Origin: Methylocystaceae bacterium
GTDB lineage: Bacteria; Pseudomonadota; Alphaproteobacteria; Rhodospirillales; Terasakiellaceae
Assembly: GCA_013373205.1 (NCBI GenBank)
Contig: JABXIG010000020.1
Location: forward strand, 62,001 to 126,000
DNA: 64,000 nt
Direction of reading: 5' to 3'
Part shown: positions 1 through 64,000 of the stretch, piece by piece
Position numbering within the stretch: position 1 is the stretch's first letter
How the letters are laid out: each line of letters begins with the position of its first letter
Made by a program: the position numbers and the translations under genes
Notes under the pieces: model-generated
What the model was told of the DNA's origin: nothing
Seen by the model: only the letters and a program-made list of their open reading frames with translations
Database searches by the model: none

Positions 1-1
1 T

Positions 2-499
2 GAGACATGGTACGCCGGCCAACAAGGACATTTTGGACTTCGTTTTTATCGTCTGCGAGATGAAAACAACATGGTCATTGCCACAGCCCTGTCTACTTTT
101 GCCCTGTTTGACCTGGAAACACGCACCATGGCGGACTGGCCGGAGTTTATTAGCGCGCGTATGCCGGAAAGTGGCCCCAAGCCGATCGACTTTGAACGCC
201 GGATCATTGATAAACCATTTATCGGCATCCCCCAGCCCAGCATCAAACCGAGACTAGGCGACATTGACCTTTATAATCATGTCAACAATACCCGCTTGAT
301 CGAATGGGCCTTAACCTCAGCAGCCGAAGGATGCAGACATCCCTTTCAACCGCGTGCCATCGATATTGTCTTTCGCCATGAATGTCGTCTGAACGACCGT
401 GTCGAAGCCGAAGTTCAACAACTCAACACCAAAGAAAGCCTCGTTCTTTTGACCAATAATGAAGATAAAGAACTGATCCGCGCCCACATCACCCGCTAA
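2..499 (+). CDS. Acyl-ACP thioesterase (3' part only)
   Basis: The open frame runs from base 2 with no start codon, so the gene begins outside the window; the first in-frame ATG (71) is internal. The visible part starts ETWYAGQQGHFGLR and continues as a thioesterase strand pattern, followed by a second hotdog repeat with the motif DLYNHVNNTRLIEW, which is the Asn-His region of FatA/Fat-type acyl-ACP thioesterases. Enzymes of this family hydrolyse fatty acyl-ACP in the cytoplasm and release free fatty acids. The stop is 12 bases before pepN on the same strand, so the two may be cotranscribed. A 4-hydroxybenzoyl-CoA-like thioesterase is the alternative, but the double hotdog arrangement favours the acyl-ACP family. 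Confidence 0.75.
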   Translation, partial: ETWYAGQQGHFGLRFYRLRDENNMVIATALSTFALFDLETRTMADWPEFISARMPESGPKPIDFERRIIDKPFIGIPQPSIKPRLGDIDLYNHVNNTRLIEWALTSAAEGCRHPFQPRAIDIVFRHECRLNDRVEAEVQQLNTKESLVLLTNNEDKELIRAHITR

Positions 500-511
500 A
501 GGCCCAAATTT

Positions 512-3091
512 ATGAAAACAGAACTGCCCCAAACCATTCGCCTTGCTGATTATCAAGCCCCGGATTTTCAAGTCGACCATATTGATCTGGTCTTCGATCT
601 GGAACCGGATGCCACGCGGGTAATTTCATCGGCGCAATATTATCAGGTGGGGGAAGGTTCAGACCTTGTGCTGGATGGCGAAGACCTCACACTGTTGAAT
701 ATTGCCCTTGATGGACGCACTCTTTCTGAAAACGATTACACCATCAATGGTGACAAACTGACCTTAACAGATCTGCCAGAACGCTTTGAGCTGGTGGTGG
801 AAAGTGAGATCGACCCCAAAGGCAACACGCAACTGTCCGGCCTGTATCAAACCAGCGGAAACTACTGCACCCAATGTGAAGCACAAGGTTTTCGCCGTAT
901 CACCTATTTTCAGGACCGCCCGGATGTGATGACCCGTTTTACCGTGACCATCGTTGCAGATAAAGACACCTGCCCAGTCATGCTATCCAACGGTAATTTA
1001 ATTGAACAAAATGATCTGGAAGATGGCAAGCATGTTTGCGTGTGGGAAGACCCGTTTCCCAAACCAAGCTATCTCTTTGCCCTGGTTGCAGGGAACTTGG
1101 CTTGCGTTGAAGATACCTTTATTACCCAAAGTGGTCGTTCAGTCGATCTGCGCATTTTTGTTGAACAAGGCAATGAAGATCGCTGCGATTGGGCAATGGA
1201 AAGCTTGAAAGCCTCCATGAAATGGGATGAAGAGCGTTTCGGGCTGGAATATGATCTCGATCTTTATAACATCATCGCCGTCAGTGACTTCAACATGGGC
1301 GCGATGGAGAATAAATCGCTCAATGTCTTTAATACAAAATTTGTGCTGGCAAAATCCGACACAGCCACCGATCAAGACTACGCCGGGATCGAAGCGGTCA
1401 TTGCACACGAATATTTCCACAACTGGACGGGCAACCGGGTCACCTGCAGGGACTGGTTCCAACTTTCCTTAAAAGAAGGTCTCACCGTCTTTCGCGATCA
1501 GGAGTTCTCGTCGGACATGCGCTCACGCGCCACAGAACGAATTTCCAACGTCAAAATCCTGCGTGCCGCACAATTCCCTGAAGATGCCGGGCCGCTTGCC
1601 CATCCCGTACGCCCGGATCAATATATCGCCATTGATAATTTCTACACTGCGACCGTTTATAATAAGGGTTCCGAAGTGATCAGAATGATGCATACGCTTT
1701 TAGGCGAAGAAAAGTTCCAAAAAGGCATGCAGCTTTATTTTGAACGCCATGATGGCCAAGCCGTCACCTGTGATGATTTTGCCGCCGCCATGATGGATGC
1801 GTCCGGCATCGATCTGACACAATTTAAACTGTGGTATTCCCAAGCAGGCACACCCGAAGTCCGTGCAAGCTGGGACTTTGATGCCTCTAACAAACAATTT
1901 AAGCTGACCTTAAATCAAAAGCTGGCCCCCACACCGGGACAGGATGCAAAAGAAGTGATGCATATGCCAATCTCTGTTGGCTTGATCGCCCCGGATGGGA
2001 AAGAAGTCTGCGCAGATGTGCTATCACTCACCCAAGAAAGCCAGACCTTTACTTTCGATAACATCGATCAGGCCCCGGTTGTTTCCCTAAATCGTGGTTT
2101 TTCTGCTCCGATCAAATTAAAAGCGACCTATAGCCAAGATGACCTTGCCTTCCTCATTGCCCATGATGGTGATGAATTTGCCCGCTGGGAAGCCTTACAA
2201 ACCTATGGCAGTCAGTTGTTGTTGGATATGATTTCCGGCACGGTTAGCGAAGATGCGCGCTTTATTGATGGACTGCGTGCCATCCTGAAAGATGACACCC
2301 TCGATAAAGACTTCATCGCACTTTGTCTGCAACTCCCCAGCGAAAGCTATCTGGCTGACCAGATGGAAGTTGTCGATGTTGTTGCCATTCATCGGGCCCG
2401 CGAAACTTTGCGCAAGCAGATCGCAGAAAAGCTAAACGACGATTTGTCTGCAACATTCCGTGATTTGCGCAGCGATGGTGTCTATAGCCCGGATGCCACA
2501 TCATCAGGGATGCGCGCGTTGAAAAACATCTGTCTTGCCTATCTGGGGGAACTGAATGATCCAGCATGCACAGGCCTGATTAGCGCCCAATACCACAACG
2601 CCAATAACATGACAGACCGCATGGCAGCCTTAAGCATTCTTGCCAATAAGGAAGGGCCAAGTCGTCAGGATGTGCTGGATGACTTCTACAAACGTTATCA
2701 TAATGACCCACTTGTGGTGGATAAATGGCTTAGCGTGCAGGCCATGTCCAGCCTGCCTGATACGTTAGATCAGGTCAAAGCATTGATGGATCACGAAGCC
2801 TTTTCCATGAAAAACCCGAACAAGGTACGTTCCCTGATCGGGGTCTTTGCCCATGCCAACCAGCTGAATTACCATCATGAAAGTGGCCAAGGGTATCAGT
2901 TCCATGCTGACTGCATTCTGGAGCTGGATAAGATTAACCCGCAAATCGCCGCACGCATGATCGCCCCCCTTGGCAAATGGCGTCGCTTTGATGAAGCGCG
3001 TCAAACGTTGATGAAAGAACAGCTTATTCGTATTTCAAAAACAGATGGATTATCCAAAGACACCTACGAAATGGCAACAAAGTCACTCTGA
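512..3091 (+). CDS. pepN: Aminopeptidase N (M1 family)
   Basis: Cytoplasmic zinc metallopeptidase that removes N-terminal residues from peptides during protein turnover. At 859 residues it has the usual bacterial PepN length. The exopeptidase signature GAMEN lies near residue 266 and the zinc site HEYFHNWTGN near residue 297 (HExxH, with the downstream Glu in LKEGLTVFRDQEF). The C-terminal half matches the all-helical domain of Escherichia coli-type PepN rather than the shorter ERAP-type enzymes. The gene starts at ATG 512 just after the thioesterase and converges on the BLUF gene. A short CTGCG/CGCAG stem follows the stop but has no T run. Confidence 0.95.
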   Translation: MKTELPQTIRLADYQAPDFQVDHIDLVFDLEPDATRVISSAQYYQVGEGSDLVLDGEDLTLLNIALDGRTLSENDYTINGDKLTLTDLPERFELVVESEIDPKGNTQLSGLYQTSGNYCTQCEAQGFRRITYFQDRPDVMTRFTVTIVADKDTCPVMLSNGNLIEQNDLEDGKHVCVWEDPFPKPSYLFALVAGNLACVEDTFITQSGRSVDLRIFVEQGNEDRCDWAMESLKASMKWDEERFGLEYDLDLYNIIAVSDFNMGAMENKSLNVFNTKFVLAKSDTATDQDYAGIEAVIAHEYFHNWTGNRVTCRDWFQLSLKEGLTVFRDQEFSSDMRSRATERISNVKILRAAQFPEDAGPLAHPVRPDQYIAIDNFYTATVYNKGSEVIRMMHTLLGEEKFQKGMQLYFERHDGQAVTCDDFAAAMMDASGIDLTQFKLWYSQAGTPEVRASWDFDASNKQFKLTLNQKLAPTPGQDAKEVMHMPISVGLIAPDGKEVCADVLSLTQESQTFTFDNIDQAPVVSLNRGFSAPIKLKATYSQDDLAFLIAHDGDEFARWEALQTYGSQLLLDMISGTVSEDARFIDGLRAILKDDTLDKDFIALCLQLPSESYLADQMEVVDVVAIHRARETLRKQIAEKLNDDLSATFRDLRSDGVYSPDATSSGMRALKNICLAYLGELNDPACTGLISAQYHNANNMTDRMAALSILANKEGPSRQDVLDDFYKRYHNDPLVVDKWLSVQAMSSLPDTLDQVKALMDHEAFSMKNPNKVRSLIGVFAHANQLNYHHESGQGYQFHADCILELDKINPQIAARMIAPLGKWRRFDEARQTLMKEQLIRISKTDGLSKDTYEMATKSL

Positions 3092-3126
3092 TACACTTTA
3101 TTCCTGCGTGAAAACCGCAGCTATAC

Positions 3127-3558
3127 TTAATTCAGGCACATTTGATGATTAAGCATTTTAATGCAGGATGTGATAAAACTGTCTTGAGTTTCCCAGGTAT
3201 CTGTCAGGCTGGCGAGGATTTCGCTATAGCTTGACAGACCTGTAAACCTTCGTGCATCCGGGTCTTGCAGAATTAAAAAACCCATAGACCATTTAGAGAA
3301 AGCCCGTTTTGTAATCTCGCTTCTGATCAAAATTTCTATATCATAATGACGATCATCTGCGATAATTTTTGCCAGCACCACATCAAGGATGCGATCTGTC
3401 CCTTCCAGAATTTGAATAAAGCTTTCCCCGGTATAGACCAGCACGCCAGTAATCTCTTCAGCCGCATTAAAGTCTCGACATGTCTGAATGATACGTTGCA
3501 GATCATCTTCCTTCAAATCAGCCCGTGCGACCGATGAATATGCCAATCGTGTCAGCAT
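3127..3558 (-). CDS. BLUF-domain blue-light photoreceptor
   Basis: Short flavin (FAD)-binding light sensor made of one BLUF domain and a C-terminal tail of about 45 residues. The photocycle residues are visible: Tyr in MLTRLAYSS, Asn in FNAAEEITGVL, Gln in FIQILEGT, and the Trp/Met pair in SKWSMGF. I place the start at ATG 3558, not the upstream ATG 3576, because GGGGAG lies five bases before 3558 and the BLUF fold begins exactly there (143 residues). There is no fused effector, so it resembles PixD/BlrB-type proteins that signal through a partner. No partner is identifiable among its neighbours. It converges on pepN. Confidence 0.9.
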   Translation of the reverse strand: MLTRLAYSSVARADLKEDDLQRIIQTCRDFNAAEEITGVLVYTGESFIQILEGTDRILDVVLAKIIADDRHYDIEILIRSEITKRAFSKWSMGFLILQDPDARRFTGLSSYSEILASLTDTWETQDSFITSCIKMLNHQMCLN

Positions 3559-3614
3559 GTATACTCCCCTGTTCATTCCGGAAAGCTTACATAATTTATG
3601 GTTTATTTACCAGA

Positions 3615-4775
3615 TTAAATATATGCACTTCTGGCTTTGATCACCTTATCCAGATAACGCTGACTTTCTGTCGGCATCTTAGACTTTAAGGTGTTATATA
3701 CTTTATCTGTACTACTCTTATTAATTATAAAAAAGGCTCGGGAACGGTTATTATGAAAACTTTTTAAGACATTGCCCGCCCCACCATTGTAGGCCGCGAT
3801 GACACAATAAAGCCGCTTGGTTGGATCTTTGACATCTACCAGATAACGGGTTTGCAAAATATTTAGGTACGCACATCCCATACGGATATTATTTTCAACA
3901 TTAAACAAATATTGCCGATCAGGTGTCCCTGCACGCCCATGGATCAACGGATAGGCATCACGTCCGGCTGTTGTCGGCACAATCTGCATCAGTCCATAGG
4001 CTGGCACCCAACTCACGGCATAGGGGTTGAAATTACTTTCGGTCTGGATGATGGCATAGACCAACGCACGATCAATCCCATATTGGCCCGCGTATCGATT
4101 CACAAGCGGGCTATAACGGTTTTTCCGAGTGGCCGCATGAACGCTGACCAATGGAAATTCCACAAAAGTTTTTAGCGCCGTTGTCTTGGCATCCAGCTTA
4201 ATGGTCTGGGTCTGTTTTTTTGTTTTAATCAAATAATCAGCAAACCGATTGGCCCGCCAGCTCCAACGTATGGCCTTGCCATCCTGATCTTTGACCTGAT
4301 TAAAAAGAAACGGTTCTCCCCCCAACTGCACCGACTTATCAGAAAACAAATCCACTTTTGTGGGGTCATCCGGTGACAGAACGGTTGTAACAATCGCTTC
4401 TTTTAAATGGGCGGGAACCAGCGTTTCCACCCGCACAATAGATTTGTCAAAATCAATAATTCCGCGCGATTTATAGTGATCGCTATATTTGACATAGACT
4501 TTTTTCTGCGGCGTTTCGGCATTTTCCTCGCCCCAGACTTCCACAACGTCGCCAAGGAATTTTTTAAGAAAATCATCAAGACGTTCAAAATCACGCACCA
4601 AAGATTTGGGGTTACGGGCCCAGCCAGAAGCCGTCGATGTTGCAACATTTTTAATCGCACCTGTCAGCGATCCCCCACGCGCAGCACTTTCCAGTGTGCT
4701 GATGATCTCACGACTAGAACAAGCGGTTAAGGCGGCGGGCAGACAGCCTGCCAAAAATGTACGTCTGGAAATCAT
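3615..4775 (-). CDS. MltC-like lytic murein transglycosylase lipoprotein
   Basis: Cleaves the glycan strands of peptidoglycan, leaving 1,6-anhydroMurNAc ends, and is probably anchored in the outer membrane. The N-terminus (SRRTFLAG, then LTAC) combines a twin-arginine-like motif with a lipobox, so the lipoprotein may be exported by Tat. Residues of about 40-200 match the MltC N-terminal domain (DUF3393). Residues of about 220-380 are a goose-lysozyme-like SLT domain with the ALVYAIIQTESNFNP catalytic Glu, then YGLMQIVP and AYNGGAGNV. The start overlaps the end of the MATE gene by four bases, so the two are translationally coupled. Length (386 residues) is close to MltC. Confidence 0.85.
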   Translation of the reverse strand: MISRRTFLAGCLPAALTACSSREIISTLESAARGGSLTGAIKNVATSTASGWARNPKSLVRDFERLDDFLKKFLGDVVEVWGEENAETPQKKVYVKYSDHYKSRGIIDFDKSIVRVETLVPAHLKEAIVTTVLSPDDPTKVDLFSDKSVQLGGEPFLFNQVKDQDGKAIRWSWRANRFADYLIKTKKQTQTIKLDAKTTALKTFVEFPLVSVHAATRKNRYSPLVNRYAGQYGIDRALVYAIIQTESNFNPYAVSWVPAYGLMQIVPTTAGRDAYPLIHGRAGTPDRQYLFNVENNIRMGCAYLNILQTRYLVDVKDPTKRLYCVIAAYNGGAGNVLKSFHNNRSRAFFIINKSSTDKVYNTLKSKMPTESQRYLDKVIKARSAYI

Positions 4776-6085
4776 GCAAAGGCCTTTTTTTCAATTGCGC
4801 GATAGTTCAAACCTAAGGTTATAGCGCGTAATCCCATAAAAAAGGTAAACGCCGCCCATAAACCGTGATTTCCAAATTGATCCATAAGAAAAAGGCTCAA
4901 CGGCACATAAAGAATCAAAGACACAATCATCATATTGCGCAGGGTTCGAGTTTCTGTCAGCCCAAAATAAATGCCATCCAGTTGATAACTCCAAACCGAC
5001 ACCACAGGAAGCATCACAGCCCATATCAGGTAGATTTCAGCCCTTTCTGTTACCACCAGAATATCGCTAAACAAAGAGATAACCCAATCGCCTGTGACAA
5101 AATAAAGAACAGCAAACCCCAAGGCAAAAACCCCTGACAGTTTTGTTGAGCTAATGACGGCTTCTTTGAAGGCTGTTCGGTCTTTCTTGCCCGCCCCATG
5201 GCCGCTTAGAACCTCAACCGCATGGGCAAACCCATCCAGCGCATAAGAGGTAAATTGCTGAAATTGCAATAAAATGGCATTGGCCGCCAGCGTCACATCC
5301 CCCAACTTTGCCCCTTGGGCTGTAAACCAGCCAAATGCCGTCAGCAAACAGATGGTGCGGATAAATAAATCCACATTCATGCCCATCACCTGTTTTAACC
5401 GCACCAGATTAAAGATAAGTGCGAACTGCCATCTGCCTGTCAGATGTTTCAAGTTGCGACGTAGAATAATCAGACCGATCAACAGACCGCAATATTGCGC
5501 AATCACTGTTGCCAGAGCGACCCCTTCCACCCCGTGTCCCAGCCCGATGACAAACCATAAATCCAACACCACATTGATGACATTGATGCTGACTTGCTGA
5601 ATCAACACACTGCGGGTGTCTTTATGGGCCAAAATCCAGCCCATCAGCACATAATTCATCAAGGCAGCCGGGGCCGACCAGATGCGGATATCGAAATAAA
5701 TTTCGGCCAAATGTTCCACGTCATCACTGGCCTCTAACAAAGATTTCGCAATCTCAAATAGAACGGACTGACTGATCCATAGAAACATCGCACCGCATAG
5801 GGCAATAAAAGCTGCGCGACCAAAAACTGCGCGCGCTTCATCACCATCGCCTCTGCCCATAGCTTGCGCGGCAAGCCCCGTCGTGGACAGTCTTAAAAAG
5901 CCGAATCCCCAATAAATATAATCAAAGATCAACCCCCCAATAGCAACCGCACCTAAATAAGCCGCTGTTTCCATATGTCCCATGACGGCAGCATCCACAG
6001 CCCCCAAAAGCGGGATCGTGATGTTGGACAGGATAATGGGAAAAGCTAAAGCCCAAACCTGTGCAAACGATTGCTTAGTCTTCAT
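4772..6085 (-). CDS. MATE family efflux transporter
   Basis: Inner-membrane multidrug or toxin extrusion antiporter driven by Na+ or H+. The protein has about 437 residues with roughly twelve hydrophobic segments in two homologous halves, beginning with the MATE-type stretch [20 protein letters not shown]. It looks closest to the DinF-like branch; the substrate cannot be read from sequence. A TTG at 6088 sits directly before ATG 6085 and either could start translation; I use the ATG. The 5' end overlaps msrB by 11 bases and the 3' end overlaps the transglycosylase gene by four, giving an msrB-MATE-mltC transcription unit. Confidence 0.9.
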
Positions 6086-6470
6086 CAAGATTTAAAGACA
6101 AGGAATTGATGCAGTAACGCAGACCTGTTGGCTGTGGTCCATCCGGAAAAACGTGACCAAGGTGGCTTTGACAGGCTGCACAATGGACTTCTGTACGCAC
6201 CATCCCCAGACTTTCATCACGGGTTTCTTCCACATTTTCAGCGACCATCGGTTCATAAAAACTCGGCCAGCCACTGCCGGAATCATATTTGGTTTCTGAT
6301 CTAAATAATGGTGTACCGCATCCTTTGCAGGTATAGGTTCCCGGCGTTTTGGTGTCCCAATATTGTCCGGTAAAAGCGCGTTCTGTACCGTGACCGCGAC
6401 AGACATTATATTCTTGGGGGCTCAATTCTTCGCGCCATTGTTCATCGGTTTTTTCAATTTTGTCTGTCAT
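6075..6470 (-). CDS. msrB: Peptide-methionine (R)-S-oxide reductase
   Basis: Repairs oxidised methionine by reducing the R-sulfoxide epimer. The 131-residue protein has the complete SelR domain: two zinc CxxC pairs (CKGCG and CAACQ), the substrate-binding SGSGWPSF segment and the catalytic cysteine in RYCINSLSL. No signal peptide is visible, so it should act in the cytoplasm. It is the first gene of an overlapping minus-strand group with the MATE transporter and the transglycosylase. No msrA is present in the window. Confidence 0.95.
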
Positions 6471-6528
6471 CCAAGGTCTCCATCAATCACTTTTCTTAAA
6501 AGGTAAGCCCTTTTAGCCATTTGGCAAG

Positions 6529-7563
6529 CTATTGATCGCGCCTTAAAAAGACGAAGTCCCCGCCCACATCATGCCCGGCAAAACGGATATTGGAATATTG
6601 TGGGGTCTGACGTGCATTCAGCAAGACCTGCTCGCGCACTTTGCCAAATAATTGTGTGCCATCCATCATATCCTTATTATCACGCAGACTTTTCAAAAAT
6701 GCATAGGCAAAAACCGAATGCTTGCCCCCGCCCTGATCGCTCACAGGTTCCAACGCCCCTGATGACAAGACCGTGCGCGATTTGCGCCCCACCAGTGTTT
6801 CGACATAACCTGCGGGGCGTTCTGTCAGCTTAAGTCCGCGCGTGCCGGATAAATCCTCGTCAGCAGAGCGTGTCAATGTGCCGGCATAACAACTATCAGC
6901 CACCACCATTACATGTTTGGCTTTCAATGCTTTTAACGTATCGGTCACGTCCGCGTTGGATACCCAGCGTGAACGTGTATTTTTATCCGCATCAACCGGC
7001 AGCCAATACCCCCGTTCACTTTCTTTATCCAGCCAGCCGTGCCCTGCATAATAAATCAAAAGGTTATCATCTTTTTTCAAAATTTTACGATATTCATCCA
7101 GCGCCGTAATAATCTGATCGCGACTGGCATTGATTAAACTGGTCACAGAAAAACCGTATGATCCCTTTAAGATTCGCCCAACCTCTCGCGCATCCCCCGT
7201 CGCTGTCCTTAGATTTGGCAGCTTTGGATAGAGATTATTGCCAATCACCAACGCATAATAACGTCCAAAGACCACCCCTTTTGCCTGAGCAAGCCCCGCA
7301 TTGCGCGTGATCAAGGGGACAGTGGGTCGACTGGGGGCCACAACGCTTTGGGGTTTCACGACGGGTTTGGGTTGAACTTTTTGCTGGACAGGTGCAGGTG
7401 CCGCTTTTGGGCGGGAGCTATAGGGCGTTTTGTGACTTACCCCTTCTTCGCAACCTTTGCCGCCATATTCACACCATAAATCCATAAAGCTTGTTTGTGC
7501 TTGGGCAGAAAGGGGCTGCAACAGGCAGAAGACAAACAAAAACGATATGATTTTCACAACCAC
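6529..7563 (-). CDS. Secreted caspase-fold (C14 family) protein
   Basis: Begins with a Sec signal peptide ending near AQAQ, followed by a Pro/Lys/Val-rich linker (residues of about 45-85) and a caspase/metacaspase p20-like domain. The His-Cys dyad is intact: His in LIYYAGHGW and Cys in VVADSCYAGTL. Bacterial proteins of this group are cysteine peptidases with Arg/Lys or Asp specificity, but the substrate here is unknown. The start is GTG 7563, with a second GTG two codons later. It lies 17 bases downstream of a lipoprotein gene on the same strand, suggesting joint expression at the envelope. There are no recognisable adaptor or repeat domains. Confidence 0.85.
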   Translation of the reverse strand: MVVKIISFLFVFCLLQPLSAQAQTSFMDLWCEYGGKGCEEGVSHKTPYSSRPKAAPAPVQQKVQPKPVVKPQSVVAPSRPTVPLITRNAGLAQAKGVVFGRYYALVIGNNLYPKLPNLRTATGDAREVGRILKGSYGFSVTSLINASRDQIITALDEYRKILKKDDNLLIYYAGHGWLDKESERGYWLPVDADKNTRSRWVSNADVTDTLKALKAKHVMVVADSCYAGTLTRSADEDLSGTRGLKLTERPAGYVETLVGRKSRTVLSSGALEPVSDQGGGKHSVFAYAFLKSLRDNKDMMDGTQLFGKVREQVLLNARQTPQYSNIRFAGHDVGGDFVFLRRDQ

Positions 7564-7580
7564 CTGCCCATATCCTCGCG

Positions 7581-8390
7581 TTATTCCTTGCCACCCAGCA
7601 ACTGTGTACGGCGTTTTTCAAATTCTTCACGGGTCAGACCATAGACCATGATCAGCTTATCCTTACCTGCATTCAACAAAGCGGTGCCATATGCCTGACT
7701 TTCCAATATACCTGCAATTTCAAAAGCCGCCGGACCTTTGATCCGGCCATCAAAACAATCCAGATAGGCACGTCCCTGTTTGCTGTTGGATTGAAGGGTA
7801 TATGTGCCTGTACAGACTTCTTTTCCCTGTGCGGTTAAGAAACGCAATGGCTGTTCGGACCCCGTGCGCCCGACTATATCAACATACCCATTAATCTCTT
7901 GTCGACCGCGATGGTCGTTCACAAGAGCAACAGCTGGTAGACGCCTGCGAAAGGGAAGTTCTTGCGGTGTAAAAAAGACCCGATCATTTACAGCGGCAAT
8001 CTTGCAGCCACAGGTTCGACCGATATGTTTGGAAAATGTCCGCATATAGGACAGGCACTTCAGAAGCACTTTGCGAACTGCTTTTACGGGAGTGGCGGAC
8101 TGCCAAGTGGAATAATAACGTGAACATTGTTCAGGATAACCAATGGCAATGGCTTTATGGCGCTGTTTTATAAGCCACTCTTGTGCCAATGTATTATCCG
8201 TAAAGAACTTGTATTGACGCATGTTAATAGGTTGTCCATCGCGCGGGTTATAGGATATCTGACGACTTAATCTTTCAACCTCATGGACGGAATAGACGGC
8301 TTCTTGATTTATATTATGATATTCCATCTGCGTCGTTTGACAGGCTTGTAACGTCATAAGCAGCCCGACAATAACTAACCCCTTAAGCAT
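7581..8390 (-). CDS. Lipoprotein of unknown function
   Basis: I do not recognise the family. The protein begins MLKGLVIVGLLMTLQAC, a clear lipoprotein signal with Cys17 as the lipidation site. ATG 8390 is preferred over ATG 8408 because AAAGGGA precedes it at good spacing. The mature part (about 250 residues) is basic and cysteine-containing, with a CGC pair and a segment, CTGTYTLQSNSKQGRAYLDCFDGR, split here as CTGTYTLQSN then SKQGRAYLDCF, that resembles short beta-rich modules seen in other envelope proteins. It precedes the caspase-fold gene by 17 bases and may work with it. Confidence 0.6.
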   Translation of the reverse strand: MLKGLVIVGLLMTLQACQTTQMEYHNINQEAVYSVHEVERLSRQISYNPRDGQPINMRQYKFFTDNTLAQEWLIKQRHKAIAIGYPEQCSRYYSTWQSATPVKAVRKVLLKCLSYMRTFSKHIGRTCGCKIAAVNDRVFFTPQELPFRRRLPAVALVNDHRGRQEINGYVDIVGRTGSEQPLRFLTAQGKEVCTGTYTLQSNSKQGRAYLDCFDGRIKGPAAFEIAGILESQAYGTALLNAGKDKLIMVYGLTREEFEKRRTQLLGGKE

Positions 8391-8468
8391 TGCTGTCCCT
8401 TTTCCCATTAAACATCAGCGCCTTTATATTTAGCAAAAATGCACCGATATACAATTTTAAAATGCATC

Positions 8469-9509
8469 CTAATGGGTTATGGCATGTTTAGCGACTTTTT
8501 TCATCAAGGTTGGCAGGGCATGGTCTTTTAAATCCTCCAGCTTGACCCAAATGCCATTAACCGGCGGATTGCGGCTGACCCGCCCGACCAACACCGTCAA
8601 TTCCAGATGAAAATGGGTAAAGGTATGTTTGACGATGCCCTCTTTTTTCTTCCACAAGGCATCCAGTGGTGCTTCACGCAAGGCATTTGCCTGTGACACT
8701 TCTTCTTGTCGCCATGTACTTGACGGAAATTCCATCATTCCGCCCAACAAGCCTTTTTCTGGGCGTTTGCGCAATAAAACCGACCCATCCTGACGTGCAA
8801 TCCAAAACAGATAAGCTTTACGCGTCGGTTTAGGTTTTTTCGCTTCTTTTTTTGGATAATCCGTTGGTTCACCTTCAAGTCGGGCAACGCAGCCTTTCAT
8901 CCAAGGACAAATCCCACAAGCGGCTTTTTTCGGGGTGCAGATCGTCGCGCCCAAATCCATCATAGCTTGGGCAAAATCACCCGCACGCGTGGTTGGCGTT
9001 AAAGTTTGTGCCAATTCTGCCAATTGTTTTTTGGCTTTAGGTAAAGTTTCTTCGACCATAAACAGGCGTGACACCACCCGTTCCACATTCCCATCCACAG
9101 GCGTTGCTTTTAGCCCAAAAGCAATAGAGGCAATCGCCGCTGCCGTATAAGGCCCAATGCCGGGCAACTCCAACAGTCGTTTTTCACTTTCGGGAAAACG
9201 TCCGTTATGATCGCGGGTCACGACCTGTGCGCATTTATGCAGGTTTCGCGCGCGCGCATAATAACCAAGACCTTGCCATGCATGCAGAACTTCATCCAGA
9301 TCAGCACCTGCCAAATCTTGCACGCTCGGCCATTTTTTCAGAAAAGCTTTATAATAGGATTTCACGGTCACAACTGTGGTTTGTTGCAACATGATCTCGC
9401 TCATCCACACCTTATAGGGATCAGCCTTTTCCCCCGGTGCCATACGCCATGGCAGATCGCGTCTGTCACGATCATACCAGTCCAATAATTGTTCAGCGCG
9501 TGTTGACAT
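8469..9509 (-). CDS. mutY: A/G-specific adenine glycosylase
   Basis: DNA repair glycosylase that removes adenine mispaired with 8-oxoguanine. The helix-hairpin-helix domain carries the catalytic Glu in KVWMSEIMLQQTT (Glu38) and the Asp in TPVDGNVERV. The 4Fe-4S cluster ligands follow the MutY spacing C-x6-C-x2-C-x5-C in CTPKKAACGICPWMKGC. The C-terminal third (from about residue 230) is the Nudix-like domain that recognises 8-oxoG. It diverges from the DciA-like gene, an arrangement common in alphaproteobacteria. Confidence 0.96.
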   Translation of the reverse strand: MSTRAEQLLDWYDRDRRDLPWRMAPGEKADPYKVWMSEIMLQQTTVVTVKSYYKAFLKKWPSVQDLAGADLDEVLHAWQGLGYYARARNLHKCAQVVTRDHNGRFPESEKRLLELPGIGPYTAAAIASIAFGLKATPVDGNVERVVSRLFMVEETLPKAKKQLAELAQTLTPTTRAGDFAQAMMDLGATICTPKKAACGICPWMKGCVARLEGEPTDYPKKEAKKPKPTRKAYLFWIARQDGSVLLRKRPEKGLLGGMMEFPSSTWRQEEVSQANALREAPLDALWKKKEGIVKHTFTHFHLELTVLVGRVSRNPPVNGIWVKLEDLKDHALPTLMKKVAKHAITH

Positions 9510-9577
9510 AAACTTACCTAGTGTTTTTTATCTGCACTAGGAGTATGCTTGGCGCGCAAAGAATACAAGGCCCTTTC

Positions 9578-10507
9578 ATGAACCAAAATGCAGAAGATTT
9601 CCTCAATCGCGAAGAAGCCCGCAGAAACCGTTCTCTTTCCAAACGGTTCAGAACATGGCTGGCTTCTGAAAAAGCGCGTGTGCATCTTGAAAAATTGGAA
9701 CATTGCCTTGCCAAATCGGGTCAAGAAGCCAAAGCATCCAATATTTTGCGTAACTGTGAAGAAGCCTATAAAGCCGATGATGCCTATCGCCGTCAGGACA
9801 ATAAACGCAAAAAATCCTTAAAACAGTTTCAGGTCGCCTTTGATGATTGGTTAAACGGCGAGAAAGGACAAATCTATCGCGATGAAATTCATTCTGCCAA
9901 AAATGCGGAATTGCGTGAAATTGCCAAGGAAGATGCCGAAAAAGCCTTTGCCCGGGCCAATCCACACCTTTTACCTGATGATTATAAAGACACATCAAAA
10001 ACCCGCATTCGTCCTGTGCGTCATGCACGCGCCAAAGGGGTGGAAGATTTAAGCTTTGATGTGATTGAACCGGGCTTAAACCAAATGGGGCTTGTCGGTG
10101 CCAGCATCGTGCGTAACTGGGAAGAAATCGTCGGGTCAACACTTGCACAGAACACCCGGGCAGAACGAGTCACGTTCCCACCTAAAACCCGCACCAAAGG
10201 CACTTTGTTCATCAAGGCGCGTGCGGGATTTAACACCATTATCCAACATCACAGCCAAGAAATTATCTTTCGCATCAACAGTCATTTTGGTTTTAGCGCC
10301 ATTTCAGAAATTCGTATTTCCAAGCGCTATTTCGAAGATTTTGACAGCACAGGAGACCGGGTGGCGAAACGGATTTTATCAACACGCGTCACCCCTGCCG
10401 CCAATTTATCCCCTAATGTGGCAAAACTTTTAGAAGGCATCAAAGACCCTGAACTGCGCCAAGCTTTCGAAGACTTAGGAAAAGTTATTAAAGCAAGAAA
10501 TGGTTAG
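9578..10507 (+). CDS. DUF721/DciA-like protein with a repeated N-terminal region
   Basis: Residues of about 150-255 match DUF721, the DciA family whose characterised members load or activate the replicative helicase DnaB; the match includes the core pattern VRNWEEIVGSTLAQNT. I start at ATG 9578, since the upstream in-frame ATG at 9521 adds a poor non-conserved leader. The N-terminal 130 residues are highly charged and appear to be two copies of a helical unit of about 48 residues (19-68 and 80-127) sharing a W-L-x2-E/G-E-K core and a later AK...A-KA pattern. Its position between mutY and the DsbA-like gene upstream of smc is a conserved alphaproteobacterial arrangement. Confidence 0.75.
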   Translation: MNQNAEDFLNREEARRNRSLSKRFRTWLASEKARVHLEKLEHCLAKSGQEAKASNILRNCEEAYKADDAYRRQDNKRKKSLKQFQVAFDDWLNGEKGQIYRDEIHSAKNAELREIAKEDAEKAFARANPHLLPDDYKDTSKTRIRPVRHARAKGVEDLSFDVIEPGLNQMGLVGASIVRNWEEIVGSTLAQNTRAERVTFPPKTRTKGTLFIKARAGFNTIIQHHSQEIIFRINSHFGFSAISEIRISKRYFEDFDSTGDRVAKRILSTRVTPAANLSPNVAKLLEGIKDPELRQAFEDLGKVIKARNG

Positions 10508-10608
10508 GGTCCTGACCCTTTGTTACAATTTTATCCTTTTTTTGCCACAATCAAGCTCTAGCTTCCCCATAACGATTGATATAACCCCTTATCTGGAGCT
10601 TGGCCCCC

Positions 10609-11199
10609 GTGAAGAAATTTGTTCGTTTTATTGCCCTTAGCCTTGCGGTAATTGGCTTTAGCACTGTCGCAAAAGCTGACTTTGAATATAAAGAAGCTGT
10701 CATGGGGGATGAAAATGCCCCGGTGACCATTATTGAATATGCATCCTACACCTGTTCACATTGTGCCGATTTTCACAATAATGTTCTGCCCCAAATCAAA
10801 AAAGATTATGTCGACACTGGCAAAGTCAAAGTGATTTTCCGTGATTTTCCTTTTGAACGTTTGGGTGCGACCGCCGCTGTTCTATCACGCTGTGTTGACC
10901 CGATGCGCTATTTAGGTTTCAACAGCCTGTTGATGAAACAGCAACAGCAATGGGCATACTCTAAAAACCCGATTGACGGTCTGTTCAAACTGGCCAAACT
11001 GGCCGGCATGTCACAGGAAAAAATCGATTCGTGTCTGGCAGATGAAAAACTGCTCGATAAAATCATCGCCGTTCGCAAGGCCGCCATGGACGAACATGGC
11101 TTTGATTCCACCCCCAGCTTTTTGATAAATGGCGAGAAAGTCGTCGGTGCAGGGGAATATGAACGGTTTAAATCCATCATCGAAAGCAAATTGGATTAA
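10609..11199 (+). CDS. DsbA-family periplasmic thiol oxidoreductase
   Basis: Thioredoxin-fold protein (Thioredoxin_4/DsbA-like) with a Sec signal peptide of about 22 residues ending at KA-D. The active site is CSHC in YASYTCSHCADFH, and the cis-Pro loop is STPSFLING. It most likely introduces or rearranges disulfides in exported proteins. I choose GTG 10609 rather than TTG 10600, because the GGAG at 10595-10598 is too close to the TTG but about ten bases from the GTG, and the GTG start gives a standard n-region (MKKFVRF). A rho-independent terminator follows, so it does not obviously share a transcript with smc. Confidence 0.88.
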   Translation: MKKFVRFIALSLAVIGFSTVAKADFEYKEAVMGDENAPVTIIEYASYTCSHCADFHNNVLPQIKKDYVDTGKVKVIFRDFPFERLGATAAVLSRCVDPMRYLGFNSLLMKQQQQWAYSKNPIDGLFKLAKLAGMSQEKIDSCLADEKLLDKIIAVRKAAMDEHGFDSTPSFLINGEKVVGAGEYERFKSIIESKLD

Positions 11200-11227
11200 G
11201 ACCTTCTCAGTTTCAAATTGCCTATCT

Positions 11228-11259
11228 GAAAACGGCCTCGTATATTCGGGGTCGTTTTT
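11228..11259 (+). terminator. Intrinsic terminator after the dsbA-like gene
   Basis: A 12-13 bp stem (left arm 11228-11240, right arm 11247-11259, with two G-T pairs and a six-base loop) ends in a run of T. It lies between the DsbA-like stop and the smc start, 25 bases before smc. Confidence 0.75.
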
Positions 11260-11283
11260 CTTTTTGGATAGGTTATCTCTACC

Positions 11284-14200
11284 TTGATTCAATTCAAGAA
11301 ACTTCGCCTGACGGGGTTTAAATCCTTTGTAGATCATAGTGAGCTACTGATCAGTACCGGACTAACCGGCGTGGTCGGGCCCAATGGCTGTGGCAAGTCC
11401 AATCTGGTTGAGGCCTTGCGTTGGGTCATGGGCGAAACCTCTGCCAAGCAGATGCGTGGCGGAGAAATGGACGATGTCATCTTTGCCGGGTCCGGCAACC
11501 GCCCCGCGCGCAATGTTGCCGAAGTTGGCCTAATTCTGGACAACACCAGCCGTACAGCCCCTGCCCTGTTTAATAATGAAGAAGAACTGCACGTCACCCG
11601 CCGCATTGAACGATCTAAAGGGTCAAATTACAAGGTCAACGGCCAAGACGTACGTGCGCGCGATGTTCAGTTACTCTTTGCCGATGCAGCCACAGGGGCA
11701 AGATCCACCGCCATGGTGTCGCAAGGCAAAATCGGTCAGATCATCAGTGCCAAACCCCAAGCACGCCGTGTTATTCTGGAAGAAGCCGCCGGGATCACGG
11801 GGCTTCATTCACGCCGTCATGAAGCCGAACTACGCCTGCGCGGGGCTGAAAGTAACCTTGGGCGTCTTGATGACGTGCTGGTAACACTGGAAGCCCAGCA
11901 AAAAAACTTACAAAAACAGGCCCGTCAGGCCAGCCGTTATAAAACTATTTCAGACCGTATTCGAAAAGCAGAAAGCTTGCTCTTCCATATGCGTTGGAAC
12001 AATGCACTGGATGAATTGGACGGGGCGCGCAACGCCTATAAAGAAGCCGAGAAACGTGTCCATGACCTGACCCAACGTGCGGCCGAAGCATCTAAAGTTC
12101 AAGCAGAAGCCTCTACCCATTTGCCGGCTTTACGGGAAGCCGAAGCAGCCGCAGCAGCCGAACTCCATCGTCTGTCCATTGCGCGCGAACAGTTGGATAG
12201 CGAAGAAAAACGCCTGGATGAGATGAAGGCGGAACTGAAACGCCGCATTGGTCAGGCCACACAAGATTTGGAACGCGAAGGCGATTTCTCCAAGGATGCT
12301 GAAGCCGCGCACACACGTTTGGAACAGGAACGTGAAAATATCCTGATGCAGGGTGAAGATGATGAAATGCTGCGCGAAGAAGCCCTGGAACGTCTGGAAA
12401 TCGTTAAAGAAGAGGTCGGGGTACGCGAAGAACGCATTAATATCCTGACCGAAGAAGTCGCCCAAAGCGAAGCCAAACGCACCAGCTTGCAAAACCGTTT
12501 GCAGGAACTTGAAACACAGTTGCAAAAACTGCAAACCCGTCAAAGTGAGCTTCAACGTCAAAAAGAAGAATTGGAAGCCACCCGACCAGATGAAGATGAA
12601 TTGATGGAGGCTGAAGCCCGCCTTGAAGAAATGAGCGAGCGCAAGATGGTCCAGACAGAAGCCATCGAACAGGCTGAACAGGCCCGCATGGAAGCGCGCG
12701 AAGCTGTAAAAACAGCGACAGAAAACGTGCGTGAACATGAAGCCATCATCGCCAAGCTGGAAGCCGAAGAAGATGCCTTGGCAGAACTTCTGGACCCCAA
12801 GGGGGAAGATGTCGGCCACCCCATTTTGGATGATGTCAGTGTAACGGCTGGCTATGAAGCCGCGCTTGGTGCGGCCTTAGGCGATGATCTCTCAGCCTCG
12901 CGCGATCAGGCGGCCGCCCTACATTGGGAAGAATTACCAGACCTTGAAACCTATCTGTCTTTACCTGATGGCAGCACGGCATTGTCAGGATTTGCGCAAG
13001 CACCGAAAGAACTGGCACGCCGCTTAAACCAGATTGGCGTTGTCGATACACCCGATCAGGCCCATAGGCTGCAAGCCTCCTTGCAACAAGGCCAACGTCT
13101 GGTCAGCCTTGAAGGGGGGATGTGGCGTTGGGACGGGTTTGTGACGGCCCCCGGTGCTCCCAGTGCCGCCGCCATTCGCCTGAAACAAAAAAACCGTTTA
13201 AACGACATTCGCACCCTTTGGGAAGATGCCCGCCAAAAAGCCGACGAAGCCGAAAACCGTTTAGAACAGGCAAAAGACCGTGAAACACAAGCCGATGAAA
13301 CGGAAAAAAATTACCGCGAAGATTTGCGTGCAACCAACAGCCAGATCGAAACCGCACGTGCACATTTAAACGAACTTAAAAACCGCATCAACAGCTTTGA
13401 AAGCAAGTTGGAAAGCCTGAATGAAACCCTGGAAAGGGTCCTTCAAGAAACCGAAGACGTTGCTGAAAATCTGCTGGAAAGTAAAACCGCCCTTGAAGAT
13501 CTGCCCGAAGGTGACCAGGGGCGTGAACAACTGGCCTTATTGCGTGAAGAACTGGCCGATAAACGCAATCTTTTAATGGATCACCAGTCTGCTTTCGAGC
13601 GGATCAAGCGCGATGGAGAAAACCGCCGGCGTCGCTTAAGCGAAATCACCGAAGAACTGACATCCTGGAAAAACCGATCTGAACGCGCCCGTCGCCATAT
13701 CGACGATTTGACCGAGCGACGCAGTGTTTTGCTGGAAGAACTAGAGACCTTAGCCGAAGCCCCGCAAGAGATAGAAACCAAGCGTCAGGCCTTACTCGAC
13801 GGGATTGAACGGGCCGAAGAAAAACGCACCTTCTGCGCCGATAAACTTGTCGAAGCAGAAAGTCATTTGCGTGATGTGGATGCCCACACCCGTCAGGCCG
13901 AAGCTGAACTGGCCACATGTCGCGAAGAACGGGTGCGTTTTGAAGCCCATGTCACTCAAGGAAAGCAACTTTGTATGGCACTGGCTGAGCGTATCCGTGA
14001 TCGACTGGATTGCAAGCCGGAAGAACTGTCCGCAATTGCCGAAATTGATGAAGGCTCGGAACTACCCGACCTAGAGGCAGCCGAAAAACGTGTGGACCGC
14101 CTGCTGCGCGAACGCGACACCATGGGACCTGTCAACCTGCGTGCAGAAACCGAACTGGCTGAACTGGACGAACAGGTCCAGACCATGAACTCAGAACGCG

Positions 14201-14745
14201 ATGACCTGCTCAAAGCCATTGACAAACTGCGCCAGGGCATTAATGAGCTCAACCGTGAAGGTCGCGATCGCTTGCTGACATCTTTTAACGAAGTCAATCA
14301 GCATTTTCAGGACCTGTTCACCCGCCTGTTTGGTGGTGGTCAGGCCCATTTGCAATTGATTGAAGATGAAGACCCCTTGCAAGCCGGTCTTGAGATTATG
14401 GCCTCGCCACCGGGTAAACGCATGCAGATTTTATCTCTCCTGTCCGGTGGGGAACAGGCGCTGACCGCCCTTGCCTTGCTGTTTGGTGTCTTTTTGACTA
14501 ACCCCGCACCTATCTGTGTGCTGGATGAGGTAGATGCCCCCTTGGATGATGCCAACGTGGACCGTTTCTGTACCATGCTGGAAGAAATGTCCCGTGCGGG
14601 CACCACACGCTTTTTGATCATCACCCACCACCGCATGACCATGGCGCGGATGCAACGCCTGTTCGGTGTCACCATGACAGAACGCGGTGTCTCACAACTG
14701 GTTTCCGTTGACCTGCAAAAAGCTGAAGAATTGGTGGATAATTAA
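11284..14745 (+). CDS. smc: Chromosome segregation ATPase SMC
   Basis: The 1153-residue structural maintenance of chromosomes protein that extrudes or organises DNA loops with ScpA/ScpB. Walker A (GPNGCGKSN) is near residue 33. Two long Glu/Lys/Arg-rich coiled coils flank a hinge at about residues 500-640, which begins GHPILDDVSVTAGYEAALGAAL. The C-terminal head has the signature LSGGEQALTALALLF and Walker B CVLDEVDAPLDDANV. Translation starts at TTG 11284; the following residues, IQFKKLRLTGFKSFVD, match the normal SMC N-terminus, so no upstream extension is needed. No scpA or scpB is in the window. Confidence 0.97.
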   Translation: MIQFKKLRLTGFKSFVDHSELLISTGLTGVVGPNGCGKSNLVEALRWVMGETSAKQMRGGEMDDVIFAGSGNRPARNVAEVGLILDNTSRTAPALFNNEEELHVTRRIERSKGSNYKVNGQDVRARDVQLLFADAATGARSTAMVSQGKIGQIISAKPQARRVILEEAAGITGLHSRRHEAELRLRGAESNLGRLDDVLVTLEAQQKNLQKQARQASRYKTISDRIRKAESLLFHMRWNNALDELDGARNAYKEAEKRVHDLTQRAAEASKVQAEASTHLPALREAEAAAAAELHRLSIAREQLDSEEKRLDEMKAELKRRIGQATQDLEREGDFSKDAEAAHTRLEQERENILMQGEDDEMLREEALERLEIVKEEVGVREERINILTEEVAQSEAKRTSLQNRLQELETQLQKLQTRQSELQRQKEELEATRPDEDELMEAEARLEEMSERKMVQTEAIEQAEQARMEAREAVKTATENVREHEAIIAKLEAEEDALAELLDPKGEDVGHPILDDVSVTAGYEAALGAALGDDLSASRDQAAALHWEELPDLETYLSLPDGSTALSGFAQAPKELARRLNQIGVVDTPDQAHRLQASLQQGQRLVSLEGGMWRWDGFVTAPGAPSAAAIRLKQKNRLNDIRTLWEDARQKADEAENRLEQAKDRETQADETEKNYREDLRATNSQIETARAHLNELKNRINSFESKLESLNETLERVLQETEDVAENLLESKTALEDLPEGDQGREQLALLREELADKRNLLMDHQSAFERIKRDGENRRRRLSEITEELTSWKNRSERARRHIDDLTERRSVLLEELETLAEAPQEIETKRQALLDGIERAEEKRTFCADKLVEAESHLRDVDAHTRQAEAELATCREERVRFEAHVTQGKQLCMALAERIRDRLDCKPEELSAIAEIDEGSELPDLEAAEKRVDRLLRERDTMGPVNLRAETELAELDEQVQTMNSERDDLLKAIDKLRQGINELNREGRDRLLTSFNEVNQHFQDLFTRLFGGGQAHLQLIEDEDPLQAGLEIMASPPGKRMQILSLLSGGEQALTALALLFGVFLTNPAPICVLDEVDAPLDDANVDRFCTMLEEMSRAGTTRFLIITHHRMTMARMQRLFGVTMTERGVSQLVSVDLQKAEELVDN

Positions 14746-14756
14746 CCCCTTTATGT

Positions 14757-14781
14757 GTTCCTTTGAAAAAAGGAACCTTTT
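14757..14781 (+). terminator. Hairpin after smc, probable terminator
   Basis: A perfect 8-bp stem (14757-14764 with 14769-14776, GAAA loop) is followed by CTTTT. It lies 12 bases past the smc stop. The T run is short, so termination may be weak. Confidence 0.55.
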
Positions 14782-14803
14782 AATATCTGTCTCTGCCCTG
14801 AAG

Positions 14804-14830
14804 AGGTCCCTTCTTTCAAAGGGACACAGG
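14804..14830 (+). repeat. CCTG-type intergenic hairpin repeat, copy 1
   Basis: A hairpin (GTCCCTT with AAGGGAC) with the 3' flank ACACAGG. It matches 23 of 27 positions of the copy at 26911-26937, and one differing base pair in the stem is compensated on both sides. It lies between smc and the methyltransferase. Confidence 0.6.
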
Positions 14831-14885
14831 GAAACCAAGATAAGATGAGCTTGGTCCAAACGGCAAAAAATGAAAGGAAAAAAGG

Positions 14886-15512
14886 ATGGATAACCCGCTG
14901 CTTGATTTGATCGCAACAGGCTATGCCATGCAGTTTCAAGAAAAAGGTGCCACCCACGAAGGAGTCTTGTGGGCGAGTGAGGAAGACCAGAAAAAACGTT
15001 TCCAAATGCTTCTTGCCCCCGTTGAGCGTGATTTTTCAGGGCAGGATATCAGTATCAATGATCTTGGCTGCGGTTATGGGGCTTTTTTTCATTTCATCAA
15101 AAATCATCCGGCCTTTGAACAAGGAACCTTTTATGGTTATGACATTTGCGCGGACTTTATAAAAGCAGCCCAAACGAAGATTCATGATCCACGTGCCCAG
15201 TTTCATCACAGCAACACAGCTCTGTTTGAGGCAGATTACTCCTTTGCTTCCGGTACCTTTAACCTGATCGGGCCGCAACCGATTGAAGACTGGACCCTTT
15301 ACGTCAAAGCGTGTTTGCGCGAATTTTTTAAAAAAACAAAAAAAGCCATGTGTTTCAATCTGCTTGATCCAGAAACAAGCATGAAAGAAGAATGGCTTTT
15401 CTACGCGGACCCAGATGATTTTTTAACTTTCTGTCAAAAAAGCTTATCCCCTAAAACAACAATAAGCATGAACCCGGAACTCAAAGGCTTTACCATTTGT
15501 GTCAAAAGGTGA
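14886..15512 (+). CDS. Class I SAM-dependent methyltransferase
   Basis: A 208-residue protein with a Rossmann methyltransferase core. The SAM-binding motif I is INDLGCGYGAFFHF (about residues 56-69), and motif II-like GYDICADFI follows. The later strand lacks a strong D/N-PPY motif, so it is more likely a small-molecule, lipid or protein methylase than a DNA methylase. The substrate cannot be inferred. An AAAGGA-like Shine-Dalgarno precedes ATG 14886. It stands alone after smc and converges on the DUF427 gene four bases away. Confidence 0.75.
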   Translation: MDNPLLDLIATGYAMQFQEKGATHEGVLWASEEDQKKRFQMLLAPVERDFSGQDISINDLGCGYGAFFHFIKNHPAFEQGTFYGYDICADFIKAAQTKIHDPRAQFHHSNTALFEADYSFASGTFNLIGPQPIEDWTLYVKACLREFFKKTKKAMCFNLLDPETSMKEEWLFYADPDDFLTFCQKSLSPKTTISMNPELKGFTICVKR

Positions 15513-15516
15513 TGCG

Positions 15517-15852
15517 TTAAGCTACCTTGACCATAAAATTGTAAAAAGCCACATAGCCTTTAATGGGTTTCGCGTCTTCTTGACTCGGGTCTTCATAAGC
15601 CCAAGCGGCATTTTCAGATTCTTTTCCATTTAAGGCAATCGACCAGTAAGACGCATCCCCTTTGCGCGGGCAAAAACTGGATTTATCCGTTTGGATTAAA
15701 AGATCCATACGGATGTCTTCTTTTGGGAAATAGACAACCGGCTTAAACGACCCTTCGGTCATATTCAAAGCTTTATCCGATTTGGCAATCACTTCACCGT
15801 TATAGGTCGCTGTTACGGTTTTTCCGACAGGTTCAATCAAAACGTCTGACAT
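15517..15852 (-). CDS. DUF427 domain protein
   Basis: A small cytoplasmic protein of 111 residues covering the DUF427 fold (beta-tent), with the family pattern VYFPKEDIRMDLL, the CPRKGDASYWS core and an AWAYEDP segment. I start it at ATG 15852 because an AAGGA Shine-Dalgarno lies just upstream and the fold begins there; the 21 residues encoded further upstream (from 15915) are not conserved-looking. The biochemical function of DUF427 is not established. It converges on the methyltransferase gene. Confidence 0.82.
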   Translation of the reverse strand: MSDVLIEPVGKTVTATYNGEVIAKSDKALNMTEGSFKPVVYFPKEDIRMDLLIQTDKSSFCPRKGDASYWSIALNGKESENAAWAYEDPSQEDAKPIKGYVAFYNFMVKVA

Positions 15853-15965
15853 ATTTTTCGTCCTTGAAATAGTTTCGTTGCAGACAAAATAGACAGACGT
15901 TCTAAAAACCGCCAATCACTCCCTTTCACAGTTTCGCGAGCCATCTAAAACTTGAAAAACAAGAC

Positions 15966-16008
15966 AAAGCCTTTCATAACCGTAGGAACGAAATGAAAGG
16001 CTTTTTTT
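15966..16008 (+). promoter_or_regulatory. Terminator-like hairpin touching the next start codon
   Basis: A perfect 12-bp inverted repeat (15966-15977 and 15993-16004, 15-base loop) is followed by a T run that ends directly before ATG 16009. No plus-strand gene precedes it closely, so it may act as an attenuator or sequester the start region. The right arm contains ATG 15993 with an AGGA five bases upstream, opening a 7-codon frame (MKGFFYD, stop) that overlaps ATG 16009. Confidence 0.5.
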
Positions 16009-16374
16009 ATGATTGAAAATAACTTTGGACAATTAGGCGCCACACAAAAAGAGGCATTAGCAAAAGTAGAACCCATAATTGACGGCATTCTTAAAGCGCA
16101 GGATGACATTGATTATGATGCTTTCTGTTCTTTTTTCGAAGGGGGATTGCGCACACAAATCACCCAGCAAGACTTTGAGAATAACGCAAAAAACATTCAG
16201 CAAACCATGGGCAAACTCAAAGAAAAGCAGTTTCTCACAACGCTTAATCGTCAGGGTCTGGTTGCGCTGATCTACAAATGCCGTTTTGATGGCAGCGATG
16301 ATGATTTCACCATCACTTTTACCATCAACGACAAATCAGAACCGTTGAAAGCATCCGGTATCTGGATCAGCTAG
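16009..16374 (+). CDS. Small conserved-type protein, function unknown
   Basis: I cannot assign a family with certainty. The 121-residue protein has no signal peptide. Its pattern, an N-terminal helix with KAQDDIDYDAFCSFFEG and then an antiparallel beta sheet, resembles cystatin/NTF2-like folds such as DUF3887/DUF4864, which is an inference only. A possible Shine-Dalgarno AAAGG lies eight bases upstream, inside a hairpin. Its stop shares the palindrome CTAG with the stop of the convergent Lrp gene. Confidence 0.55.
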   Translation: MIENNFGQLGATQKEALAKVEPIIDGILKAQDDIDYDAFCSFFEGGLRTQITQQDFENNAKNIQQTMGKLKEKQFLTTLNRQGLVALIYKCRFDGSDDDFTITFTINDKSEPLKASGIWIS

Positions 16375-16829
16375 GCATAATCCAGTGGCAGCTCGGTGGT
16401 GCATTTAATTTTTTCCATCGCAAAAGAGGACGACACATCACTGAGTTCCACCTTTTGGATCAATCGCTTATAGACCCGATCAAATGAGTCAATATCGGGC
16501 ACAACAATCTTTAAAAGATAGTCCACATCCCCGCTCATACGATAAAATTCCACCACTTCATCAATCGATGATACCGCCTCGCTAAAGGTTTTAAACCAAC
16601 CAAGATCATGATGACTTGTTTTAACCGCAACAAATACGGTGGTTTTCAGGTTTAAGGCGCGTTCACCCAGCAAGGCAACCCGGCCTTCGATAACGCCTTC
16701 TTTTTCGAGATTCTGTATCCGTCGCCAGCAGGGGGTCGTGGATAAATTGACCCGCTCCGCCACGTCGGCAACACTGAGTGAAGCATCTTTTTGAAGAATG
16801 CGTAAAATTTTCTTATCGATCTCATCCAT
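16371..16829 (-). CDS. Lrp/AsnC family transcriptional regulator
   Basis: A 152-residue DNA-binding regulator. The N-terminal winged helix-turn-helix covers residues of about 3-60 (LSVADVAERVNLSTTPCWRRIQNLEKEGVI), and the RAM/AsnC ligand-binding domain occupies the rest, including the GDVDYLLKI motif. Members respond to amino acids and assemble as octamers or similar rings. No target operon is adjacent on a divergent promoter except the ATP synthase operon about 300 bases away, so its target is unknown. Its last four bases overlap the end of the convergent small gene. Confidence 0.92.
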   Translation of the reverse strand: MDEIDKKILRILQKDASLSVADVAERVNLSTTPCWRRIQNLEKEGVIEGRVALLGERALNLKTTVFVAVKTSHHDLGWFKTFSEAVSSIDEVVEFYRMSGDVDYLLKIVVPDIDSFDRVYKRLIQKVELSDVSSSFAMEKIKCTTELPLDYA

Positions 16830-17124
16830 GAGTATAATTTTCTTTCAAAAATTTCAATTTGAGAAAATCATACCATAGCTTCTTCGGAATCACAGTCCCC
16901 CAAATCTACGCGTTTTTACCGATTCCCAGCCACATCATCAAAAAGTCGAGTGGTATTCCCACTTTTTCACTTTGTATTTCAATGGGTTACAAAGCATTTT
17001 TCGGGCCTTGACAGAGAGGGTGCGCATATATATGTTCCGACCCACATTCGGCTTATGTGTCGAGAAGTGGGGGAAACGGTTGTTCTCTCTCATTTTTATC
17101 CCCGAATTCCTTGGGATTTTGAAG
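16830..17124. other. Divergent intergenic region between lrp and atpI
   Basis: 295 bases with no gene-like reading frame that I would support. The right part holds the candidate atp promoter; the left part must contain the lrp promoter, which I cannot place. No RNA gene or riboswitch structure was recognised. Confidence 0.5.
17008..17036 (+). promoter_or_regulatory. Sigma70-type promoter for the F0 ATP synthase operon
   Basis: Consensus -35 TTGACA (17008-17013) and TATGTT (17031-17036, four of six consensus bases) are separated by 17 bases. Transcription would begin near 17043, leaving a leader of about 80 bases before atpI. Confidence 0.6.
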
Positions 17125-17490
17125 ATGAGTGATAAAGACAAACGTTCCGAACTGGACAAGTTCGATACCCGGTTAAAGCAGGCGCAAGATAATTCTACAG
17201 CGCCGCGCGGTTTGAAGGCAGCAACCAACGAACCGCCCAAAGGGTTAGGGCTTGCATTGCGCTGTGGTGCGGACCTCGTTTCGGGGATCGCGGTAGGCGT
17301 TGCAATTGGCTATGCGTTAGACACTTTCGTGTTTGACAGCAAACCATGGCTGATGGTCTTGTTCTTCTTCTTAGGGGCAGCGGCCGGAATTATGAACGTT
17401 TTTCGGACCGTTCAAGGACTCGGCATAGCCGCAGGCTATAAAGAGGACTATATCGAACGGGCCGGAAAAGACGATAATTTAAAGGATTAG
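17125..17490 (+). CDS. atpI: ATP synthase assembly protein I
   Basis: A small membrane protein that helps assemble the c-ring of F0. The 121 residues have a charged N-terminal tail and then two transmembrane helices (about residues 46-66 and 73-93) with the Gly-rich GIAVGVAIGYALD and FFLGAAAGIMNVFRT segments typical of AtpI in alphaproteobacteria. I start at ATG 17125; the frame extends upstream to 16972, but that part encodes no conserved sequence and overlaps the promoter. It heads the F0 operon, 29 bases before atpB. Confidence 0.88.
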   Translation: MSDKDKRSELDKFDTRLKQAQDNSTAPRGLKAATNEPPKGLGLALRCGADLVSGIAVGVAIGYALDTFVFDSKPWLMVLFFFLGAAAGIMNVFRTVQGLGIAAGYKEDYIERAGKDDNLKD

Positions 17491-17519
17491 CCCGTTTTTC
17501 GGGCAAAGATGAGGGCACT

Positions 17520-18248
17520 GTGTCGAACAATCCGCTACACCAGTTTACGATCACTGAGATCGTGCCGGTAGAAATCGCTGGCATCAACGCTTCTTTCACA
17601 AACTCTGCTGTTGCAATGGTGGCTACCGTTGCCGTTGTTAGTATTTTCCTGATCATGGGCATGGGCGGTCGTTCGCTCGTTCCGGGTCGCTGGCAGTCCA
17701 TGGCAGAGTTAAGCTACTCATTCGTAGCGGACATGGTTCGAGATAACGTCGGGAACGAAGGTCGCAAGTACTTCCCGATCATTTTCTCTCTCTTCATGTT
17801 TATCTTATTCGGCAACTTCCTTGGCCTGTTGCCCTACAGCTTCACCTTCACATCTCACGTTGCCGTGACATTCACATTGGCAATGGCTGTGTTTATCGGT
17901 GTGACGCTGATCGGGATCGCGCGCCACGGATTGCACTTTTTCACTTTCTTCGTCCCTGGTGGCGTGCCGGCTGTTATGCTGCCACTTCTGGTGCCGATTG
18001 AAATTATTTCTTACCTGTCACGTCCGGTTTCACTGTCCATTCGTTTGTTTGCAAACATGACAGCTGGCCACACCATGATGAAAGTATTCGCTGCCTTCAT
18101 CGTACCGCTTGGTTTCTTGGGCGGTTGGGCACCTTTTGCCGTTGACGTTGCTTTGACAGGTTTCGAGTTTTTGGTGGCGTTCTTGCAAGCGTATGTCTTT
18201 GCTGTACTGACTTGCATCTACTTGAACGACTCCATCCACCTGCACTAA
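17520..18248 (+). CDS. atpB: F0F1 ATP synthase subunit a
   Basis: The membrane stator subunit forming the two proton half-channels. The 242 residues contain five or six transmembrane helices and the essential Arg in SIRLFANMTAGHTMMK, which faces the c-ring Glu. The C-terminal helix (LVAFLQAYVFAVLTCIYLND) is also typical. It starts at GTG 17520 with GAGGG four bases upstream. F1 genes are not in the window, consistent with the split F0/F1 operons of alphaproteobacteria. Confidence 0.96.
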   Translation: MSNNPLHQFTITEIVPVEIAGINASFTNSAVAMVATVAVVSIFLIMGMGGRSLVPGRWQSMAELSYSFVADMVRDNVGNEGRKYFPIIFSLFMFILFGNFLGLLPYSFTFTSHVAVTFTLAMAVFIGVTLIGIARHGLHFFTFFVPGGVPAVMLPLLVPIEIISYLSRPVSLSIRLFANMTAGHTMMKVFAAFIVPLGFLGGWAPFAVDVALTGFEFLVAFLQAYVFAVLTCIYLNDSIHLH

Positions 18249-18366
18249 GGCTTAAGCAACCTTGTACAGGACTTCGTGAGACTGTGATGGGCTGTTGACT
18301 TCAGGTAATGTCGAAGCTCGGCCCATTTGGTCTTAACTTTTTACTTTTCATATAGGACTTAGATCT

Positions 18367-18591
18367 ATGGAACTCGCTGCTGCTAAAATGATCGGTGCTG
18401 GTCTGGCTGTAATTGGCCTGTCTGGCGTTGGTGCTGGTATTGGTAACATCTTCTCTTCACTCATCGGCTCAGTTGCTCGCAACCCTGCTGCACGTTCACA
18501 AGTATTCGGCTTGGCTATGCTTGGCTTCGCACTTGTTGAGGCGGTTGCTCTTTACGCACTGCTCATCTCTTTCCTTATCCTCTTCACCTAA
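18367..18591 (+). CDS. atpE: F0F1 ATP synthase subunit c
   Basis: Proton-carrying rotor subunit, 74 residues, forming a helical hairpin. The polar loop is ARNPAARSQ and the proton-binding carboxylate is the Glu in [11 protein letters not shown] (residue 59). The first helix has the Gly/Ala-rich packing motif GVGAGIGN. It lies 118 bases after atpB, a spacing that may hold expression signals for the high copy number needed for the ring. Confidence 0.96.
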
Positions 18592-18616
18592 GAAGTCGAT
18601 AATCTAAGTTTCTAAG

Positions 18617-18639
18617 GGTCATCGACCCATTCGATGACC
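18617..18639 (+). promoter_or_regulatory. Hairpin between atpE and atpF'
   Basis: A perfect 8-bp stem (18617-18624 with 18632-18639) with a seven-base loop. It is followed by CTTTT, a short T run rather than a full terminator tail. It could stabilise the upstream atpE message or cause partial termination, matching the excess of c subunits in the enzyme. Confidence 0.45.
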
Positions 18640-18670
18640 TTTTAAGACTTTTCTAAGGAAGGAGCGCAAT

Positions 18671-19159
18671 ATGCCACAGTTAGATGTGACCACATTTGCC
18701 CCGCAAATCGTATGGTTAGTCATCACCTTCTTGGCGATGTATTTCATCATGGCCAAGGTGGCGCTGCCGCGCATTGCTCAGGTTTTAGACGAACGTCAAA
18801 CACGTATCGACGATAATCTGGAAAAAGCTGCTGCTTTGAAAAAAGAAGCAGAAGAAGCTGCTGCTGCTTATGAAAGCTCTTTAGCTGAAGCACGTTCAAA
18901 AGCTCAAGACGAGGTTAAAGCCGTCATTGATGCTGCAAACGCTGAACAGGCTAAAAAGCAGGATGAGCTGGCTGCCAAACTTAATAAAGAGTTGGAAGCC
19001 GCAGAAGCACGCATCGCGGAAGCAAAAGACAAGGCGCTCGCAAACATCAAAGAAGTTTCCGGCGAAGTTGCGAAAGCAACTGTTGAAAAACTCTCTGGTG
19101 TCTCTGTAGACGATGCAGCGGTGGAAGCCGCTGTTGCTAACGCAATGGAGCAAAACTGA
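18671..19159 (+). CDS. F0F1 ATP synthase subunit b' (AtpG/AtpF')
   Basis: Peripheral stalk subunit: one N-terminal transmembrane helix (about residues 10-30, IVWLVITFLAMYFIMAKVALP) and a long Ala/Glu/Lys-rich helix. Alphaproteobacteria carry two unlike b subunits; this one is assigned as b' because it lacks a long N-terminal periplasmic tail, has the ALPRIAQVLDERQ sequence after the membrane helix, and lies upstream of b. AAGGAAGGAG precedes the start. Its stop overlaps the next start in TGATG. Confidence 0.88.
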   Translation: MPQLDVTTFAPQIVWLVITFLAMYFIMAKVALPRIAQVLDERQTRIDDNLEKAAALKKEAEEAAAAYESSLAEARSKAQDEVKAVIDAANAEQAKKQDELAAKLNKELEAAEARIAEAKDKALANIKEVSGEVAKATVEKLSGVSVDDAAVEAAVANAMEQN

Positions 19160-19698
19160 TGATTTCTGTCGCACACGCAGCATCAGAAGCTGCCGCACAC
19201 GACAGCGGTGGATTGCTTCACGACCCGACTTTCTGGGTTGCTTTAGCATTCATCGTTCTGATTGCCTTTGCAGCGAAACCGGTTGGACGTATTCTGGCCA
19301 CTGCATTGGACGATCGCGCCGAAACGATTAAGGCACAGCTGGACGAAGCTGAAAACCTTCGTGAAGAAGCACAGCAATTGCTCGCTTCTTACAAGCGCAA
19401 ACAACAGGAAGCGGAAGAAGAAGCTGCTAAAATCCTGCAACGCGCGAAAGACGAAGCAGCTCGCCTAGAAGCTAAGTCGAAAGACGATCTGGCAAACGCA
19501 CTGAAACGTCGTGAAGCCGCTGCCACAGCTCGTATCGCACAAGCTGAAGCAACTGCTATCAAAGAAGTGCAGGCCTTTGCAACATCTGTCGCCATCTCTG
19601 CAGCTGAAAAGCTCATGGCTGACAAGATTTCTGCACAGAAAGCCAACGCTATGATCGATGCTGCTATTTCTGAATTGCCTAAGCAACTCAGCAACTAA
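19159..19698 (+). CDS. atpF: F0F1 ATP synthase subunit b
   Basis: Second peripheral stalk subunit, 179 residues. A short N-terminal segment with a His/Ala-rich stretch precedes the transmembrane helix (about residues 27-45, WVALAFIVLIAFAAKP), followed by a long charged coiled coil that dimerises with b' and contacts F1 through the delta subunit. It is the last gene of the operon; its start overlaps the b' stop by one base, and a strong terminator follows. Confidence 0.93.
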   Translation: MISVAHAASEAAAHDSGGLLHDPTFWVALAFIVLIAFAAKPVGRILATALDDRAETIKAQLDEAENLREEAQQLLASYKRKQQEAEEEAAKILQRAKDEAARLEAKSKDDLANALKRREAAATARIAQAEATAIKEVQAFATSVAISAAEKLMADKISAQKANAMIDAAISELPKQLSN

Positions 19699-19721
19699 GC
19701 ATCAAATCGACAATCGCGATT

Positions 19722-19757
19722 AAAAAGAGGTCTCCTTTATGGAGGCCTCTTTTTTTA
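19722..19757 (+). terminator. Intrinsic terminator of the F0 operon
   Basis: A 10-bp stem (19726-19735 with 19741-19750, one T-G pair) is flanked by A5 on the left and T8 on the right. It is 24 bases after the atpF stop. The A-rich left side would also allow weak termination on the other strand. Confidence 0.88.
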
Positions 19758-19799
19758 TGAACTGACAATTCTCAATGTAGATATTTTATAAAATGCTTA

Positions 19800-19805
19800 T
19801 ATAAT
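19800..19805 (+). promoter_or_regulatory. Possible -10 element for the TDT transporter gene
   Basis: A perfect TATAAT lies 42 bases before ATG 19847 in an AT-rich tract. No good -35 is found at 16-18 bases, so the call is weak. Confidence 0.35.
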
Positions 19806-19846
19806 GCCCAACAACTCATTCAATTCGTTCAAATAAAAGGTGGTCT

Positions 19847-20821
19847 ATGAAAGACGATCAAGCACAAGGCAGTTCGTTACAATTTTTCCCTATTCCCATG
19901 TTTGCAACAGCAATGGGCTTGTCAGGGCTGACAATTGCGACACATAAATTAAGCTGGATTTTCGGTGAAAACACGGGCGATCTTATTTTTCACATCCTCG
20001 CTTATCTGACGCTTGGCGTCTATATCGCTGTCTTGGCGGCTTATACTATCAAATCTCTACGTTACCCACAGGCTGTTCTTGCAGACTGGTCACACCCCAT
20101 CAAGATCAGCTTTTTCCCGGCTGCAAGTATCAGCTTGCTCTTGCTCGGCGTTGTCTTTTTCACCATCGATAAAGATGTTTCCTTTTTCCTTTGGGCAACC
20201 GGTGGCTTTTTCCAGTTCTTTTTATCCATGGCGATTATCAACAGCTGGATCGACCATCCCCGTTACGAGATCAATCACAGTACACCAGCCTGGTTTATCC
20301 CTGTGGTCGGGAATATCATTGTCCCCGTTGTCGGTGTTGAACATGCACCACATGAAATTTCATGGTTCTTTTTTGCATGGGGGATGCTGTTCTGGATCAT
20401 CCTTTTGACCCTGATTATGAACCGCTTGATGTTCCATGGCGCCTTGGCACAAAAGCTGTTACCAACCCTGTTTATCTTCCTTGCACCGCCTTCAATCGGC
20501 TTTGTATCCTATGTCAAATTGACAGGTGGCTTGGATTCATTTGGTAAAATTCTTTATTATTTGGCTGCCTTTTTCTTCTTCCTGTTAGTCAGCCGTATCC
20601 ATCGCATGATGCGTTTAAAATTCAGCATGGCCTCCTGGGCCTTCACCTTCCCCTTAGCCGCTTTCACCATTGCCACACATTTGATGGGGACGCTGACAGG
20701 CCATGCCTTCTTTGAATATCTTTCGATTGGGCTTTATGTCATCACAGCATGCGTCATCGTTGGCATGTTCATTCGAACAGCCATTGCCTTGGTCAAATGC
20801 GAAATCTGCGTGGGCGAATAA
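19847..20821 (+). CDS. TDT/SLAC1-family anion channel or exporter
   Basis: An inner-membrane protein of 324 residues with about ten hydrophobic segments, matching the tellurite-resistance/dicarboxylate transporter (TehA, SLAC1) family. The N-terminal PIPMFATAMGLSGL and the later VVGNIIVPVVG and FFFAWGMLFWIILL segments follow the family pattern of paired helices around a central pore. Relatives conduct small anions or export sulfite or C4-dicarboxylates; the substrate is not readable here. AAAGGTGG precedes ATG 19847. It ends three bases from the convergent cobM stop. Confidence 0.85.
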   Translation: MKDDQAQGSSLQFFPIPMFATAMGLSGLTIATHKLSWIFGENTGDLIFHILAYLTLGVYIAVLAAYTIKSLRYPQAVLADWSHPIKISFFPAASISLLLLGVVFFTIDKDVSFFLWATGGFFQFFLSMAIINSWIDHPRYEINHSTPAWFIPVVGNIIVPVVGVEHAPHEISWFFFAWGMLFWIILLTLIMNRLMFHGALAQKLLPTLFIFLAPPSIGFVSYVKLTGGLDSFGKILYYLAAFFFFLLVSRIHRMMRLKFSMASWAFTFPLAAFTIATHLMGTLTGHAFFEYLSIGLYVITACVIVGMFIRTAIALVKCEICVGE

Positions 20822-20824
20822 GAC

Positions 20825-21583
20825 TTACTTTTTTTCACGCAAGACATGGGTATGGTCCACGTCATAAAGCTTGCTGTCGGTAAAATCTTCACTTGCCAGG
20901 ACGCGGCCAACAAGAATTAAAGCGGTACGGGTGATACCGCTTTTTTTCACTTTGGCACGGATGTCATTTAATTGACCGTGAATAAAGGCTTCATCTGGCC
21001 ATGACACACGATAGGCCACTACAACCGGGCAATCTTCACCATAATAAGGTGACAGCGTATCAACCACATGCTTCAGGTTATTAACCGACAGATGGATCGC
21101 CAATGTCGCACCTGACTTGGCAAAAGTTTCTAGATCTTCATTATTCGGCATCTTGGAAGAGCGAACCGCAGTGCGCGTCAGGATAATGGATTGCGACACA
21201 TCCGGCAGTGTCAGTTCTTTGTTGAGCGCTGCCGACGCCGCTGCATAGGCGGACACACCGGGGACAACTTCATAATCGATCCCCAAACGATCAAGACGGC
21301 GCATCTGTTCTGCAATAGCACCATAAAGACAGGGATCACCGGAATGAACACGTGCCACATCGTGACCCGCCTTATGGGCAACTTCAATCTCGGCGATGAT
21401 TTCATCCAGATGCATCGGGGCAGTGTCTTTTACCACCACCGCCTTGTCAGCTTGGGCAACGATTTCTTCCGGCACAAGAGAACCGGCAAACAAACAAACC
21501 GGTGCTGTCTTGACGATGTTCAATCCGCGCACAGTGATTAAATCCGGGGCACCGGGACCAGCGCCAATAAAATAAACGGTCAT
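20825..21583 (-). CDS. cobM: Precorrin-4 C11-methyltransferase
   Basis: Adds the C11 methyl group to the corrin ring precursor with SAM (CobM, or CbiF for the cobalt form). The 252-residue protein has the corrin methylase fold: the N-terminal VYFIGAGPGAPDLITVRG loop, VHSGDPCLYGAIAEQ and VVPGVSAYAAASA motifs. It is the last gene of the cobalamin operon and overlaps the cbiG-cobJ gene by four bases. Whether it uses metal-free or cobalt-loaded substrate cannot be read from sequence, but the presence of CbiG and CbiX in the operon favours cobalt-precorrins. Confidence 0.93.
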   Translation of the reverse strand: MTVYFIGAGPGAPDLITVRGLNIVKTAPVCLFAGSLVPEEIVAQADKAVVVKDTAPMHLDEIIAEIEVAHKAGHDVARVHSGDPCLYGAIAEQMRRLDRLGIDYEVVPGVSAYAAASAALNKELTLPDVSQSIILTRTAVRSSKMPNNEDLETFAKSGATLAIHLSVNNLKHVVDTLSPYYGEDCPVVVAYRVSWPDEAFIHGQLNDIRAKVKKSGITRTALILVGRVLASEDFTDSKLYDVDHTHVLREKK

Positions 21584-23400
21584 GAGCTTACTTTCATTTT
21601 CTTTTCATATCCACGCGGTGTGTAGACCCACTTATTCACCCCACGATCAATCACACGGCTTTGGCTGGAACCAACTAGAACCATGGTCAGCATATCGGCA
21701 TGATCCGAGGTCAGTTCCCCTAACGTAATCACCTCCAGACTTTCCGTTGCCCGGCCCAAATTCCGGCCCAGAACAACAGGTGTTTCTGGTGGGCGCCCTG
21801 TCAGCAGGATATCGCGCGCCTTTTCAATCTGCGTCACCCGACGTTTAGACCGCGGGTTATAAAAAGCCACCACAAAATCCCCATCGGCTGCGGCTTTCAA
21901 ACGACGCTGGATATCGTCCCAAGGCGTCAGCAGATCAGATAAGGAAATGGTGCAAAAATCATGGTTGATTGGCGCGCCAATGCGGGCTGCACATGCTTGC
22001 AGCGCCGAAATACCTGGGGCCACATCGATTTTAAGACGATTCCATTCCGGCTTATTTTCTTTATCCAGCAGCTCAAACGCCAAAGTCGCCAGCGCATAAA
22101 TCCCGGCATCGCCTGAACAGACCAGACAGACCCGTTTACCTTCTGCTGCCAGATCAAGGGCAATACGGGCACGGCGTTCTTCGTTGGCAAGACCGCTTTC
22201 GTGACGATCCTTACCGACAATTAAATCTTCGACCAGATCTAAATAAAGCCCATAGCCCACAACATCTGTCGCATCACGCAACGCTTGGGTGGCTTGAGGT
22301 GATCGCCATTCATCAGAACCCGGACCTATCCCGATGACCGACAGATACCCTTGGGCACGACCCACAGCATCTGGCTGTAGATCAACCGGACTACGGCCCA
22401 CAGCACAAGTGGCTTTCGCTGTCTTTTGCTTTTCAACAACCAGTTCACCCAAGCCACCAACAGCGGCGAGTGCAGCGCCTTCTGCCACACCATGACAGCC
22501 GACTTCCTTAAAGACCACATCAGAGGGGTTTTTAAGACGCGGCTGTTGGGCATCCAATTCTTGCGGGGTGAAAAAACGCGCAGGCACGCCAAGGGTAGCA
22601 GCCAGTGCATGAACCGCATCTTCATCCGCCTTAACATCAACGGAGACAACACAGCCGACAGATTTGGGCGATAGACCAGCACCATGAAGTGTGTTCAACG
22701 CATGTTCGATCAAATGATCTGCCGGACAGCCCCGCTCGCACCCCACACCCAAAGCAAGGACAGGTGGGTGATAGAGCAATTCATTGCCATCCGGTTCCAC
22801 ATCGCGATCCGAGATACGAATGCGCGGGAAACCCTCATCAATAAAAGACAAGCCTTTTTCATCCAACCATTTAGTCTCGCCTGCTTCGGCTTCCATGGCA
22901 ACTGGGTCGTTATTTAACAAGGCTGCGGCAATGTCTTTGGCCTGATCCGGATTGGCGATCTGCCAGCCACGCGGCGGTTCATCCAGGGCCACACCAAAGT
23001 TCAGTTCCCCTGCCGTTGTCACAGCAGCGGCAGCATCCAGAATATCAGCAATCCAGCGTGCCAGCTCGTTCGCCCCATGGTGTCCGCCCAACAGAGGGAC
23101 AGCGCAAGAGGCATCTTCAGCCACCGCAACAACGGGAGGTTCTTTCCATTTATCAGCCAATAAAGGGGCAAGCGCACGGATCAGGATACCGCTTGCACAA
23201 ATCCCAATGATAGGACGACCCACACGAAACAGGGACTGCACATGGGCAATGGTGTTTTCAAATGTAATCGCACAGTCAGGCAGGCGTTTTTTCAGCCCAT
23301 GGATTTCCACATCATCCATCGATGCAGCCAGTTCCTGCGCCAATTGATAGCCGCCTGTGCTTAGACATAAAATAACCGGGGTATTCATATTCATTTCCAT
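21580..23400 (-). CDS. CbiG-CobJ fusion: cobalt-precorrin-5A hydrolase plus precorrin-3B C17-methyltransferase
   Basis: A 606-residue two-enzyme fusion. Residues of about 1-330 are CbiG: N-terminal half with GICASGILIRALAPLL and the GGHHGANELAR loop, then a CobE/CbiG C-terminal half with LGVGCERGCPADH and VVSVDVKADE. CbiG removes the C20 carbon as acetaldehyde in the cobalt-early pathway. Residues of about 350-606 are the methylase CobJ/CbiH, with YLSVIGIGPGSDEW, CSGDAGIYALATL and APGISALQACAARIGAP. It overlaps cobM by four and cobI by ten bases. Fusions of these two steps are known in the family, and this places two successive reactions in one chain. Confidence 0.9.
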   Translation of the reverse strand: MEMNMNTPVILCLSTGGYQLAQELAASMDDVEIHGLKKRLPDCAITFENTIAHVQSLFRVGRPIIGICASGILIRALAPLLADKWKEPPVVAVAEDASCAVPLLGGHHGANELARWIADILDAAAAVTTAGELNFGVALDEPPRGWQIANPDQAKDIAAALLNNDPVAMEAEAGETKWLDEKGLSFIDEGFPRIRISDRDVEPDGNELLYHPPVLALGVGCERGCPADHLIEHALNTLHGAGLSPKSVGCVVSVDVKADEDAVHALAATLGVPARFFTPQELDAQQPRLKNPSDVVFKEVGCHGVAEGAALAAVGGLGELVVEKQKTAKATCAVGRSPVDLQPDAVGRAQGYLSVIGIGPGSDEWRSPQATQALRDATDVVGYGLYLDLVEDLIVGKDRHESGLANEERRARIALDLAAEGKRVCLVCSGDAGIYALATLAFELLDKENKPEWNRLKIDVAPGISALQACAARIGAPINHDFCTISLSDLLTPWDDIQRRLKAAADGDFVVAFYNPRSKRRVTQIEKARDILLTGRPPETPVVLGRNLGRATESLEVITLGELTSDHADMLTMVLVGSSQSRVIDRGVNKWVYTPRGYEKKMKVSS

Positions 23401-24095
23401 GCCTCTGCACGTTTATGGACAATAATCATTGAAAAATAAGGCGCCTTATCGAACGTTGCCTCAGATAGAGGCATCATCACCTGATTTTCCATAGTAGCGT
23501 GTTCGATATAATAAGCGTTTTCGATCAAACCAAGGGCGCCTAACACATCACGCACTTTGGTAAAGTGGCGGCCAACCTTCATGACAATGGCCGCATCACA
23601 CACTTGCAGGCGGCTTAATAATTCTTCAGACGGGATTGGCGCAGGCAGCACGGTTAAAACGTCATAGCGCGAGGTTATCGGCATACCGATCTGGCAACAA
23701 CTGGCCATCGCTGATGATACACCGGGAACCACGACCGTTTTATATTCATTGACAAGACGACCATAGATATACATGAAAGAGCCAAAGAAGAACGGATCAC
23801 CCTCACACAACACAGCCACATCACGGCCTGCATCCAATTCCTTGGCAATTTCGGCGCTATATTTATCGTACACATCATTGGCCGGATAGCGCCCCGGTAC
23901 CATGGGGGTTTCAATCACAATCTCTTTTTGCTCACCGAGAAGGTGCCCTGCCACGATGGAACGGGCCAGACTATCTTGATTTTCCGGCGCAGGATAAGCA
24001 ATTACCGGAGCTGCCTGAAGGATCTTTAACGCCTTAAGCGTAATTAAATCCGGATCGCCCGGACCGATGCCCAGACCATAAAGCGTACCAACCAT
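23391..24095 (-). CDS. cobI: Precorrin-2 C20-methyltransferase
   Basis: Methylates C20 of precorrin-2 (CobI; CbiL on the cobalt form). The 234-residue protein has the corrin methylase motifs LYGLGIGPGDPDLITLKA, CEGDPFFFGSFMYIY and VVPGVSSAMASCC. It is in the cobalamin operon between cobL (six bases upstream) and the cbiG-cobJ gene (ten-base overlap). Confidence 0.93.
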   Translation of the reverse strand: MVGTLYGLGIGPGDPDLITLKALKILQAAPVIAYPAPENQDSLARSIVAGHLLGEQKEIVIETPMVPGRYPANDVYDKYSAEIAKELDAGRDVAVLCEGDPFFFGSFMYIYGRLVNEYKTVVVPGVSSAMASCCQIGMPITSRYDVLTVLPAPIPSEELLSRLQVCDAAIVMKVGRHFTKVRDVLGALGLIENAYYIEHATMENQVMMPLSEATFDKAPYFSMIIVHKRAEAWK

Positions 24096-24101
24096 TTTGA
24101 C

Positions 24102-25292
24102 TTATTCCTTCACGATGCATAATTGCAAGACAGGGGCCATGGGTTTTAAGGCCGTCAGTCTGCCGACATTTTCTTCGCGCGAGACTGCAACGCGCACCAG
24201 CCGCCCGCCAAATTTGGACTGAAAATGCAACATTTCTCGCTCAGCCTCAAGTGTTACTGTATTGGCGACCAATCTTCCCCCGACCAGCAAGGCATTCCAG
24301 CAACTTTCCAAAAGGCCAGGTATCGAAATCCCACCCCCAACAAAGATGGCATCCGGTGTGGGCAAACCATCCAGCGCATCAGGTGCGCGACCATCCACAA
24401 TTTCCAATGTCGGCACACCAAAGGCCGCACCGTTATGGGCAATCATAGATCGGCGTTGATCATTTTGTTCAATGGCAATGGCTTGGCAAGTTGGATGACT
24501 ACGCATCCATTCAATCGCTATTGATCCGCAACCAGCCCCGACATCCCACAGCAATTCACCGGGTTGCGGAGCAAGTGTTGATAGGGTCACGGCGCGCACT
24601 TCGCGCTTGGTGAGCTGCCCATCATGTTCAAACAAATCATCATCCAGACCTGTGGTTAGGGGCAAACGGCGTGCACCTTTTTCGGCCACACATTCCAGTG
24701 CGATGGTATTTAAATCTGCTGTCTTGGCCGTCCATCCTGTCGCCGTGCCGAACAATTTATTTTCCTTCTCCCCACCCATATGTTCAAAGACAGTAATTTT
24801 GGATTGTCCATAGCCATATTTTGCCAAAAGGTCTGCCACTTCCAGCGGAGATTTACCATCCCGGCTGAGGATTACTATTTTTACACCTGGTGCGACATAA
24901 CGATTAAGCGTTTCCAACGCGCGACCATGAATGGTCATACAGACACAATCCGGGATCGCCCAGCCCATTCGTGCCGCAGCCAGTGAAAAGGCCCCGCATG
25001 TGGGGTGAACCTGAATGTCATCCTTATCAATATGGCGCAATAAGGTTGTGCCGATGCCAAACCACAAAGGCTCCCCCGTTGCCAGAACGCAGATTTCTTT
25101 ATCTTTATTGGCCTTAATCTCGTCAATTCCATGGTTCAGCCCCACCCCCCATGAGATTTTACGCACAGAACTTTCGATCATCTCCAGATGACGTTCCCCG
25201 CCAACCAGAATGTCAGCGCCATCGATCAGACTTTTCACAACGGGGCTAAGCCCTTCAAGACCATCTTCACCAATGCCGATAATATGGATCAT
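24102..25292 (-). CDS. cobL: Precorrin-6B C5,15-methyltransferase (CbiE-CbiT fusion)
   Basis: A bifunctional enzyme that methylates C5 and C15 and decarboxylates the C12 acetate. Residues of about 1-200 are a CbiE-type corrin methylase (HIIGIGEDGLEGLSP; CVLATGEPLWFGIG; HPTCGAFSLAAARMG), and residues of about 205-396 are CbiT, an unrelated Rossmann methyltransferase with LLWDVGAGCGSIAIEW. At 396 residues it has the usual CobL length. It overlaps the cobH-fusion gene by four bases. Confidence 0.94.
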   Translation of the reverse strand: MIHIIGIGEDGLEGLSPVVKSLIDGADILVGGERHLEMIESSVRKISWGVGLNHGIDEIKANKDKEICVLATGEPLWFGIGTTLLRHIDKDDIQVHPTCGAFSLAAARMGWAIPDCVCMTIHGRALETLNRYVAPGVKIVILSRDGKSPLEVADLLAKYGYGQSKITVFEHMGGEKENKLFGTATGWTAKTADLNTIALECVAEKGARRLPLTTGLDDDLFEHDGQLTKREVRAVTLSTLAPQPGELLWDVGAGCGSIAIEWMRSHPTCQAIAIEQNDQRRSMIAHNGAAFGVPTLEIVDGRAPDALDGLPTPDAIFVGGGISIPGLLESCWNALLVGGRLVANTVTLEAEREMLHFQSKFGGRLVRVAVSREENVGRLTALKPMAPVLQLCIVKE

Positions 25293-26830
25293 TGTGTAAT
25301 CCCCTTTTTCGCCAATGCATTTAAAGCCGATGCGGCAATGGCGCTGCCACCACGACGCCCACGCAGTGTAATGTATGGTACGCCCAGATCATCCGCCAAT
25401 GCGATCAATGTTTCTTTCGATTCCATCGCGCCCACAAAGCCCACCGGACAGGCCACGATCAAAGCTGGTTTTTCAAACCGTCCGTCCAATATGCCTTGGA
25501 TCAAGTGAAAAAGTGCCGTTGGTGCATTGCCGATCACGACAACAGACCCTGCCAGCCAGTCGCCCCAAAATTCAACAGCGGCTGCGGATCGGGTGGTGCC
25601 GATTTCTTCTGCCATAGCCGGTGTTCTGGCATCGTTCAATGTGCAAATGACGGCATTATTATTAGGCAGACGTTTACGGATAATCCCATGGGAAACCATT
25701 TCCACATCGACCAGAACCGGGCAGCCTTCTGCCAAGGCTTTGCGCCCAATAGTCGCCGCCCTGTCACTATAGGCAATATCAACGCCCACATCCACATCCC
25801 CACAAGCATGGATCATGCGAATGGCGACATCCTGCATGTCATCATCAAAACCAGATACATCGATATCCTGCTCGATCATCTCTTGGGATTTTTTGTAAAT
25901 ATCATTGGGTTTTTTGATGTAACTGGAAAGCCACTCCAGCGCCTGATCTCTGTCAGATTTCCCAACGCCCAGAACCCAGCCTTCAAAATGAACGACACGG
26001 TCCACATCATCAGCCCCAATATCTTCGGCCCCTGAAAACAGTTCAGCCAATTCACCCAGCATATCAAGTTGGGCATAATGACGCGCCATAGTACGCACCT
26101 GTAGGGCATCCTTGGGGAGATCAGGGTGGGGCATGACTTTAATTTGCGAAGGATAAATTTCTGCCAGCGTAATATCGCCAAGATGATCCGCACTTAAGCC
26201 CGTTTCAAAAGGCCAGATCTTTATGTGATCGGCCAGCCAGGGGTGACGGCGCAACCCTTCCAGCCGTGCAATACCCATCATAGTTTGTGACCCAACACAG
26301 CCAGTGCCCAGCAACTGCCATACAGGTTTTACACCAGAAATTCGCTGTTCACACAGGCGCATTTCATTGGTTAGCGGGTTCATGTAAGGTTTTTTGCTTT
26401 CCAGAAATTCACTTTGTTGCGCCTTCGGGCACCCCCAAAAGGGACCTGCCGTTCCGCTGAGTTTCTTATTAAAATCAGCCGCGACTTCAAAACGATTGTT
26501 GTGATTATCCGCCCCATCCTTGATGCGTGCGCCCAATTGTTTCCACACCCCGTCCCAACGAAGCCCCAGACTTTCGCCAAAATCTTTGGGGTAACCAAAG
26601 GCAAAATCGCACCCGACCAACACCTTTTGCCCGCGCGCGACCATGTCACTCAGCAGATCAGCTAAGTCGGTCATTGCTTCTTCGCGGGTTTTTGGATTTT
26701 TCAGAAACCGTTCAACCAACTTGCCGTCAAAGCGTTCAATCAGACAATACCAGATGCTGTCTGCCCCAGATTTAGGGGTAGATGCGGCCGACCAGTCGAC
26801 CATGACATAGCTGTCAAATAGATAAGGCAT
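25289..26830 (-). CDS. CobH fusion: unknown N-terminal domain plus precorrin-8X methylmutase
   Basis: A 513-residue fusion. The C-terminal 208 residues (from about 306) are CobH/CbiC, which moves a methyl group from C11 to C12 to form hydrogenobyrinate or its cobalt form. The catalytic His is in MIHACGDVD (about residue 341), followed by the VLVDVEMVSHGI and CPVGFVGA motifs. The first 300 residues are a separate domain with YVMVDWSAA and LVGCDFAFGYP, an acidic pattern reminiscent of RNase H-like/DUF429 folds; its function is unknown. Ordinary CobH is only about 210 residues. It follows cbiX by about 110 bases and overlaps cobL by four. Confidence 0.85.
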   Translation of the reverse strand: MPYLFDSYVMVDWSAASTPKSGADSIWYCLIERFDGKLVERFLKNPKTREEAMTDLADLLSDMVARGQKVLVGCDFAFGYPKDFGESLGLRWDGVWKQLGARIKDGADNHNNRFEVAADFNKKLSGTAGPFWGCPKAQQSEFLESKKPYMNPLTNEMRLCEQRISGVKPVWQLLGTGCVGSQTMMGIARLEGLRRHPWLADHIKIWPFETGLSADHLGDITLAEIYPSQIKVMPHPDLPKDALQVRTMARHYAQLDMLGELAELFSGAEDIGADDVDRVVHFEGWVLGVGKSDRDQALEWLSSYIKKPNDIYKKSQEMIEQDIDVSGFDDDMQDVAIRMIHACGDVDVGVDIAYSDRAATIGRKALAEGCPVLVDVEMVSHGIIRKRLPNNNAVICTLNDARTPAMAEEIGTTRSAAAVEFWGDWLAGSVVVIGNAPTALFHLIQGILDGRFEKPALIVACPVGFVGAMESKETLIALADDLGVPYITLRGRRGGSAIAASALNALAKKGITQ

Positions 26831-26910
26831 CTATCACCTCAGTTCATATTCACCTTAGACCGTATGTTTTCCTGCGTAACCAGGAATTTCCTAAAGTGAA
26901 GAACCTGAAA

Positions 26911-26937
26911 AGATCCCTGCTTTCGCAGGGACACAGG
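26911..26937 (+). repeat. CCTG-type intergenic hairpin repeat, copy 2
   Basis: A perfect 7-bp stem (26914-26920 with 26925-26931, TTTC loop) with the 3' flank CACAGG. It lies between cbiX and the cobH-fusion gene and matches copy 1 at 14804-14830. On the minus strand it could act as an intercistronic hairpin in the cobalamin message. Confidence 0.6.
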
Positions 26938-26939
26938 TG

Positions 26940-27905
26940 TTATTTGTCATCCCCATGATCGTGGGAATGCCCATGGTCGTGGTGATGGTGATGGTGGTGA
27001 CCATGATGATGGTGGTGGTGGTCCCCGTCTGTGCCAATCCCCATCACATGATGGTGGTGACCAACTTGAGCTGTCCCCACATCACCTTCATAACCGATGA
27101 TCTGTTCACGATATTTACAAAGCTGACAGTTCATATTGTTTTCACCCGTCAGCATTTCTTCAACGCGATCCACAAAAGTATCGATCACCAACGGATGATC
27201 TTTCAAGTACCCCGCTTTAACAAATTCAATATCAGGATGATTTGCAGCGACTTCATCTGTTTGATCGTAAATACGGCGCACCAAGATACCTGTAAACAAG
27301 AAGTAAGGGATCACAAGAATACGTTTGTAGCCCAGTTTTGTCGCATGCTCTATCCCTTCTGGGACGCGCGGAAATGCCACGCCGGAATAACAAACTTCAC
27401 CCCAGCCGAACCCCATGCCTTCCCATAACATGCGCATGACTTTATGCACGTTGGAATTGGCATCGCTGTCATTGGTGCCACGCCCGACAACCATCAACAA
27501 TGTATCTTTGCGATCCACTTCGCTATCACAGGCAGCTTCGGCTTCTTCAATGCGTTGTTTACACACTTCAAGCAAACGGCGATCAACAGCAAGGTCGCGC
27601 CCGAAACGCACATCCAGATCTTTATGTTCGGCGGCGAAATTATTGATCTCGCTCGGCAGGTCGTTTTTCACATGGCCTGCGGCAAACAACATACCCGGTA
27701 CACAAAGAATTTGTTTGGCCCCTTGTTCCACCAGCTTATCAAGCCCTGTGCGGATAATCGGTGTGGCAAATTCCAAAAAACCGCTTTCGACCATACGATC
27801 GGGAAAACGTTCGCGCAGGTTCTTTGCCAAGAGGTTAAATTCTTCAACGGCGCCATCATCGCGGCTGCCATGACCACAAATCATAATTGCGGGGGTATCG
27901 GACAT
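26940..27905 (-). CDS. cbiX: Sirohydrochlorin cobaltochelatase, long form with His-rich tail
   Basis: Inserts cobalt into sirohydrochlorin as the first committed step of the cobalt-early B12 route. The 321 residues contain two chelatase halves; the first has ICGHGSRDDGAVEEF with His12. After about residue 250 come the MxCxxC motif (Met258, Cys260, Cys263), the Fe-S site of long CbiX proteins, and a tail holding 21 histidines between residues 283 and 317, typical of cobalt or nickel storage. It is the first gene of the cobalamin operon and diverges from the pterin dehydratase gene. No B12 riboswitch is apparent upstream. Confidence 0.93.
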   Translation of the reverse strand: MSDTPAIMICGHGSRDDGAVEEFNLLAKNLRERFPDRMVESGFLEFATPIIRTGLDKLVEQGAKQILCVPGMLFAAGHVKNDLPSEINNFAAEHKDLDVRFGRDLAVDRRLLEVCKQRIEEAEAACDSEVDRKDTLLMVVGRGTNDSDANSNVHKVMRMLWEGMGFGWGEVCYSGVAFPRVPEGIEHATKLGYKRILVIPYFLFTGILVRRIYDQTDEVAANHPDIEFVKAGYLKDHPLVIDTFVDRVEEMLTGENNMNCQLCKYREQIIGYEGDVGTAQVGHHHHVMGIGTDGDHHHHHHGHHHHHHHDHGHSHDHGDDK

Positions 27906-27930
27906 GAAAGTCTCCTATTCCTAAAAAAAT

Positions 27931-27973
27931 CCTGCCTTACAGCATCAGATCACTGGCCCTGCCCTACAGCATC
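27931..27973. repeat. Direct 16-base repeat upstream of cbiX
   Basis: Two copies, 27931-27946 and 27958-27973, agree at 15 of 16 bases (CCTGCCTTACAGCATC in the first) and begin 27 bases apart. They lie 26 to 68 bases before the cbiX start in the divergent cbiX-pterin dehydratase region and could be an operator for the operon. Confidence 0.5.
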
Positions 27974-28078
27974 GAACCACTCGCCCATTGATGTAGCGGT
28001 TGGAACACTCTAGAGCAAGGAGATTATTGGGTTGATAAAACCGTTTCATAACCTATTTCAATAGAAACAGGAGATTTA

Positions 28079-28336
28079 ATGATTGATATTTCTACCCTAG
28101 AAAACTGGCAGACCGTCACAGACAGGGACGCCATCACCCGCACCTTTGTCTTTCAAGACTTCAAACAAGCCTTTGCCTTTATGACGCAATGTGCGCTCAA
28201 GGCCGAGCAGATGGACCATCATCCCGAATGGTTCAACGTTTATAACAAGGTCGAAGTCACACTGACCACCCATGATACGGGTGGTGTCAGCGACAAAGAT
28301 ATCATGCTTGCAAAATATATGAATGAATTGGCTTAA
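28079..28336 (+). CDS. Pterin-4a-carbinolamine dehydratase
   Basis: An 85-residue PhhB/DCoH-type protein that recycles the 4a-hydroxy pterin made by aromatic amino acid hydroxylases. The family motif [18 protein letters not shown] contains the His pair and downstream aromatic residues, and HDTGGVS follows. It starts at ATG 28079 with AGGAG at suitable spacing. No phenylalanine hydroxylase gene is in the window. A strong palindromic terminator follows the stop. Confidence 0.9.
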
Positions 28337-28339
28337 AAA

Positions 28340-28377
28340 AAAATGTCATCCCGACTTTCAGGCCGGGATGACATTTT
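28340..28377. terminator. Strong bidirectional terminator
   Basis: A perfect 14-bp inverted repeat (28340-28353 with 28364-28377, 10-base loop) starts with an A run and ends with TTTT. It lies between the convergent pterin dehydratase and polyphosphate:AMP phosphotransferase genes and can terminate both. Confidence 0.88.
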
Positions 28378-28382
28378 GTCGC

Positions 28383-29921
28383 TTATTTTTCTTCCAAACG
28401 TTTTTCCAACGCATCACAAACGGTGCGCAGGACTTTTAAGCGGGCGAACTTTTTATCGTTGCCTTCAACCAAGGTCCAAGGGGCTGTGGTCGTGCTGGTT
28501 TTTTCCACCAGATCATTGACAGCTTCCTCATATTCAGCCCATTTTTCGCGGTTGCGCCAGTCTTCGTCTGTTAGTTTCCATTGTTTCCAAGGGGTAACTT
28601 CGCGCGCTTTGAAACGGGCGAGTTGTTCATCCGGGTCAATATGAATCCAGAACTTCAACAACACTGTGCCATGATCCACAATCTGTTCTTCAAAATCCAC
28701 AATTTCGCCATAAGCCCGGCGCCATTCATCTTCGCGGGCAAAGCCTTCACAACGTTCGACCAGAACCCGGCCATACCAGGACCGATCGAAAATCGTAATC
28801 CGCCCGGCGCGCGACATATCCCGCCAAAAGCGCCAAAGATAATGATGGGCACGTTCTTCATCATTAGGGGCGGCAAAGGGCAAAACCTTATAGCTGCGCG
28901 CATCAAGGGCAGAGGTAATACGCCGGATATTCCCCCCCTTGCCCGCAGCATCACTACCTTCAAAGACAAGAATGCTAGAAACCCCTTGATCCGATGCTTT
29001 GCGGGCCAACTGATTGAGGCGGCCTTGCAGTTCTTTCAATTCTTTTTTGTAGCTGGCTTTTTCAACGGTTTTCGTCATATCCAGACGACTTAGAACCGTC
29101 GGATACGGCAGTTGTTCAACCGGGGCATCTCTATCTTTTTTCTTTTTAACAGGTTTATTCTCTGCCTTTTGCGCCTGTTTCAAGGCATCTTGAGCTTCAA
29201 GTTCAATGGTCCGCTGGGCTTTATGGCGCACAATGGCATCGCGCACCTGTTCAGCCACGGTCAGGGACGCATATTTTATGTCTGCCCCTTCAACAATAGA
29301 CCAAGGTGCATGACCTTTTGATGTGCGCATGATCAAACGTTCAGCAGCTTCAACGAACTTGTCGTACATTTTCCAATGTTTCCAGTCCGTCTTGGTCACC
29401 CGCCATTTTTGCAAATCATCTTTTTCCAACTTTTTCAGGCGCTTTTTCTGTGCATCTTTACCCAGATGCATCCAGAATTTAAGGATCAAAGCCCCATCAT
29501 CGGCCAATGTCTTTTCAAAGATTTTAATCCGGTCAAGACGTTCATCATAATCCGCCTGATCAATCTCCCCATAGGCATGGTCAATAAACGGGGCACTATA
29601 CCAACTGCTCAGGAAAATACCGATCTTGCCTTTCGGGGGCAAATCGCGCCAATAACGCCAATAACGTGGCCGTTCGGCTTCTTCGTCGCTATGACGAATA
29701 TAGGCGTTGTTGTCGATCCAGCGCGAATCCATCCATTCGTTCAACAGATTAACCGTTGTGCCTTTACCTGCGCCATCAACACCAGCCATCACAATGATGA
29801 CGGGAAAATCGCATTTGCGTAATTCTTGTTGTATTTCAAGTAGTTCAATACGAAGCGACTGGACTTTTTCATCATAGTCTTTCTTGCTGATTGAACGACC
29901 TAATTCTGCAGTTTCGAACAT
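28383..29921 (-). CDS. Polyphosphate:AMP phosphotransferase (two-domain PPK2)
   Basis: Transfers phosphate from polyphosphate to AMP. The 512-residue protein is a tandem of two PPK2 domains. The C-terminal domain has a full Walker A (GSDAAGKGGNIR) and the DRSWYGR Walker B. The N-terminal domain keeps a Walker A (GVDGAGKGTTV) but has SSWYSAPF where Asp-Arg is expected, so only the second domain is likely catalytic, as in other PAP enzymes. I start at ATG 29921, which has GGAGGGG five bases upstream; the upstream ATG at 29996 is poorer. A Lys-rich linker lies at about residues 265-285. Downstream sits a strong terminator. Confidence 0.9.
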   Translation of the reverse strand: MFETAELGRSISKKDYDEKVQSLRIELLEIQQELRKCDFPVIIVMAGVDGAGKGTTVNLLNEWMDSRWIDNNAYIRHSDEEAERPRYWRYWRDLPPKGKIGIFLSSWYSAPFIDHAYGEIDQADYDERLDRIKIFEKTLADDGALILKFWMHLGKDAQKKRLKKLEKDDLQKWRVTKTDWKHWKMYDKFVEAAERLIMRTSKGHAPWSIVEGADIKYASLTVAEQVRDAIVRHKAQRTIELEAQDALKQAQKAENKPVKKKKDRDAPVEQLPYPTVLSRLDMTKTVEKASYKKELKELQGRLNQLARKASDQGVSSILVFEGSDAAGKGGNIRRITSALDARSYKVLPFAAPNDEERAHHYLWRFWRDMSRAGRITIFDRSWYGRVLVERCEGFAREDEWRRAYGEIVDFEEQIVDHGTVLLKFWIHIDPDEQLARFKAREVTPWKQWKLTDEDWRNREKWAEYEEAVNDLVEKTSTTTAPWTLVEGNDKKFARLKVLRTVCDALEKRLEEK

Positions 29922-29976
29922 GTTACCCCTCCAAAACCTTGGATACCCCTTTGTCATAAAAGAGTAACCCATGTTT

Positions 29977-31815
29977 TTAGAAACAGCAAACAGCAAGGTG
30001 GCTGGGATCGGATTTTGCCTGCTTTTTCAATTGTGCGATGGCGTTATCCAATTCTTCAAAGCTCGGGGTATTTTCCGCACGATCGACTTTTAGTTCGATC
30101 AGGGCGGCACTACAGCTCATCAACGGGAAACGGCGCGGATTCCCGTCACGGTCTTTGCCTTCCAAAAAGCCTTGTTCACGGGCCACAGCATCATAAAAAC
30201 TGACCACATCATCGGCAAACTTAGCCAATAAACTGGTCACTTGCCGTTTGACCGCTTCAAAATCTTCGCTGTGGATACCGATAAAGAAATCATCCCCGCC
30301 GACATGCCCCAAAAAGGCCGTTTCGCCCACAAAGGTTTTGCGCATCAGTTCTGCAAACAACAAGATCGCGCGATCCCCTTGGCGAAAACCATAGGCGTCA
30401 TTAAAGGCTTTGAAATTATCCAGATCCATATAAACAAGAACGCTCGGCTCCATACATTGTGAAACCGCGTCACTGACAAAATCGGAAATGGAAGAATTGC
30501 CCGGTAATTTGGTCAAAGGGCTGCAATCACGGGCCTGTGCCAGATTATTTTCATTAATGACACGCAGTAATGACGACGCCGACAAGAAACCAAGATAGCT
30601 GAAATCCTTAACCAGAATGACCCCTTCCGGATTTTCTGACAGACTGTAATTTTTCAAGATTGCATCGGTTCCGGCCTGAATATCCGCGACAGGACAAGGG
30701 CTTAGGAATTTACGTAAAGTAAGCCCCGCGCCACGGTTGGCAATCAAATCTTTGCCAAAAGGCGAATAAGTGTATTCTTTCAGCGCATGTTCATGCACGA
30801 TCCCTAACGGGCTACCACTTTCATCCACGATGGGAAAGAAAGTCAAATCCTTGTTACTGCGAAAGGCTTCAAAAACCATCTGCATATCGTCATCAATCCG
30901 TAAAGGCGGGCGATATTCAATCTGTTCGTAAATAATGTTGGTTTCTTCGCTTTCGCCCGTTTTCTGACGTCGTCCAAGAGTCAACACTTCCTGATACTGT
31001 GTTTGCAGAGCCTGCGGGTCCAGTTGCGGGTAGCAGATGAAGAAACCCTGCACCAGATCACAGCCGATTTCTTTACAAACGCGCAATTGATCTTCAGTTT
31101 CCACGCCTTCTGCAATAACAAAGATGCCAAGCACATGGGCAAGGTCTGTAATGGTAGAGACCATTAGCTTTAGCTTTTTATCTTTGTCAATTCCGCGGAT
31201 CAAAGCACCATCAATTTTGATGTAATCTGGCTGGTGTTCATGCAACAATTTCAAACCGGAATAGCCCGAGCCAAAATCATCAATCGCCGTGCTGTAATCT
31301 TCCCCGCGATAACGTGCGAGGTTCTGTTCTGCCATTTTCATTGACACTTCATGGCGTTCAGAAATTTCCAGACACAAAATCGCAGCCGGCAAATCATATT
31401 GTTTTAACAGGGCCTTGGTGCCGCCCCGAAAATAATCAGGTGACGTAATGATCCGGTTATCCAAATTGTAAAATAAGCGGGTGCGGTGATTGCGCGGCAG
31501 TTTGGAAAATTTGGCAATAACCCGTGCACGGATCATCATATCGAAACGATGTAAGATTTTCAGTTCATCCGCACGATCAAACAAGGCAAAGATTGTCGCA
31601 ACATCCATCTTGGCATGATGACGTAACAAGGCTTCATAGCCAAAGACGGTACCATTATGGATGTCCACAATAGGCTGAAAGGCAAAATCCAGAACCCGTT
31701 TGGCATTTTCCAGAAAAGCTTTTGCCTCATCTGATGGATTTTCATGGCCTAATGGCGCAATATCGTCAAAATCAAACATATGAACATCCATGAGGTTGCG
31801 CGCAGAAAAGTCCAA
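29977..31815 (-). CDS. EAL-CBS-GGDEF cyclic-di-GMP protein
   Basis: A 612-residue cytoplasmic c-di-GMP protein. Residues of about 30-275 form an EAL phosphodiesterase with YEALLRH, the Asn in YNLDNR, LEISER, DDFGSGYSG, KIDGALIRG and EGVET, so the metal and general-base set looks complete. Residues of about 300-430 look like a CBS pair (FPIVDESGSPLGIV; GVILVKDFSYLG). The C-terminal GGDEF domain has GGDDF in place of GG(D/E)EF and no RxxD I-site, so its cyclase activity is doubtful and it may be a regulatory domain. A TTG start at 31815 is preferred because AGAGG lies six bases upstream. It diverges from the SpoIIE-type gene. Confidence 0.87.
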   Translation of the reverse strand: MDFSARNLMDVHMFDFDDIAPLGHENPSDEAKAFLENAKRVLDFAFQPIVDIHNGTVFGYEALLRHHAKMDVATIFALFDRADELKILHRFDMMIRARVIAKFSKLPRNHRTRLFYNLDNRIITSPDYFRGGTKALLKQYDLPAAILCLEISERHEVSMKMAEQNLARYRGEDYSTAIDDFGSGYSGLKLLHEHQPDYIKIDGALIRGIDKDKKLKLMVSTITDLAHVLGIFVIAEGVETEDQLRVCKEIGCDLVQGFFICYPQLDPQALQTQYQEVLTLGRRQKTGESEETNIIYEQIEYRPPLRIDDDMQMVFEAFRSNKDLTFFPIVDESGSPLGIVHEHALKEYTYSPFGKDLIANRGAGLTLRKFLSPCPVADIQAGTDAILKNYSLSENPEGVILVKDFSYLGFLSASSLLRVINENNLAQARDCSPLTKLPGNSSISDFVSDAVSQCMEPSVLVYMDLDNFKAFNDAYGFRQGDRAILLFAELMRKTFVGETAFLGHVGGDDFFIGIHSEDFEAVKRQVTSLLAKFADDVVSFYDAVAREQGFLEGKDRDGNPRRFPLMSCSAALIELKVDRAENTPSFEELDNAIAQLKKQAKSDPSHLAVCCF

Positions 31816-32008
31816 CTTAAGCCTCTACAAGTGCCGTGAAACTGCCCTAAGAATGTTCAAATGCACATCGGGGTCAACAGAATAAGGGGGCATGTCACAA
31901 GAGTTTCATCAAATTGAAACACAACTGTTAGAACTTGAACCCCAACAGGTTAAATAAATAGCTAAACTTCTCCTTTGCCTTTGCAAATATTTTGTTCATA
32001 GTATTTGC

Positions 32009-33787
32009 ATGGAACAGATAGTTTACGAATCGATGTCCGTCGGCATCAAGGATCAGGTCAACCTGTTGGCCAGCATGACAGCGGAATTCGCCAACACCTT
32101 AAATGTAGACGAAACCCTGCAACGCGCCTTGCCGCAAATCACCGATTATCTGAAGGCGGAAGGATCAGCCGTTTTCCTGCTAGATGAAACCACACAGGTC
32201 ATCACATGTGTAGCTTGTTATGGTGCAACCGAAATCACTGGTCTGACACTGGAATATGGACAAGGCATCGTTGGCAAATGCGTTGCCACCAATGAAGGCG
32301 CGTTGGTGCGAGATGTCAAAAATGATCCCGATTTTTATGGCGCTGTGGATAATCAGACAGGTTTCACCACCCGCTCTATACTGTGTGCCCCCCTTAGCGT
32401 GAAAGACCGCTGTGTCGGCGCAATAGAGCTGGTCAATAAGAAAAATCAGGATGATCTGTTCGAAGAAACCGATCTCAAAATTTTGGAAACCTTATCAGCA
32501 TCTGCTGCGCTGGCCGTAATCAATGCGCGCATGGCCAAAGCGTTGGTCGAACAGGAACGGGTAAAACGGGAATTGGAACTGGCCGCCGATATTCAACGCC
32601 GTTTCCTACCTGATCCCAGCAACGCACAAAATGACCAATCGCAGATTTGCGGTGTCAACAAGGCGGCGCGCGGTGTCTCCGGGGATTTCTTTGATTATTT
32701 TACCTTGCCTGACGGGCGGATATATTTTGCCTTAGGCGATGTGTCGGGAAAAGGCATTAACGCCTCATTATTGATGTCAAAGACTGCCTCACTTTTTCGC
32801 TGTCTGGGCAAAACTGTACGCGACCCCGGCAAACTTTTGGGCCGGATCAATGCTGAACTGTGTGAAACGGCGGCCCAGGGTATGTTCGTCACCATGGTTG
32901 CAGGCCTTTATGATCCAAGACCCGGATGTGAAGGCATGATCCGTATTTCCAATGCGGGACATGAACCCGTGTTGCTTTATTGTGACGATGAATTCAAAAC
33001 CTTTGGCGCCAGTGGCCCGCCCTTAGGGATCGTTCCGCCCCTGCCCGGTGAAGATGGTGCCTATGAAGAAGAACAGATTTTCCCAAATCACGGATCGCTC
33101 TATATCTATACCGACGGGCTGACCGAAGGTTATACAAAAAGCGGGGACCCGCTGGAAGATAAGGGCGTACAAAAAATTTTACGTGACCATTCAGACGCGA
33201 GTCTGCCCACCCAGCTGGAATGTCTGGTCTCGGCCGTTTCCCATCCCGGCATGAAACTACGCGATGATGTTACCGTTCTTGCCCTGACCGATTCGCAGCG
33301 CCCCCTAGAGGATAAACAGCACACAGAGGCGCACCATAGCGATGTGGAAGATGAAGAAAGTGATGGCGACTGGCTGATCGATTTCAAGTTCCCCGCGCAA
33401 CCATCTTGGATGAAATTGGCGCGTGCCTGTGTGCGTGAATCCTGTGTCAAAGTTGGTTGTGATGACAGGCTGATTAATGACGTTGTTCTGGCCGTAGATG
33501 AAGCCTGTCAAAACGTCATACGCCATGCCTACGGCGGGCCAAGCGATGAAGAAATAGAATTGACCGTGCGTCATAGACCGGGCCGTTTAGTCTTTCGTTT
33601 GCGTGATTTTGCCCCTCTGGTAGAACCAAGTAAAATCAAACCGCGTGATCTGGATGATATCAGACCCGGGGGGCTAGGGACCCACCTAATTCAAGAGGTT
33701 ATGGATGACGTAAGGTATCTTCGTCCGACACAAGGCGAAGGAAATCTGCTAAGACTTGTTAAAAACATCGACATAAATAAGGGCTAA
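32009..33787 (+). CDS. GAF-PP2C (SpoIIE)-HATPase phosphatase/kinase fusion
   Basis: A 592-residue partner-switching protein. The N-terminal GAF domain (about 20-180) is followed by a short coiled coil and a SpoIIE-type PP2C phosphatase (about 195-410) with GVSGDFFDYF, LGDVSGKGINAS and ISNAGHEPV. The C-terminal HATPase_c-2 anti-sigma-like kinase (about 450-590) has the N-box VVLAVDEACQNVIRHAY and the GGLGTHLIQ loop. Phosphatase and kinase in one chain can dephosphorylate and phosphorylate a STAS partner. The STAS gene starts three bases after its stop, so they almost certainly work together. The Mla-type operon begins next. Confidence 0.92.
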   Translation: MEQIVYESMSVGIKDQVNLLASMTAEFANTLNVDETLQRALPQITDYLKAEGSAVFLLDETTQVITCVACYGATEITGLTLEYGQGIVGKCVATNEGALVRDVKNDPDFYGAVDNQTGFTTRSILCAPLSVKDRCVGAIELVNKKNQDDLFEETDLKILETLSASAALAVINARMAKALVEQERVKRELELAADIQRRFLPDPSNAQNDQSQICGVNKAARGVSGDFFDYFTLPDGRIYFALGDVSGKGINASLLMSKTASLFRCLGKTVRDPGKLLGRINAELCETAAQGMFVTMVAGLYDPRPGCEGMIRISNAGHEPVLLYCDDEFKTFGASGPPLGIVPPLPGEDGAYEEEQIFPNHGSLYIYTDGLTEGYTKSGDPLEDKGVQKILRDHSDASLPTQLECLVSAVSHPGMKLRDDVTVLALTDSQRPLEDKQHTEAHHSDVEDEESDGDWLIDFKFPAQPSWMKLARACVRESCVKVGCDDRLINDVVLAVDEACQNVIRHAYGGPSDEEIELTVRHRPGRLVFRLRDFAPLVEPSKIKPRDLDDIRPGGLGTHLIQEVMDDVRYLRPTQGEGNLLRLVKNIDINKG

Positions 33788-33790
33788 AAA

Positions 33791-34126
33791 ATGAATCTTG
33801 AGACACGTGAAGAAAACGGTGTTGTGATCTTTGAACTGGATGGCGAAGTGGACTTGGAAACCTCACCTCAGTTACGAGCGGCCTTGTTGCAACATGTCAA
33901 TGCGGGCAAAGCCGTCTGCGTTGGCATGAAAGACGTGGCCTATATTGACAGTTCCGGCATTGCCAGTCTGGTCGAAGCCTATCAGAGCGGGCGACGCAAC
34001 AGTACAGGTTTTGCCCTTGCCTCTATCAGTGACAGTGCACTGCGGGTTCTGCAACTGGCCAGATTGGACAAAGTTTTCACCATCCATGACACAATCGATG
34101 CAGCTGTGGGTGAATTAACCACCTAA
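33791..34126 (+). CDS. STAS-domain anti-sigma factor antagonist
   Basis: A 111-residue SpoIIAA/RsbV-like STAS protein. The phosphorylation site lies in YIDSSGIASL, with Ser54/Ser55 as candidates. It is probably the substrate of the kinase and phosphatase domains encoded immediately upstream (gap of three bases). MlaB of the Mla complex is also a STAS protein, and mlaE follows 20 bases downstream, so it could instead be an MlaB-like subunit of the transporter; the intact DSSG motif fits both. Confidence 0.88.
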   Translation: MNLETREENGVVIFELDGEVDLETSPQLRAALLQHVNAGKAVCVGMKDVAYIDSSGIASLVEAYQSGRRNSTGFALASISDSALRVLQLARLDKVFTIHDTIDAAVGELTT

Positions 34127-34146
34127 GGGCACATTTACACTCGGGG

Positions 34147-34974
34147 ATGACAAATATGAGCGAGCAAGAGGCCAAGCAAGGTCCCATCGCACAAAGGGTC
34201 GAAAATATAGGACGTCGCACCATGGTCGGTGTCGGCGTTATTGGATATTGTGCAACCCTCGTATGGGAAAGCCTCTATTGGGCTGTGCTGGGCAAGTCCA
34301 TGGGGCAACCGGTCCGCCTCAGGGCTGTGGTGGACCAAATGATGGAGATCGGCATCCGCGCCATCCCGATCGTTGCGCTATTGGCACTGGCTGTGGGTAT
34401 GATGCTCGCCATTCAGGGGATTTATACCCTGAGCATCTTTGGGGCTGAATCCCAAGTTACCTATGGCATTGCATTTTCTGTCGTGCGGGAATTTTCTCCC
34501 CTTATTACCGGTATTCTGGTTGCCGGACGCTCCGGTTCTGCCCTGGCCGCGCGCATCGGAATTATGACCATCAACCAAGAAGTCGATGCCTTATCCGTCA
34601 TGGGGATCAACCCGGTGCGCTTTTTAGTGGCACCGGCCATGTTTGCCATGCTCATTATGATGCCGTGCCTGACCTTTCTTTCTGATGTGGTCGGCTTGAT
34701 GGGCGGCGGGCTTTATGTCGCGCTTGATCTGAAAATCAGCTTGTCGGCATACTGGTCCGATATCTTGAAAATTATCAGCAATGGCGATTTAACCCATGGA
34801 CTGATGAAAAGTGTGCTGTTTGGGGTTCTGATCGTCATCATTGGCGTTGCCAATGGTGCTGGGGTACAAGGCGGGGCCGAAGGGGTAGGCAAAGTCACCA
34901 CGCGTGCGGTGGTTCAATCGATCTCTGCCATCGTTATTACCGACATGTTCTTTGCTTTCATGGTGACACGATGA
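34147..34974 (+). CDS. mlaE: Mla-type lipid transport permease
   Basis: Inner-membrane subunit of a phospholipid ABC transporter, 275 residues, with about six hydrophobic segments. It shows the MlaE/TrnB family pattern GVVREFSPLITGILVAGRSGSA-like, here VVREFSPLITGILVAGRS with the SALAARIG continuation, and the INPVRFLVAPAM region. The start is ATG 34147 (CGGGG upstream), with a second ATG at 34156. It overlaps mlaF by four bases, and mlaF-mlaD and a lipoprotein follow, giving an intact transport operon. Confidence 0.93.
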   Translation: MTNMSEQEAKQGPIAQRVENIGRRTMVGVGVIGYCATLVWESLYWAVLGKSMGQPVRLRAVVDQMMEIGIRAIPIVALLALAVGMMLAIQGIYTLSIFGAESQVTYGIAFSVVREFSPLITGILVAGRSGSALAARIGIMTINQEVDALSVMGINPVRFLVAPAMFAMLIMMPCLTFLSDVVGLMGGGLYVALDLKISLSAYWSDILKIISNGDLTHGLMKSVLFGVLIVIIGVANGAGVQGGAEGVGKVTTRAVVQSISAIVITDMFFAFMVTR

Positions 34975-35810
34975 CAAAACCAACCGCAGAAGAAATCATG
35001 AAACGTGACAAGGTCATCGATGTAGAAGACCTTGTCACCCATTATGGCGAGCGCATGATCTTAAAAGGCATTTCCATGGATGTGCGCGAAGGCGAGATCA
35101 TGGTGATTATGGGCGGGTCGGGTTCCGGTAAATCAACGCTGTTGCGCCACCTCATGAGCCTTGAATCGGCAACTTCCGGGAAAATGAGCCTGCTGGGGAA
35201 AAATATTGCAGATCTGTCCTTAAAGGAAACTTACGATTTGCGTAAAAAAATCGGTGTCGCCTTTCAGGGCGGGGCGCTTTTTTCCTCTATGACTGTTGGG
35301 GAAAATATCAAACTGCCGTTGCGCGAACATACCGATCTGGATGAATTCACCATGGACATCATGGCGCGCATGAAGCTGGAAGTGGTCGACTTGGCAGGCT
35401 TTGAAGATTTGACCCCCAGCGAGCTATCAGGGGGGATGTTAAAACGTGCTGCCGTTGCCCGTGCCATTATCATGGACCCAAAATTATTATTCTTTGATGA
35501 ACCCAGTGCCGGGCTGGACCCTGTGGTTGCCGCACAATTGGATGAATTGATCTTGCGTCTGCGTGATGCCATGGGGATGTCCATCGTTGTCGTCACCCAC
35601 GAACTAGACAGCGCCTTTCGCATTGCGGACCGCATCACCATGCTGGATCAGGGAAATATCTTGATGGTGGGGACACCAGAAGAGATGAAAGCCTCTGACA
35701 ATAGCCGTATTCAGAATTTGTTAAACCGCAGGATCGAGGAAGCAGAACTTGATCCCGACGCCTATCTTCGTCGCCTAACCGGAGAGGACACCAAATATGA
35801 GCGCCCTTAA
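34971..35810 (+). CDS. mlaF: Mla-type ABC transporter ATP-binding protein
   Basis: A 279-residue ABC ATPase that powers lipid movement between membranes. Walker A is GGSGSGKSTLL, the signature is LSGGMLKRAAVA, and Walker B is LLFFDEPSAGLDP, followed by the H-loop in VVTHELDSAF. The LSGGM signature is characteristic of MlaF. It overlaps mlaE by four bases and mlaD by 14. Confidence 0.95.
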   Translation: MTKPTAEEIMKRDKVIDVEDLVTHYGERMILKGISMDVREGEIMVIMGGSGSGKSTLLRHLMSLESATSGKMSLLGKNIADLSLKETYDLRKKIGVAFQGGALFSSMTVGENIKLPLREHTDLDEFTMDIMARMKLEVVDLAGFEDLTPSELSGGMLKRAAVARAIIMDPKLLFFDEPSAGLDPVVAAQLDELILRLRDAMGMSIVVVTHELDSAFRIADRITMLDQGNILMVGTPEEMKASDNSRIQNLLNRRIEEAELDPDAYLRRLTGEDTKYERP

Positions 35811-36765
35811 AAATGCCAAGCTGAACTATATGATCGTTGGCTCGTTCGTTGTTGCCAGTATCGTCGGGCTGATCATCGCCGTTGCCTTGCTCACCGGGCG
35901 AACCGGTGCAGTGGATACCTATTATGTTATTTACAATAAGGTTCAGGGGATCAAATACGGCACACAAGTGGTCTATGAAGGCTATCCTGTGGGTCAAATT
36001 GAAGACATCATCCCGGAAAAACAAGATGGGCGCATGCGTTTTAAAATTCAGCTCAGCATTGCCGAAGGCTGGGACATCCCGCAAGACAGTTTTGCTTCCG
36101 TGTCTTCCGCAGGTCTTCTATCTGCCCTGACCATTAATATTCGCGCAGGTGAAAGCTCAACCGTCTTAAAACCGGGTGATACAATTGCGGGGATAGAGAA
36201 TGCCGATATGTTTGCAGCCATGTCTTCATTGGCTGAACAGATCAGTTCCCTGATGGAAACGGATGTACGTCCCTTATTGTTAAACCTGAATACCGCTGTC
36301 GATAATGCAGCCATGCTTCTGGCTGAAGACGGCAGTGAAATGACGGGCATTATGAAAAACATTCTCCACGACATTCAGGAGAAAACCCCCGTCATTGCAA
36401 ACAACCTGAATAGTTTCAGCAAATCACTGGATAGTTCCGGTGCGGAACTGTCACGCATCCTTTCCGCGGATAACCGCAAAAAAATCAATGCGACCATTGA
36501 TGATCTGGGCAGCCTGAACACGACCATTTCAAAAGCTAACAATATGATCGGCAATATGGATAATCTGGTCAGCGACAGTAAACCGGAACTGGAAAAGGCT
36601 GTTGCAGATTTACGCTTTGTGATGGAAACTCTGTCGCGGCATATTGATACGATTTCACAAAACCTGGAAGGCACCAGCCGCAACCTTTATGAATTCAGTC
36701 GTCATATCCGCCAAAACCCGGGTCTGTTGCTGGGCGGCACACCGCCTGCGGCCAAAGCAGAATAA
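35797..36765 (+). CDS. mlaD: MCE-domain lipid-binding protein
   Basis: A 322-residue protein with one N-terminal transmembrane helix (about residues 13-33, IVGSFVVASIVGLIIAVALL) and an MCE domain (about 38-120) beginning VYYVIYNKV-like, here TYYVIYNKVQGIKYGTQVVY, the hexameric ring unit of MlaD. The long C-terminal region (120-322) is helical and predicted coiled-coil, so it is longer than E. coli MlaD and more like PqiB/LetB-adjacent or YebT-like single-MCE proteins of alphaproteobacteria. It overlaps mlaF by 14 bases. Confidence 0.9.
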   Translation: MSALKNAKLNYMIVGSFVVASIVGLIIAVALLTGRTGAVDTYYVIYNKVQGIKYGTQVVYEGYPVGQIEDIIPEKQDGRMRFKIQLSIAEGWDIPQDSFASVSSAGLLSALTINIRAGESSTVLKPGDTIAGIENADMFAAMSSLAEQISSLMETDVRPLLLNLNTAVDNAAMLLAEDGSEMTGIMKNILHDIQEKTPVIANNLNSFSKSLDSSGAELSRILSADNRKKINATIDDLGSLNTTISKANNMIGNMDNLVSDSKPELEKAVADLRFVMETLSRHIDTISQNLEGTSRNLYEFSRHIRQNPGLLLGGTPPAAKAE

Positions 36766-36780
36766 GAAGGACAAAAACAG

Positions 36781-37368
36781 ATGAAAAAAATAACTTTCCT
36801 GAAATCCCTCTCTTTTGGCGCTATTGCGTTGATGATGGCGGCCTGTGCCCAGCCTGAATTACCGCAAGATAATTTTTACCGCCTTGACCTCAGCCAACCT
36901 ACTGCAAGCACACCTGTCTTGGATGGCGTTTTGGAAGTGGATCGTTTCCGCGCGGACGGTTTAATCTCCGGTCGTCCCCTTGCCTTTACGGAAGGCAAAG
37001 GTCATCTGTCGGAATATCATTATCACTTCTGGGTCGAACCCCCTGTAGATATGCTGCAAGATGCGATGGTGAAATATCTACGTACCGCCAATGTTGCAAC
37101 CCATATCGTCACACCAGAACTACGCATGAATGCCGACTATTTCCTGACAGGAAAAATCATGCGTCTTGAACGCGATTTAGCCAACGGTACCAAGGTTGCT
37201 GTAGAACTGGAATTGGGACTGAAACGCACTCGTGATGATAAAATCCTTGTATTGAAAACCTATAATCGACTATTGGATCAGTCATCCAGTGGTGTCAATG
37301 GGGCTGTGCGTGCCATTGAAATCGCCCTTGGTGAGATATACGCCGAATTTTTAAACGATGTGAGATAA
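36781..37368 (+). CDS. ABC transport auxiliary lipoprotein (PqiC/DUF330-like)
   Basis: A 195-residue lipoprotein with the signal MKKITFLKSLSFGAIALMMAAC ending at Cys22; the mature protein starts CAQPELPQDNFYRLD. The sequence matches the ABC_trans_aux family that accompanies MCE transporters and probably sits in the outer membrane or periplasm to receive lipid. It takes the place of an MlaC/MlaA-type partner in this operon. It begins 15 bases after mlaD, with AAGGACA upstream of ATG 36781. Confidence 0.85.
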   Translation: MKKITFLKSLSFGAIALMMAACAQPELPQDNFYRLDLSQPTASTPVLDGVLEVDRFRADGLISGRPLAFTEGKGHLSEYHYHFWVEPPVDMLQDAMVKYLRTANVATHIVTPELRMNADYFLTGKIMRLERDLANGTKVAVELELGLKRTRDDKILVLKTYNRLLDQSSSGVNGAVRAIEIALGEIYAEFLNDVR

Positions 37369-37371
37369 CCT

Positions 37372-38709
37372 GTGCCGAATAAACCAGTCCGCCGCCGCCG
37401 GGGCCGCCATACCCCAAAAGCCAAACCCCAAAACCTGCCAAAAGGCATAATTGAACTGTCTATTCTGGCAGTGGGGGCAAAGGGCGACGGATTGGCCAAA
37501 GATGATAACGGACGTGATTATTTTGTCCCTTACGGCATCACGGGCGATGTGGTCGATGCCAAAGTCGTTGATAAAAGGGGCGATCATTATGTTGCTGAAA
37601 TCCAAAAAGTCGTCACACCGGGTCCGCAGCGCATCGATCCGCCCTGTCCTTATTTTGGCAAATGCGGTGGCTGTAGCCTGCAACATCTTGACAGTATCCT
37701 TTATCGCCAATGGAAAAAAGAACGCGTTGCTGAAAGCCTAAGTCGAAGTGGGATTGCATCTGATCTCGACTCTGCGATTTTGGTGGGGCCGGGACAGCGC
37801 CGCCGAGCCTCTTTTGCGGTGATGAAAAAAGGAAAAAAGATTGTATTTGGCTTTAATGCGCGCGCCAGCCATCGCATTGAAGAGATCGATCACTGTCTCT
37901 TACTCACTCCGGAACTGGATAAAATGGTCATGGTTCTCCGTGACCTTATGCCCCATATTATGAAACAGGAAGGTCGCGGCGATGTCATCATTAATGCCCC
38001 CGGTGGCCCCTGTGACATCGTTTTTGCCCTGCCCGGCCGCCTTGAACTGAAAGCCCATGAAATATTGGTCGGTTTTGCCGATAAATACGATATCGGACGT
38101 TTATCCTGGCAAGAAAATGGCAAGGGCGAAGCGGAGGTGATCCTGCAACGAACAGCCGTCACCACACGCTTTGCCAGCACCGAAGTCGAACTGCCGGCGC
38201 AACCGTTCCTGCAACCCAGTAAACAAGGCGAGGATGCACTTGTGAATCTTGCAGTCTCTGCCTTGTCAGGCAAAGAAAAGAAGATCCTCGACCTCTATGC
38301 GGGCTGTGGCAGCTTCACCTTTGCCCTAGCTGAAAAAGCCATCGTTCATGCAGTTGAAAGCAACGCAGCTGCCCTTAAAACGCTGGAACTTTCAGCCGGA
38401 CGCAACAAAATGGGCGGGCGCATCACCACCGAAGTGCGTGATCTATCGCGCCAGCCTTTGATGGGGAAAGAGCTTGAAAAATATGACGCAGTCCTGTTCG
38501 ATCCACCGCGTGCCGGGGCCAAAGAACAGGCCGAAGAAATTGCCCGTAGTGATATCCCGCTGGTCATCGCCATTTCCTGCAACCCGGCAACTTTTGGGCG
38601 TGATGCGGCCGCATTGATCGAAGGCGGTTACAGGCTTGAAAAAGTCGTTCCGGTAGACCAGTTCACTTGGTCTGCCCATGTGGAAGTCGCAGCTATTTTT
38701 AGAAAATAG
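37372..38709 (+). CDS. TrmA-family (RlmD-like) 23S rRNA uracil C5-methyltransferase
   Basis: A 445-residue SAM-dependent RNA methyltransferase. An N-terminal TRAM-like domain precedes the Fe-S segment CPYFGKCGGCSLQH, with the fourth cysteine in IDHCLLL, and the catalytic core contains DLYAGCGSFTFALA, LFDPPRAGA and AISCNPATF with the nucleophilic Cys. RlmD methylates U1939 of 23S rRNA and RlmC U747; RlmD is favoured but I cannot separate them reliably. It starts at GTG 37372, three bases after the auxiliary lipoprotein. A basic leader (PVRRRRGRHTPK) precedes the TRAM-like part. Confidence 0.85.
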   Translation: MPNKPVRRRRGRHTPKAKPQNLPKGIIELSILAVGAKGDGLAKDDNGRDYFVPYGITGDVVDAKVVDKRGDHYVAEIQKVVTPGPQRIDPPCPYFGKCGGCSLQHLDSILYRQWKKERVAESLSRSGIASDLDSAILVGPGQRRRASFAVMKKGKKIVFGFNARASHRIEEIDHCLLLTPELDKMVMVLRDLMPHIMKQEGRGDVIINAPGGPCDIVFALPGRLELKAHEILVGFADKYDIGRLSWQENGKGEAEVILQRTAVTTRFASTEVELPAQPFLQPSKQGEDALVNLAVSALSGKEKKILDLYAGCGSFTFALAEKAIVHAVESNAAALKTLELSAGRNKMGGRITTEVRDLSRQPLMGKELEKYDAVLFDPPRAGAKEQAEEIARSDIPLVIAISCNPATFGRDAAALIEGGYRLEKVVPVDQFTWSAHVEVAAIFRK

Positions 38710-38765
38710 AGGGTTTATTTGCAGTTTTAAGGTGTTAATATCCTTCCAAATCAGGAGGGAGTTTT

Positions 38766-39347
38766 ATGCATTTAAAAAAAATTATTACAGGTTTATCTTT
38801 AATTATCGCGCTAAGTGCCTGTCAGACCCAACGAAATATGGAATTTAGCGAATGGCGTGCTGTTGACGCCGAAAATGCTGACTTAAATATTGCAGAATTT
38901 TCGCCCGTTAAGATCACTTCGATCGCTTTACAGGATCGAGATAACCGGGTGCGCAATAGCAAGTATCATTTTGAAGGAAAAAATGGGATTTTACAGGCTC
39001 AGCGTGTGATGGGGGCGTGGTTTAATGTGCAAACGGAAAATGAAATTCGCAGTAAGGATGCCATAAACAAACTGGCAAAAAACGCAAATCTCACCCTCCA
39101 TATTGATGAAAGCTCGGTTCAAAAAATCAATCATCGCTCACAAAAGTCTATTGGCTATTATGCTTATGGAACAGTCGTTGGCATGCAAGAGGAATGTATT
39201 GTCGCCTACGGTGGGTACCGCTTACGTCCCACGGCCTATGATAATGATATGAATTATGTAGATACGGTTATTGATTTCTTATATTGCGCCAAAAATGTGC
39301 GCAAAAAAGATTTCAACAAAATGTTTCGTAATTTAAATTTGAACTAA
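38766..39347 (+). CDS. Putative lipoprotein, function unknown
   Basis: I do not recognise a family. The signal MHLKKIITGLSLIIALSAC ends at the lipobox Cys19. The mature 175 residues are mixed alpha/beta with little low complexity and two later cysteines (about 155 and 183). AGGAGGGA precedes ATG 38766. It ends one base from the convergent radical SAM gene, and no neighbour suggests a role. Confidence 0.6.
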   Translation: MHLKKIITGLSLIIALSACQTQRNMEFSEWRAVDAENADLNIAEFSPVKITSIALQDRDNRVRNSKYHFEGKNGILQAQRVMGAWFNVQTENEIRSKDAINKLAKNANLTLHIDESSVQKINHRSQKSIGYYAYGTVVGMQEECIVAYGGYRLRPTAYDNDMNYVDTVIDFLYCAKNVRKKDFNKMFRNLNLN

Positions 39348-39348
39348 G

Positions 39349-40287
39349 TTACGCTTTCGAACAGGACCCGCCGCCTAGAACGCAGAATTTAGCACAATGG
39401 GGGTGGTTGAGTTTGACTTCTTTATCAGCCTTGGAAAGTTCTGTTCCCATTTCGAATTTTTCATCATATGGCAGCAAGGTGCAGGGAACCACGACCGGGC
39501 TTTCTGCTCCTTTGCGTTTGATGATCATGCGTGAAGTCGCACACATCATTGCATCCGGCTGCACGCCTAAAATATCCCAGCAAGCTGTCGTGATTTCAGG
39601 GACATCGACCTGTTCATCCATTTCTGGAAACAGCACCAACGCCATCGGGTCATCGGCATCAACAGGGATGTTTTCACGAGCAAACATATCCTTGTAGCCT
39701 GCACGTTCCGTAGCCTCGTCTTCGCCCCAAAGGGTGCGTCCGGCGATGGCGAGATTAAACTTGTTCTGTGCCAGCCAAGACAGCCCTTTGATCATGGGCG
39801 CCCAGCTGTCAGCACCGCGTAGTTTTTCATGATCTTCCTTGATGTAATGATCAATGGAAACCCGCAAAGAAAGCTTGTCGCCAAAGCGTTCTTTCAAGGA
39901 CAAAAGCGCATCTTGTTTATGGTGCAGCGGCTTCATAGCATTGCTGAGGACAAGAACGTTAAACCCGGCTTCCAGACAATCGCTCAATATTTCGATGATA
40001 TCCGGGTTCATGAAGGGTTCACCTCCTGTGAAGCCGATTTCGTTGACATCCATATCATGAGCTTTGATCTCATTCAGATAACTGCGCACCTCAATAGCCG
40101 TAATATAGGCGAGACGGTCATTTTTAGGGCTGCTTTCCATATAACAGCCTTGGCAGGTGATGTTGCACAGGCTCCCGGTGTTGAACCACACGGTATGAAG
40201 GTGGGTCAGCGCGACAAGAGCGCGATCTTCGCCTTTAGCGGTAATGTCGGGATGTTCAAATTTCTGATATTGAATGTTCGTGTCCAC
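39349..40287 (-). CDS. Radical SAM enzyme with C-terminal Cys cluster
   Basis: A 312-residue enzyme that reductively cleaves SAM. The radical SAM motif is CNITCQGCYME (CxxxCxxC) near residue 42; EIGFTGGEPFMNPD follows. The C-terminus has additional cysteines: TACWDI, MMCATS, VVPCTLL and CAKFCVLGGGSCSKA at the very end, suggesting a SPASM/twitch-like auxiliary Fe-S cluster. Such enzymes modify peptides, proteins or cofactors, but no candidate small peptide gene is adjacent. It lies between a lipoprotein gene and ccrM, about 190 bases from ccrM, and has its own upstream space. Confidence 0.82.
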   Translation of the reverse strand: MDTNIQYQKFEHPDITAKGEDRALVALTHLHTVWFNTGSLCNITCQGCYMESSPKNDRLAYITAIEVRSYLNEIKAHDMDVNEIGFTGGEPFMNPDIIEILSDCLEAGFNVLVLSNAMKPLHHKQDALLSLKERFGDKLSLRVSIDHYIKEDHEKLRGADSWAPMIKGLSWLAQNKFNLAIAGRTLWGEDEATERAGYKDMFARENIPVDADDPMALVLFPEMDEQVDVPEITTACWDILGVQPDAMMCATSRMIIKRKGAESPVVVPCTLLPYDEKFEMGTELSKADKEVKLNHPHCAKFCVLGGGSCSKA

Positions 40288-40375
40288 GGGGCAACTTTCC
40301 TTTATCTTTTCTTATAAAAAAGACTACCGAACTGCACCCAAAAGGCCAATTCAAAAAAACGTGATCAAAAAAAGA

Positions 40376-40399
40376 GGACCCGACACGTCTGTCGGATCC
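40376..40399 (-). terminator. Intrinsic terminator of ccrM
   Basis: A 10-bp stem with one mismatch (40376-40385 with 40390-40399). On the minus strand it is followed by a T run (A run at 40366-40373 on the plus strand). It lies about 75 bases after the ccrM stop. Confidence 0.75.
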
Positions 40400-40474
40400 C
40401 CTTTATATCGTGCCGCGCTTTTTTATGAAAACGCCAGCACGGCACGGATGCCTTGAATTTTATTTAATATGGTC

Positions 40475-41603
<1,129 letters not shown>

Positions 41604-41648
41604 CCTGTTGTTATTAAAGGGTAAACGAAAAGTTAACAAATATAGAAA

Positions 41649-41678
41649 AAGCCCTGAAATTCTGGCATTTCAGGGCTT
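41649..41678 (-). terminator. Terminator after the amino-acid binding protein gene
   Basis: A perfect 12-bp stem (41649-41660 with 41667-41678, six-base loop). The minus strand continues into a T run. It separates the substrate-binding protein gene from ccrM, so the two are not cotranscribed. Confidence 0.85.
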
Positions 41679-41692
41679 AAAATTTGTTGAAA

Positions 41693-42481
41693 TTATTTTG
41701 CAACAATAGGGGTCAAACCATATTTTTCAGCAGACGCTTGTAAACGACCATCCGTTTTGACGGTTTTCAGAAAATCATTCACAACCTTAAGCCAATCCGG
41801 TTCGCCTTTCGGCACGGCATAAGCATATGGTGTCGGGGCGAGAACCTCTTTCGGTTCCATTAAATGGGCCCAATTGGTTAATGCGGCCATGCGTTTGCCG
41901 TAAGGATAATCGGTCATAAAAACATCGGCGCGCCCGGATTCAACTTCCTGTTCGCGGGCTTTAAAGTTATCGACAACGGATAGTTCCGCTTCTTTCAAAT
42001 AATCGCGCATGACCGGTTCCATATAGGTTCCCTTTTGCACAACGACAACATTGCCTGGCTGATCAATATCTTCCCATACTTTAATTGCCTCATTAGATTT
42101 CATGGAAATGGCGTAAATTCCACTGACCAGATGCGGTTCAGAAAAATCCATATAGGGTTTTCGATCATTGCGAACACCAACACCATGCATGGAAATATCG
42201 CATACGCCATTGGTCATATTCTCTTTAAGTTTACCGAAAGAGCTATCCACAAAGGTTAAACGAACATCCAAATCGTTGGCAAAAGCCTTTGCCATATCAA
42301 CATCGATCCCTTCCAGCACCCCTGTTCTGGGATTGCGATAGGAAATGGCAAAATATCCCGGCCAAATACAGACCTTCAATTCATCATTTTGTTTGATTTT
42401 TTCCAATCGTGACATCTCGGCAGCATGGATCGTGCTTGTCACAAAAATTGAAAGAATAAGCGTGCTAAGAATCTTAAGCAT
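41693..42481 (-). CDS. Periplasmic amino-acid substrate-binding protein (SBP_bac_3)
   Basis: A 262-residue solute-binding protein of the polar amino acid ABC family. A signal peptide of about 20 residues ends at TIHA-AEMS, and the family motif FAISYRNPRTGVLEGIDVDMAKAFA includes the DxD-like region that starts lobe 1. No permease or ATPase gene is adjacent, so it may serve a transporter elsewhere or supply a ligand to a sensor such as the divergent hybrid kinase. A terminator follows its stop. Confidence 0.85.
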   Translation of the reverse strand: MLKILSTLILSIFVTSTIHAAEMSRLEKIKQNDELKVCIWPGYFAISYRNPRTGVLEGIDVDMAKAFANDLDVRLTFVDSSFGKLKENMTNGVCDISMHGVGVRNDRKPYMDFSEPHLVSGIYAISMKSNEAIKVWEDIDQPGNVVVVQKGTYMEPVMRDYLKEAELSVVDNFKAREQEVESGRADVFMTDYPYGKRMAALTNWAHLMEPKEVLAPTPYAYAVPKGEPDWLKVVNDFLKTVKTDGRLQASAEKYGLTPIVAK

Positions 42482-42501
42482 AATTTACCCCTTATTTATT
42501 T

Positions 42502-42531
42502 TTGAATATTATAACCGAGGAGTAGTATAAT
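42502..42531 (+). promoter_or_regulatory. Candidate promoter of the hybrid kinase gene
   Basis: TTGAAT (42502-42507) and a perfect TATAAT (42526-42531) are 18 bases apart, 80 bases before the GTG start at 42611. A TATAAT also faces the opposite way (42508-42513), towards the binding protein gene, giving a divergent pair; no good -35 accompanies the second. Confidence 0.45.
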
Positions 42532-42610
42532 AGAACCACAAACAATAACGATTGGCGATTTTCTAACTTAGACTGCCCCCTATTACGACAAATATCAATA
42601 AGGTTAAAAC

Positions 42611-45103
42611 GTGCAAGACAGAAAATTTCGGATATTAAAGCGGGACCGTCCGCCGTATCTGCAATATGGCCTAGTTTCACTGGGTATTGTATTTCTGGTC
42701 TTCACTATGCTGGCAGCCAATCTAAACAACGAAATCCAAAATAAAAATCAGCTCAATACAGTCTATGCCCGCATGATCGAAGGCAGCATTACACGCACGC
42801 TTGAATCGGTCGAAAACAGTCTCTTTCCCTTATTAATGGAACTCAATGAAATAGAAACCACACCATCAGACCTTGAAAATCTTAAAAAGCGGATCAGTAA
42901 TCAGATTTTTTTCGCCCCGCATATCCGCCAGATCGTCGTTTTAAAAAACGAACAACCCATTTTTGACAGCAATCATCTCTCCAAAGGGGAGGTTGATCTC
43001 TCTAAACTGAATTTCCCACAACAAGAAGTCAGCCATTATTCTGTCAATTTAAGAATTGGCAATCGGGTCAAGGGACGTTTCCTGCCGATTAAAGGCGAAA
43101 CCGTTTCCCCCCACAATAACCGCAATCTGATCCCCATCCATCTGCAACGCCAGTTTATTGACAGAGTCGGCCAGTATTCAATTCTGGTTGCTGTGAACGC
43201 CAGTCACATTGAACGGATTTTCAAACGTCTGGACGTGGGTAATCTGGATGAACATCACCTGATGCGTTTGGACGGTCATCATTTATTGCAACAGGATCAT
43301 TTATCCCGATATGACCATATCCATGCTGCCCTAAGCAAGCTTGTGGACGATGGGCGGGATGAAACCACTATTGAAATCAAAAAACATGGCTTTTTGACCT
43401 ATCATGCCGCCATGCGCCTGTCGCCCAAATACCCTATGGCGATTGTCGTGTCCGCAGATCATATTCATACTGCCAGGATTTGGGTTCAAAATAACAAACA
43501 TCTGATCCTTGCATTGGGTCTGGCAACGGTTGCTATTTTAGTTTTCGTCTTCTTTCTCTATCTCGATTTCCATCGCAATCGTCGTCTTCGAAAAGAAGTC
43601 CAACTGCTCTCCACCGCCGTTCACCAATCCCCGGTCACGATCCTGATCACAGACCGTGACGGCATCATTCAATATGCCAATACCGCTTTTGAAACCGTGT
43701 TTGGCTATAAAGAAAAAGACTGGGCAGGACGCACGCCCGGCATGTTAAAAAGCGGTCATTCGAACGATGAGGTCTATAAAGACCTTTGGGACACCATTAG
43801 ACAAGGACAACCCTGGCAAGGGGAATTCTTGAATAAAACAAAATCTAATGACTTGATCCCGACAACCTCTGCCATTTCACCCGTGATTGACGAAGATGGC
43901 AACTTCACCCATATCGTTGGTATTCTGGCTGATATCAGCACACAAAAAGCCTTGCAGGAAAAGGCGCAAGAAGCCTCCCGTCTGGCGAAAAAAGCCAATG
44001 AGGCAAAATCCAACTTCTTAGCGACGATGAGCCATGAACTGCGCACACCGATGACAGGGATCCGTGGCATTATCAGCTTATTGCGCAGTCAGGATATCTC
44101 TTCAGAAGAAGCACAGATGTTCTTGAAAGATCTGGATCAATCGTCGAACGCTTTGATGTTTTTGCTTAATGACATTCTGGACCTGTCCAAGATTGAAGCT
44201 GGCAAATTACAGATTGAACACATCGCCTGTAACCCGGCTGAGATAATTACAACTATACTCCACCTCTTTCAAGACAATGCCGATCACAAAAGCATTGCGA
44301 TCACCACCAATGCTGAAAATTATAAAAACATCTGGATTAAAACGGATAGCCTGCGTTTACATCAAATCATTTCCAATCTGCTCAGCAATTCCATCAAGTT
44401 CACGCAGCAAGGCCAAATCGATGTGCATATGAATGTACGTGAACTTTATGATGACCAGCTTGAACTAGAAATCAGTGTTCATGACACCGGGATTGGGATG
44501 AGTGAAGATCAGTTGGACAAAATTTTTGCCCCCTTCACTCAGGCAGATTCCAGCACAACACGTAAATATGGCGGTACCGGACTAGGACTGACCATCACCA
44601 AACAGCTATGCGAATTGTTAGAGGGGCATATTCGGGTCGTCAGTAAGGTCGGTAAAGGAACATCCTTTATCGTTACTTTGAAGGTGGAAAAAACCAGCCC
44701 ACCGGAAGATAACACCCTTGAAAAAGTCAACTTTAGCAGCCTGAACATCTTGCTGGCCGAAGACAATCCCATCAACATCAAGGTGATTTCAACCATCTTG
44801 AAACGCAAAGGCCATAAAGTAACCTGCGCCCCCAATGGGAAAGTCGCCGTGTCTCAGGCGGCCCAGCAACCATTTGATGTGATTTTAATGGATATGCATA
44901 TGCCGGAAATGGACGGAATGGATGCAACCCGCATCATCCGCGAAAGCTCCCCTGTTAATCAGAATACGCCGATCCTGGCTTTAACGGCAGACGCCTTCCC
45001 CGAACACCATCTAAAATATAAAGAGTGCGGCATCAATGACATCATCACCAAACCGGTGAAATGGGATCAGCTTGAACAGTCCATAGCCAGACATTTAAAA
45101 TAA
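42611..45103 (+). CDS. Hybrid sensor histidine kinase with periplasmic domain, PAS and receiver
   Basis: An 830-residue membrane sensor. Two transmembrane helices (about residues 19-38 and 300-322) bound a periplasmic sensor of about 260 residues. A PAS domain (about 335-450) contains TDRDGIIQYANTAFETVFGY. The HisKA H-box is ATMSHELRTPMTG with His475, then a HATPase with DTGIGMSEDQLDKIF and the KYGGTGLGLTI G2 region. The C-terminal receiver has the phospho-acceptor Asp761 in LMDMHMPEMDG. The start is GTG 42611. No phosphotransfer or response regulator gene lies nearby, and the ligand is unknown; the divergent binding protein is a possible partner. Confidence 0.9.
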   Translation: MQDRKFRILKRDRPPYLQYGLVSLGIVFLVFTMLAANLNNEIQNKNQLNTVYARMIEGSITRTLESVENSLFPLLMELNEIETTPSDLENLKKRISNQIFFAPHIRQIVVLKNEQPIFDSNHLSKGEVDLSKLNFPQQEVSHYSVNLRIGNRVKGRFLPIKGETVSPHNNRNLIPIHLQRQFIDRVGQYSILVAVNASHIERIFKRLDVGNLDEHHLMRLDGHHLLQQDHLSRYDHIHAALSKLVDDGRDETTIEIKKHGFLTYHAAMRLSPKYPMAIVVSADHIHTARIWVQNNKHLILALGLATVAILVFVFFLYLDFHRNRRLRKEVQLLSTAVHQSPVTILITDRDGIIQYANTAFETVFGYKEKDWAGRTPGMLKSGHSNDEVYKDLWDTIRQGQPWQGEFLNKTKSNDLIPTTSAISPVIDEDGNFTHIVGILADISTQKALQEKAQEASRLAKKANEAKSNFLATMSHELRTPMTGIRGIISLLRSQDISSEEAQMFLKDLDQSSNALMFLLNDILDLSKIEAGKLQIEHIACNPAEIITTILHLFQDNADHKSIAITTNAENYKNIWIKTDSLRLHQIISNLLSNSIKFTQQGQIDVHMNVRELYDDQLELEISVHDTGIGMSEDQLDKIFAPFTQADSSTTRKYGGTGLGLTITKQLCELLEGHIRVVSKVGKGTSFIVTLKVEKTSPPEDNTLEKVNFSSLNILLAEDNPINIKVISTILKRKGHKVTCAPNGKVAVSQAAQQPFDVILMDMHMPEMDGMDATRIIRESSPVNQNTPILALTADAFPEHHLKYKECGINDIITKPVKWDQLEQSIARHLK

Positions 45104-45133
45104 TAATCTCTGTTTTCACAAGGACACACATTA

Positions 45134-45167
45134 AAAAACCATCTGCCGGGTAGGACAGATGGTTTTT
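45134..45167. terminator. Bidirectional terminator between the kinase gene and infC
   Basis: A 12-bp perfect stem (45134-45145 with 45156-45167) with ten bases in the loop, flanked by A and T runs. It lies between the convergent hybrid kinase and infC. Confidence 0.88.
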
Positions 45168-45191
45168 ATCAAAATCTTTTAAAATAAAGAC

Positions 45192-45743
45192 TTATTTAGC
45201 ACCCGTGGGTATAGGTCCCAAAATCATAATCATTTGGCGACCTTCCATCTTGGGCTGGTGTTCGACCTTGGCCACTTCAGTTGTGTCGGCTTTCACGCGA
45301 TTGAGGATTTCCATCCCCAGTTCCTGGTGGGCCATTTCACGGCCACGATATCGCAAGGTTACTTTGACCTTGTCACCATTTTCAAGGAATTTGAAGACAT
45401 TACGCATTTTCACGTCATAGTCATGTTGATCGATACCCGGGCGCATCTTGATCTCTTTGACCTGAACGACTTTCTGTTTTTTCTTGGCTTCGGCTTTTCG
45501 CTTTTGCGCTTCGTATTTGTATTTCCCGCTATCGAGAATTTTACAAACAGGCGGCTCAGCATTCGGGGAAACTTCGATCAGGTCGATCCCCGCACTTTTT
45601 GCCCTTTTGAGTGCCTCATCAATTGAGACAACACCAACCATTTCCCCATTTTCATCTACGAGCCGAACTTGCGGTGCGCGGATTTCTTTATTGACGCGTG
45701 GACCCTCTTGGGCCGGTTGCGCCTTCATCGGACGACGAGCTAT
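45192..45743 (-). CDS. infC: Translation initiation factor IF-3, probable AUA start
   Basis: Binds the 30S subunit and checks the start codon. The N-terminal domain begins with the [24 protein letters not shown] pattern, shown here as [14 protein letters not shown] then DENGEMVGV; the C-terminal domain has [19 protein letters not shown]. The first ATG (45728) has no Shine-Dalgarno. Upstream in frame is ATA at 45743 with GGAG seven bases before it, giving a protein starting (M)ARRPMKAQ, the typical alphaproteobacterial N-terminus. IF-3 genes commonly use rare start codons such as AUU for self-regulation, so I extend to 45743. It follows thrS by 50 bases. Confidence 0.82.
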
Positions 45744-45793
45744 TGAAATTCTCCTATATCTTGCCTACGTCAAAATGCACTTAACAAACGCCC

Positions 45794-47725
45794 TCAGGTA
45801 CCCTGAGGAGCGCTTGCTTCGCCTACTAGTTTATCTACGACTTCATCAAGTGCAAGAATTTCTTGCGTTTTTCCACCTAATCGGCGCATAGCAACCGTAC
45901 GATTTTCAACTTCTTTAGCGCCAACAACCAAAATTACAGGCACTTTTGCATGTGAATGTTCGCGGATTTTGTAATTAATACTCTCATTTCTGAAGTCTGT
46001 ATCGCAAGTGAGCCCTTGCTTTTTCAGGGTATCACAGACTTCCTGAGCATAGTCGTTATGGTCACTGGTGATTGAAGCCACAACAACTTGTTGGGGAGCC
46101 AACCAAAGTGGGAAACGACCCGCAAAGTTTTCGATCAAAATACCGATAAATCGCTCAAATGAACCGAGAATCGCACGGTGCAACATAACCGGACGGTGTT
46201 TATGACCATCTTCACCGATGTAATCTGCGTTCAGACGTTCTGGCAAAACGAAGTCAACTTGCAATGTCCCACACTGCCAGTCACGACCGATGGCATCACG
46301 CAACACGAATTCCAGTTTCGGACCATAGAAAGCCCCTTCACCCGGATTCAAGGTCCATTCCAGACCTGCCGCTTCTGTTGCTTCTTTCAAAGCAGTTTCG
46401 GCTTTATCCCATGTTTCATCTGATCCTGCACGTACATCCGGGCGATCAGAAAACTTCACTTTGACATCTTCAAAGCCAAAATCTTTGTAAACGGACTTCA
46501 GCAGGTCACAAAAAGTCTTGGTTTCAGAGATAATCTGATCCGGGCTACAGAAAATATGGGCGTCATCCTGTGTGAAGGAACGTACCCGCATCAAACCATG
46601 CAAGGCACCAGATGGTTCGTTACGGAAACAAGATCCAAATTCTGCCATACGCAACGGCAGATCACGATAGGATTTCAGCCCTTGATTGAAGATCTGAACG
46701 TGACACGGACAGTTCATCGGCTTGATGGCAAGCACCTTGTCTTCTGCGCCTGTAATGAACATATTTTCACGGAACTTTTCCCAGTGACCAGAATCTTCCC
46801 ACAGCTTGCGATCCACCATTTGCGGTGTGTTGACTTCCACATAACCGGCGTCTTCCAGACGGTCGCGCATGTAGCTTTGAACGGTGCGATAAATCTTCCA
46901 GCCATGCGGATGCCAGAAAACAGAACCGACAGCTTCTTCTTGAAAGTGGAACAGGCCCATTTCCTTACCAAGCTTACGGTGGTCACGCTTTTCCGCTTCT
47001 TCCAACATGTGCAGATACTGACGCAGCGCCTTTTTATCTGTCCAGGCTGTCCCGTAAATGCGTTGCAGCATTTCATTGTTTGAATCGCCACGCCAGTAGG
47101 CGCCTGCAACCTTCATCAATTTAAAAGCTTTACCCAGCTTGCCCGTAGACGGCAGGTGTGGGCCACGGCACATATCAAACCAATCGCCCTGACGATAAAC
47201 GGTAACGTCTTCGTTTTCAGGAATGGATTCAATAATCTCGGCTTTATAAAGTTCGCCCATTTCTTTAAATTTGGCGATCAGTTCATTTCGATCCCAGACT
47301 TCGCGTTCTATAGGCAGGTCCCGATCAACGATTTCTTCCATACGCTTCTGGATTTTTTCCAGATCGTCTTCGGTAAAAGGCTTTTCAGTGGCAAAATCGT
47401 AATAGTACCCATTTTCAATGGCCGGACCGATGGTCACTTGCACATTGTCATAGAGTTCCTGCACAGCCTGAGCCATCACGTGAGCTGCATCGTGGCGTAA
47501 GAGTTCAAGCGCGTCTTCATCCTTGGCCGTGACGATGGACAATGTCGTGTCTTCGGTCAATTCCAAAGACAGATCCTTCATTTCCCCATCGATACGGATG
47601 GCCAATGCCGCTTTGGCAAGGCCGGGTCCAATGTCAGCCGCCACTTGGGCGCCAGTCACTGAACCATCAAATTCACGGACGGAACCGTCCGGCAAGGTAA
47701 TCGCGACCATTGATCTCGCACTCAC
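45794..47725 (-). CDS. thrS: Threonyl-tRNA synthetase
   Basis: Class II synthetase, 643 residues, charging tRNA-Thr. The TGS domain (about 5-65) starts [15 protein letters not shown]. The editing domain has the [10 protein letters not shown] motif near residue 78. The catalytic core contains [10 protein letters not shown] with the zinc Cys, [26 protein letters not shown], split as [11 protein letters not shown] and [11 protein letters not shown], and the C-terminal anticodon domain. A GTG at 47725 with AAGAAAGAG upstream or ATG 47710 could be the start. It is the first gene of the thrS-infC unit; a CCTCAGG/CCTGAGG stem overlaps its end. Confidence 0.97.
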
Positions 47726-47807
47726 TCTTTCTTAAAAATTTCATCAAGAGAGGCAAAGTAGCGAGATTGCGCAAACTGTCAAGGTAAACTGCGCTTTTGC
47801 CTTAGGA

Positions 47808-48011
47808 TTAATGCCTTTTATTCAGACTTTCTGATATGGATGACAAATTCGACTCCAGCGAATTTGTGGTGGCAAGCTTTTCATTCTCGCTAGTCTGGCG
47901 TTCGTGAACCAAAATACCAAGATAGGTAAACAACACCAATGTGATGGCGACCAAAACGCCAATCATCTTTAATTCATCCTTTTTTGAAAGGTCGTACAGG
48001 TGATCATGCAT
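47808..48011 (-). CDS. Small single-pass membrane protein
   Basis: A 67-residue protein that I do not recognise. A short charged N-terminus (MHDHLYDLSKKDELK) is followed by one transmembrane helix (about residues 16-34, MIGVLVAITLVLFTYLGIL) and a Ser/Asn/Glu-rich tail of about 30 residues. AAGGAG lies seven bases before ATG 48011, a good Shine-Dalgarno, which supports a real gene despite the short length. It stands alone between thrS and the repeat region at about 48110-48180. Confidence 0.6.
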   Translation of the reverse strand: MHDHLYDLSKKDELKMIGVLVAITLVLFTYLGILVHERQTSENEKLATTNSLESNLSSISESLNKRH

Positions 48012-48072
48012 AGCCTTTCTCCTTAAAAACCATAGTTATTTAGAATAATTACAGACTTTAACGAATCTGGCT

Positions 48073-48086
48073 GTGACGGCTGTCAC
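48073..48086. promoter_or_regulatory. GTGA-N6-TCAC palindrome upstream of the small membrane protein
   Basis: GTGACGGCTGTCAC, preceded by CT, fits the CRP-type half sites TGTGA-N6-TCACA except for the last base. It lies about 62 bases upstream of ATG 48011. A second such site precedes the DUF2336 gene. Confidence 0.45.
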
Positions 48087-48112
48087 CATACGGCAGATTA
48101 AAAAAATAATGT

Positions 48113-48132
48113 GCCCCTGCGAAAACAGGGGC
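48113..48132 (-). repeat. CCTG-type intergenic hairpin repeat, copy 3
   Basis: GCCCCTG (48113-48119) pairs with CAGGGGC (48126-48132). In minus-strand orientation it matches copies 1 and 2, including the TTTTCG loop and a GCAC 3' flank. It lies head to tail with the inverted copy 4. Confidence 0.55.
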
Positions 48133-48159
48133 CATGTCAAATCATACAAGGTAGAAAAG

Positions 48160-48179
48160 GCTCCTGTTTTTACAGGAGC
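48160..48179 (+). repeat. CCTG-type intergenic hairpin repeat, copy 4
   Basis: GCTCCTGT (48160-48167) pairs with ACAGGAGC (48172-48179), TTTT loop, followed by ACAAAG. It ends a few bases before the stop of the D-amino-acid aminotransferase gene and could act as its terminator. Confidence 0.55.
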
Positions 48180-48186
48180 ACAAAGC

Positions 48187-49038
48187 TTAAATACTCAACG
48201 ACAGTTCAATATATTTTGCCCGCAATTTCTGGGTTATCTCACCTGGTGTGCCATCGCCAATGACCGCGTCATTGATTTTGATAACGGGCATGGCAAAGGC
48301 TGATGCAGAGGTAAAGAAAGCTTCTTTGGCGTTATAGGCTTCTTCTGGAGTGAAGGGGCGCTGTTCAACCACCATGCCTTCTTCTTCGGCCAACGCAAGA
48401 ACAGATCGACGTGTGATACCATGTAAGATGCTGTTACTGAGGTGACGAGTGACAATCTTGTTATCTTGGGTGACGATATAGGCGTTATTGGATGTACCTT
48501 CCGTCACAAAACCATCATCATCAAGCAACCACGCATCCTGTGCCCCTTTTGATTTGGCTTCCATTTTCGCCATACAAGGATACAGCAAACCAACGGTTTT
48601 GATGTCCCGACGCGCCCAACGTAAATCAGGCAAAGTAATAACCGTAATCCCTTTATCAGCGACCGGATCATTTAACAGTTTTTTTGCTTGTGTGAACATG
48701 ACCAAAGTCGGCTTAGGGTCTTTCGGATAGGCAAAATCACGATCAGCCGCACCGCGTGTCACCTGTAAATAAACCAGACCTTCATCAATATCATTATCTG
48801 CGACCAGCTTTTCCATAGCCGCAAGCAATTCTTCATCCGAACAAGGTGCCGGAATATCCAGCTCGTTTAAAGAACGATGCAAGCGCGCCACATGGCCTTC
48901 GGTTTCCAGCAACTTGCCTTTCAAGACCGAACAGACTTCATAAACCCCGTCGGCGAACAAAAAACCACGATCAAAAACAGAAATCTGCGCGTCTTCTTCT
49001 GCAATAAAAGCGCCATTTACATAAACAGTACGGCTCAT
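48187..49038 (-). CDS. D-amino-acid (D-alanine) transaminase
   Basis: PLP fold-type IV aminotransferase, 283 residues, interconverting D-amino acids and 2-oxo acids (D-Ala plus 2-oxoglutarate giving D-Glu plus pyruvate in the prototype). Lys147 in RRDIKTVGLLYP is the PLP lysine. Other signatures are YVNGAFIAEEDAQISVFDRGF and EGTSNNAYIV. Branched-chain transaminases share the fold, but the DIKTVG lysine context and the DgcN/DgcA neighbours favour a D-amino-acid enzyme. It is the last gene of the D-Glu operon, 15 bases after dgcA. Confidence 0.85.
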   Translation of the reverse strand: MSRTVYVNGAFIAEEDAQISVFDRGFLFADGVYEVCSVLKGKLLETEGHVARLHRSLNELDIPAPCSDEELLAAMEKLVADNDIDEGLVYLQVTRGAADRDFAYPKDPKPTLVMFTQAKKLLNDPVADKGITVITLPDLRWARRDIKTVGLLYPCMAKMEAKSKGAQDAWLLDDDGFVTEGTSNNAYIVTQDNKIVTRHLSNSILHGITRRSVLALAEEEGMVVEQRPFTPEEAYNAKEAFFTSASAFAMPVIKINDAVIGDGTPGEITQKLRAKYIELSLSI

Positions 49039-49053
49039 TTCTTTATCCTTATC

Positions 49054-50037
49054 CTAACCCCAAAGCTGCGTGCTGGGCGGGGACATGATCCCCTTGTTAA
49101 ATTTAATTGCATTTTCGTAATCTTTGGCCAACAACAACGGACCATCCAGATCGACCACGCGTGCCCCTTGGGCAACCACCATCGCAGGGGCCATAGCCAA
49201 TGACGGGGCAAGCATGCAACCAACCATAATGCCAAGCCCGGCCTTTTCAGCCGCTTCTTTCAGCAAGACCGCTTCGGTCAAGCCGCCGGTTTTATCCAAC
49301 TTGATATTAATCATATCGTACTTGCCTTCAATGTCGGCCAAAGACGCAAGCCCATGACAACTTTCATCGGCACAAATCGGCACAGGACGTGCTATATCGC
49401 GCAACGCCTCATCATGGCCTGCAGGCAACGGCTGTTCGATCATTTCAACACCCAGCTCAACCAGTTTAGGGGCCAAGTGCTGATACACTTCAGCTGTCCA
49501 GCCTTCGTTAGCATCAACGATAATACGCGATTTCGGGGCACCCTGTCTGACAGCAGCCACCCGGTCCAGATCGTCAGGACCCGCCAGTTTCAGCTTTAAC
49601 AGGGGCATATGTGCCGCTTTCTGCGCCTTTTGCCCCATCATTTCAGGTGTATCCAAAGACAAAGTATAGGCTGTTGTAAGTGGGTTCAGCTTGGCAAGCC
49701 CCAACAATTCCCACACCCGTTTGCCCGCCTGTTTGGCTTCCAGATCCCAAAAGGCACAGTCTACTGCATTGCGCGCAGCCCCTGCGGGCATGGTGGTTTG
49801 CAGACTGATACGGTCCAGCCCCGCTTCGATATCATCTTTAAGGGCTAAAATCTGCAGGCTGACGCTATCCTGACTTTCACCATAATGGGCATAAGGGACA
49901 CATTCCCCGCGACCACGATGACCATCTTCCACAAGCTCAACCACCACAACATCCGCTGTGGTTTTTGTCCCGCGTGAAATGGTAAAGCTGCCTGCAATAG
50001 GCCAGGATTTCCGGCTGACGTTCAGTTCAACGACCAT
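49054..50037 (-). CDS. dgcA: N-acetyl-D-glutamate racemase (DgcA), enolase superfamily
   Basis: A dipeptide-epimerase-like enzyme of the enolase superfamily. All catalytic positions are present: the KxK pair Lys148 and Lys150 in PLLKLKLAG, metal ligands Asp175 (VDANEGW), Glu201 (EQPLP) and Asp224 (CADES), and the second-face Lys246 (NIKLDKTGG). The family includes L-Ala-D/L-Glu epimerase; with a DUF1611 (DgcN) partner directly upstream I favour DgcA of the D-glutamate route. The start at ATG 50037 forms TGATG with the dgcN stop; the upstream in-frame ATG at 50088 lies inside dgcN and is not needed. Confidence 0.8.
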   Translation of the reverse strand: MVVELNVSRKSWPIAGSFTISRGTKTTADVVVVELVEDGHRGRGECVPYAHYGESQDSVSLQILALKDDIEAGLDRISLQTTMPAGAARNAVDCAFWDLEAKQAGKRVWELLGLAKLNPLTTAYTLSLDTPEMMGQKAQKAAHMPLLKLKLAGPDDLDRVAAVRQGAPKSRIIVDANEGWTAEVYQHLAPKLVELGVEMIEQPLPAGHDEALRDIARPVPICADESCHGLASLADIEGKYDMINIKLDKTGGLTEAVLLKEAAEKAGLGIMVGCMLAPSLAMAPAMVVAQGARVVDLDGPLLLAKDYENAIKFNKGIMSPPSTQLWG

Positions 50038-51032
50038 CAAAGCACATCCACAATGCGGGCAACCCCGTTTCGAACCGGATCCACACAAGGCAGACCAAAT
50101 TTTGCTTCGGTCTCTTTCAAATACGTATCGGCTTCAGCCTCGCTCATATGCGAGGTATTAACGCTGATGGCAACGAATTTAGCCTCTTTATTCGTCAACT
50201 GCGCCATATGTAACGCCAGTTCCATCACATCTTCCATAGCCGGAACCGGAAAGTCGGGAAGCCCGCGCATATGCGTGCGGGTTGGTTCATGACACAGGAC
50301 CAGTGCATCCGCCTGCGCCCCATGGATCAAGCCTGTGGTCACACCTGCGAAGGAAGCATGATAGACAGAACCTTGACCTTCGATCAAATCCCAATGATCG
50401 TCATCATTGTCAGGGGAAATGGTTTCAACAGACCCTGAAATAAAATCAGCCGCCACCGCATCAATGGACACCCCAGAACCCGTAATCAGAATCCCAGTTT
50501 GACCTGTAGCACGGAAATCGGCCTTCATCCCGCGTTCGCGCATTTCTTTTTCAATCGCCAAGGCGGTATACATTTTCCCACAAGAACAATCCGTCCCGAC
50601 GGGCAACAGGCGTTTCCCTGTGCGCTTTTTCCCATTAGCAACCGGATATGTTTCTGTTGGATGGCGCACGTCAAATAATTTACGGCCCAGTTTATCGGCC
50701 GTTTCTTTCAATTCAGCCACATCCGCCAGTTTGTTATGCAGCCCCGCTGCCAGATCAAGACCCGCTTCTAATGCTTCTTTCAAGACAGCAACCCAAGCGT
50801 CAGAAATCACACCACCACGGTTGGCAACGCCAATCACCATTGTTTTTGCCCCGGCCTTGATGGCTTCTTCAATCGTCATGTCCGTAAGACCCAAATCAGC
50901 CTTACAGCCTTCCAGGCGCAATTGTGCCAAAGCATTTTCCGGGCGCCAGTCTTTAATTCCTTGGGCCACTTTAGCGGCCAGCGGATCAGCTGCATCGCCT
51001 AAAAACAACAGGTAAGGGCGTTTGATTTCCAT
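50037..51032 (-). CDS. dgcN: D-glutamate N-acetyltransferase (DgcN, DUF1611)
   Basis: A 331-residue DUF1611 protein. Members called DgcN acetylate D-glutamate with acetyl-CoA so that DgcA can racemise it to N-acetyl-L-glutamate. The nucleotide or acyl-CoA-binding segment VGTDCSCGKMYTALA near residue 150 and the WDLIEGQGSVYHASFAGVT block are characteristic. I start at ATG 51032, which has AAGGA seven bases upstream; ATG 51059 is less likely. The stop overlaps the dgcA start, so the pair is translationally coupled. It diverges from an Lrp-type regulator. Confidence 0.8.
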   Translation of the reverse strand: MEIKRPYLLFLGDAADPLAAKVAQGIKDWRPENALAQLRLEGCKADLGLTDMTIEEAIKAGAKTMVIGVANRGGVISDAWVAVLKEALEAGLDLAAGLHNKLADVAELKETADKLGRKLFDVRHPTETYPVANGKKRTGKRLLPVGTDCSCGKMYTALAIEKEMRERGMKADFRATGQTGILITGSGVSIDAVAADFISGSVETISPDNDDDHWDLIEGQGSVYHASFAGVTTGLIHGAQADALVLCHEPTRTHMRGLPDFPVPAMEDVMELALHMAQLTNKEAKFVAISVNTSHMSEAEADTYLKETEAKFGLPCVDPVRNGVARIVDVL

Positions 51033-51146
51033 GTCTTTTTCCTTAAATCCATTGATCATCGTTACAATTAGTTTGCCAGAAACGGGAAAGTAATGTACCC
51101 AATGTTGGCCCCGAAATGGGTTTTTTGCATCAAAAAGGCTGCGTAA

Positions 51147-51626
51147 ATGAGCAATTTACCCACACCATTAGACAAAACAGATCGCCTGCTGTTAAATCTT
51201 TTACAGAAAAACAACCGACTCTCTGCCGAAACATTGGCAGACAAGGTGGGGTCTTCAAGGTCTTCTGTGCAGCGCCGGATCAAAAGAATGCGCGAAGAAG
51301 GCGTGATCGAAGCCGAAGTCGCGATCCTGTCATCCAAGGTGTTGGAAAACCGGATGCAGGCCATTGTCGATGTGAAATTGGAAAGCGTGCGCGGCAACTT
51401 GTTAGATGATTTTCGCCAATCCATGCTGTCGCTGGATGCGGTTCAGCAATGCTATTATGTGACGGGAGAAGTGGATTTTATCGTCATCCTGTGTCTCGAA
51501 AGCATGCAGGAATATGACCGCATCGCCCGACAATATTTTGCCGATGCCCCTAATGTGCGGCGCTATCATTCATCGATCGTGTCTGATCGCGTGAAAGTGA
51601 ATTTAAACGTGCCCTTAAAAGCTTAA
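51147..51626 (+). CDS. Lrp/AsnC family regulator, probable D-glutamate operon regulator
   Basis: A 159-residue regulator. The winged helix has LSAETLADKVGSSRSSVQRRIKRMREEGVI (shown here as LSAETLADKVG then SRSSVQRRIKR), and the ligand domain contains GEVDFIVILCL. It diverges from the dgcN-dgcA-transaminase operon with a 114-base gap, so it is probably its regulator, perhaps sensing D-Glu or another amino acid. It is unlike the Lrp gene at 16371-16829. Its end lies inside a hairpin shared with the convergent folE region. Confidence 0.87.
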   Translation: MSNLPTPLDKTDRLLLNLLQKNNRLSAETLADKVGSSRSSVQRRIKRMREEGVIEAEVAILSSKVLENRMQAIVDVKLESVRGNLLDDFRQSMLSLDAVQQCYYVTGEVDFIVILCLESMQEYDRIARQYFADAPNVRRYHSSIVSDRVKVNLNVPLKA

Positions 51627-51633
51627 GGGCACG
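51608..51633. terminator. Hairpin at the lrp-folE convergence
   Basis: A perfect 11-bp stem (51608-51618 with 51623-51633, four-base loop) spans the Lrp stop codon. T runs are weak on both sides, so it is a possible rather than certain terminator. Confidence 0.55.
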
Positions 51634-51638
51634 ATATC

Positions 51639-52268
51639 TTAATAAGGGCTAACCGACTGACCACTGGCCGGATTTCCGATCATGGTCAAAAACTCTTTGC
51701 GGGTGGCAAGATTTTCGCGGAATGAGCCCAACATGCGGGACGTCACCATGGTCACACCGGGTTTATAGACACCACGGGTCGTCATACATTGATGTTGGGC
51801 TTCGATAACAACTGCAACACCATGGGGGTCGAGCACTTCCTGAATGACGTTGGCGACTTGCGCGGTCATTTTTTCCTGAATTTGCAAACGTTTTGCGAAG
51901 ACTTCGATAATCCGCGCCAGTTTGGAAATTCCAACCACACGATTTTTCGGCATATAGGCCACATGGGCTTTACCCAAAATCGGAACCATATGATGTTCAC
52001 AGTGCGATTCGAAACGGATGTCGCGCAGCAAAACCATCTCGTCATAACCGTCGGTTTCTTCGAAGGTGCGCTTCAGGATGTCTTCCGGATCCTGATCGTA
52101 TCCTGCAAAGAATTCTTCGTATGAACGTACAACACGGTCAGGTGTACCCACCAAACCTTCGCGGTTAGGATCATCACCCGCCCAGCGGATCAAGGTACGG
52201 ACGGCTTCTTCAGCTTCTTCACGGCTAGGGGGGCTGCTGATTACATCTAATTTTGGTTTTGTGCTCAC
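51639..52268 (-). CDS. folE: GTP cyclohydrolase I
   Basis: Converts GTP to 7,8-dihydroneopterin triphosphate, the first step of folate or pterin synthesis. The 209 residues contain the zinc-binding [13 protein letters not shown] segment and the second Cys in [11 protein letters not shown], along with [18 protein letters not shown]. The start is GTG 52268 with AAGGA upstream. It fits with the pterin dehydratase at 28079 as a user of the same pterin pool. Confidence 0.95.
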
Positions 52269-52355
52269 GAGACATTCCTTTCAGGTTTGGACATTCACTG
52301 TGGCTCTATACGTCATCATTGAGCCCTTGGATTGCCATACCTGAGTAAATAAATC

Positions 52356-52387
52356 AACTATTTCGCGCACGAAAGCGCAAAATAGTT
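52356..52387 (-). terminator. Hairpin after serA, possible terminator
   Basis: A 13-base inverted repeat with one mismatch (52356-52368 with 52375-52387), eight bases after the serA stop on the minus strand. The following T tract is interrupted, so termination strength is uncertain. Confidence 0.55.
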
Positions 52388-52394
52388 GTCTATC

Positions 52395-53630
52395 TTAACG
52401 CAGGAAGCGCAAACGGATTGTGCCCGGAATTTGACGCAAGGCTTTACGAATGCCTTTGCCTTTTTCGATATCGCTGTCCACATCGACGACCACATAACCG
52501 AATTCACCATCCGTTTGCAGATACTGGCCCGTGATATTCAGGTCATGCTCGCTCATGATTTCGGCAATTTTCGCCATCACGCCCGGCTTGTTTTCATGGA
52601 TATGCATAAAGCGTGTACCTTCACCCTTGACTGGCAAGGACACTTCCATAAAGTTCACCGCCCCAAAGGTAGAACCATCATCGGAATATTTCACCAGCTT
52701 TTCAGCCACTTCGGTGCCGATATTGGCTTGGGCTTCTTGCGTGGACCCACCGATATGCGGGGTTAGGATCACATTGGGAAGACCACGCAGTTCAGAAACA
52801 AATTCATCGTCTGCGCCTTTTGGCTCCACGGGGAAGACGTCAATGGCGGCCCCGGCGATATGTTCATCCTTGATCGCATCGGCCAAAGCCGGGATATCAA
52901 CAACCTGACCACGCGCGGCGTTAATGAAATGGGCGCCCTTTTTCATTTCACCCAATTCACGTGCGGTGATCATGTTGCGGGTTTCCGGGGTGTCCGGCAC
53001 ATGCAGGCTGACAATATCCGATGTTTGTAGCAATTGGTCCATGCTGTCACATGGGGTTGCATTGCCCAACGGCAATTTATTCACAATATCATAGAAGATT
53101 ACGTTAAAGCCCAAGGCTTCTGCCAGAATGGACAACTGACTACCGATATGACCATAACCAATGATGCCCAGTGTCTTGCCGCGCACCTCATAAGAACCTG
53201 TTGCTGATTTCATCCAGCCGCCTTCATGGCAGCTTGTCGATTTGGCCGGAATACCACGCATGAGCATAATGGCTTCCCCCAAGACCAGTTCCGCCACAGA
53301 ACGGGTATTGGAATAAGGTGCATTAAAGACCGGCACCCCTTTAGAAAGGGCAGAACGTAAATCAACCTGATTGGTGCCGATGCAGAAACACCCCACAGAA
53401 AACAGTTTTTCCGCAGCATTAATCACACTGTCTGTCAGTTGAGTGCGCGAACGGATACCCACGATATGAGCATCTTTGATCTTTTCTTTAAGGACATCCT
53501 CATCCAAGGCTTTTTTGTGGAATTCGATGTTGCTGTAACCGGCTTGTTCAAAAACACGGATGGCATTTTCATGTACACCTTCCAATAACAAGATGCGGAT
53601 TTTATCTTTAGACAAAGACAAGTTGCTCAC
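52395..53630 (-). CDS. serA: D-3-phosphoglycerate dehydrogenase
   Basis: Oxidises 3-phosphoglycerate to 3-phosphohydroxypyruvate with NAD, the first step of serine synthesis. At 411 residues it is the E. coli-type short form: D-2-hydroxyacid dehydrogenase core with GYGHIGSQLSILAEALGF (dinucleotide site) and the His in TPHIGGSTQEAQ, then a C-terminal ACT domain (about 335-411) that binds serine as feedback inhibitor. The start is GTG 53630 with GGAG eight bases upstream. A hairpin follows the stop. Confidence 0.93.
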   Translation of the reverse strand: MSNLSLSKDKIRILLLEGVHENAIRVFEQAGYSNIEFHKKALDEDVLKEKIKDAHIVGIRSRTQLTDSVINAAEKLFSVGCFCIGTNQVDLRSALSKGVPVFNAPYSNTRSVAELVLGEAIMLMRGIPAKSTSCHEGGWMKSATGSYEVRGKTLGIIGYGHIGSQLSILAEALGFNVIFYDIVNKLPLGNATPCDSMDQLLQTSDIVSLHVPDTPETRNMITARELGEMKKGAHFINAARGQVVDIPALADAIKDEHIAGAAIDVFPVEPKGADDEFVSELRGLPNVILTPHIGGSTQEAQANIGTEVAEKLVKYSDDGSTFGAVNFMEVSLPVKGEGTRFMHIHENKPGVMAKIAEIMSEHDLNITGQYLQTDGEFGYVVVDVDSDIEKGKGIRKALRQIPGTIRLRFLR

Positions 53631-53774
53631 GACGGGTGCTCCTATAAAAATGTGGCGAAATCAGACTGTGGTTTTTAAGTGGTCTGCCCTTTGAAAACAA
53701 CATATTTTCCATACCTCACGACTTTTTGACTCTATTTGGCGTTAAATCAGGACATAAAAAAACCCGTATGAGGC

Positions 53775-53788
53775 GTGATGGCCGTCAC
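53775..53788. promoter_or_regulatory. GTGA-N6-TCAC palindrome upstream of the DUF2336 gene
   Basis: GTGATGGCCGTCAC matches the CRP-type half-site spacing and resembles the site at 48073-48086. It lies about 91 bases upstream of ATG 53879, between serA and that gene. Confidence 0.42.
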
Positions 53789-53878
53789 TTCCCCTCTTAA
53801 ATATTGATTCTAAACTGGTCAGAGTATGAAATATTTCATATACTTTAAATTAATGGGAAACAGGGAAAATCCACCGAG

Positions 53879-54958
53879 ATGTCAGAAGTCACGCAAAATG
53901 ATGTGAAAGAACTTTTTGAGGATGCGAACCCTGAACGGCGCGCCGTTCTGGCGCAAAAGCTCGGCCATGACCTGAATTCCAATTCCCTGTCTGAAACAGA
54001 ACAACAACTCGCTATCGCCATCTGTCAGAAACTGGCCGAAGATGTGGATATCGCTGTGCGCCAAAGCCTGTCCAAGACATTGAAAGAATGTAACGAAATC
54101 CCCAAAGAACTGGCGCTGAAACTGGCAAATGATGTCTTGGAAGTCGGCCTGCCGATGATCGAGTTCAGCACCCTCTTAGAAGATCGTGACCTGATCGCTT
54201 TGGCACGCACTGGCGACAAAGGCCGCCAACTGGCCATTTCCCATCGCAAAACCCTAAGTCCGGTTCTCTCCCACACATTAGCCGAAGAATGTGATGAAGA
54301 TGTGGTCGAGTCGCTGCTCAAGAACGATGGGGCAGAATTGGCAGATGAAACTTATGACGCCGTGCTTGACCGATTCCAGCACAGCCCCCGTATCCATGAT
54401 GGCATCGTCCATCGTCACAAGCTGCCAAAAGAAGTTGTTGAACGCATGGTCGATCTGGTCAGCGACCAATTAAAAGCCCATCTTATTAAACAACATTCCG
54501 TTTCCTCCGTTCTGGCGGAAAAAATGATCCTGGAATCACGCGAAGATGCGGTCAGACGTATTCTTGCAGACCCCCATTCCAAACGCGATGCCGCTTATTT
54601 AGTGAATGAGCTGTATAAAGCAGACCGCCTCAGCACGGAACTGATCTTTCGCGCCCTTGAAATTGGGGATCGTTCGTTTTTTGAACATGCCATGGCTAAA
54701 AAATGCAATATCTCTGTCGATGCTGCGCTGACCTTGATTAAAGACCCCGGTGAACGGGGGTTTGCTGCCCTGTACAATAAAGCAGGCCTGCCGAAGAAAG
54801 ATTTTCAGTCCATCAATTATCTTGTAGATGCAGAATATCGCAGCAAACGTCATTCACCGATTACACGGCAAAAAGATCAACCCTTGCCCTCAGAGCAGGA
54901 ACCTGAAAGCTGGCTGACCGAAACCGCCAAACCAAAGAAAAAATGGGGCTTATTCTAG
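53879..54958 (+). CDS. DUF2336 protein with helical repeats
   Basis: A 359-residue cytoplasmic protein made of helical repeats typical of DUF2336, with patterns such as VRQSLSKTLKEC, ADETYDAVLDRFQHSP, REDAVRRILADP and RGFAALYNKAGLP. The last 45 residues are charged and Pro-rich (TRQKDQPLPSEQEPE). Proteins of this family occur in alphaproteobacteria near signalling or motility genes, and this one converges on cheZ with a 35-base gap. Biochemical function is unknown. Confidence 0.82.
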   Translation: MSEVTQNDVKELFEDANPERRAVLAQKLGHDLNSNSLSETEQQLAIAICQKLAEDVDIAVRQSLSKTLKECNEIPKELALKLANDVLEVGLPMIEFSTLLEDRDLIALARTGDKGRQLAISHRKTLSPVLSHTLAEECDEDVVESLLKNDGAELADETYDAVLDRFQHSPRIHDGIVHRHKLPKEVVERMVDLVSDQLKAHLIKQHSVSSVLAEKMILESREDAVRRILADPHSKRDAAYLVNELYKADRLSTELIFRALEIGDRSFFEHAMAKKCNISVDAALTLIKDPGERGFAALYNKAGLPKKDFQSINYLVDAEYRSKRHSPITRQKDQPLPSEQEPESWLTETAKPKKKWGLF

Positions 54959-54993
54959 GGCGATGACTTTAGCCTAACATCCCTAAAGCAGAT

Positions 54994-55803
54994 TTATCCA
55001 AACAATTTGTCGATATCATCCTGTGAGGCTTCACCACCTGCGGGAAGTTCAACCTTTTCCTTTGGTTTTTCTTCTTTCTTGGCCTCAGGTGCTGACTCAG
55101 CCGGATTATCAAACATACTATCAATCGCATCTTGTGAGACCGTTGCCGATGCAGCAGGTTCTTCTTTCGCAGGTGCTGCAGGTGCCGGGCTATCAAACAT
55201 GCTGTCGATATCGTCTTGTGAAACTTGTTCTTGTGCAGGTGGCGTAGACGGGCTACCGAACAGGGCATCGATATCGTCTTGTGAAACAGCTTCATTCATG
55301 GTTTGCGGGCCATGCATCGCGATATCGCCATCTTTCATGCCTATGACATCTTCAATGGTTTCATCGGAATCAATTGGCATTTCTTCCAAACCTTTCGGTC
55401 CGACGATTTTGACCAGACTATCCAACGTGCCTTCCAAACGATTCATAATTCGCACAATTTTGGAAATACGCTGCCCGGTCAGATCATGAAAAGAACAAGA
55501 TTCAAAAATCTTGTTCGTGCTGTCCATAATCGTGTTGCAGGATTGCTGTGCTTCATCATATTTAACATTGGCGCTTAATTCATCCACCGCCGTTAGAATA
55601 CCTTCTGCGGATTCCATGATAGTGTTAGTGGCGTCTTCTGTAGTTTCACAAATGGTGTTGAGCTGTTCAGCAACCGTGTTGAAGTGATCAACTGAAGATT
55701 TTGGATGTTTGATGGCCGCAAGCTCTGACTTGATCTTTGTAATATACAGGACCAAGTGACGGATTTGTTCCGCCAAAATTTCCATATTTCCATGCTGGCT
55801 CAT
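54994..55803 (-). CDS. cheZ: Chemotaxis phosphatase CheZ with four FliM-like CheY-binding repeats
   Basis: Dephosphorylates CheY-P to reset the flagellar motor signal. The 269 residues have the helical hairpin with the active site DLTGQ at 107-111 (Asp107, Gln111). The C-terminal 100 residues are Pro/Ala/Glu-rich and carry four copies of a short motif: VSQDDIDALFG (173-183), VSQDDIDSMF (194-203), VSQDAIDSMF (222-231) and ASQDDIDKLFG (259-269). It resembles the N-terminal CheY-binding peptide of FliM and could give CheZ extra CheY-binding sites. GGAG lies six bases before ATG 55803. No other chemotaxis genes are in the window. Confidence 0.85.
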   Translation of the reverse strand: MSQHGNMEILAEQIRHLVLYITKIKSELAAIKHPKSSVDHFNTVAEQLNTICETTEDATNTIMESAEGILTAVDELSANVKYDEAQQSCNTIMDSTNKIFESCSFHDLTGQRISKIVRIMNRLEGTLDSLVKIVGPKGLEEMPIDSDETIEDVIGMKDGDIAMHGPQTMNEAVSQDDIDALFGSPSTPPAQEQVSQDDIDSMFDSPAPAAPAKEEPAASATVSQDAIDSMFDNPAESAPEAKKEEKPKEKVELPAGGEASQDDIDKLFG

Positions 55804-55997
55804 TCAAAACTCCATAGGCAGCTATATTGAGGTAATTTTTTAGCCTCATATTCTGATTGTGACTATCTTACCCGTAAGTCACCATCAGTGCCAAGTCTGT
55901 TGATGGTTTTTTCCGATTTTATAACAAGACAAGCGGGTCTTACGCCCGAGTCGTTCCGCTAGATATAGGTTTTCAACCGGACAAAAGCAAGAATTCG

Positions 55998-56267
55998 TTA
56001 CTTGTCGCTGATCTTCAGATCCTTTTTTGACGGGATATTATGTTCACCCTGCCAGGAAATTTTAATATTAATGCGGTTCTGGTCATCATCCTGATTCGCA
56101 CTGATTTTCAGATGCAATAATCCTTCGGGTTCCAGCACCATATTGCCATCTTCGTCTTCTAATACGACCTTTCCCTTGCCGATCCCTTGGGTCAGGGCTT
56201 TAAGAAGACTTTTGATCGAATCAGTTGTTTGTAAAGATTCATGGCGAAACCGTGAAGACTGTTTCAT
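55998..56267 (-). CDS. Amphi-Trp domain protein (GAK system)
   Basis: An 89-residue protein with the amphi-Trp domain: N-terminal helix (SLQTTDSIKSLLKALTQGIGKG), alternating charged beta strands and Trp in NIKISWQGEH. This small domain is one of the diagnostic members of the GAK gene system. Its start overlaps the metallophosphoesterase stop by four bases, making it the last gene of the seven-gene unit. Function unknown; it might be a carrier or ligand-binding partner for the neighbouring enzymes. Confidence 0.8.
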   Translation of the reverse strand: MKQSSRFRHESLQTTDSIKSLLKALTQGIGKGKVVLEDEDGNMVLEPEGLLHLKISANQDDDQNRINIKISWQGEHNIPSKKDLKISDK

Positions 56268-57631
56268 CGTTTCTGTCTTTCCTTGTTAGGGGTCTGTAAC
56301 TGTTTAAGCGTAAGATGGGGATCAAACACTTTGATATGGGGATAATCACTTGAAACCCCCAAAACCTTGCCCTTTGGATCAATAATTGTGACGGATGCCC
56401 CGCGACCACGCACTTTTTCTTTTTTGCGTGTATGACGATCAAGACTGGTGTCACATTCAAAGTTAATCATGGAACGGCGCATGGCGATGCGTTGACCATT
56501 GTGCAAATTACGATGCCCATGGATCACCGCACTTATCCCCGCGCGACGCACATATCGCGCGCCCTTATCACTAAAGGGGTGATCCACCCGACGGTATTTG
56601 GTACGTACCGTATTACACATTGAACCATAATAAAAATCAAACGGGCTGGCTTTCAGGGCGGCCCGAAAAGCCCGGTTCATTTCTTTGGTGCCCCCTTCGT
56701 TGAGGAATTTGGCGATCTTGTTATCCAGCCCGGCATGTACAAACAGAAATGAGCCGGAACGATAGACCAGACGCATATGGTTAAAGAACCAATAAAACTC
56801 CCCTTTGGGCTCTAAAAAAAGCTCCCGCCATTTCATGACCGCTGCATAAACTTGACGTAACGTGAGCCCTTCTTCATGACATTTATCTTCAAAGCTTTCA
56901 TATTTTTTACGGATGCGGTTCAGTTCCCGTTCCACCTGCGGGCCTGAAATACGTCCTTCTGCGGCCTTGGGAAATTTCTCGAACCAACTGTGTTTTGGGT
57001 ACAGGGCATGTCGACAGGCTTTCTTGGACGGAATGCCTTTCATCGCCCCTTTATCGCTCAGGTATTCATCCACGATCTCTTTGAGCAAAGGAATGATTTT
57101 CTGTCCGGTTCGAATAAAAAAATATTCGCTTTCAACCGTCTGGGCTTTGCCCACACTAACCATCCCAAACAGCACCCGAACATCATGGTTCCCGGCCAGC
57201 ACACGCACGCGCGCGCCCTGCTTTTTAAGATGCCGGATCATACGCAGCAGCCCCAGCGAACTCGGGCCTTTATCAAAACAGTCCCCACCAATAATAAAAT
57301 TGGCATTTTTGCCGTCTTCACTTAGGACAAAATCTGTTGTCTTTTCCCCTGTTTTTTTCACCCCGCCACAAGCAACCAGCGAGGCTGCAAACGCCTCAGG
57401 GTCACCGTGAAGGTCAGAAAAAAAGAAATGCTTTCTCTTGGGGAATTTCCAGGCCTGATTTTTATTTAACGTCCGCAGCACTACCGCCAGCTTGTCACGC
57501 CCCCCATCATTGGCGGCAATAGATTTCACCCCGCCATGAGTCCAGTCGCGCGCCTCACGTGGCAAAGGCACATCAATCCATGACTTACCGTGATAATGCG
57601 GTAAAAATCGTTTTGATTTCAATTTCGTCAT
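56264..57631 (-). CDS. Metallophosphoesterase (calcineurin-like)
   Basis: A 455-residue metal-dependent phosphatase with the full motif set: SDLHGD (72-77), GDCFDKGP (116-123), GNHD (147-150) and the late VIHGHRNLH. The PPP-like GDCFDKG motif suggests a protein or small-molecule phosphatase. The 60-residue N-terminal extension and the segment of about 155-280 are not recognisable. It overlaps the amphi-Trp gene by four bases and starts at the stop of the histidine phosphatase gene, within the GAK-like operon. Confidence 0.83.
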   Translation of the reverse strand: MTKLKSKRFLPHYHGKSWIDVPLPREARDWTHGGVKSIAANDGGRDKLAVVLRTLNKNQAWKFPKRKHFFFSDLHGDPEAFAASLVACGGVKKTGEKTTDFVLSEDGKNANFIIGGDCFDKGPSSLGLLRMIRHLKKQGARVRVLAGNHDVRVLFGMVSVGKAQTVESEYFFIRTGQKIIPLLKEIVDEYLSDKGAMKGIPSKKACRHALYPKHSWFEKFPKAAEGRISGPQVERELNRIRKKYESFEDKCHEEGLTLRQVYAAVMKWRELFLEPKGEFYWFFNHMRLVYRSGSFLFVHAGLDNKIAKFLNEGGTKEMNRAFRAALKASPFDFYYGSMCNTVRTKYRRVDHPFSDKGARYVRRAGISAVIHGHRNLHNGQRIAMRRSMINFECDTSLDRHTRKKEKVRGRGASVTIIDPKGKVLGVSSDYPHIKVFDPHLTLKQLQTPNKERQKR

Positions 57632-58324
57632 TTAATCGGTGTAGCCTTCTTTAGATGTTCTGACCTTCCACTTTCCGGCCACATGCTTCCATTTATCTTC
57701 TGGCGTGACTTCAAAAATCACAGGTGTTGCGTGATACATGGACAGTTTTGCAATATCTTCAAATTTCAACACCCCCAGATGATAGGCCGCATGTCGAAAT
57801 GCCGCCCCATGTCCAACGCACAGTTTTAGAACCTTTTTTCCTTCAGGGGCCGCCATATTTTTGACCGTTTCACGCAGATGTTTTGCTACCCGAAGCCCAG
57901 CTTCCATCAGGCTTTCGGCCCCGATAAAAGGCAGACGATAATAGCTGTTAGATTTCCAGTTTGCCGGGGGCACTTCATAGCGCGGGTCGTCTTCAAGTAT
58001 CTGTTCAATGGTCTGTATATTCAGATTGGCCACAGCCCCGACCCCACGTTCAGCCAGCGCATCAAAGGTCGTAATCCGCTTGATCCCATCCAGATTCTGA
58101 CGATAGGTTTCTGCCGTCTGCCAACTCCGCAGCAGACTGGAACTATGGATCACAGGGTCCAACTTAAAACCATGCTTATCCATCAAGCTTTGCAAAATCT
58201 CTGCCCCTTCGTCGGCCTGATCAAACCCAACTTCATTCAAGCCAAAAGGCTGGTAGGCACTGGGAGCGTTTTTAATCTGGTGGTAATCCCCATGGCGGAT
58301 AAAAGCCACGTATTTACTGCTCAT
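57632..58324 (-). CDS. Histidine phosphatase family protein
   Basis: A 230-residue phosphoglycerate-mutase-like phosphatase. The N-terminal RHGDYHQ contains the phosphorylated His, and the second active-site His is in CVGHGAAFRHA (about residue 169). The family is broad (sugar phosphates, protein phosphohistidine); no substrate is predictable, but its neighbours are kinases. It abuts the metallophosphoesterase gene with no gap and is one base from the SixA-Nudix gene. Confidence 0.85.
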   Translation of the reverse strand: MSSKYVAFIRHGDYHQIKNAPSAYQPFGLNEVGFDQADEGAEILQSLMDKHGFKLDPVIHSSSLLRSWQTAETYRQNLDGIKRITTFDALAERGVGAVANLNIQTIEQILEDDPRYEVPPANWKSNSYYRLPFIGAESLMEAGLRVAKHLRETVKNMAAPEGKKVLKLCVGHGAAFRHAAYHLGVLKFEDIAKLSMYHATPVIFEVTPEDKWKHVAGKWKVRTSKEGYTD

Positions 58325-58325
58325 C

Positions 58326-59279
58326 TTACTTTTTTCTCTTACTTAAAAAATCGCTTAAGCCGCCAACAATGGCACCAAGGTCCGGGTTTTGAACCAGTTG
58401 GGCCGCACTTTCCGCCAGCACCCAGCGGCGCATGCGATGGCTTTCTTGCCAGTCTTCGCGTGTCAGTTCATTGGTCACTTCCATGGCATATACACTGACT
58501 TCACACGTTGCATCCCATTTTGGGTAACTGTAACGCCCCATTTCATCTTCAAGGACATTGCCTTCCACACCAGCTTCTTCAAAAGCTTCATTCGCAGCAG
58601 AATCTTGCGCACTTAGTCCTGGGTCATGAATACCTTTTGGCACCACCCAATGTTTATTTTTAGAAGACGACACGATCAAGACCTGCAAATCCCCTTCGTG
58701 CATGCGATATGGCACGACACAGGACTGACGATAATAATACGCAGGTCGCACCCGCATTTCATCACTATCCAAATCGGGAAACGGAAACAGTTCTGGTAAA
58801 TCTGCACTATCCACCATCTGTTCCAACGTAGCTGCCTCGGTCGACAAATCCGTCCATTCCCCATCCAGTTTAAAATGGGCCAGACTGGCAGGTTCCATAT
58901 GCTGATATTGTCCGGACAAGGCAGAAACGACACTTGCCAGTGACGGATTATGTCCCACAATCATTAAACGATCCACATCCACCGGACAGGCTTTGATGAT
59001 TTCAAGAACTGTCTGTGGCAAGGCATTGAACAAGCGCTCATCAAAATGCACAACATCCACATTCAGGCCCGATGTTTTGGTGCATTTTTCAGCCGTGCGT
59101 TTCGCACGTACCGCAGGTGAAGCAATAACATGGTCGGGCCGCAGGTCATTTTGCGCCAACCACACCCCGATCCGTTGAGCATTACGCTTGCCTTTATCTT
59201 TCAATTCCCGGCCAAAATCACCATACATGGATTTATTTTTGGCATGGCCGTGGCGCAGGATCAGAAGGTCTTTTACCAT
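58326..59279 (-). CDS. SixA-like histidine phosphatase fused to a Nudix hydrolase
   Basis: A 317-residue two-domain protein. Residues of about 1-150 are a SixA-type histidine phosphatase (RHGHAKN at 9-15, VGHNPSLA later). Residues of about 180-317 are a Nudix domain, but the Nudix box is altered: from GIHDPGL onward the expected Glu is Leu and the Arg of REUxEE is Asn, while the last Glu-Glu-x-Gly (FEEAGV) is intact. Activity of the Nudix domain is therefore uncertain. Such SixA-Nudix joins occur in polyphosphate or inositol phosphate hydrolysis. It overlaps the HPr-kinase-like gene by seven bases. Confidence 0.8.
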   Translation of the reverse strand: MVKDLLILRHGHAKNKSMYGDFGRELKDKGKRNAQRIGVWLAQNDLRPDHVIASPAVRAKRTAEKCTKTSGLNVDVVHFDERLFNALPQTVLEIIKACPVDVDRLMIVGHNPSLASVVSALSGQYQHMEPASLAHFKLDGEWTDLSTEAATLEQMVDSADLPELFPFPDLDSDEMRVRPAYYYRQSCVVPYRMHEGDLQVLIVSSSKNKHWVVPKGIHDPGLSAQDSAANEAFEEAGVEGNVLEDEMGRYSYPKWDATCEVSVYAMEVTNELTREDWQESHRMRRWVLAESAAQLVQNPDLGAIVGGLSDFLSKRKK

Positions 59280-60346
59280 GGCAATTCCTCAAGACAGATA
59301 CGCGCGGCTTCTTCAAAATCAATGCGCCCGCTGGCTTCATAGATGGGGACATCCGCTAGTGTTTCAAGGTAAGGCTGGTCATCCAATTCGGTCGTATCCA
59401 TAAAAAAGGATCCATCCTTATATTGATAAAACGGCCCCGGCGATTTCATGATCGCCTTATGCAGTAACTCAGGTCGTTCAGCCAGATTAACCCGCTTGAT
59501 CGACAATGGTTCATCACCTTCGCGCGCCCAGTTCAGGATCAAAAACCCACCCAGTTCAGCGCGTGTTGTAATCTTGTCTTCGCCATATACATCTTCCACC
59601 ATGACATCATATTTTTCTTCCAGATGCCACAGTTCTTCAACCGGCAAGGCTTCCAGCTTGGCCGCATAGTCATCCGACAACATAGGGCGCAGGGTTTTAT
59701 TATTCAGGATCGTGCCCGGATTGATGCGTGGCAGTTTCGGAATCCCCGTTGCTTCTGCGCCTTTGATGAACAGGCGATCATTTGTCAGATAACTTAGGCC
59801 TTCTGCTTCAATCATCTTCAACATAAGGGTCGATTTCCCGCCGCCGGAAAAACCCGCCATACCTAAACATTTTCCAGCGCGCACAAGACCGGACGCATGA
59901 CAGATCAAAGCCCCATCCTGTTGCAGATAATTCATATATTGTGCATTGATGTAATTAATGACCTGATTGTCATTTTCAAGGCTGGGACCAGTGGCGATCA
60001 AATGGTCCGAACTTTGTAAAAACATCATCCCGGTGCGCACTTTCAAAATCAGACGACCATCGTCCAGATCATAAAACGCATCTTTACGCCCTGTTTTGCC
60101 GGGTTCGCGTTTCCAATCAATAAATTCAACGCCCAGGTCAGCGGCTGGCCCATCAATCGCAACCACTGTGCAATCGGCCTCCCCCGCCCCAAGACAATGG
60201 GCAAAATAAGTGCCTAATTTCTCAATCAAATCGGATGAATTGGATTTCACCGCGATTTTATAACCGTCTAGATCTAGTACAATCTGACCATCGGCCAGTG
60301 TGCCGTCATTTATTAAGACGTCATAGGCCTGTTGTGCTGTTTTCAT
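59273..60346 (-). CDS. HprK-related kinase B (GAK system)
   Basis: A 357-residue kinase related to HPr kinase/phosphorylase, type B. The P-loop is GFSGGGKST (165-173), preceded by CHASG (His150), and LTNDRLF (Asp190) follows as the second acidic motif. It lacks the HprK signature region and a HPr partner in the window, so it is probably a kinase for a different protein or small molecule. GGGGAGGTGG, a strong Shine-Dalgarno, lies just before ATG 60346. It overlaps the ATP-grasp gene by four bases and the SixA-Nudix gene by seven. Confidence 0.87.
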   Translation of the reverse strand: MKTAQQAYDVLINDGTLADGQIVLDLDGYKIAVKSNSSDLIEKLGTYFAHCLGAGEADCTVVAIDGPAADLGVEFIDWKREPGKTGRKDAFYDLDDGRLILKVRTGMMFLQSSDHLIATGPSLENDNQVINYINAQYMNYLQQDGALICHASGLVRAGKCLGMAGFSGGGKSTLMLKMIEAEGLSYLTNDRLFIKGAEATGIPKLPRINPGTILNNKTLRPMLSDDYAAKLEALPVEELWHLEEKYDVMVEDVYGEDKITTRAELGGFLILNWAREGDEPLSIKRVNLAERPELLHKAIMKSPGPFYQYKDGSFFMDTTELDDQPYLETLADVPIYEASGRIDFEEAARICLEELPW

Positions 60347-61230
60347 TTCGCCACCTCCCCAAGGATATAGTCGGCATAAAGGGCAGCAGCGTCAATCCCT
60401 ATACCTTCCTTCGCGCCTTTAAACCCGCCAAAGGCAGAAACTTCAAATACAATCGGCCCGTCATCCGTATCTGCCACATCCACAGTGGTAAAATCCATAC
60501 TGAACAATTGTTGGGCCTTACTCGCCAGATCGATCGTGCTTTGGGGTGGTTCATGCAAAGCATATTTACCGCCGCTGTTAATGGTCGTATTCCAGCTGTC
60601 ACTCTGCGAAACCCGTGCATAGGTGCCGAGATATTCCCCACCCAAAAACACCATGCCATAATCGCGACCGGGCAGGTCCAGTTTCTGCTGGATGTACATC
60701 ACCTGATTATCTGCTTTAAAAGCTTCGATTTCTTTTAGGATATCCGCTTCATCATTATCAGCACTGATAATGCACATGCCACGGGCTTTCGTCGAATAAA
60801 GCGGTTTGAACACGGCTTCGCCATAGTCTTTTACAATCTGTAAAGCCACTTGCGGGTCTTCGCAGATGCACGTTTTCGGCATCGGAATCCCCCCATTTCT
60901 AAGCGTCACGGTGCATGACAAACGATCGATCATCCGGATAATGGTTTCTGCGCGCGAAAAGACCCGCACGCCTGCATTTTCGGCCAAACGTAACAGTTCA
61001 ATGCGATCCAATGTGTTGGGACTGTAAACCTGACTAATCTTTTTTACAGCCAAGCCATCCAGTTCACATAGGTTTACATCCCCCGCCCACATGGTGTTAC
61101 TTTCCAGATCCGCATGCACGTCAGCCATATCCAGCACAAGACGAAAGCCTGTTCTTTCCTCCAACGCATCAGCGAGAACTTCGGTGGACCATTTCCCCGG
61201 AATACCAATTACAGCGATTTTCTTTGTCAT
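60343..61230 (-). CDS. ATP-grasp enzyme (GAK system)
   Basis: A 295-residue ATP-grasp ligase, RimK-like. The grasp fold includes KPLYSTKARGM as the ATP Lys region, IQQKLDLPGRDYG, and FEVSAFGGFKG as the metal-binding EVxxxxG stretch (Asn of the canonical EVN replaced by Ser). Enzymes of this type join a carboxylate to an amine through an acyl phosphate. It overlaps the kinase gene by four bases and starts one base after the PhoU-APH gene. The N-terminal 70 residues carry IPGKWSTEVLADALEE, typical of the pre-ATP domain. Confidence 0.86.
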   Translation of the reverse strand: MTKKIAVIGIPGKWSTEVLADALEERTGFRLVLDMADVHADLESNTMWAGDVNLCELDGLAVKKISQVYSPNTLDRIELLRLAENAGVRVFSRAETIIRMIDRLSCTVTLRNGGIPMPKTCICEDPQVALQIVKDYGEAVFKPLYSTKARGMCIISADNDEADILKEIEAFKADNQVMYIQQKLDLPGRDYGMVFLGGEYLGTYARVSQSDSWNTTINSGGKYALHEPPQSTIDLASKAQQLFSMDFTTVDVADTDDGPIVFEVSAFGGFKGAKEGIGIDAAALYADYILGEVAK

Positions 61231-61231
61231 A

Positions 61232-62857
61232 TCAGATAAATAACTCCTTCATAGGCAATTCAAAGGAGTTCACATCCTTTTCATTCAATTCAGCAATGCG
61301 CTCTAAAATAAACACCCCGCGCAGGAACATGGCCCCTGCCAGTTCCGCATCCAGAATAAAGCGGGTCGAGGAAATGAAAGAGCGCGCTAAGCCCAGACCA
61401 AGGCGGAAATCAAAGCTTTTATCGCCTTGTTTGGCCGCAAAGTCATGGGCAAATTCATACATATGCAGCGCGGCTTTTTGGATGCGCCGACGGGTTTTAC
61501 GATCCAGCACCTGCAAACGATAGTTCGAGATCATAAAGACCGACACATCTTGTGTGTAATCCTGATAACAGGATCGATGCAGATCAATAAATTTAATCTT
61601 TTTCGTTTCCCCGTCAAAGATGATGTTATCGAGATTAAAATCCCCATGAATATAAACCGAAAAAGCAGGATCGACTTTTTCTTCCAGCGCTTTGGCTTTC
61701 GAGATCAGGTCCTCAAGGCTGCGGATTTTCTTATCACCCAGTTTTCCTTGGGCTGTTTGAAAATCACTGTGGATATCCAACACCTGACCCAAACGCTTTT
61801 GCAATTGCCCCATATGATTGGCGGCGAAAGATTTCTTACGTTTCGTTTCCTTCCACACCGCTTTCAAGGTTTTGCACAGGTGTTTTAAAGCCTTGTCCAG
61901 GACCTCTTCTTCTTCCTGAATCAGGATTTGATCAAAAGTCAGACCGGGCAAATGCTCAATCAGTAATGATGCGTTTTTACCCTGCTTGTTATAAGATAAA
62001 ATCTGTGGGGCAAGACCGGGAAAAATTTCATGCCAGTTTTCCACACTTTCTCGCTCTTCTTTCAGCTTTTCTTTTTTACCATCCTTAAAGATCGCGACAT
62101 AACCATCTTCATCGCTTGCCCCATCCGATATCCCCGAAATGCCGCTACCCGACTTGGTTTCTGCAATCGGTTCCACCTCGGCTTCAATCAAGCCCAGATC
62201 AGACAAGGCTGTTTTTAAAGAACGAAAACGGTCAATATGCATCGGTTGACCCAATTGTGCCGACATGACCGATTCAGATACATTTAACAGCACATCGCCA
62301 ATTTCTTCGACCCGTTGGGCAATAAACAAGGCGGTGACGATATCTTCTACCTTTTTGCTTTTGCGCATTTCCTTCACAGAGGCGCGAAAGATATTGTTAT
62401 AAAGTCGGTCCAGTTTGCGTTCCACATTGCCGATCTTTAAAGCTGTCTTGGTATCTTCCTGATCAATGGCCTGTTCGATCAAATCAATACCGCGTAAAGC
62501 TTCTTCGATCAAAACGGAAATACCGCTTTTCTTTAGAACTTTAACGTCCGTGACGTTCCCGATGAAATGCACACATTCAAAACAAATATGGCTGATCCGT
62601 TCCAAATCAGACGCAATGGCTTCGGCAGCGCGTAAGGAAAAAACGTTCAGGCTCCCTTTTCGGCCATGGCGCAAAGCATCAACACAGCCATCATGGATGC
62701 GCATTTTCAAATTATAGGTATACCCGCGACGATCAAGAATTCGCTGGGCAACCGTGGTGGCCTGTGTTTCCAACAAAACTTGAAAATTGGCAATCTGAGA
62801 ATGGGTTTCGGCTAATAAAAATAGTAAATTATCGCGAACGGCTTTTGGCAATCGCAT
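61232..62857 (-). CDS. PhoU-like plus APH-type kinase fusion
   Basis: A 541-residue fusion. Residues of about 1-205 are PhoU-like helical bundle with acidic FSLRAAEAIASDLERI and EDIVTALFIAQRVEEIGDVL segments. Residues of about 245-540 form an aminoglycoside-phosphotransferase-type kinase: SLLIEHLPG, then HGDFNLDN (404-411, the Brenner catalytic loop) and IDLH (424-427) for metal binding. PhoU proteins normally bind metal or regulate phosphate transport, so a kinase attached to one is unusual. It is the first gene of the seven-gene unit and diverges from the CofD-like gene. Confidence 0.82.
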   Translation of the reverse strand: MRLPKAVRDNLLFLLAETHSQIANFQVLLETQATTVAQRILDRRGYTYNLKMRIHDGCVDALRHGRKGSLNVFSLRAAEAIASDLERISHICFECVHFIGNVTDVKVLKKSGISVLIEEALRGIDLIEQAIDQEDTKTALKIGNVERKLDRLYNNIFRASVKEMRKSKKVEDIVTALFIAQRVEEIGDVLLNVSESVMSAQLGQPMHIDRFRSLKTALSDLGLIEAEVEPIAETKSGSGISGISDGASDEDGYVAIFKDGKKEKLKEERESVENWHEIFPGLAPQILSYNKQGKNASLLIEHLPGLTFDQILIQEEEEVLDKALKHLCKTLKAVWKETKRKKSFAANHMGQLQKRLGQVLDIHSDFQTAQGKLGDKKIRSLEDLISKAKALEEKVDPAFSVYIHGDFNLDNIIFDGETKKIKFIDLHRSCYQDYTQDVSVFMISNYRLQVLDRKTRRRIQKAALHMYEFAHDFAAKQGDKSFDFRLGLGLARSFISSTRFILDAELAGAMFLRGVFILERIAELNEKDVNSFELPMKELFI

Positions 62858-62951
62858 GAGTTGGTCACTTTAAGATTTCATAAAATGTTTATAGATATTT
62901 TAGTGTTACGGATTAATGTAGTCTAGTTTTATGACAGTTTGATATGGTCAA
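62858..62951. other. Divergent intergenic region of the GAK-like locus
   Basis: 94 AT-rich bases between the PhoU-APH and CofD-like starts. It must carry both promoters, but I cannot place -35/-10 elements with confidence and see no palindrome of note. Confidence 0.4.
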
Positions 62952-64000
62952 ATGAAAAAAATTACGGTTACCCGCCAAATCACCCTGCCCGATGTGCTAC
63001 GCATTCGTCGCTATGAACGCGCGCCCGAGCTTGGCCCCAAGATCCTGTTTTTCTCTGGTGGGACAGCGCTAAATGACACCAGCAAACTGCTGAAAAAATA
63101 TACCCACAATTCCATTCATCTGGTCACGCCCTTTGACAGTGGCGGTAGTTCTGCGATCTTACGTTCTGCCTTTGATATGCCAGCTGTCGGGGATTTACGC
63201 TCGCGCCTGATGGCCTTGGCCGACGATACCATCAGCGGTCAGCCCGAAGTTTTCCAACTATTTTCCTATCGTTTACCCAAGGATCAAAAACGCAAAGAGC
63301 TCCTTGCTCAGCTGCAAGCCATCGCATCCGGCAAAGATGCGCGCATCAAAGCCATCAAAAACCCCATGCGCAACCTGATCTGCACCCATTTGCAAATGTT
63401 TATGGATGCCATGCCGGACAAATTCGATTTAAAAGGCGCGAGCATCGGCAACCTGATCATCGCAGGCGGCTATCTCAACAACCGCCGCCAATTGGATCAA
63501 GTGATCTTCATGTTCTCCAAACTCGTCAATGTGCAAGGACAAGTCGCAACCACGGTCAATGACACCTTGCATCTGGCCGCAAAACTGGCCAATGGGGAAA
63601 CGCTTGTGGGCCAGCACTTGATCACAGGTAAAGAAGTCAACCCGCTAGATAGCGCCATTGATGACTTTTTCCTCACCAATAGTCTGGACAGCAGCAAACC
63701 CGCCCATTCGACTTTGCAAAAAAAGAAACGCAAACTGATTATGGATGCAGAACTGATCTGTTTTCCGCCCGGCAGCTTCTACACCAGCATCGCTGCCAAC
63801 CTGCTGCCCAAGGGCGTGGGCGCCGCCGTGCGTGATAACCCGTGCCCCAAAGTCTATTTCCCCAGCCTTGGCAATGACCCGGAACGCATCGGCATGAGCT
63901 TGGATGACACCATCTTTAAACTTCTTGAGATTCTAAATAAAGACGCAGGCGCGGACTGTCCGGCTGACAAACTGCTCAATTTCATTTTTATTGATAGTGA
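62952..64000 (+). CDS. CofD-like protein (GAK system), 3' end outside the window
   Basis: An uninterrupted frame from ATG 62952 to the window edge (349 codons) with no stop, so the gene is truncated by the window. Motifs match the CofD/YvcK family as seen in GAK loci: FFSGGTALND (33-42), TPFDSGGSSAILR (59-71), PAVGDLRSRLMALA (77-90) and GASIGNLIIAGG (162-173). CofD itself transfers a phospholactate or phosphoenolpyruvyl group onto a deazaflavin, but GAK members are not shown to do so. It diverges from the kinase operon with a 94-base gap. Confidence 0.87.
   Translation, partial: MKKITVTRQITLPDVLRIRRYERAPELGPKILFFSGGTALNDTSKLLKKYTHNSIHLVTPFDSGGSSAILRSAFDMPAVGDLRSRLMALADDTISGQPEVFQLFSYRLPKDQKRKELLAQLQAIASGKDARIKAIKNPMRNLICTHLQMFMDAMPDKFDLKGASIGNLIIAGGYLNNRRQLDQVIFMFSKLVNVQGQVATTVNDTLHLAAKLANGETLVGQHLITGKEVNPLDSAIDDFFLTNSLDSSKPAHSTLQKKKRKLIMDAELICFPPGSFYTSIAANLLPKGVGAAVRDNPCPKVYFPSLGNDPERIGMSLDDTIFKLLEILNKDAGADCPADKLLNFIFIDS

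Follow-up and report, generated by a model that had tools for sequence, protein, structure and literature searches.

Gene Content of the Locus

The window, i.e., the whole stretch of 64,000 nucleotides analyzed here (Methylocystaceae bacterium, Terasakiellaceae, a marine alphaproteobacterium resembling Terasakiella, GCA_013373205.1, contig JABXIG010000020.1), holds a complete GAK-type operon, the functional unit of which exceeds the four families that carry the name. Seven minus-strand open reading frames spanning positions 55998–62857 provide two kinases, one ligase, three phosphatase genes, and one small helper protein, and a partner gene diverges from them (Table 1). The junctions read from the ORFs measure −4, 0, +1, −7, −4, and +1 bases, and the gene order, coordinates, and overlaps given in a preliminary description of this DNA agree with our re-reading wherever they could be checked.

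The four GAK families recognized in that description all exceed the NCBI curated cut-offs: amphi-Trp (TIGR04354, 73 bits, cut-off 31), HprK_rel_B (TIGR04355, 335 bits, cut-off 200), grasp_GAK (TIGR04356, 452 bits, cut-off 300), and CofD_rel_GAK (TIGR04357, 493 bits, cut-off 340, though the window copy is truncated). The last gene ends 145 bases beyond the window and is complete in the 3′ flank (L002:9953–11146, 397 aa). An XXXCH-type protein, which the preliminary description had suggested looking for in this flank, was found neither there nor elsewhere in the source genome, and it is absent from every tested Pseudomonadota genome with the cassette. The open-access library searched contains no mention of the GAK system or of the amphi-Trp, HprK-related, or TIGR-number families, in line with the earlier statement that no activity is assigned. 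The operon is a named system in extended form, GAK having so far been a label in a family database only.

A search for tandem repeats found none. An anti-phage defense system was considered and rejected, as the PADLOC models gave no match to any of the eight proteins of the locus.

Table 1. Features of the GAK-type operon and its divergent partner (window positions)
Feature	Position	Strand	Remarks
Amphi-Trp protein	55998..56267	-	89 aa, last operon gene; NCBIfam TIGR04354
PPP/ApaH-like metallophosphoesterase	56264..57631	-	455 aa; Pfam Metallophos 36.5 bits
Histidine phosphatase (branch 1)	57632..58324	-	230 aa; Pfam His_Phos_1 54 bits
SixA-type histidine phosphatase + Nudix fusion	58326..59279	-	317 aa; TIGR00249, Pfam NUDIX
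HprK-related kinase B, predicted PEPCK-like structure	59273..60346	-	357 aa; TIGR04355
GAK ATP-grasp ligase (RimK/LysX/MptN-like)	60343..61230	-	295 aa; TIGR04356
PhoU-APH fusion	61232..62857	-	541 aa, first operon gene; Pfam PhoU, APH
Divergent promoter region	62858..62951		weak Pho-box-like site inside
CofD_rel_GAK protein (predicted YvcK/GlmR type)	62952..64000, on to window-equivalent 64145	+	397 aa; TIGR04357

Recurrence of the Cassette

The identical seven-gene order was found again in tens of genomes, and the arrangement is therefore far beyond chance. Among 51 cassettes, PhoU-APH and the ATP-grasp ligase are always present (51/51 each), followed by HprK-B (49/51), the metallophosphoesterase (48/51), the histidine phosphatase (47/51), amphi-Trp (46/51), and SixA-Nudix (43/51), with median intergenic distances of −8 to +6 bases. 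The hosts are scattered marine bacteria, and the cassettes of many gammaproteobacteria contain a second Nudix gene. In a sample of 398 Pseudomonadota, PhoU-APH lies within the cassette in all 13 of the genomes that have it. Pairwise distances among the eight families correlate with r = 0.67–0.89, part of which is due to relatedness alone. The loci of Onishia taeanensis (L124) and O. niordana (L152) share the flank and the CofD-like gene, the cassette of about 8 kb in the former corresponding to 187 bases in the latter, whose genome contains no GAK ATP-grasp; the cassette has been gained or lost as one block between the two species.

Operons in a second phylum (Zixibacteria-type MAGs) have the order 387-aa protein–amphi-Trp–PhoU-APH–ATP-grasp–HprK-B–CofD–amphi-Trp. 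The phosphatases are missing there, while PhoU-APH is again core. The GAK families thus co-occur elsewhere, as had been noted, across Pseudomonadota and the second phylum, and the co-occurrence extends to the phosphatases and PhoU-APH in Pseudomonadota and to PhoU-APH only in the second phylum. Taken together, the operons show a core of PhoU-APH, ATP-grasp, the PEPCK-like kinase, and amphi-Trp in one co-directional unit, with PhoU-APH belonging to it in both phyla. In Pseudomonadota, three to five phosphatase domains regularly accompany this core. The locus is for these reasons no GAK system "with added phosphatases", as it had been called. The XXXCH protein, which two second-phylum genomes have and most second-phylum GAK operons lack, is optional and no defining feature of the core. 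The YvcK/GlmR-like (CofD) protein is shown to be a frequent yet separable partner in both directions, being found without the remaining GAK genes in 12 of 30 genomes and missing from the cassettes of G616 and G454.

The 387-aa protein is undescribed. Assignment as a PHP-phosphoesterase, based on HxH, HPEQ, and GDDxH motifs seen by eye, was abandoned, since Pfam, NCBIfam, and PDB profiles returned nothing.

Predicted Properties of the Proteins

The first protein of the operon matches Pfam PhoU (49.4 bits) and APH (43.8 bits), and its PDB matches are PhoU (4q25, E 1e-11) and APH(3′) (4feu). It combines a PhoU sensor-like domain with an APH/choline-kinase-like kinase and keeps the HGDxNxDN and IDLHR motifs. 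To our knowledge, no protein with a PhoU domain fused to an APH-type kinase has been described.

The second kinase had been described as HPr-kinase-like (type B). The family assignment stands, while the fold of the AF2 model (pLDDT 94.2) is closer to PEPCK: the best PDB match is ATP-PEPCK (2pc9, Z 17.7, rmsd 4.0 Å, 300/357 residues), whereas HprK aligns with Z 13.4 over 132 residues, in the C-terminal half only. The HprK C-terminal kinase domain of Pfam gives no match to the window protein, and TIGR00679 (cut-off 240) scores 29 bits solely in an HprK-B homologue that is naturally fused to CofD in one second-phylum genome (L141/G771). On the basis of the model, HprK-B, in which the P-loop, NDR, and His motifs are kept, is better described as having an ATP-dependent-PEPCK-like fold along its whole length. 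This concerns the fold only and does not imply PEPCK activity; the identity is about 13%, and a sequence search with HprK-B gives no match to PEPCK.

The ATP-grasp protein also scores with MptN (134 bits), the RimK family (103 bits), and CofF (36 bits) in NCBIfam, and its relatives in the PDB are RimK (E 6e-19), LysX, and ArgX. The FEVSAFGGF stretch is present in 41/41 aligned sequences and in 6/6 from the second phylum. In the Mg-binding set, D251 and E263 are conserved, and the Asn is replaced by S265 in every member covering the position. Since a metal-binding residue is exchanged, the chemistry could differ from that of the relatives.

The divergent gene is indeed present and belongs to TIGR04357; its designation as CofD-like calls for revision. 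All matches of its PDB profile are YvcK/UPF0052 structures (2ppv, 2o2z, 2hzb, E 4e-32 to 2e-29), none being CofD, and YvcK (TIGR01826, 118 bits) is the second NCBIfam match. The protein shares the DxGGSS, GNL, and PGS motifs with YvcK and is predicted to be of the YvcK/GlmR type, closer to YvcK than to CofD. GlmR is a uridyltransferase in vitro, with D40, D41, and N198 as catalytic residues (PMC10128056). Here, D40 and the Asn of PGSxYxSxxxN are conserved, while D41 is Ser in 94/94 aligned GAK sequences. With one of the three catalytic residues replaced, the chemistry of this protein could differ as well.

For the phosphatases and PhoU-APH, Pfam agrees with the domains named earlier. The metallophosphoesterase keeps the GD..D, GNHD, and HGH motifs; among 36 aligned sequences of each, the histidine phosphatase keeps RHG in 34 and GHGA in 36, and SixA-Nudix keeps RHG in 33. 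The latter scores 57 bits with TIGR00249, below the cut-off of 74.5, and 33 bits with Pfam NUDIX. The catalytic motifs of the cassette enzymes are intact.

The AF2 model of amphi-Trp (pLDDT 85.5) consists of a helix and a four-stranded sheet, for which the fold search found no match among known folds. The C-terminus varies in Pseudomonadota, where no Ser, Thr, or Asp is invariant apart from the nearly invariant S11. In the second phylum, a copy lies at either end of the operon, the second with a Glu-rich tail in several genomes. An HPr-like fold, considered from the local resemblance GIAKG...S.DG, was rejected: the position equivalent to Ser46 varies (A, G, N, S, T) and the helix with four strands gave no HPr match, this fold search being a non-finding and no exclusion.

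Possible Link to Phosphate

A weak Pho-box-like site lies on the minus strand at 62920–62937 (CTGTCATAAAACTAGACT), matching 14/18 with one good half only. Sites with a score of at least 14 occur in 7/56 upstream regions of the operon versus 5/162 of other genes in those loci (P 0.014), and operon upstreams are also richer than control genes at scores of at least 13 (P 3e-4); both comparisons lose force because the sequences are related and two of the control genes use the same divergent promoter. Many of the sites are located about 65–90 bases ahead of the operon start codon.

Na/Pi symporters (some with a PhoU domain of their own), a CHAD protein with ParA, and CNNM genes adjoin the cassettes in several arrangements. 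CHAD binds polyphosphate (PMC6537752), and ppk-parA-CHAD clusters occur in Acidithiobacillus (PMC10892726). Enrichment of CHAD at the genome level was rejected (7/13 cassette genomes versus 193/398), and Na/Pi symporters are absent from several genomes with the cassette. These neighbors and the Pho-box-like sites suggest a role in phosphate physiology, which is unproven.

Proposed Role and Alternatives

We favor, with a probability of roughly 45%, a cycle that responds to Pi and in which a phosphorylated metabolite or carrier modification, probably with an amide-ligated part, is built up and broken down again. The APH-type kinase would receive information on cellular Pi from the PhoU domain fused to it and, together with the PEPCK-like kinase, would transfer phosphate either to one or two small acids or to a site on amphi-Trp. 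ATP-grasp would add an amino acid to the product, as RimK, MptN, and CofF do, and the YvcK-like protein may bind or transfer a nucleotide-activated form (cf. GlmR, which makes UDP-GlcNAc, and CofD, which transfers phospholactate). The Nudix, SixA, histidine phosphatase, and metallophosphoesterase domains would break the product down, and the cycle would probably regulate how Pi is taken up (Na/Pi symport) or stored (polyphosphate). We count in favor of this cycle the PhoU domain, the Pi-linked neighbors, the Pho-box-like sites, the cohesion of the cassette and its gain or loss as one block, the recurrence of the core in the second phylum, the HprK-B–CofD fusion, the intact catalytic motifs, and the published findings on CHAD, ppk-parA-CHAD clusters, and GlmR, and against it the missing phosphatases in the second phylum, the lack of CHAD enrichment, the symporters missing in several genomes, the weaknesses of the Pho-box test, and the replacements of Asn by Ser in ATP-grasp and of D41 by Ser in the YvcK-like protein. 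The kinase/phosphatase/ligase cycle of the preliminary description thus holds or gains support, while its tie to PhoU and phosphate status is suggestive only. The more specific version, a new phosphorylated, amino-acid-conjugated metabolite set by Pi through PhoU and tuning Pi uptake or polyphosphate storage, is a speculative one.

RimK modifies S6, and LysX modifies LysW. Amphi-Trp could similarly be the substrate, with residues added by the RimK-like ligase, phosphates added by the kinases, and both reversed by the phosphatases, no free metabolite being formed. Amphi-Trp is the sole small non-enzymatic part of the cassette and is found in 46/51 cassettes, its duplication on both operon flanks and the Glu-rich tail in the second phylum fit such a role, and the closest solved relatives of the ligase include two enzymes that work on the C-termini of proteins, RimK and LysX. 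However, the C-terminus that varies in Pseudomonadota and the lack there of an invariant Ser, Thr, or Asp apart from the nearly invariant S11, the small-molecule ligase MptN as nearest NCBIfam relative of the ligase, and the resemblance of HprK-B to PEPCK, a small-molecule kinase, make this alternative rather unlikely.

A role in housekeeping or in repairing nucleotides or cofactors that have been damaged, without signaling and with incidental Pi neighbors, would account for the Nudix, Ap4A-type, and histidine phosphatases, which are common clean-up enzymes, for ApaH beside or near the cassette in three loci (L199, L203, and L204), and for the lack of CHAD enrichment. It leaves the PhoU–kinase fusion, the two kinases and ligase, and the patchy one-block presence unexplained, and we consider it improbable.

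Slightly less probable still is an F420-like coenzyme or phosphodiester tail, where the PEPCK-like kinase would form a phospho-hydroxyacid, the CofD-like protein would transfer it, and the MptN/CofF-like ligase would add glutamate. The fusion in G771 and the MptN and CofF scores are consistent with this route, but the CofD-like protein matches YvcK structures and is missing from some cassettes, no CofC/FbiD-kind guanylyltransferase was recognized among the recurrent neighbors, and at least four phosphatase domains suit a coenzyme poorly.

Least probable is an analogue of inositol-pyrophosphate signaling, with a diphosphorylated messenger made and broken by an ATP-grasp kinase, histidine phosphatase, and Nudix and sensed by PhoU or CHAD proteins: the enzyme mix parallels PPIP5K and DIPP/Aps1, used in eukaryotic Pi signaling (PMC11836120, PMC11323792), but the ligase clearly lies in the RimK branch and no inositol kinase relative was seen.

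If the phosphate link of the favored cycle is true, many marine and symbiotic bacteria have an unrecognized phosphate-control chemistry, and the metabolite of its specific version would join PhoR-PhoB and (p)ppGpp as a third kind of phosphate signal in bacteria. The true GAK gene content is now set, including PhoU-APH as core in two phyla, two misleading names (HPr kinase and CofD) receive better-supported folds, and close species supply natural presence/absence pairs of the cassette.

Comparison with Known Systems

The locus shares with the GAK system (TIGR04354, 04355, 04356, 04357, and 04358) the four main families, adjacent and above their cut-offs, but its unit adds PhoU-APH, the metallophosphoesterase, the histidine phosphatase, and SixA-Nudix and is without the XXXCH protein. 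The PhoU fold is recognized in the fusion, and a PhoU domain is also C-terminal in some of the Na/Pi symporters adjoining cassettes; in the cassette, however, it is joined to an APH-type kinase. HprK-B superposes on ATP-dependent PEPCK over most of its modeled length, despite the low identity, and on HPr kinase/phosphorylase over the C-terminal half alone. The GAK ligase belongs to the same ATP-grasp fold family as RimK, LysX, and MptN, whose EVN metal motif is EVS in both phyla here. YvcK/GlmR (UPF0052) resembles the divergent partner in profile matches and motifs, whereas the GAK protein has Ser for D41 and is linked to a kinase operon instead of yvcJ/rapZ.

Composition of the operon

The seven linked minus-strand genes of the preliminary description are borne out exactly, together with the gaps and overlaps between them, and family searches confirm all of its family assignments, the four GAK family models being exceeded by wide margins. 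The remainder of the divergent CofD-like gene is found in the 3' flank. GAK is an already named system, of which the cassette in the window is a member, all four of its families being present. The window covers bases 62001-126000 of contig 69 in a 4.09-Mb genome, and the closest named relative in our search is Terasakiella pusilla DSM 6293 (L074), with 84% identity in the CofD-like protein.

Coordinates of the features discussed
Feature	Position	Strand	Remarks
Cassette, seven ORFs	window 55998-62857	minus	junctions of 0-1-base gaps or 4-7-base overlaps
CofD-like ORF	window, start 62952	plus (divergent)	397 aa in total; ends 145 bases beyond the window
Pho-box-like site	window 62920-62937		one half perfect (CTGTCAT), other half poor
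DUF2336/SpbR-like protein	window 53879-54958	plus	SpbR model 322 bits, under the cut-off of 400; near operon 3' end
CheZ-like chemotaxis phosphatase	window 54994-55803	minus	Pfam CheZ 40.9 bits; adjoins operon 3' end
SMC-like chromosome-segregation protein	window 11284-14745	plus	1153 aa; identified by eye
Nudix, CYTH-like and CHAD genes, adjacent	L207:8709-11366		contig C9 of the window's own genome
ApaH (symmetrical Ap4A hydrolase)	L199:9732-10607		by model
ApaH	L203:3718-4539		by model
ApaH	L204:3733-4554		by close similarity to L203
~387-aa family, upstream of operon	L218:8111-9271		homologues in L217, L219, L221, L222, L224, L141
XXXCH protein	L219:12046-12594		N-terminal half weakly amphi-Trp-like
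XXXCH protein	L221:14485-15033		as in L219 (E 2e-4)

A profile of the CofD-like protein, run against 84,980 species genomes, gave 450 relatives, 80 of which were kept; these come chiefly from marine gammaproteobacteria, sulfur-oxidising symbionts in many cases, and from a few alphaproteobacteria. In the loci with flanks the same order recurs, namely PhoU-APH, ATP-grasp, HprK-B, SixA-Nudix, histidine phosphatase, metallophosphoesterase, and amphi-Trp. ATP-grasp and PhoU-APH are present in 51/51 cassettes, followed by HprK-B (49/51), metallophosphoesterase (48/51), histidine phosphatase (47/51), amphi-Trp (46/51), and SixA-Nudix (43/51); the CofD-like gene is linked in 37/51, and an additional Nudix gene heads the operon in 28/51. 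These counts and the tight spacing of neighbours (median -8 to +6 bases) show that PhoU-APH and the phosphatases belong to the standard set and co-occur with the GAK families elsewhere, rather than being the additions for which they had been taken, and that the functional unit exceeds the four named families.

An ApaH gene adjoins or lies near the cassette in three loci. Nothing indicates that the DUF2336/SpbR-like and CheZ-like neighbours at the operon's 3' end belong to the cassette, and a polyphosphate-type cluster of Nudix, CYTH-like and CHAD genes in the same genome is separate from it. An insertion was rejected as the source of the strong AT-skew peak (0.27) at 12-14 kb of the window, where the SMC-like gene lies instead.

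Inheritance as a block

The cassette of Onishia taeanensis (L124) has a conserved flank on one side and the CofD-like gene on the other. O. niordana (L152) has both of these neighbours, 187 bases apart; the cassette is missing there, and the GAK ATP-grasp is absent throughout the genome. The cassette is gained or lost as one block in this pair. Pairwise distances of the eight gene families correlate with one another (r 0.67-0.89), which is supporting evidence only, since shared ancestry contributes.

In 398 evenly drawn Pseudomonadota genomes, PhoU-APH occurs in 13, every time in the cassette (eight from a dedicated neighbourhood check, the others from loci already gathered), and the GAK CofD-like protein exceeds the cut-off in 6, five of them common to the PhoU-APH set. 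Among 30 genomes with the CofD-like gene apart from the operon, 18 have a GAK ATP-grasp elsewhere, and all 13 of its neighbourhoods that were examined hold the cassette; 12 have none. Two genomes (G616 and G454) have the cassette without GAK CofD. The CofD-like protein is therefore a frequent yet optional partner of the operon. A second kind of CofD-like protein, with open frames of ~680-695 aa that match the GAK model weakly (78-101 bits), was seen in a number of the genomes sampled from the phylum (L040-L046).

The operon in a second phylum

One locus, L141, comes from a MAG labelled Candidatus Zixiibacteriota, and HprK-B occurs in 8/132 genomes of the phylum of that MAG. The complete loci here encode a 387-aa protein, amphi-Trp, PhoU-APH, ATP-grasp, HprK-B, CofD-like, and a further amphi-Trp, with no histidine-phosphatase, Nudix, or metallophosphoesterase genes. 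The ~387-aa family carries the motifs HWHPEF, HPEQFWPILL, and GDDxHM (HWH, HPEQ, and GDDxH invariant), and searches of Pfam, NCBIfam, and PDB sequences gave no hit for it; judged by eye from these motifs, it resembles a PHP phosphoesterase. In the genome of L141 (G771), HprK-B and the CofD-like protein are fused in a single 779-aa chain, which argues that the two act together. An XXXCH protein adjoins the operon in two of these genomes, and the weak likeness of its N-terminal half to amphi-Trp hints at a possible kinship between these two small families of the GAK system.

Possible phosphate link and proposed mechanism

Four lines of evidence, none decisive, point the same way, toward phosphate. 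The first is the PhoU domain itself. The second is the presence beside cassettes, in varied arrangements, of Na/Pi symporters (of which one kind includes a PhoU domain), CHAD proteins, a ParA-like ATPase, CNNM/CorC, and UspA. CHAD, which binds polyphosphate (PMC6537752) and is described in ppk-parA-CHAD clusters of Acidithiobacillus (PMC10892726), is found in 6/51 cassette loci versus 0/26 CofD-only loci; at the genome level there is no enrichment, with 7/13 cassette genomes versus 193/398 overall. This lack of enrichment counts against the link, as does the fact that the symporters are not universal among cassette genomes. The third line is that Pho-box-like sites with at least 14/18 matches lie upstream of the operon in 7/56 cases versus 5/162 for control genes (P 0.014), two of the controls sharing the operon's own promoter; many of the best sites are 65-90 bases ahead of the start codon. 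The fourth is the large number of phosphatase domains.

The analysis shows which genes make up the unit and in what order, that they are inherited as a block, that their catalytic motifs are intact, and what their fusion and folds are; the mechanism is inferred. In it, PhoU would sense Pi and control how active the kinase joined to it is. At least one of the two kinases would place a phosphate on a small acid or on a group borne by amphi-Trp, the ATP-grasp enzyme would add an amino acid, the YvcK-like protein would handle a nucleotide-activated form, and the phosphatases would reverse these steps. In the main rival to this scheme, amphi-Trp would act as a carrier and the chemistry would stay on it. 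The predicted structure of amphi-Trp, one helix and four strands, gave no recognised fold in the fold searches.

Comparison with known systems

No paper on a GAK-type operon was found in the open-access literature searched. What is new here is the true gene content of the unit, the place of PhoU-APH in its core in two phyla, the likeness of HprK-B to PEPCK and of the CofD-like protein to YvcK (see below), the HprK-B/CofD-like fusion, the second-phylum operon with its undescribed protein, the pair with and without the block, and the Pho-box signal.

The structures related to PhoU-APH are PhoU and APH(3'), the APH catalytic motifs being intact, and the phosphatase motifs are kept in nearly all members. 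The ATP-grasp protein is related to RimK, LysX, and ArgX, with MptN as the best model after that of GAK, but differs from them in that the metal Asn is replaced by Ser in every member. The "HPr-kinase-like" label of the preliminary description holds for the C-terminal half of HprK-B only: the AlphaFold2 model, which is confident (pLDDT 94.2, pTM 0.92), matches HprK over 132 residues (Z 13.4), whereas ATP-dependent PEP carboxykinase is matched over 300 residues (Z 17.7), so that the predicted fold is shared with the latter over the whole length. The solved relatives of the CofD-like protein are all YvcK/UPF0052. In Listeria, the YvcK protein is GlmR, which forms UDP-GlcNAc out of UTP and GlcNAc-1-P and in which D40, D41, and N198 are important (PMC10128056); the GAK CofD-like proteins keep D40 and the Asn and have Ser in place of D41 in all sequences.
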